From Pseudomonadota bacterium (GTDB lineage: Bacteria > Pseudomonadota > Alphaproteobacteria > Rhizobiales > Xanthobacteraceae), in contig JAJYAH010000195.1 of the NCBI GenBank assembly GCA_021779635.1, forward strand, positions 1 through 9,927: DNA of 9,927 nt, read 5' to 3'. Positions 1-9,927 of the stretch are shown here, piece after piece. A program made the position numbers and the translations under genes. Within the stretch, counting starts at the first letter, position 1. Each line of letters starts with the position of its first letter. The notes under the pieces were generated by a model, which saw nothing but the letters and a program-made list of their open reading frames with translations, had not been told where the DNA came from and made no database searches.

Positions 1-1184
1 CGATCCCAGCAGCCGGGAAGCTGGACCCAAATATTGAAGCTCAACATATCGCTCTTGTGCATTCCCTTCGGCAATGTTTCCGAGACGAGCCTCTGCCGCG
101 CGGTCGTCTCGCTGCGTATGAACCGGAGCATCGTATCGGCGGTGCCGTCTTCGATCCATCGCGTTACCAGGGCGACGGTCAGCGGCGATGCCATGACCGT
201 GGCGGCGCGAAGTGCTGCTGCGAATGGCCATATCGAACGGGTATCGGGCACCACGACGTAAGCGGCGCGAAGTCCGGCACCAATGCATTTGGCCAAACCG
301 GCGACATGCCAAGTGAGATCCGGCGCGATTGCGGCGAATGGCGCATGGCCGTGCGCGGGGATAAAACCATAGGCATCGTCCTCGACGATCGGAAGTTTGA
401 AGCGTCGTGCCGTAGCTGCGATATCGCGCCGCCGCTGATCGCTGATCGTGATGGTGGTCGGGTTTTGCAATGTCGGATTGAGATACAGCGCTTTCGGATT
501 CAGTTTCTTGCAGGCCTCGGCGACGGCACCAACGTCCACGCCTTCGGCATCCATCGGCAAGCCGACCAGTTGCAGGCCGAGTTGCGCCGCGATCGATCGA
601 ATCCCGGGATAGGTCAGCGCTTCGCAAAGCACGACATCGCCCGGCCTCGCGAGAATGGTAAGAATCCCGAGCAATGCCGGATGGGCGCCGGGCGACACGA
701 AAATCCTTTCCTGCGCGGGCACCAAAGCGCGCCGGCCCAGCCAGCTCGAGGCCGCGTCCTTGTCGGCCTGCGTGCCGCCGAAGCCCTGATAGCGCAGCAG
801 CGCAACGATATCGCGCGACACATATTCCATGCCTGCCTGCATCCGTTCGATCAACTCGGGATCGTCCGGCTCAGGCGGAAGATTCATCGAAAGATCGACC
901 GGACGCGGCGGCGGCATTTGCTGGCCACGTCGTGGCCGCGGCCTGTCGCGAACAAAAGTGCCCTGCCCGACCTTGGATTCGATCAGGCCTCGCTTGCGGG
1001 CTTCGACGTAGCCGCGCGCCACTGTCGTGAAATCGACATCGAGACGCTTGGCAAGCTTGCGCTGCGGCGGCAGCCGGTCTCCGACCGCAAGTCTGCCGGC
1101 TCCAATGTCGGTTGCGATGGCCTCGGCGATGGCGAGATAACGCGGTTTGTCACTGGTCGTGAGGTCGGGCGTCCACTCGGCCAT
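1..1184 (-). CDS. MocR-family transcriptional regulator (GntR HTH + aminotransferase-like domain), C-terminus cut by window edge
   Basis: An uninterrupted minus-strand frame runs from an ATG at 1184 to the window edge, giving 394 codons without a stop. Residues about 12-80 form a GntR-type winged helix, including PPQRKLAKRLDVDFTTVARG and a GLIESKVGQGTFV wing. A short proline/arginine-rich linker (about 80-100) follows, then a fold-type I aminotransferase domain. Visible PLP-site features are LNPTLQNPT (235-243), VEDDAYG (267-273, D270 expected to contact the pyridine nitrogen) and the Schiff-base lysine K299 in GLAKCIGAGLR. MocR proteins are typically about 450-500 residues, so roughly the last 60-100 are missing here, including the usual carboxylate-binding arginine region. 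It acts as a cytoplasmic DNA-binding regulator, with PLP or a PLP-amine adduct as the likely effector in this family. It is divergent from the Nit1C operon, so it probably controls itself and possibly that operon. The start is supported by a weak GAAAG upstream and by the onset of the winged-helix domain. It could also be called a PdxR/GabR-like protein; the specific ligand is unknown. Confidence 0.93.
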   Translation of the reverse strand, partial: MAEWTPDLTTSDKPRYLAIAEAIATDIGAGRLAVGDRLPPQRKLAKRLDVDFTTVARGYVEARKRGLIESKVGQGTFVRDRPRPRRGQQMPPPRPVDLSMNLPPEPDDPELIERMQAGMEYVSRDIVALLRYQGFGGTQADKDAASSWLGRRALVPAQERIFVSPGAHPALLGILTILARPGDVVLCEALTYPGIRSIAAQLGLQLVGLPMDAEGVDVGAVAEACKKLNPKALYLNPTLQNPTTITISDQRRRDIAATARRFKLPIVEDDAYGFIPAHGHAPFAAIAPDLTWHVAGLAKCIGAGLRAAYVVVPDTRSIWPFAAALRAATVMASPLTVALVTRWIEDGTADTMLRFIRSETTARQRLVSETLPKGMHKSDMLSFNIWVQLPGCWD

Positions 1185-1211
1185 CAGATGCTTTCATTGT
1201 TGGATCGAGTA

Positions 1212-1298
1212 ATTGACTGCATATTGTTGCGTATAGGATTTTTTGCCAGAAGTTTCAATCGTGGATTTAAGACGCGCGCTGGCGGCAAGGATTGACGG
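1212..1298 (+). repeat. Two ATTGAC(T/G)G boxes on the MocR side of the control region
   Basis: ATTGACTG occurs at 1212-1219, downstream of the predicted MocR transcription start. ATTGACGG occurs at 1291-1298, upstream of that promoter. The first is identical to the box at 1420-1427 next to the Nit1C promoter. Short AT-rich octamers can recur by chance, so these are candidate MocR or activator binding sites only. Confidence 0.35.
1230..1258 (-). promoter_or_regulatory. Putative sigma70-type promoter of the MocR gene
   Basis: On the minus strand TTGAAA (plus 1253-1258) is separated by exactly 17 bases from TATACG (plus 1230-1235). That is 5/6 and 4/6 matches to the housekeeping hexamers with ideal spacing. 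The predicted start of transcription is near 1223, leaving a leader of about 39 bases before the ATG at 1184. An ATTGACTG box at 1212-1219 lies just downstream of the predicted start, an arrangement that would suit autorepression. The promoter is inferred from sequence only. Confidence 0.5.
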
Positions 1299-1330
1299 TT
1301 TTCAATACGCTTTGCTCATCGCAAATGCAC

Positions 1331-1358
1331 TGCGCACAGGAAATACGCGCATTTTTTT
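1331..1358 (+). terminator. Weak intrinsic-terminator-like hairpin with T7 tract
   Basis: TGCGC (1331-1335) can pair with GCGCA (1347-1351) across an 11-base loop and is followed directly by seven Ts (1352-1358). The stem is only five base pairs and the loop is large, so efficiency is doubtful. It lies upstream of the sigma54 promoter in plus orientation, where it could stop stray or antisense transcription entering the Nit1C operon. Confidence 0.3.
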
Positions 1359-1388
1359 GCGGCAGCGATTCGGATCCCGTCAAAAATC

Positions 1389-1427
1389 CATTCACTATTG
1401 AATGCATAATTGAATGTAAATTGACTG
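1389..1427 (+). repeat. Cluster of ATTGA(A/C)TG boxes upstream of the Nit1C promoter (candidate upstream activating or MocR operator sites)
   Basis: Three direct repeats are spaced about one helical turn apart: ATTGAATG at 1397-1404, ATTGAATG at 1409-1416 and ATTGACTG at 1420-1427. An inverted copy CATTCA at 1389-1394 faces TGAATG at 1399-1404, making a short palindrome with a 4-base gap. Relative to the sigma54 start predicted near 1484, the cluster spans about -95 to -57. MocR regulators commonly use direct repeats, and sigma54 activators commonly bind in this general interval, so either protein class could own the sites. Confidence 0.5.
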
Positions 1428-1457
1428 TTTTGATGAACCGTTGTGCAGAACCTCAAC

Positions 1458-1473
1458 TGGCACATCCGTTGCA
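1458..1473 (+). promoter_or_regulatory. Sigma54 (RpoN) -24/-12 promoter of the Nit1C operon
   Basis: The sequence reads C-TGGCAC-ATCCG-TTGCA-A. The GG (1459-1460) and GC (1471-1472) are separated by ten bases, the invariant spacing for sigma54 promoters. Against the consensus YTGGCACG-N4-TTGCW only the G after TGGCAC differs. Transcription should start near 1484, giving a leader of about 41 bases that contains the strong AAGGAG at 1513-1518 before the ATG at 1525. It is correctly oriented and placed for the first gene of the cluster. An ATP-dependent enhancer-binding protein is required, and none is encoded in this window. Confidence 0.85.
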
Positions 1474-1524
1474 AAGCTTGCGGCGCGCCCGGCCGACGCC
1501 TGGGACGATCACAAGGAGTGGAAC

Positions 1525-2007
1525 ATGCCAGCCGTATCAATGCCAGCACGCCAGAAAGGCGACTACCTCGTCGATTATGAGCAGAAAGTTTTTGAAGATG
1601 TGAAAGCGAAGCCCGGCGAAAAAGCGCTGGTCACATTTCACACGGTCGCCTTTGAAGGCTCGATCGGATTCGTCAATATGCTGCAAGCCACGCGCCTGAT
1701 GCGCAAAGGCTTCGAGACCTCAATCCTGCTTTACGGACCCGGCGTCACGCTCGGCGTGCAGCGTGGGTTCCCGAAAATCGGCGACGAAGCGTTTCCGGGT
1801 CACCAGAACTTCAACAACACGCTGGTCAAGTTCATGGCGGAAGGCGGCAAGGTCTATGCGTGCCGCTTCGCGCTGCAGGCGCTCTACGGTCACGGCGAGC
1901 CTTCGCTGATCCCCGGCATCATCCCGATCAGTCCGCTCGACGTGCTGGATCTCACGCTGATGCACCGCAACGACAACGCCTTCATGCTCCACACCTGGAC
2001 GCTCTAG
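1525..2007 (+). CDS. nitB: MSMEG_0572/Sll0783-family nitrogen-starvation response protein (NitB of Nit1C)
   Basis: This soluble protein of 160 residues is the first gene of the Nit1C operon. It has no signal peptide or membrane segment. The pattern [19 protein letters not shown] (about 33-51), [20 protein letters not shown] (about 58-77) and later [21 protein letters not shown] resembles a DsrE-like alpha/beta small domain. The family is recognised from the conserved FEGSIGFVN and [22 protein letters not shown] stretches. In Synechocystis the homologue Sll0783 is nitrogen-starvation induced and needed for normal polyhydroxybutyrate accumulation; in pseudomonads the counterpart is NitB. No enzymatic activity is established. 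The start at 1525 is chosen because AAGGAG lies 7 bases upstream; an upstream in-frame ATG at 1441 would precede the sigma54 start and is unlikely. A 45-base gap separates it from the nitrilase gene. Confidence 0.92.
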
Positions 2008-2052
2008 GCCGCGACATCAACCGCCAGCGGCGGACCGGATGGAGAGAAGCAA

Positions 2053-3114
2053 ATGGCCGAGAAACAAATCGTCAGGGTTGCCGCGGTGCAGATCGCACCC
2101 GATCTCGATACGCCGACGGGGACGCTCGATCGCGTTCTCGCGGCGATCGCGGAAGCCGCAGCCAAGGGAGCCGGACTTGCGGTTTTTCCCGAAACGTTCG
2201 TGCCCTGGTATCCCTATTTCTCTTTCATCCGTCCGCCGATGCTAAGCGGCGCCGAACACATCCACCTCTACGATAACGCGGTCGTCGTTCCCGGCCCCGT
2301 CACCGAAGCGGTGGCCGCGGCGGCCCGCAAATACAACATCGTGGTCGTGCTCGGTGTCAACGAGCGCGACCACGGCACGCTGTACAACGCCCAGCTGATC
2401 TTCAACGCCAACGGCGCGCTGGTTCTGAAGCGCCGCAAAATCACGCCGACATTTCACGAGCGCATGATCTGGGGTCAGGGCGATGGCTCCGGCTTGAAGG
2501 TTGTCGACACCGCGGTCGGGCGCATCGGCGCGCTGGCTTGCTGGGAACATTATAATCCCCTCGCCCGCTATGCACTGATGGCCCAGCACGAAGAGATTCA
2601 CGTTGCCCAGTTCCCGGGCTCGCTGGTCGGCCAGATCTTCGCCGACCAGATCGAGGTGACGATCCGCCATCACGCGCTTGAGAGCGGCTGCTTCGTCGTC
2701 AACGCCACCGGTTGGCTCAGCGAAGACCAGATTGCCAAGATTTCGCCCGAGGAAGGACCGCGCAGCGGAATCCGCGGTGGCTGCATGACCGCCATCATCT
2801 CTCCCGAGGGCAAGCACATTGTTCCGCCGCTCACCTCCGGCGAAGGCATCCTGGTTGCCGATCTTGACATGGCGCTGATCGTCAAACGCAAGCGCATGAT
2901 GGACTCGGTCGGCCATTACGCGCGGCCAGAACTGCTGTCCCTGCTATGGGACGATCGCCCGGCGATCCCGCTCCACCTGTCACGTGCCGCACCGTCCCTC
3001 TTCACCTCCGGAGGACAATCCGATGAAGCCCATTCTGGTGCACGAACAACCGAAGTCGATGCCGACCGAGCAGCTGATCAACGAGTTGCAATCCTTCGGA
3101 GTTCGTCTCGTTGA
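2053..3114 (+). CDS. nitC: Nit1C nitrilase (Sll0784/NitC-type, carbon-nitrogen hydrolase family)
   Basis: This protein of 353 residues hydrolyses a nitrile to carboxylate and ammonia. It carries the full nitrilase triad: E47 in [15 protein letters not shown]129 in LKRRKITPT and C163 in [10 protein letters not shown]. The conserved second glutamate follows in [13 protein letters not shown] (E136). C-terminal family features include [10 protein letters not shown] and [12 protein letters not shown]. It is cytoplasmic with no signal peptide. In Nit1C clusters of pseudomonads the equivalent NitC is required for assimilating cyanide-derived nitriles. The Synechocystis enzyme Sll0784 has reported activity on aromatic and aliphatic nitriles, so the substrate here is not certain. 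GGAGAG at 2041-2046 supports the ATG at 2053. The last 30 residues (about 324-353) are translated from DNA that also encodes the start of the radical SAM gene. They look low in conservation, as if an earlier stop was lost. Confidence 0.96.
3010..3015 (+). promoter_or_regulatory. Shine-Dalgarno site fixing the radical SAM start inside the nitrilase gene
   Basis: GGAGGA at 3010-3015 lies 7 bases before the ATG at 3023. It is the strongest ribosome site in the area and argues against the in-frame upstream ATG at 2984, which has no comparable site. It therefore supports a real 92-base overlap between the nitrilase and radical SAM genes. Confidence 0.75.
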
Positions 3115-4159
3115 TCCCAAGGCTGCCGGCGACAGCCGGCGCGGCGGGGCCGGCCCCTCCGATCACATGCCGATGACGATCGACGACGCGACCGTGATGA
3201 TCCCGGTCCACAATGCGCCGGCATTCGAGAGTCCGTACATCGTCGACAAACCGGATGCGCTGGGCCGCAGCCAGGTCAGCCGTGACGGCGCTGTGATCGG
3301 CGAAGTGAAATTCCAGCTCCGGCCGCGCTTTTACGAACGCTCGACGGCTGACGGCATTCCCTATTCGAAAATTGCAACGCTGCACGGCCGCGATGTGCTG
3401 GCGACGACGATCCTGCAAGCCTGCATCCGATATCAAAGCCGTACCAAGACCTGCCAGTTCTGCGCCATCGGCCAATCCCTCGCCGCCGGCCGGACCATTG
3501 AACGCAAGACGCCGGAGCAACTCGGCGAAGTTGCCCGCGCGGCCGTCGAGCTCGATGGCGTCACCCATATGGTGATGACAACCGGAACGCCGCCAGGCCG
3601 CGACCGAGGCGCCATGATCCTGTGCGAAAGCGCGCTGGGCGTCAAAGCGGCGGTCGATCTTCCGATCCAGGGACAATGCGAACCACCCGACGACGACATC
3701 TGGTTTCAGCGAATGAAGGACGCCGGCATCGATTCACTCGGCATGCATCTGGAAGCCGTCACCGAGCGGGTGCGTCAGCGCATCATGCCGGGAAAGGCAC
3801 AGGTTTCGGTGCAGCGATACTTCAGGGCGTTCGAGGCGTCGGTGCCGGTCTTCGGACACGGCCAGGTCTCGACCTATATCCTAGCCGGACTCGGCGACAG
3901 CCAAAAAGAGATCCTCGACATTTGCCAGCGGCTCGTCGGCATCGGCGTTTACCCCTTCGTGGTGCCGTTTGTGCCTATTGCAGGCACGCCGCTGGAAAGC
4001 CACCCGACGCCATCTCCGGCCTTCATGCATGAAATCCTCGGGCCGCTGGCAAAAATCCTGCGCGAGGGAGGTCTGAACTCCGGCGACATCAAGGCGGGCT
4101 GTGGCAGATGCGGCGCCTGCTCGGCGCTTTCGACTTACGAGAAGAGAGTGTCGGCATGA
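3023..4159 (+). CDS. nitD: MSMEG_0568-family radical SAM protein (NitD) with CX9CX2C motif
   Basis: This protein of 378 residues is counted from the ATG at 3023 behind GGAGGA. The N-terminal part carries the family signature [11 protein letters not shown] (38-48), followed by a beta-rich stretch. The [4Fe-4S]/SAM-binding cysteines are C134, C144 and C147 in [18 protein letters not shown], a CX9CX2C spacing instead of the canonical CX3CX2C. Downstream are a TIM-barrel-like core with [23 protein letters not shown] and [20 protein letters not shown], and a final CGRCGAC (C360, C363, C366) near the C-terminus. The last motif could bind a second cluster or a metal. The substrate is unknown. Nit1C clusters always pair this protein with the nitrilase and a GNAT enzyme. 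The stop overlaps the GNAT start by 4 bases (ATGA), indicating coupled translation. Confidence 0.95.
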
Positions 4160-4704
4160 TCTTCGAACCCTTCAAGCCGTTTCTCGCCAGCGCCTACCAG
4201 ATCAAATTCGCGACCGAAGCATGGGAGAAACGCGGCGCTGCCACCCTGCGCCAACAAGTGTTCTGCGTCGAACAGGGACTATTCGACGGCGACGATCGCG
4301 ACGCGGTCGACGACATTGCGATTCCTCTCGTGGCGATTTCCCTGTTCGGCGTGGCCGCGGATGCTGTGGTCGGCACCGTTCGCATCCACCAGCATCCGGA
4401 GGATCCGGGCGTCTGGTGGGGTTCTCGGCTGGCGGTAACCGGGCAGTATCGCCGTCTCGGCGCCGTTGGCGCCGGCTTGATCCGACTTGCCGTGGCCTCG
4501 GCGCATGCGCGCGGCTGCCACACCTTCCTCGGCAACATCCAGAGCCAGAATGCCGATTTGTTCCATCACATGCACTGGCGAACGCTCAACGAAGTCGAAC
4601 TGTACGGCAAGCCGCATCACATGATGCAGGCCGACCTCGATTTCTATCCGCCATTCCTGCAACCCGAGGTCGGCTTTCTGTCGCTACCGAAGCTGGCCGC
4701 GTAA
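4156..4704 (+). CDS. nitE: MSMEG_0567-type GNAT N-acetyltransferase (NitE)
   Basis: This protein of 182 residues belongs to the GNAT fold family, which usually transfers an acyl group from acyl-CoA. The segment LRQQVFCVEQGLFDGDD (31-47) is the usual N-terminal GNAT 'R-x-VF-x-x-EQ' region. VVGTVRIHQHP (71-81) forms strand 4, and RLAVTGQYRRLGAVGAGLIR (91-110) is motif A with the acetyl-CoA pyrophosphate loop (RRLGAVGA). The family stretch GCHTFLGNIQSQNADLFHHM (120-139) follows. The ATG at 4156 overlaps the radical SAM stop as ATGA, with GAGAAGAGAG shortly upstream. An in-frame ATG at 4108 would add 16 residues and overlap the previous gene by 52 bases, so it is less likely. In Mycobacterium smegmatis MSMEG_0567 this domain is fused to the AIR-synthase-like domain; here the two are separate genes sharing one base. 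Acceptor substrate unknown. Confidence 0.93.
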   Translation: MIFEPFKPFLASAYQIKFATEAWEKRGAATLRQQVFCVEQGLFDGDDRDAVDDIAIPLVAISLFGVAADAVVGTVRIHQHPEDPGVWWGSRLAVTGQYRRLGAVGAGLIRLAVASAHARGCHTFLGNIQSQNADLFHHMHWRTLNEVELYGKPHHMMQADLDFYPPFLQPEVGFLSLPKLAA

Positions 4705-5699
4705 TGATGGGCTCGCTCGCTATATCCGCGCTTGCGCAGCGGCTCCGATGCAGCAAAGGCATCGCAGCCAAGAGCGACATCGCGTCGGTCGCGCGATCGC
4801 TGGGCCTGTCGGGTGTCGGCGTCATTCCGGTTGGTGACGATTGTGCCGCGATCCCCGACGGCGACGGTTATCTGCTGTTCGCCATCGAAGGCTTCATGAA
4901 CGAATTCGTCGCCGGCGATCCATGGTTCGCTGGCTGGTGCGGCGTCATGGTCAACATATCCGACATCGCTGCAATGGGAGGACGGCCGGTCGCCGTCGTC
5001 GATGCGATCTGGGCGAATGGCGAAGCCGAGGCCGCGCCGGTGCTGGCCGGTCTGAAAGATGCGGCGAAGGCCTTTGGGGTTCCCGTCGTCGGCGGACACA
5101 CCAACATCCGCACCGACCGTGGTCAGCTGTCAGTCGCGATTCTCGGCCGCGCCAGCAAGCTGTTGACCAGCTTCGACGCATCGCCCGGCGACAGATTGAT
5201 CGCGGCCGTCGATCTGCGCGGCCGTTACCGCGAGCCGTTTTCGAACTGGGAAGCCGCGACCCACGCGCCGCATTCGCGCCTGCGAGGCGACCTCGAACTA
5301 TTGCCCGCGATCGCGGAAGCCGGCTTGTCGCGCGCCGCCAAGGATATCAGCCAGGGCGGCATCGTCGGCACCGCGGCCATGCTTGCGGAATGCTCCGGCG
5401 TCGCCATCGACATCGACCTTGAGGCGGTTCCGAAACCCGATGGCGTCGCGCTCGAGCGCTGGCTGCTGACGTTTTCGAGCTTCGGCTATTTGCTCTCCGT
5501 CAAGCCGTATGATGTGGCCGAGGTGATGTCCCGCTTTACGGCGCGCGGAATCGCCGCCGCCGATATCGGCACGGTCGGACATGGGAACCGCCTTACCGTC
5601 GGCGACGGCATTGCATCCGAAACGATCTGGGATTTTGCGCAGAAGCCTTTGATCGGCGCCGGACCACCGTCACCAGTCATGGTCGAGGCGGTGGCATGA
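4704..5699 (+). CDS. nitF: Sll0787-family AIR-synthase-related protein (NitF)
   Basis: This protein of 331 residues is homologous to the PurM/ThiL/SelD/HypE superfamily, ATP-using enzymes that activate amides, phosphates or similar groups. Visible features are VGDDCAAI (43-50, nucleotide and metal-binding GDD), MVNISDIAAMGGRP (82-95), VVGGHTNIR (128-136) and AAKDISQGGIVGTAAMLAEC (211-230). SFGYLLSV lies in the C-terminal half. The N-terminal KSDIASVARSLGL resembles the leader helix of ThiL/HypE-type proteins. It is soluble. The ATG at 4704 shares one base with the preceding TAA (TAATG); a second ATG at 4707 is equally possible. There is no strong ribosome site, so initiation probably depends on ribosomes finishing the GNAT gene. 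The phosphorylated or adenylated substrate is unknown. Its end overlaps the glycosyltransferase start as ATGA. Confidence 0.94.
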   Translation: MMGSLAISALAQRLRCSKGIAAKSDIASVARSLGLSGVGVIPVGDDCAAIPDGDGYLLFAIEGFMNEFVAGDPWFAGWCGVMVNISDIAAMGGRPVAVVDAIWANGEAEAAPVLAGLKDAAKAFGVPVVGGHTNIRTDRGQLSVAILGRASKLLTSFDASPGDRLIAAVDLRGRYREPFSNWEAATHAPHSRLRGDLELLPAIAEAGLSRAAKDISQGGIVGTAAMLAECSGVAIDIDLEAVPKPDGVALERWLLTFSSFGYLLSVKPYDVAEVMSRFTARGIAAADIGTVGHGNRLTVGDGIASETIWDFAQKPLIGAGPPSPVMVEAVA

Positions 5700-6862
5700 T
5701 CGCAAGCAACCGGCCTCCGCGAACTGCCATCCTGGTCCACTCCACCAATCCTCGTGGAGGCGTCGTTCACGGGCTCGAATTGGCTGACAGCCTCAGCCGG
5801 CTTGGTTATGAGGCGGTGATTCATGCGCCTGACGCCAGCGGCAAGGGATTCTTCCGGGCGCCGCTGTCGCCTGCGATTGCTGTGATGGCTTCCCCGGTGG
5901 GCAGGAACGTCGCGGAAATGGTGCAAGCGCGCATCGCCGACTATGTCGGGCATTTCGAGCTGCGGGCCAACCGGCAATTCGACGTCTTTCATGCGCAGGA
6001 TTCGATCTCGGGTAATGCGCTGGCGACCTTGAAGCAGCACGGCTTGATCCGGCGCTTTGCGCGCACCGTCCACCATATCGACAGCTTCCAGGATCGCTGC
6101 CTCAGCGATTGGCAAACGCGCTCGATTACCGAGGCTGACGAATTGTTCGTTGTGAGCGAGCTCTGGCAATCCCGGATCATGGCGGAATTCGGCCGCGCCT
6201 CCACCAAGGTCGGAAACGGGGTCGATACCGAACGCTTCACCAACAATGCCCGCGCACTCGACCAGCAAGTGCGGAATCAATATGGCATCAACGGATGCCC
6301 GGTGCTTCTTTCCGTGGGCGGCGTCGAGGAGCGCAAGAACAGCCTTCGAATCCTTGAAGCGTTCCGGCAGCTATTGCGAATTCATCGGGATGCCCAACTC
6401 GTAATCGCCGGCGGTGCATCGCTACTCGATCACGCGGTGTATCAACGACAATTCGTCGCCTTGATCGCGGCAGACAGCGAGCTCAGCCGCGCCGTCGTTT
6501 GCCTCGGTCCGGTCCGGGATTCTGAAATGCCGTCACTGTACCGGATCGCCGACGCGCTGGTGTTTCCGTCCGTCAAGGAGGGCTTCGGCCTTGTCGTTCT
6601 GGAGGCGATGGCGAGCGGCACGCCGGTGGTCACCTCGCGGATCGCGCCGTTCACCGAATATCTCGGTACCGACGACGTTGTCTGGTGCGACCCCCTGAGC
6701 GTGGCGTCGATCGCCAATGCCGTGGCGATCGTTCTGGCCGAACCGCTGCATTCGAGGATGGCGCAGCGCGGCACGCTGATCGCGCGGCAGCATGACTGGA
6801 ACAACACCGCACGAGCGCATCTGCCGGCCTATCAGAAGCTGATGGAGCTGCAGCATGCCTGA
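5696..6862 (+). CDS. MSMEG_0565-family glycosyltransferase (GT4, GT-B fold)
   Basis: This protein of 388 residues has the GT-B layout. The N-terminal Rossmann half begins AILVHSTNPRGGVVHGLELA (11-30) and contains FDVFHAQDSISGNAL and VHHIDSFQD (125-133). The C-terminal half has KVGNGVDTERF (171-181), LLSVGGVEERKN (204-215) and LVIAGG. The GT4 signature KEGFGLVVLEAMASGTPVV carries the E-x7-E pair E295/E303 that binds the nucleotide-sugar diphosphate and ribose. No membrane segment is visible, so it is probably cytosolic or peripheral. Donor sugar and acceptor are not predictable. A glycosyltransferase inside a nitrilase/radical SAM operon suggests a glycosylated small-molecule intermediate rather than plain nitrile catabolism. 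It overlaps the upstream gene by 4 bases and the downstream gene by 8. Confidence 0.94.
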   Translation: MIASNRPPRTAILVHSTNPRGGVVHGLELADSLSRLGYEAVIHAPDASGKGFFRAPLSPAIAVMASPVGRNVAEMVQARIADYVGHFELRANRQFDVFHAQDSISGNALATLKQHGLIRRFARTVHHIDSFQDRCLSDWQTRSITEADELFVVSELWQSRIMAEFGRASTKVGNGVDTERFTNNARALDQQVRNQYGINGCPVLLSVGGVEERKNSLRILEAFRQLLRIHRDAQLVIAGGASLLDHAVYQRQFVALIAADSELSRAVVCLGPVRDSEMPSLYRIADALVFPSVKEGFGLVVLEAMASGTPVVTSRIAPFTEYLGTDDVVWCDPLSVASIANAVAIVLAEPLHSRMAQRGTLIARQHDWNNTARAHLPAYQKLMELQHA

Positions 6863-7142
6863 GATGCTGTTTCAGATTCGCTGGCCGGACGGCGCGATCG
6901 AACAATGCTATTCGCCATCGCTGGTGATCCGGGATTATCTCACCGTCGGCGAAACCTATAGGGTGCCGGAATTCCTGCAGCGCAGCCGCACCGCGCTGAC
7001 CATCGCCAGCGCTCGCGTAAGGGAAAAACACGGCTTCGCCTGCTCGCGGGCGATGGCACAGCTTGCAAGGCTTGAAGCCGCCGCCGGTCGTTTCGACGAC
7101 AGGAGCGGCGATCGCGTCACCGTCATATCCTTCCACGAATAG
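6855..7142 (+). CDS. nitG: MSMEG_0570-family small nitrogen-starvation response protein (NitG-type)
   Basis: This small protein of 95 residues starts MLFQIRWPDGAIEQCYSPS and contains DYLTVGETYRVPEFLQRSRT (27-46) and a helical segment rich in alanine and arginine (ARVREKHGFACSRAMAQLAR). These stretches are diagnostic of the MSMEG_0570 family, found only in Nit1C-type clusters. There is no signal peptide, membrane segment or recognisable catalytic motif. Size and position suggest an accessory or binding subunit. GGAG at 6844-6847, inside the end of the glycosyltransferase gene, supports the ATG at 6855. The 8-base overlap with that gene indicates coupled translation. The equation with pseudomonad NitG rests on gene order, so the symbol is less certain than the family. 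Confidence 0.9.
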   Translation: MPEMLFQIRWPDGAIEQCYSPSLVIRDYLTVGETYRVPEFLQRSRTALTIASARVREKHGFACSRAMAQLARLEAAAGRFDDRSGDRVTVISFHE

Positions 7143-7156
7143 ACCAGGAACGTCAC

Positions 7157-8443
7157 ATGACAAATTCATCACTTCCCTCGCACGCCAGCGTTGTCATCAT
7201 CGGCGGCGGTCAGGCCGGTCTCGCCATGAGCTATCATCTCAGGCAGAGCGGCATCGATCATGTCATTCTGGAGAAGCACCAGATCGCTCATTCCTGGAAG
7301 ACCAAGCGCTGGGACGCCTTTTGCCTGGTGACGCCGAACTGGCAGTGCCGGCTTCCGGGATATCCCTATCAAGGCAGCGACCCCAAGGGTTTCATGCTGC
7401 GCGACGAGATCGTCGCCTATATCGAGAATTACGCCAGGCACATCTCCGCACCGGTCAGGGAAGGCGTCGCCGTCACCCGCCTGAAGCAGGATGCAGATGG
7501 CGGATTTGCGCTTGAGACCAGCGCGGGCGAGGTGACGGCGGAAGCCGTGGTGCTCGCGGTCAGCGGCTATCACGTGCCGAACGTGCCCCGGATGGCGGAC
7601 CGGCTCGACGGATCGGTGACGCAGTTGCATTCCGTCGCCTATCGCAGCCCGGCGCACTTGCCGCCGGGTGAGGTCGTGGTGATCGGCAGCGGCCAGTCCG
7701 GCTGCCAGATCGCCGAAGACCTGCATCTGGCGGGACGCAAGGTGCACCTCGCCGTCGGCAGCGCGCCGCGATGCCCGCGGGTCTATCGCGGCCGCGATGC
7801 CGTCGAATGGCTCGACGATCTCGGTCAGTACGACCTGCCGGTCGATCAGCACGGCCTGAAGGAGAAGGTCCGCAAGAACGCCAACCACTATCTGACCGGA
7901 CGGGATGGCGGCCGCGATATCGATCTGCGCAGGTTTGCCCTCGAAGGGATGTCGCTGTACGGCCGGCTCAGGGATGTCGAGGGCGGGCGGCTGATATTTG
8001 CCGACGACCTTGCGAGAAATCTCGACAATGCCGATCGCGTCTATAACGGCATTTGCGGCCTGATCGACGATCACATCGCGCGCAACGCCATCGATGCGCC
8101 GGCCTCGCCGCATTATGCACCGGTATGGACCCCGACCGACACGCCCGCCGAACTCGATCCGTCGAAGGCCGGCATCTCCACGATCATCTGGACCACCGGC
8201 TTCCGGTCCGACTGGTCGTGGGTCGAGCTGCCGATTTTCGACGGCACCGGCTATCCGACCCATCGCCGGGGCGTGACGTCGATGGACGGCGTCTATGTGC
8301 TCGGCCTGCCCTGGCTTTACACCTGGGGCTCGGGACGCTTTGTCGGCGTCGGCCGGGATGCGGCCTATGTGACCCAGCATCTGCTGGGCAACTCCGCGGC
8401 ATCAAGGAGCGCCAGCCAACGATTGGCGGCCAGCGCCGCGTGA
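7157..8443 (+). CDS. nitH: MSMEG_0569-family FAD-dependent oxidoreductase (NitH)
   Basis: This flavoprotein of 428 residues is built like flavin-containing monooxygenases. An FAD Rossmann motif VVIIGGGQAGLAMS (12-25) is followed by the family stretch HSWKTKRWDAFCLVTPNW (45-62). A second dinucleotide motif VVVIGSGQSGCQIAEDL (173-189) probably binds NAD(P)H. The C-terminal segment VYVLGLPWLYTWGSGRFVGV (379-398) closes the FAD site. No signal peptide is evident. It is the last gene of the cluster, 14 bases after the small-protein gene, with AGGAA near 7146-7150 as the ribosome site. It likely oxidises a cluster-specific substrate using NAD(P)H and oxygen; the analogue NitH lies at the same place in pseudomonad Nit1C operons. 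Its stop is 3 bases from the stop of the convergent reductase gene. Confidence 0.94.
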   Translation: MTNSSLPSHASVVIIGGGQAGLAMSYHLRQSGIDHVILEKHQIAHSWKTKRWDAFCLVTPNWQCRLPGYPYQGSDPKGFMLRDEIVAYIENYARHISAPVREGVAVTRLKQDADGGFALETSAGEVTAEAVVLAVSGYHVPNVPRMADRLDGSVTQLHSVAYRSPAHLPPGEVVVIGSGQSGCQIAEDLHLAGRKVHLAVGSAPRCPRVYRGRDAVEWLDDLGQYDLPVDQHGLKEKVRKNANHYLTGRDGGRDIDLRRFALEGMSLYGRLRDVEGGRLIFADDLARNLDNADRVYNGICGLIDDHIARNAIDAPASPHYAPVWTPTDTPAELDPSKAGISTIIWTTGFRSDWSWVELPIFDGTGYPTHRRGVTSMDGVYVLGLPWLYTWGSGRFVGVGRDAAYVTQHLLGNSAASRSASQRLAASAA

Positions 8444-8446
8444 TTT
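8426..8446 (+). terminator. Possible weak terminator hairpin at the end of the Nit1C operon
   Basis: GCGGC (8426-8430) pairs with GCCGC (8435-8439) around the loop CAGC. TGATTTT follows. The stem lies in the last codons of the flavoprotein gene. The stem is short and the T run has only four Ts, so this is a tentative call. On the opposite strand no U-rich tail follows, so it would not serve the convergent reductase gene. Confidence 0.25.
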
Positions 8447-9220
8447 TCAGCGCTCCGCAAATGCCTTCTCGACCACGAACTGTCCGGGCTCGCCGTGATT
8501 GCCTTCGCCGAAGCCCTTGCCGAGCAGAAGCGCCCGGGTGTCGTGAACCAGAGCAGGACTGCCGCAGATCATGACGCGATCGTGGTCGGCTTCAAGCTGC
8601 GCCACGCCAGCGTCGCTGAACAATTTGCCTGATGTGATCAGGTCCGTGATGCGGCCGCGATTGCGGAACGGATCGCGCGTCACGGTGGGATAGTAGATCA
8701 GCTGGTTGCGCACCAGGTCGCCGATCAATTCGTCTTTCGGCAGCTTCTCGGTGATCATCTCGCCATAGGCGAGCTCGGCGACGCGGCGGCAGCCGTGCAG
8801 CAACACCACCTTTTCAAAGCGCTCGTAGGTCTCCGGGTCCTTGATCACGCTCAGGAACGGCGCGAGCCCGGTGCCGGTGCCGATCAGATAGAGATTGCGG
8901 CCGTCCTCGAGATTGTCGATCACCAGCGTGCCGGTCGCCTTGCGGCTGACGATCACCTCGTCGCCTTCCTTCAGATGCTGGAGCCGCGAGGTCAGCGGCC
9001 CGTCCGGCACCTTGATCGAGAAGAATTCCAGCCGGTCCTCGTAATTGGCGCTGGCGACGCTGTAGGCGCGCAGCAGCGGCTTCTCGCCGACCTTCAGGCC
9101 GATCATGGTGAATTCGCCATTGCGGAACCGGAACGAGGATTCGCGCGTGGTCGTGAAGCTGAACAGGGTGTCGGTCCAGTGATGGACGCTGAGGACGCTT
9201 TCCAGATTGAAATTGCTCAT
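8447..9220 (-). CDS. fpr: Ferredoxin-NADP(+) reductase, bacterial subclass I type
   Basis: This protein of 257 residues moves electrons between NADP(H) and ferredoxin or flavodoxin through FAD. The FAD-binding motif LLRAYSVAS (49-57) is in the N-terminal barrel. The NADP domain has LIGTGTGLAPFLSVIKDPE (112-130), QLIYYPTVTRDPF (173-185) and VMICGSP (216-222). The C-terminal VEKAFAER matches the extended bacterial FPR tail that stacks near the flavin (Rhodobacter and Azotobacter type, ending in EKAF). Length is normal for the family and no residue appears missing. AGCGGA precedes the ATG at 9220. It is transcribed toward the Nit1C flavoprotein and away from the enamidase-like gene, with which it shares a control region. 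It may be a general housekeeping FPR or may supply reduced ferredoxin to a pathway encoded to the right. Confidence 0.96.
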   Translation of the reverse strand: MSNFNLESVLSVHHWTDTLFSFTTTRESSFRFRNGEFTMIGLKVGEKPLLRAYSVASANYEDRLEFFSIKVPDGPLTSRLQHLKEGDEVIVSRKATGTLVIDNLEDGRNLYLIGTGTGLAPFLSVIKDPETYERFEKVVLLHGCRRVAELAYGEMITEKLPKDELIGDLVRNQLIYYPTVTRDPFRNRGRITDLITSGKLFSDAGVAQLEADHDRVMICGSPALVHDTRALLLGKGFGEGNHGEPGQFVVEKAFAER

Positions 9221-9275
9221 TCCGCTTTGATCCTGGGTGAAGGGTCTTGAAGAAGCTCGCCGGTTGCACGGGTCA

Positions 9276-9297
9276 ATTCATTTGTATACAAATGAAT
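9276..9297. promoter_or_regulatory. Perfect 22-bp palindromic operator (TTGTATACAA core) in the fpr/enamidase divergent region
   Basis: Each half reads ATTCATTTGTA inward, so all 22 bases are symmetric with no gap. The centre TTGTATACAA resembles operators of GntR/FadR-subfamily and some MarR-family repressors. It sits between two divergent genes and overlaps the predicted -10 and start of the fpr promoter. On the plus strand it would also cover a possible -10 for the enamidase gene (TTGCAC at 9264-9269, 17 bases, TACAAA at 9287-9292). One bound dimer could repress both directions. The cognate regulator is not in the window. Confidence 0.75.
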
Positions 9298-9321
9298 AAT
9301 CCAACTTGATCCTGGCGTCAA
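9293..9321 (-). promoter_or_regulatory. Putative sigma70-type promoter of fpr
   Basis: On the minus strand TTGACG (plus 9316-9321) is followed after 17 bases by TATTCA (plus 9293-9298). The -35 is good (5/6) and the -10 moderate. Transcription would start near 9286, inside the palindrome, giving a leader of roughly 65 bases before the ATG at 9220. Operator overlap with the -10 suggests repression by occlusion. Confidence 0.4.
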
Positions 9322-9337
9322 GCCGGGCTCAAGTTGG
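9301..9337 (+). repeat. Long inverted repeat / RNA stem-loop in the leader of the enamidase-like gene
   Basis: CCAACTTGA (9301-9309) is the exact reverse complement of TCAAGTTGG (9329-9337). Inside, CCTGGC (9311-9316) pairs with GCCGGG (9322-9327) using one G-U wobble, leaving a single mismatch and the loop GTCAA. The plus-strand RNA therefore folds into a nearly continuous 15-bp hairpin; the minus-strand RNA has a C-A mismatch instead of the wobble. GGTTTCG follows, so the T run is too short for a clear terminator. A third TCAAG at 9318-9322 allows a competing pairing with CTTGA at 9305-9309. It lies about 25 bases before the ribosome site of the downstream gene. Confidence 0.6.
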
Positions 9338-9378
9338 TTTCGATGACGCGAAGCCATTGAGCAGAAAGGAATAAATCC

Positions 9379-9927
9379 ATGGCCCATGACGCACCCCAGG
9401 CAGCCGGCCCGACAAAACTGGTGATCCGCAATATCGGCCTGCTGCTGAGCGGCGCGATGGAGAAACCGATCCTCGATGCCGATACGATTCTGGCCGAAAA
9501 CGGCAGGATCACCGCGATCGGACGGGCTGGGGATATCAATGCCGAGGGTGCGACGACGGTCATCGATGCCAACGGAACCACCGTCACGCCGGGCCTGATC
9601 GACAGCCATGTTCATCCCGTCGCCGGCGACTGGACGCCGCGGCAAAACCAGATCGGCTGGATCGACAGCTTTCTCAACGGCGGCGTCACCACCATGATCT
9701 CTGCCGGCGAGGTTCACATGCCCGGCCGGCCGCGCGATGTGGTCGGCGTCAAGGCGATGGCGATTTTCGCGCAGCGCGCGTTCGATAATCTCCGCCCCGG
9801 CGGCGTCAAGGTCCATGCCGGCGCGCCGGTGATCGAACCCGGCATGGTCGAGGAAGATTTCAAGGAATTGGCCGCGGCCGGCGTCAAGCTGCTTGGCGAA
9901 GTCGGACTCGGCGGCGTCAAGGACGGA
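9379..9927 (+). CDS. Enamidase-like amidohydrolase, C-terminus cut by window edge
   Basis: The visible 183 residues run to the right edge. The N-terminal beta domain (LVIRNIGLLLSG, ADTILAENGRITAIG) leads into TVTPGLIDSHVHP (68-80) with the metal ligands H77 and H79, then GGVTTMISAGEVHMPGRPRD (101-120). LLGEVGLGGVKD carries E174. As I recall it, Eubacterium barkeri enamidase matches almost stretch for stretch (GGVTTMISAG, PGRPKD, GVKVHGGA, GEVGLG), and its bridging metal ligand is a glutamate at the equivalent place instead of carbamylated lysine. That enzyme hydrolyses 6-oxo-1,4,5,6-tetrahydronicotinate to 2-formylglutarate and ammonia in nicotinate fermentation. The substrate in this organism could be another cyclic amide or enamide. 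AGAAAGGA at 9363-9370 precedes the ATG at 9379. Roughly 200 C-terminal residues, including other metal ligands, lie beyond the window. Confidence 0.88.
   Translation, partial: MAHDAPQAAGPTKLVIRNIGLLLSGAMEKPILDADTILAENGRITAIGRAGDINAEGATTVIDANGTTVTPGLIDSHVHPVAGDWTPRQNQIGWIDSFLNGGVTTMISAGEVHMPGRPRDVVGVKAMAIFAQRAFDNLRPGGVKVHAGAPVIEPGMVEEDFKELAAAGVKLLGEVGLGGVKDG

Follow-up and report, generated by a model that had tools for sequence, protein, structure and literature searches.

The closest described system is the nitA-nitBCDEFGH (nit1C) cluster of Pseudomonas oleovorans/pseudoalcaligenes CECT 5344, where, according to the passages available, NitA is a Fis-family sigma-54-dependent regulator encoded divergently from nitBCDEFGH (PMC11049912; also PMC6368324, PMC5333837). 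The locus analysed here lies in a window of 9,927 nucleotides, by which we mean the whole stretch of DNA that was examined, and it shares with that system the same operon, a divergent regulator gene and, as seen in a sample of pseudomonad genomes, the -24/-12 promoter. The difference is that the CECT 5344 regulator, as described in those passages, is a Fis-family sigma-54 activator, whereas the window has a MocR-type regulator together with a probable NtrC enhancer. A second likeness is found in the Pseudomonas hut operon, where, in the part of the paper available, the sigma-N promoter region of hutU is acted on by the GntR-family protein HutC as well as by NtrC and CbrB (PMC8871633), so that a GntR-family regulator sharing such a promoter with general activators has a close precedent there; in that operon the HutC sites overlap the activator sites, unlike the MocR half-sites predicted in the window. 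Among the named MocR-type proteins, the EnuR/EhuR regulators of ectoine use are the closest family to the one in the window, which scores 373 against 480, and EnuR is described as acting through an operator of another kind at a sigma-70-type promoter, unlike the case here (PMC8739950, in the passages available). Finally, the quenching of sigma-54 enhancers by a protein bound between enhancer and promoter is reported to tolerate shifts of 10-11 bp and not shifts of 5-6 bp, in synthetic enhancers and Vibrio qrr genes and with no MocR protein mentioned in the part available, unlike the window (PMC4740811). The parts considered below are thus of known kinds, and within a limited literature coverage we found no report of their combination: titles and beginnings of abstracts, with most subscription papers outside the search, gave no report of a MocR protein joined to sigma-54 at such a promoter; no literature joining NtrC and nit1C was found, the first nit1C papers, from 2012 and 2018, lying outside the search; and in the main text of a survey of MocR regulons (PMC5320631), the portion of that source available, the string "nitril" is absent.

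In the window the Nit1C operon is complete and in order, with eight products above the curated family cut-offs, all encoded on the forward strand: nitB (1525-2007, TIGR04044), the nitrilase gene nitC (2053-3114, TIGR04048), nitD for a radical SAM protein (3023-4159, TIGR04043), and the genes for an N-acetyltransferase (4156-4704, TIGR04045), an AIR synthase-like protein (4704-5699, TIGR04049), a glycosyltransferase (5696-6862, TIGR04047), a small MSMEG_0570-family protein (6855-7142, TIGR04042) and a flavin-dependent oxidoreductase (7157-8443, TIGR04046). The operon probably serves to obtain nitrogen from nitriles or cyanide. The start of nitD overlaps the end of nitC by 92 bases (3023-3114) in the window, and by 41 bases in annotated Klebsiella and Pantoea copies. 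Downstream lie a ferredoxin-NADP-reductase-like gene on the reverse strand (8450-9220) and, on the forward strand, the start only of an amidohydrolase-like gene (9379-9927), with a score below the Pfam cut-off. Scans of the window for Rfam families and for tRNAs gave no matches.

The sigma-54 site upstream of nitB is genuine. The first-pass annotation had described a near-perfect site, TGGCAC-N5-TTGCA, before the first gene, and it is indeed present as TGGCACATCCGTTGCA at 1458-1473 on the forward strand, with no mismatch to TGGCAYN5TTGCW, the -24 GG at 1459-1460 and the -12 GC at 1471-1472 having the GG-N10-GC spacing inside TGGCAY-N5-TTGCW. No other perfect match exists on either strand of the window; 200 dinucleotide shuffles of the window gave a mean of 0.03 perfect matches, and at least one match in 5 of the 200. 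From the position of the -24/-12 element, transcription is predicted to start at about 1484; 51 bases separate the last base of the promoter from the ATG of nitB (1525), which is preceded by AAGGAG at 1513-1518.

The element is also conserved. A scan with the nitB protein gave 499 relatives, of which the best 80 were taken, so that deeper lineages lie outside the coverage; 14 of these 80 loci are cyanobacterial, and the remaining 66 together with the window make 67. Among these 67, TGGCAY-N6-TGC stands within 130 bp of the nitB start codon in 64, the window included, with 9-11 of 11 consensus letters and starting 52-113 bp ahead of nitB, despite divergent flanks (single-base shuffles served as controls for element conservation). 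By contrast with these 64, none of the 14 cyanobacterial loci among the best 80 reaches 9 of 11 letters. In a separate sample of 398 genomes, reached via a genome that matched OprF strongly and taken to be Pseudomonadaceae, the first Nit1C gene is present in 21, and all 21 loci carry the -24/-12 element. Control of Nit1C by RpoN, as the first-pass annotation had proposed, is thus strongly supported. Of 13 genomes tested, 10 gave a match to the sigma-54 DNA-binding family; none was found in two cyanobacterial genomes and in that of L077, a locus which is one of the three non-cyanobacterial ones among the best 80 without the element. The other two, L046 and L080, are real exceptions, since their genomes have rpoN and yet show no promoter match before nitB. 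L046, L080 and L204 (two Novosphingobium loci and Aureimonas) keep the MocR half-sites described below in the absence of -24/-12, and may use another promoter type. It could be argued from these three loci that the -24/-12 match is fortuitous and that the MocR protein controls an unseen sigma-70 promoter, an explanation which we consider highly improbable, as it leaves the narrow distance of the element in 64 of 67 loci (best 80 of 499) with diverging flanks, and its presence in all 21 pseudomonad loci, without a cause.

As to the activator, opening of a sigma-54 promoter requires an AAA+ protein. The gene divergent from nitB in the window (3-1184, reverse strand, its 3' end beyond the window) encodes a product in which the domain search found a GntR winged helix and an aminotransferase domain only, with no match to an AAA+ domain; lacking this domain, the protein should not by itself open the promoter. 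It has the features of the MocR subfamily, namely the GntR winged helix and the aminotransferase-like domain with the PLP lysine, and its best-matching named model is EhuR at 373.1 bits, below the cut-off of 480. HutC, the GntR-family protein of the hut operon, belongs to a different GntR subfamily without the aminotransferase domain. A MocR homologue of 43-88% identity, divergent from nitB, is found in 61 of the 80 loci (best 80 of 499), that is, in 61 of the 66 non-cyanobacterial ones. All 61 homologues share, without variation, the PLP-site lysine 299, the two NP pairs and the EDD motif, so that the window protein likely binds PLP, as judged from these residues. The five non-cyanobacterial loci without a divergent homologue are three from Methyloversatilis, L077, where no MocR homologue was found in the available stretch, and L079, whose contig extends only 483 bp beyond nitB on the upstream side, too little to show a mocR. 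The Methyloversatilis genomes do have a MocR homologue, of 50% identity. In one of them (L066) mocR lies past nitH on the operon's strand in the same contig (L203, 3232-4620, reverse strand), and the half-sites still stand before nitB although mocR is not divergent.

The pseudomonads differ in the regulator. In 20 of the 21 pseudomonad loci nitB has a divergent neighbour with the GAFTGA motif, which shows that the search works where the motif is present; no such protein was found in the 81 loci made up of the window and the best 80 of 499, several of which have little upstream DNA. The tandem half-site pair is found in none of the 21 pseudomonad loci; single weak half-sites occur in four, in one case at a lattice position. 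The earlier statement that a sigma54-type regulator called NitR is reported beside pseudomonad nit1C clusters thus stands as to the kind of protein, the name in the cited passages being NitA (PMC11049912, PMC6368324, PMC5333837). The suggestion drawn from it, RpoN together with a dedicated activator of that kind, is supported for this window in its sigma-54 part and not supported in the other, no GAFTGA motif being found in the window and the neighbour being of MocR type. The best reading is that pseudomonads carry the dedicated activator NitA in place of an arrangement of MocR with NtrC.

The evidence for NtrC comes from the upstream DNA of the group. With the half-sites masked, motif discovery without a prior motif over -250 to -92 in 57 loci recovered the palindrome cGCaCca-N3-tgGtGCg, with a log-likelihood of 155 versus 26, 29 and 35 in three single-base-shuffled sets; this palindrome we take to be the NtrC consensus. 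At least 10 of the 14 letters of the NtrC consensus are reached in 24 of 52 non-redundant loci versus 4.1 expected from first-order Markov chain resampling, and in control stretches of the same loci by 1 of 52, 0 of 52 and 2 of 51. The best matches of the loci are scattered over -102 to -234, in relatives mostly about -155 to -235. At 10 of 14 letters none of 13 cyanobacterial loci has a match, and none of 21 pseudomonad loci, where 0.8 would be expected by chance and only 8 loci are non-redundant, so that the absence in pseudomonads carries little weight. In the window, a weak NtrC-like dyad, TGCTCATCGCAAATGCA (1313-1329, forward strand, centre at -163), lines up with TGCACACCGATCGTGCG and similar, better copies in relatives. 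It agrees with a short NtrC consensus at 8 of 10 letters, which 5.5% of 200 shuffles equal or better, and with the longer one at 8 of 14 letters, about the shuffled mean, so that alone it is no better than chance. From the window alone, the first-pass annotation was fair in seeing no clear NtrC site; the motif across relatives points to NtrC, which that annotation had set aside.

The glnII gene is under NtrC control, and in five Bradyrhizobium genomes its locus shows a sigma-54 site that is conserved, along with only 7-9 of 14 NtrC letters; because these controls are equally degenerate, the 14-letter consensus is not informative in Bradyrhizobium. Ammonium-transporter loci were a poor control in alphaproteobacteria, a sigma-54 score of at least 10 being reached in 0 of 17. 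In the genome of L001, the closest match among the best 80 of 499 (nitB 94% identical), NtrC is present above the cut-off, and the strong PF00158 matches are all on contigs other than that of Nit1C. NtrC is therefore the natural candidate, being present in that genome, with no strong PF00158 match on the Nit1C contig and its motif enriched in the group, and we infer it as the activator in this organism from these sequence data. The L001 genome has other PF00158 proteins as well (one strong match, L083, was left out of the classification), and with the weak site of the window this could speak for an unlinked, specialised enhancer-binding protein other than NtrC; we regard this as improbable in view of the enrichment of the NtrC-like palindrome across the group and of NtrC in the L001 genome.

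Between this region and the -24 box lies a second conserved feature. Motif discovery in 53 of the 67 loci (from the best 80 of 499), after removal of redundancy, revealed a tandem repeat, tTGATcGCA-n-aTTGATcGCAT, immediately before the -24 box, with a log-likelihood of 565 versus 74 in one single-base-shuffled set. The strict half-site ATTGANYGNA stands ahead of the -24 box in 68 of 69 promoter-bearing loci, five of them from plasmids, a presence that is partly built in because the matrix was drawn from the same loci, while the spacing is not built in; the only exception is L079, and these operator counts exclude L204 as well as L046, L077 and L080, which have no -24/-12. Across 41 clusters, the start of the innermost half-site falls exclusively at -52 to -55, -63 to -65, -74 to -78 and -87 to -88, a lattice of about 11 bp (R 0.89 at 11.5 bp). 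A GATC-N7-GATC palindrome from the short-word dyad scan, which was also controlled by single-base shuffles, was rejected, as it is the 11-bp period of the MocR repeat. On the forward strand of the window the predicted half-sites are ATTGAATGCAT (1397-1407) at -87, ATTGAATGTAA (1409-1419) at -75 and the weaker ATTGACTGTTT (1420-1430) at -64; a weak inverted one, seen in several Bradyrhizobium relatives, is predicted at 1386-1396 on the reverse strand. A further predicted half-site, ATTGACTGCAT (1212-1222, forward strand), near the mocR start, probably reflects autoregulation of mocR. Between the half-sites and the -24 box, TTGTGCAGAAC at 1441-1451 is conserved in most Bradyrhizobium-group loci, and TTTGTGCAAAATC, which resembles it, is present in L070 and L206.

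The repeats are tied to mocR. Among 31 further loci (L121 being the same locus as L055, and L152-L154, L205 and L206 also falling within the 69-locus count), all nine with a MocR match carry half-sites, and no tandem pair is found in the other 22, namely L123 and those of the pseudomonad sample, which show no MocR match in the stretch available. In the class of L055's genome only 4 of 369 sampled genomes were above the cut-off; of the three loci newly read from it, L122 and L124 have half-sites and L123, which has a promoter of 10 of 11 letters, shows neither a MocR match nor a half-site and is a single case. In five Bradyrhizobium genomes a looser 20-base operator pattern matched at Nit1C in four and once elsewhere, and a reversed control pattern gave zero matches in the same genomes; a first, stricter pattern was too strict, with no match anywhere in them, Nit1C included. 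The match elsewhere, in L202, has 1 mismatch, and no -24/-12 is seen in the stretch available there. Binding of the MocR protein to the tandem ATTGANYGNA repeats is what we infer from this co-occurrence.

We propose a model in which Nit1C would be transcribed by sigma-54 RNA polymerase from 1458-1473, with NtrC, bound to the upstream dyads, as the most likely promoter-opening ATPase, so that nitrogen starvation would arm the operon. The divergent PLP-type MocR protein, on the tandem repeats at -87/-75/-64 between the enhancer and the -24 box, would gate the contact of NtrC with the polymerase according to a small amino-compound ligand, most likely blocking it without ligand, and would also control its own gene. 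The model takes up what can be read in the DNA itself, that is, the promoter, its conservation, the phased repeats with their tie to mocR, the group-wide NtrC-like motif and the different pseudomonad regulator, while the sign and the ligand of the MocR protein are as we suppose them. The model as a whole, with NtrC activating and MocR gating in between, we hold to be rather probable.

In a different version with the same anatomy, MocR would be a helper that with its ligand bends the DNA or touches the polymerase from -53 to -87 and strengthens the initiation driven by NtrC, much as IHF or ArgR act at other sigma-54 promoters. The strict helical phasing would fit a face-specific contact, the half-sites do not overlap -24/-12, and several studied MocR proteins activate, many of them divergent genes (PMC5320631, in the part available). 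Quenching of the loop, as far as the available passages go, predicts phasing too, sigma-54 enhancers with a protein in between tolerating changes of 10-11 bp and not of 5-6 bp, with which the lattice fits (PMC4740811). Moreover, repression is what the passages available describe for the MocR protein of the pseudomonad cio/nit4 cluster (PMC8567248) and for EnuR (PMC8739950), because of which we favour gating and think the helper role possible though unlikely.

With gating, the switch may depend on two simultaneous signals. More generally, it is tentatively conceivable, at somewhat less than even confidence, that a PLP-sensing MocR protein on a helical lattice gates sigma-54 enhancer looping in a widespread two-key switch, for which pseudomonads have one dedicated activator. 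The locus offers a testable control circuit for nitrile and cyanide nitrogen assimilation outside the pseudomonads and, if the model is true, a natural many-species experiment on a ligand-sensing protein that gates sigma-54 enhancer-promoter contact, the gating geometry predicting that shifts of 11 bp would be tolerated and shifts of 5 bp would not. It is also noted that the first Nit1C gene occurs on 515 plasmid records of a plasmid collection, 374 from Klebsiella and 30 from Escherichia, and that the two enterobacterial plasmids examined, from Pantoea and Klebsiella oxytoca (L152, L153), carry a divergent MocR-type gene, a perfect -24/-12 element and a half-site at -53.
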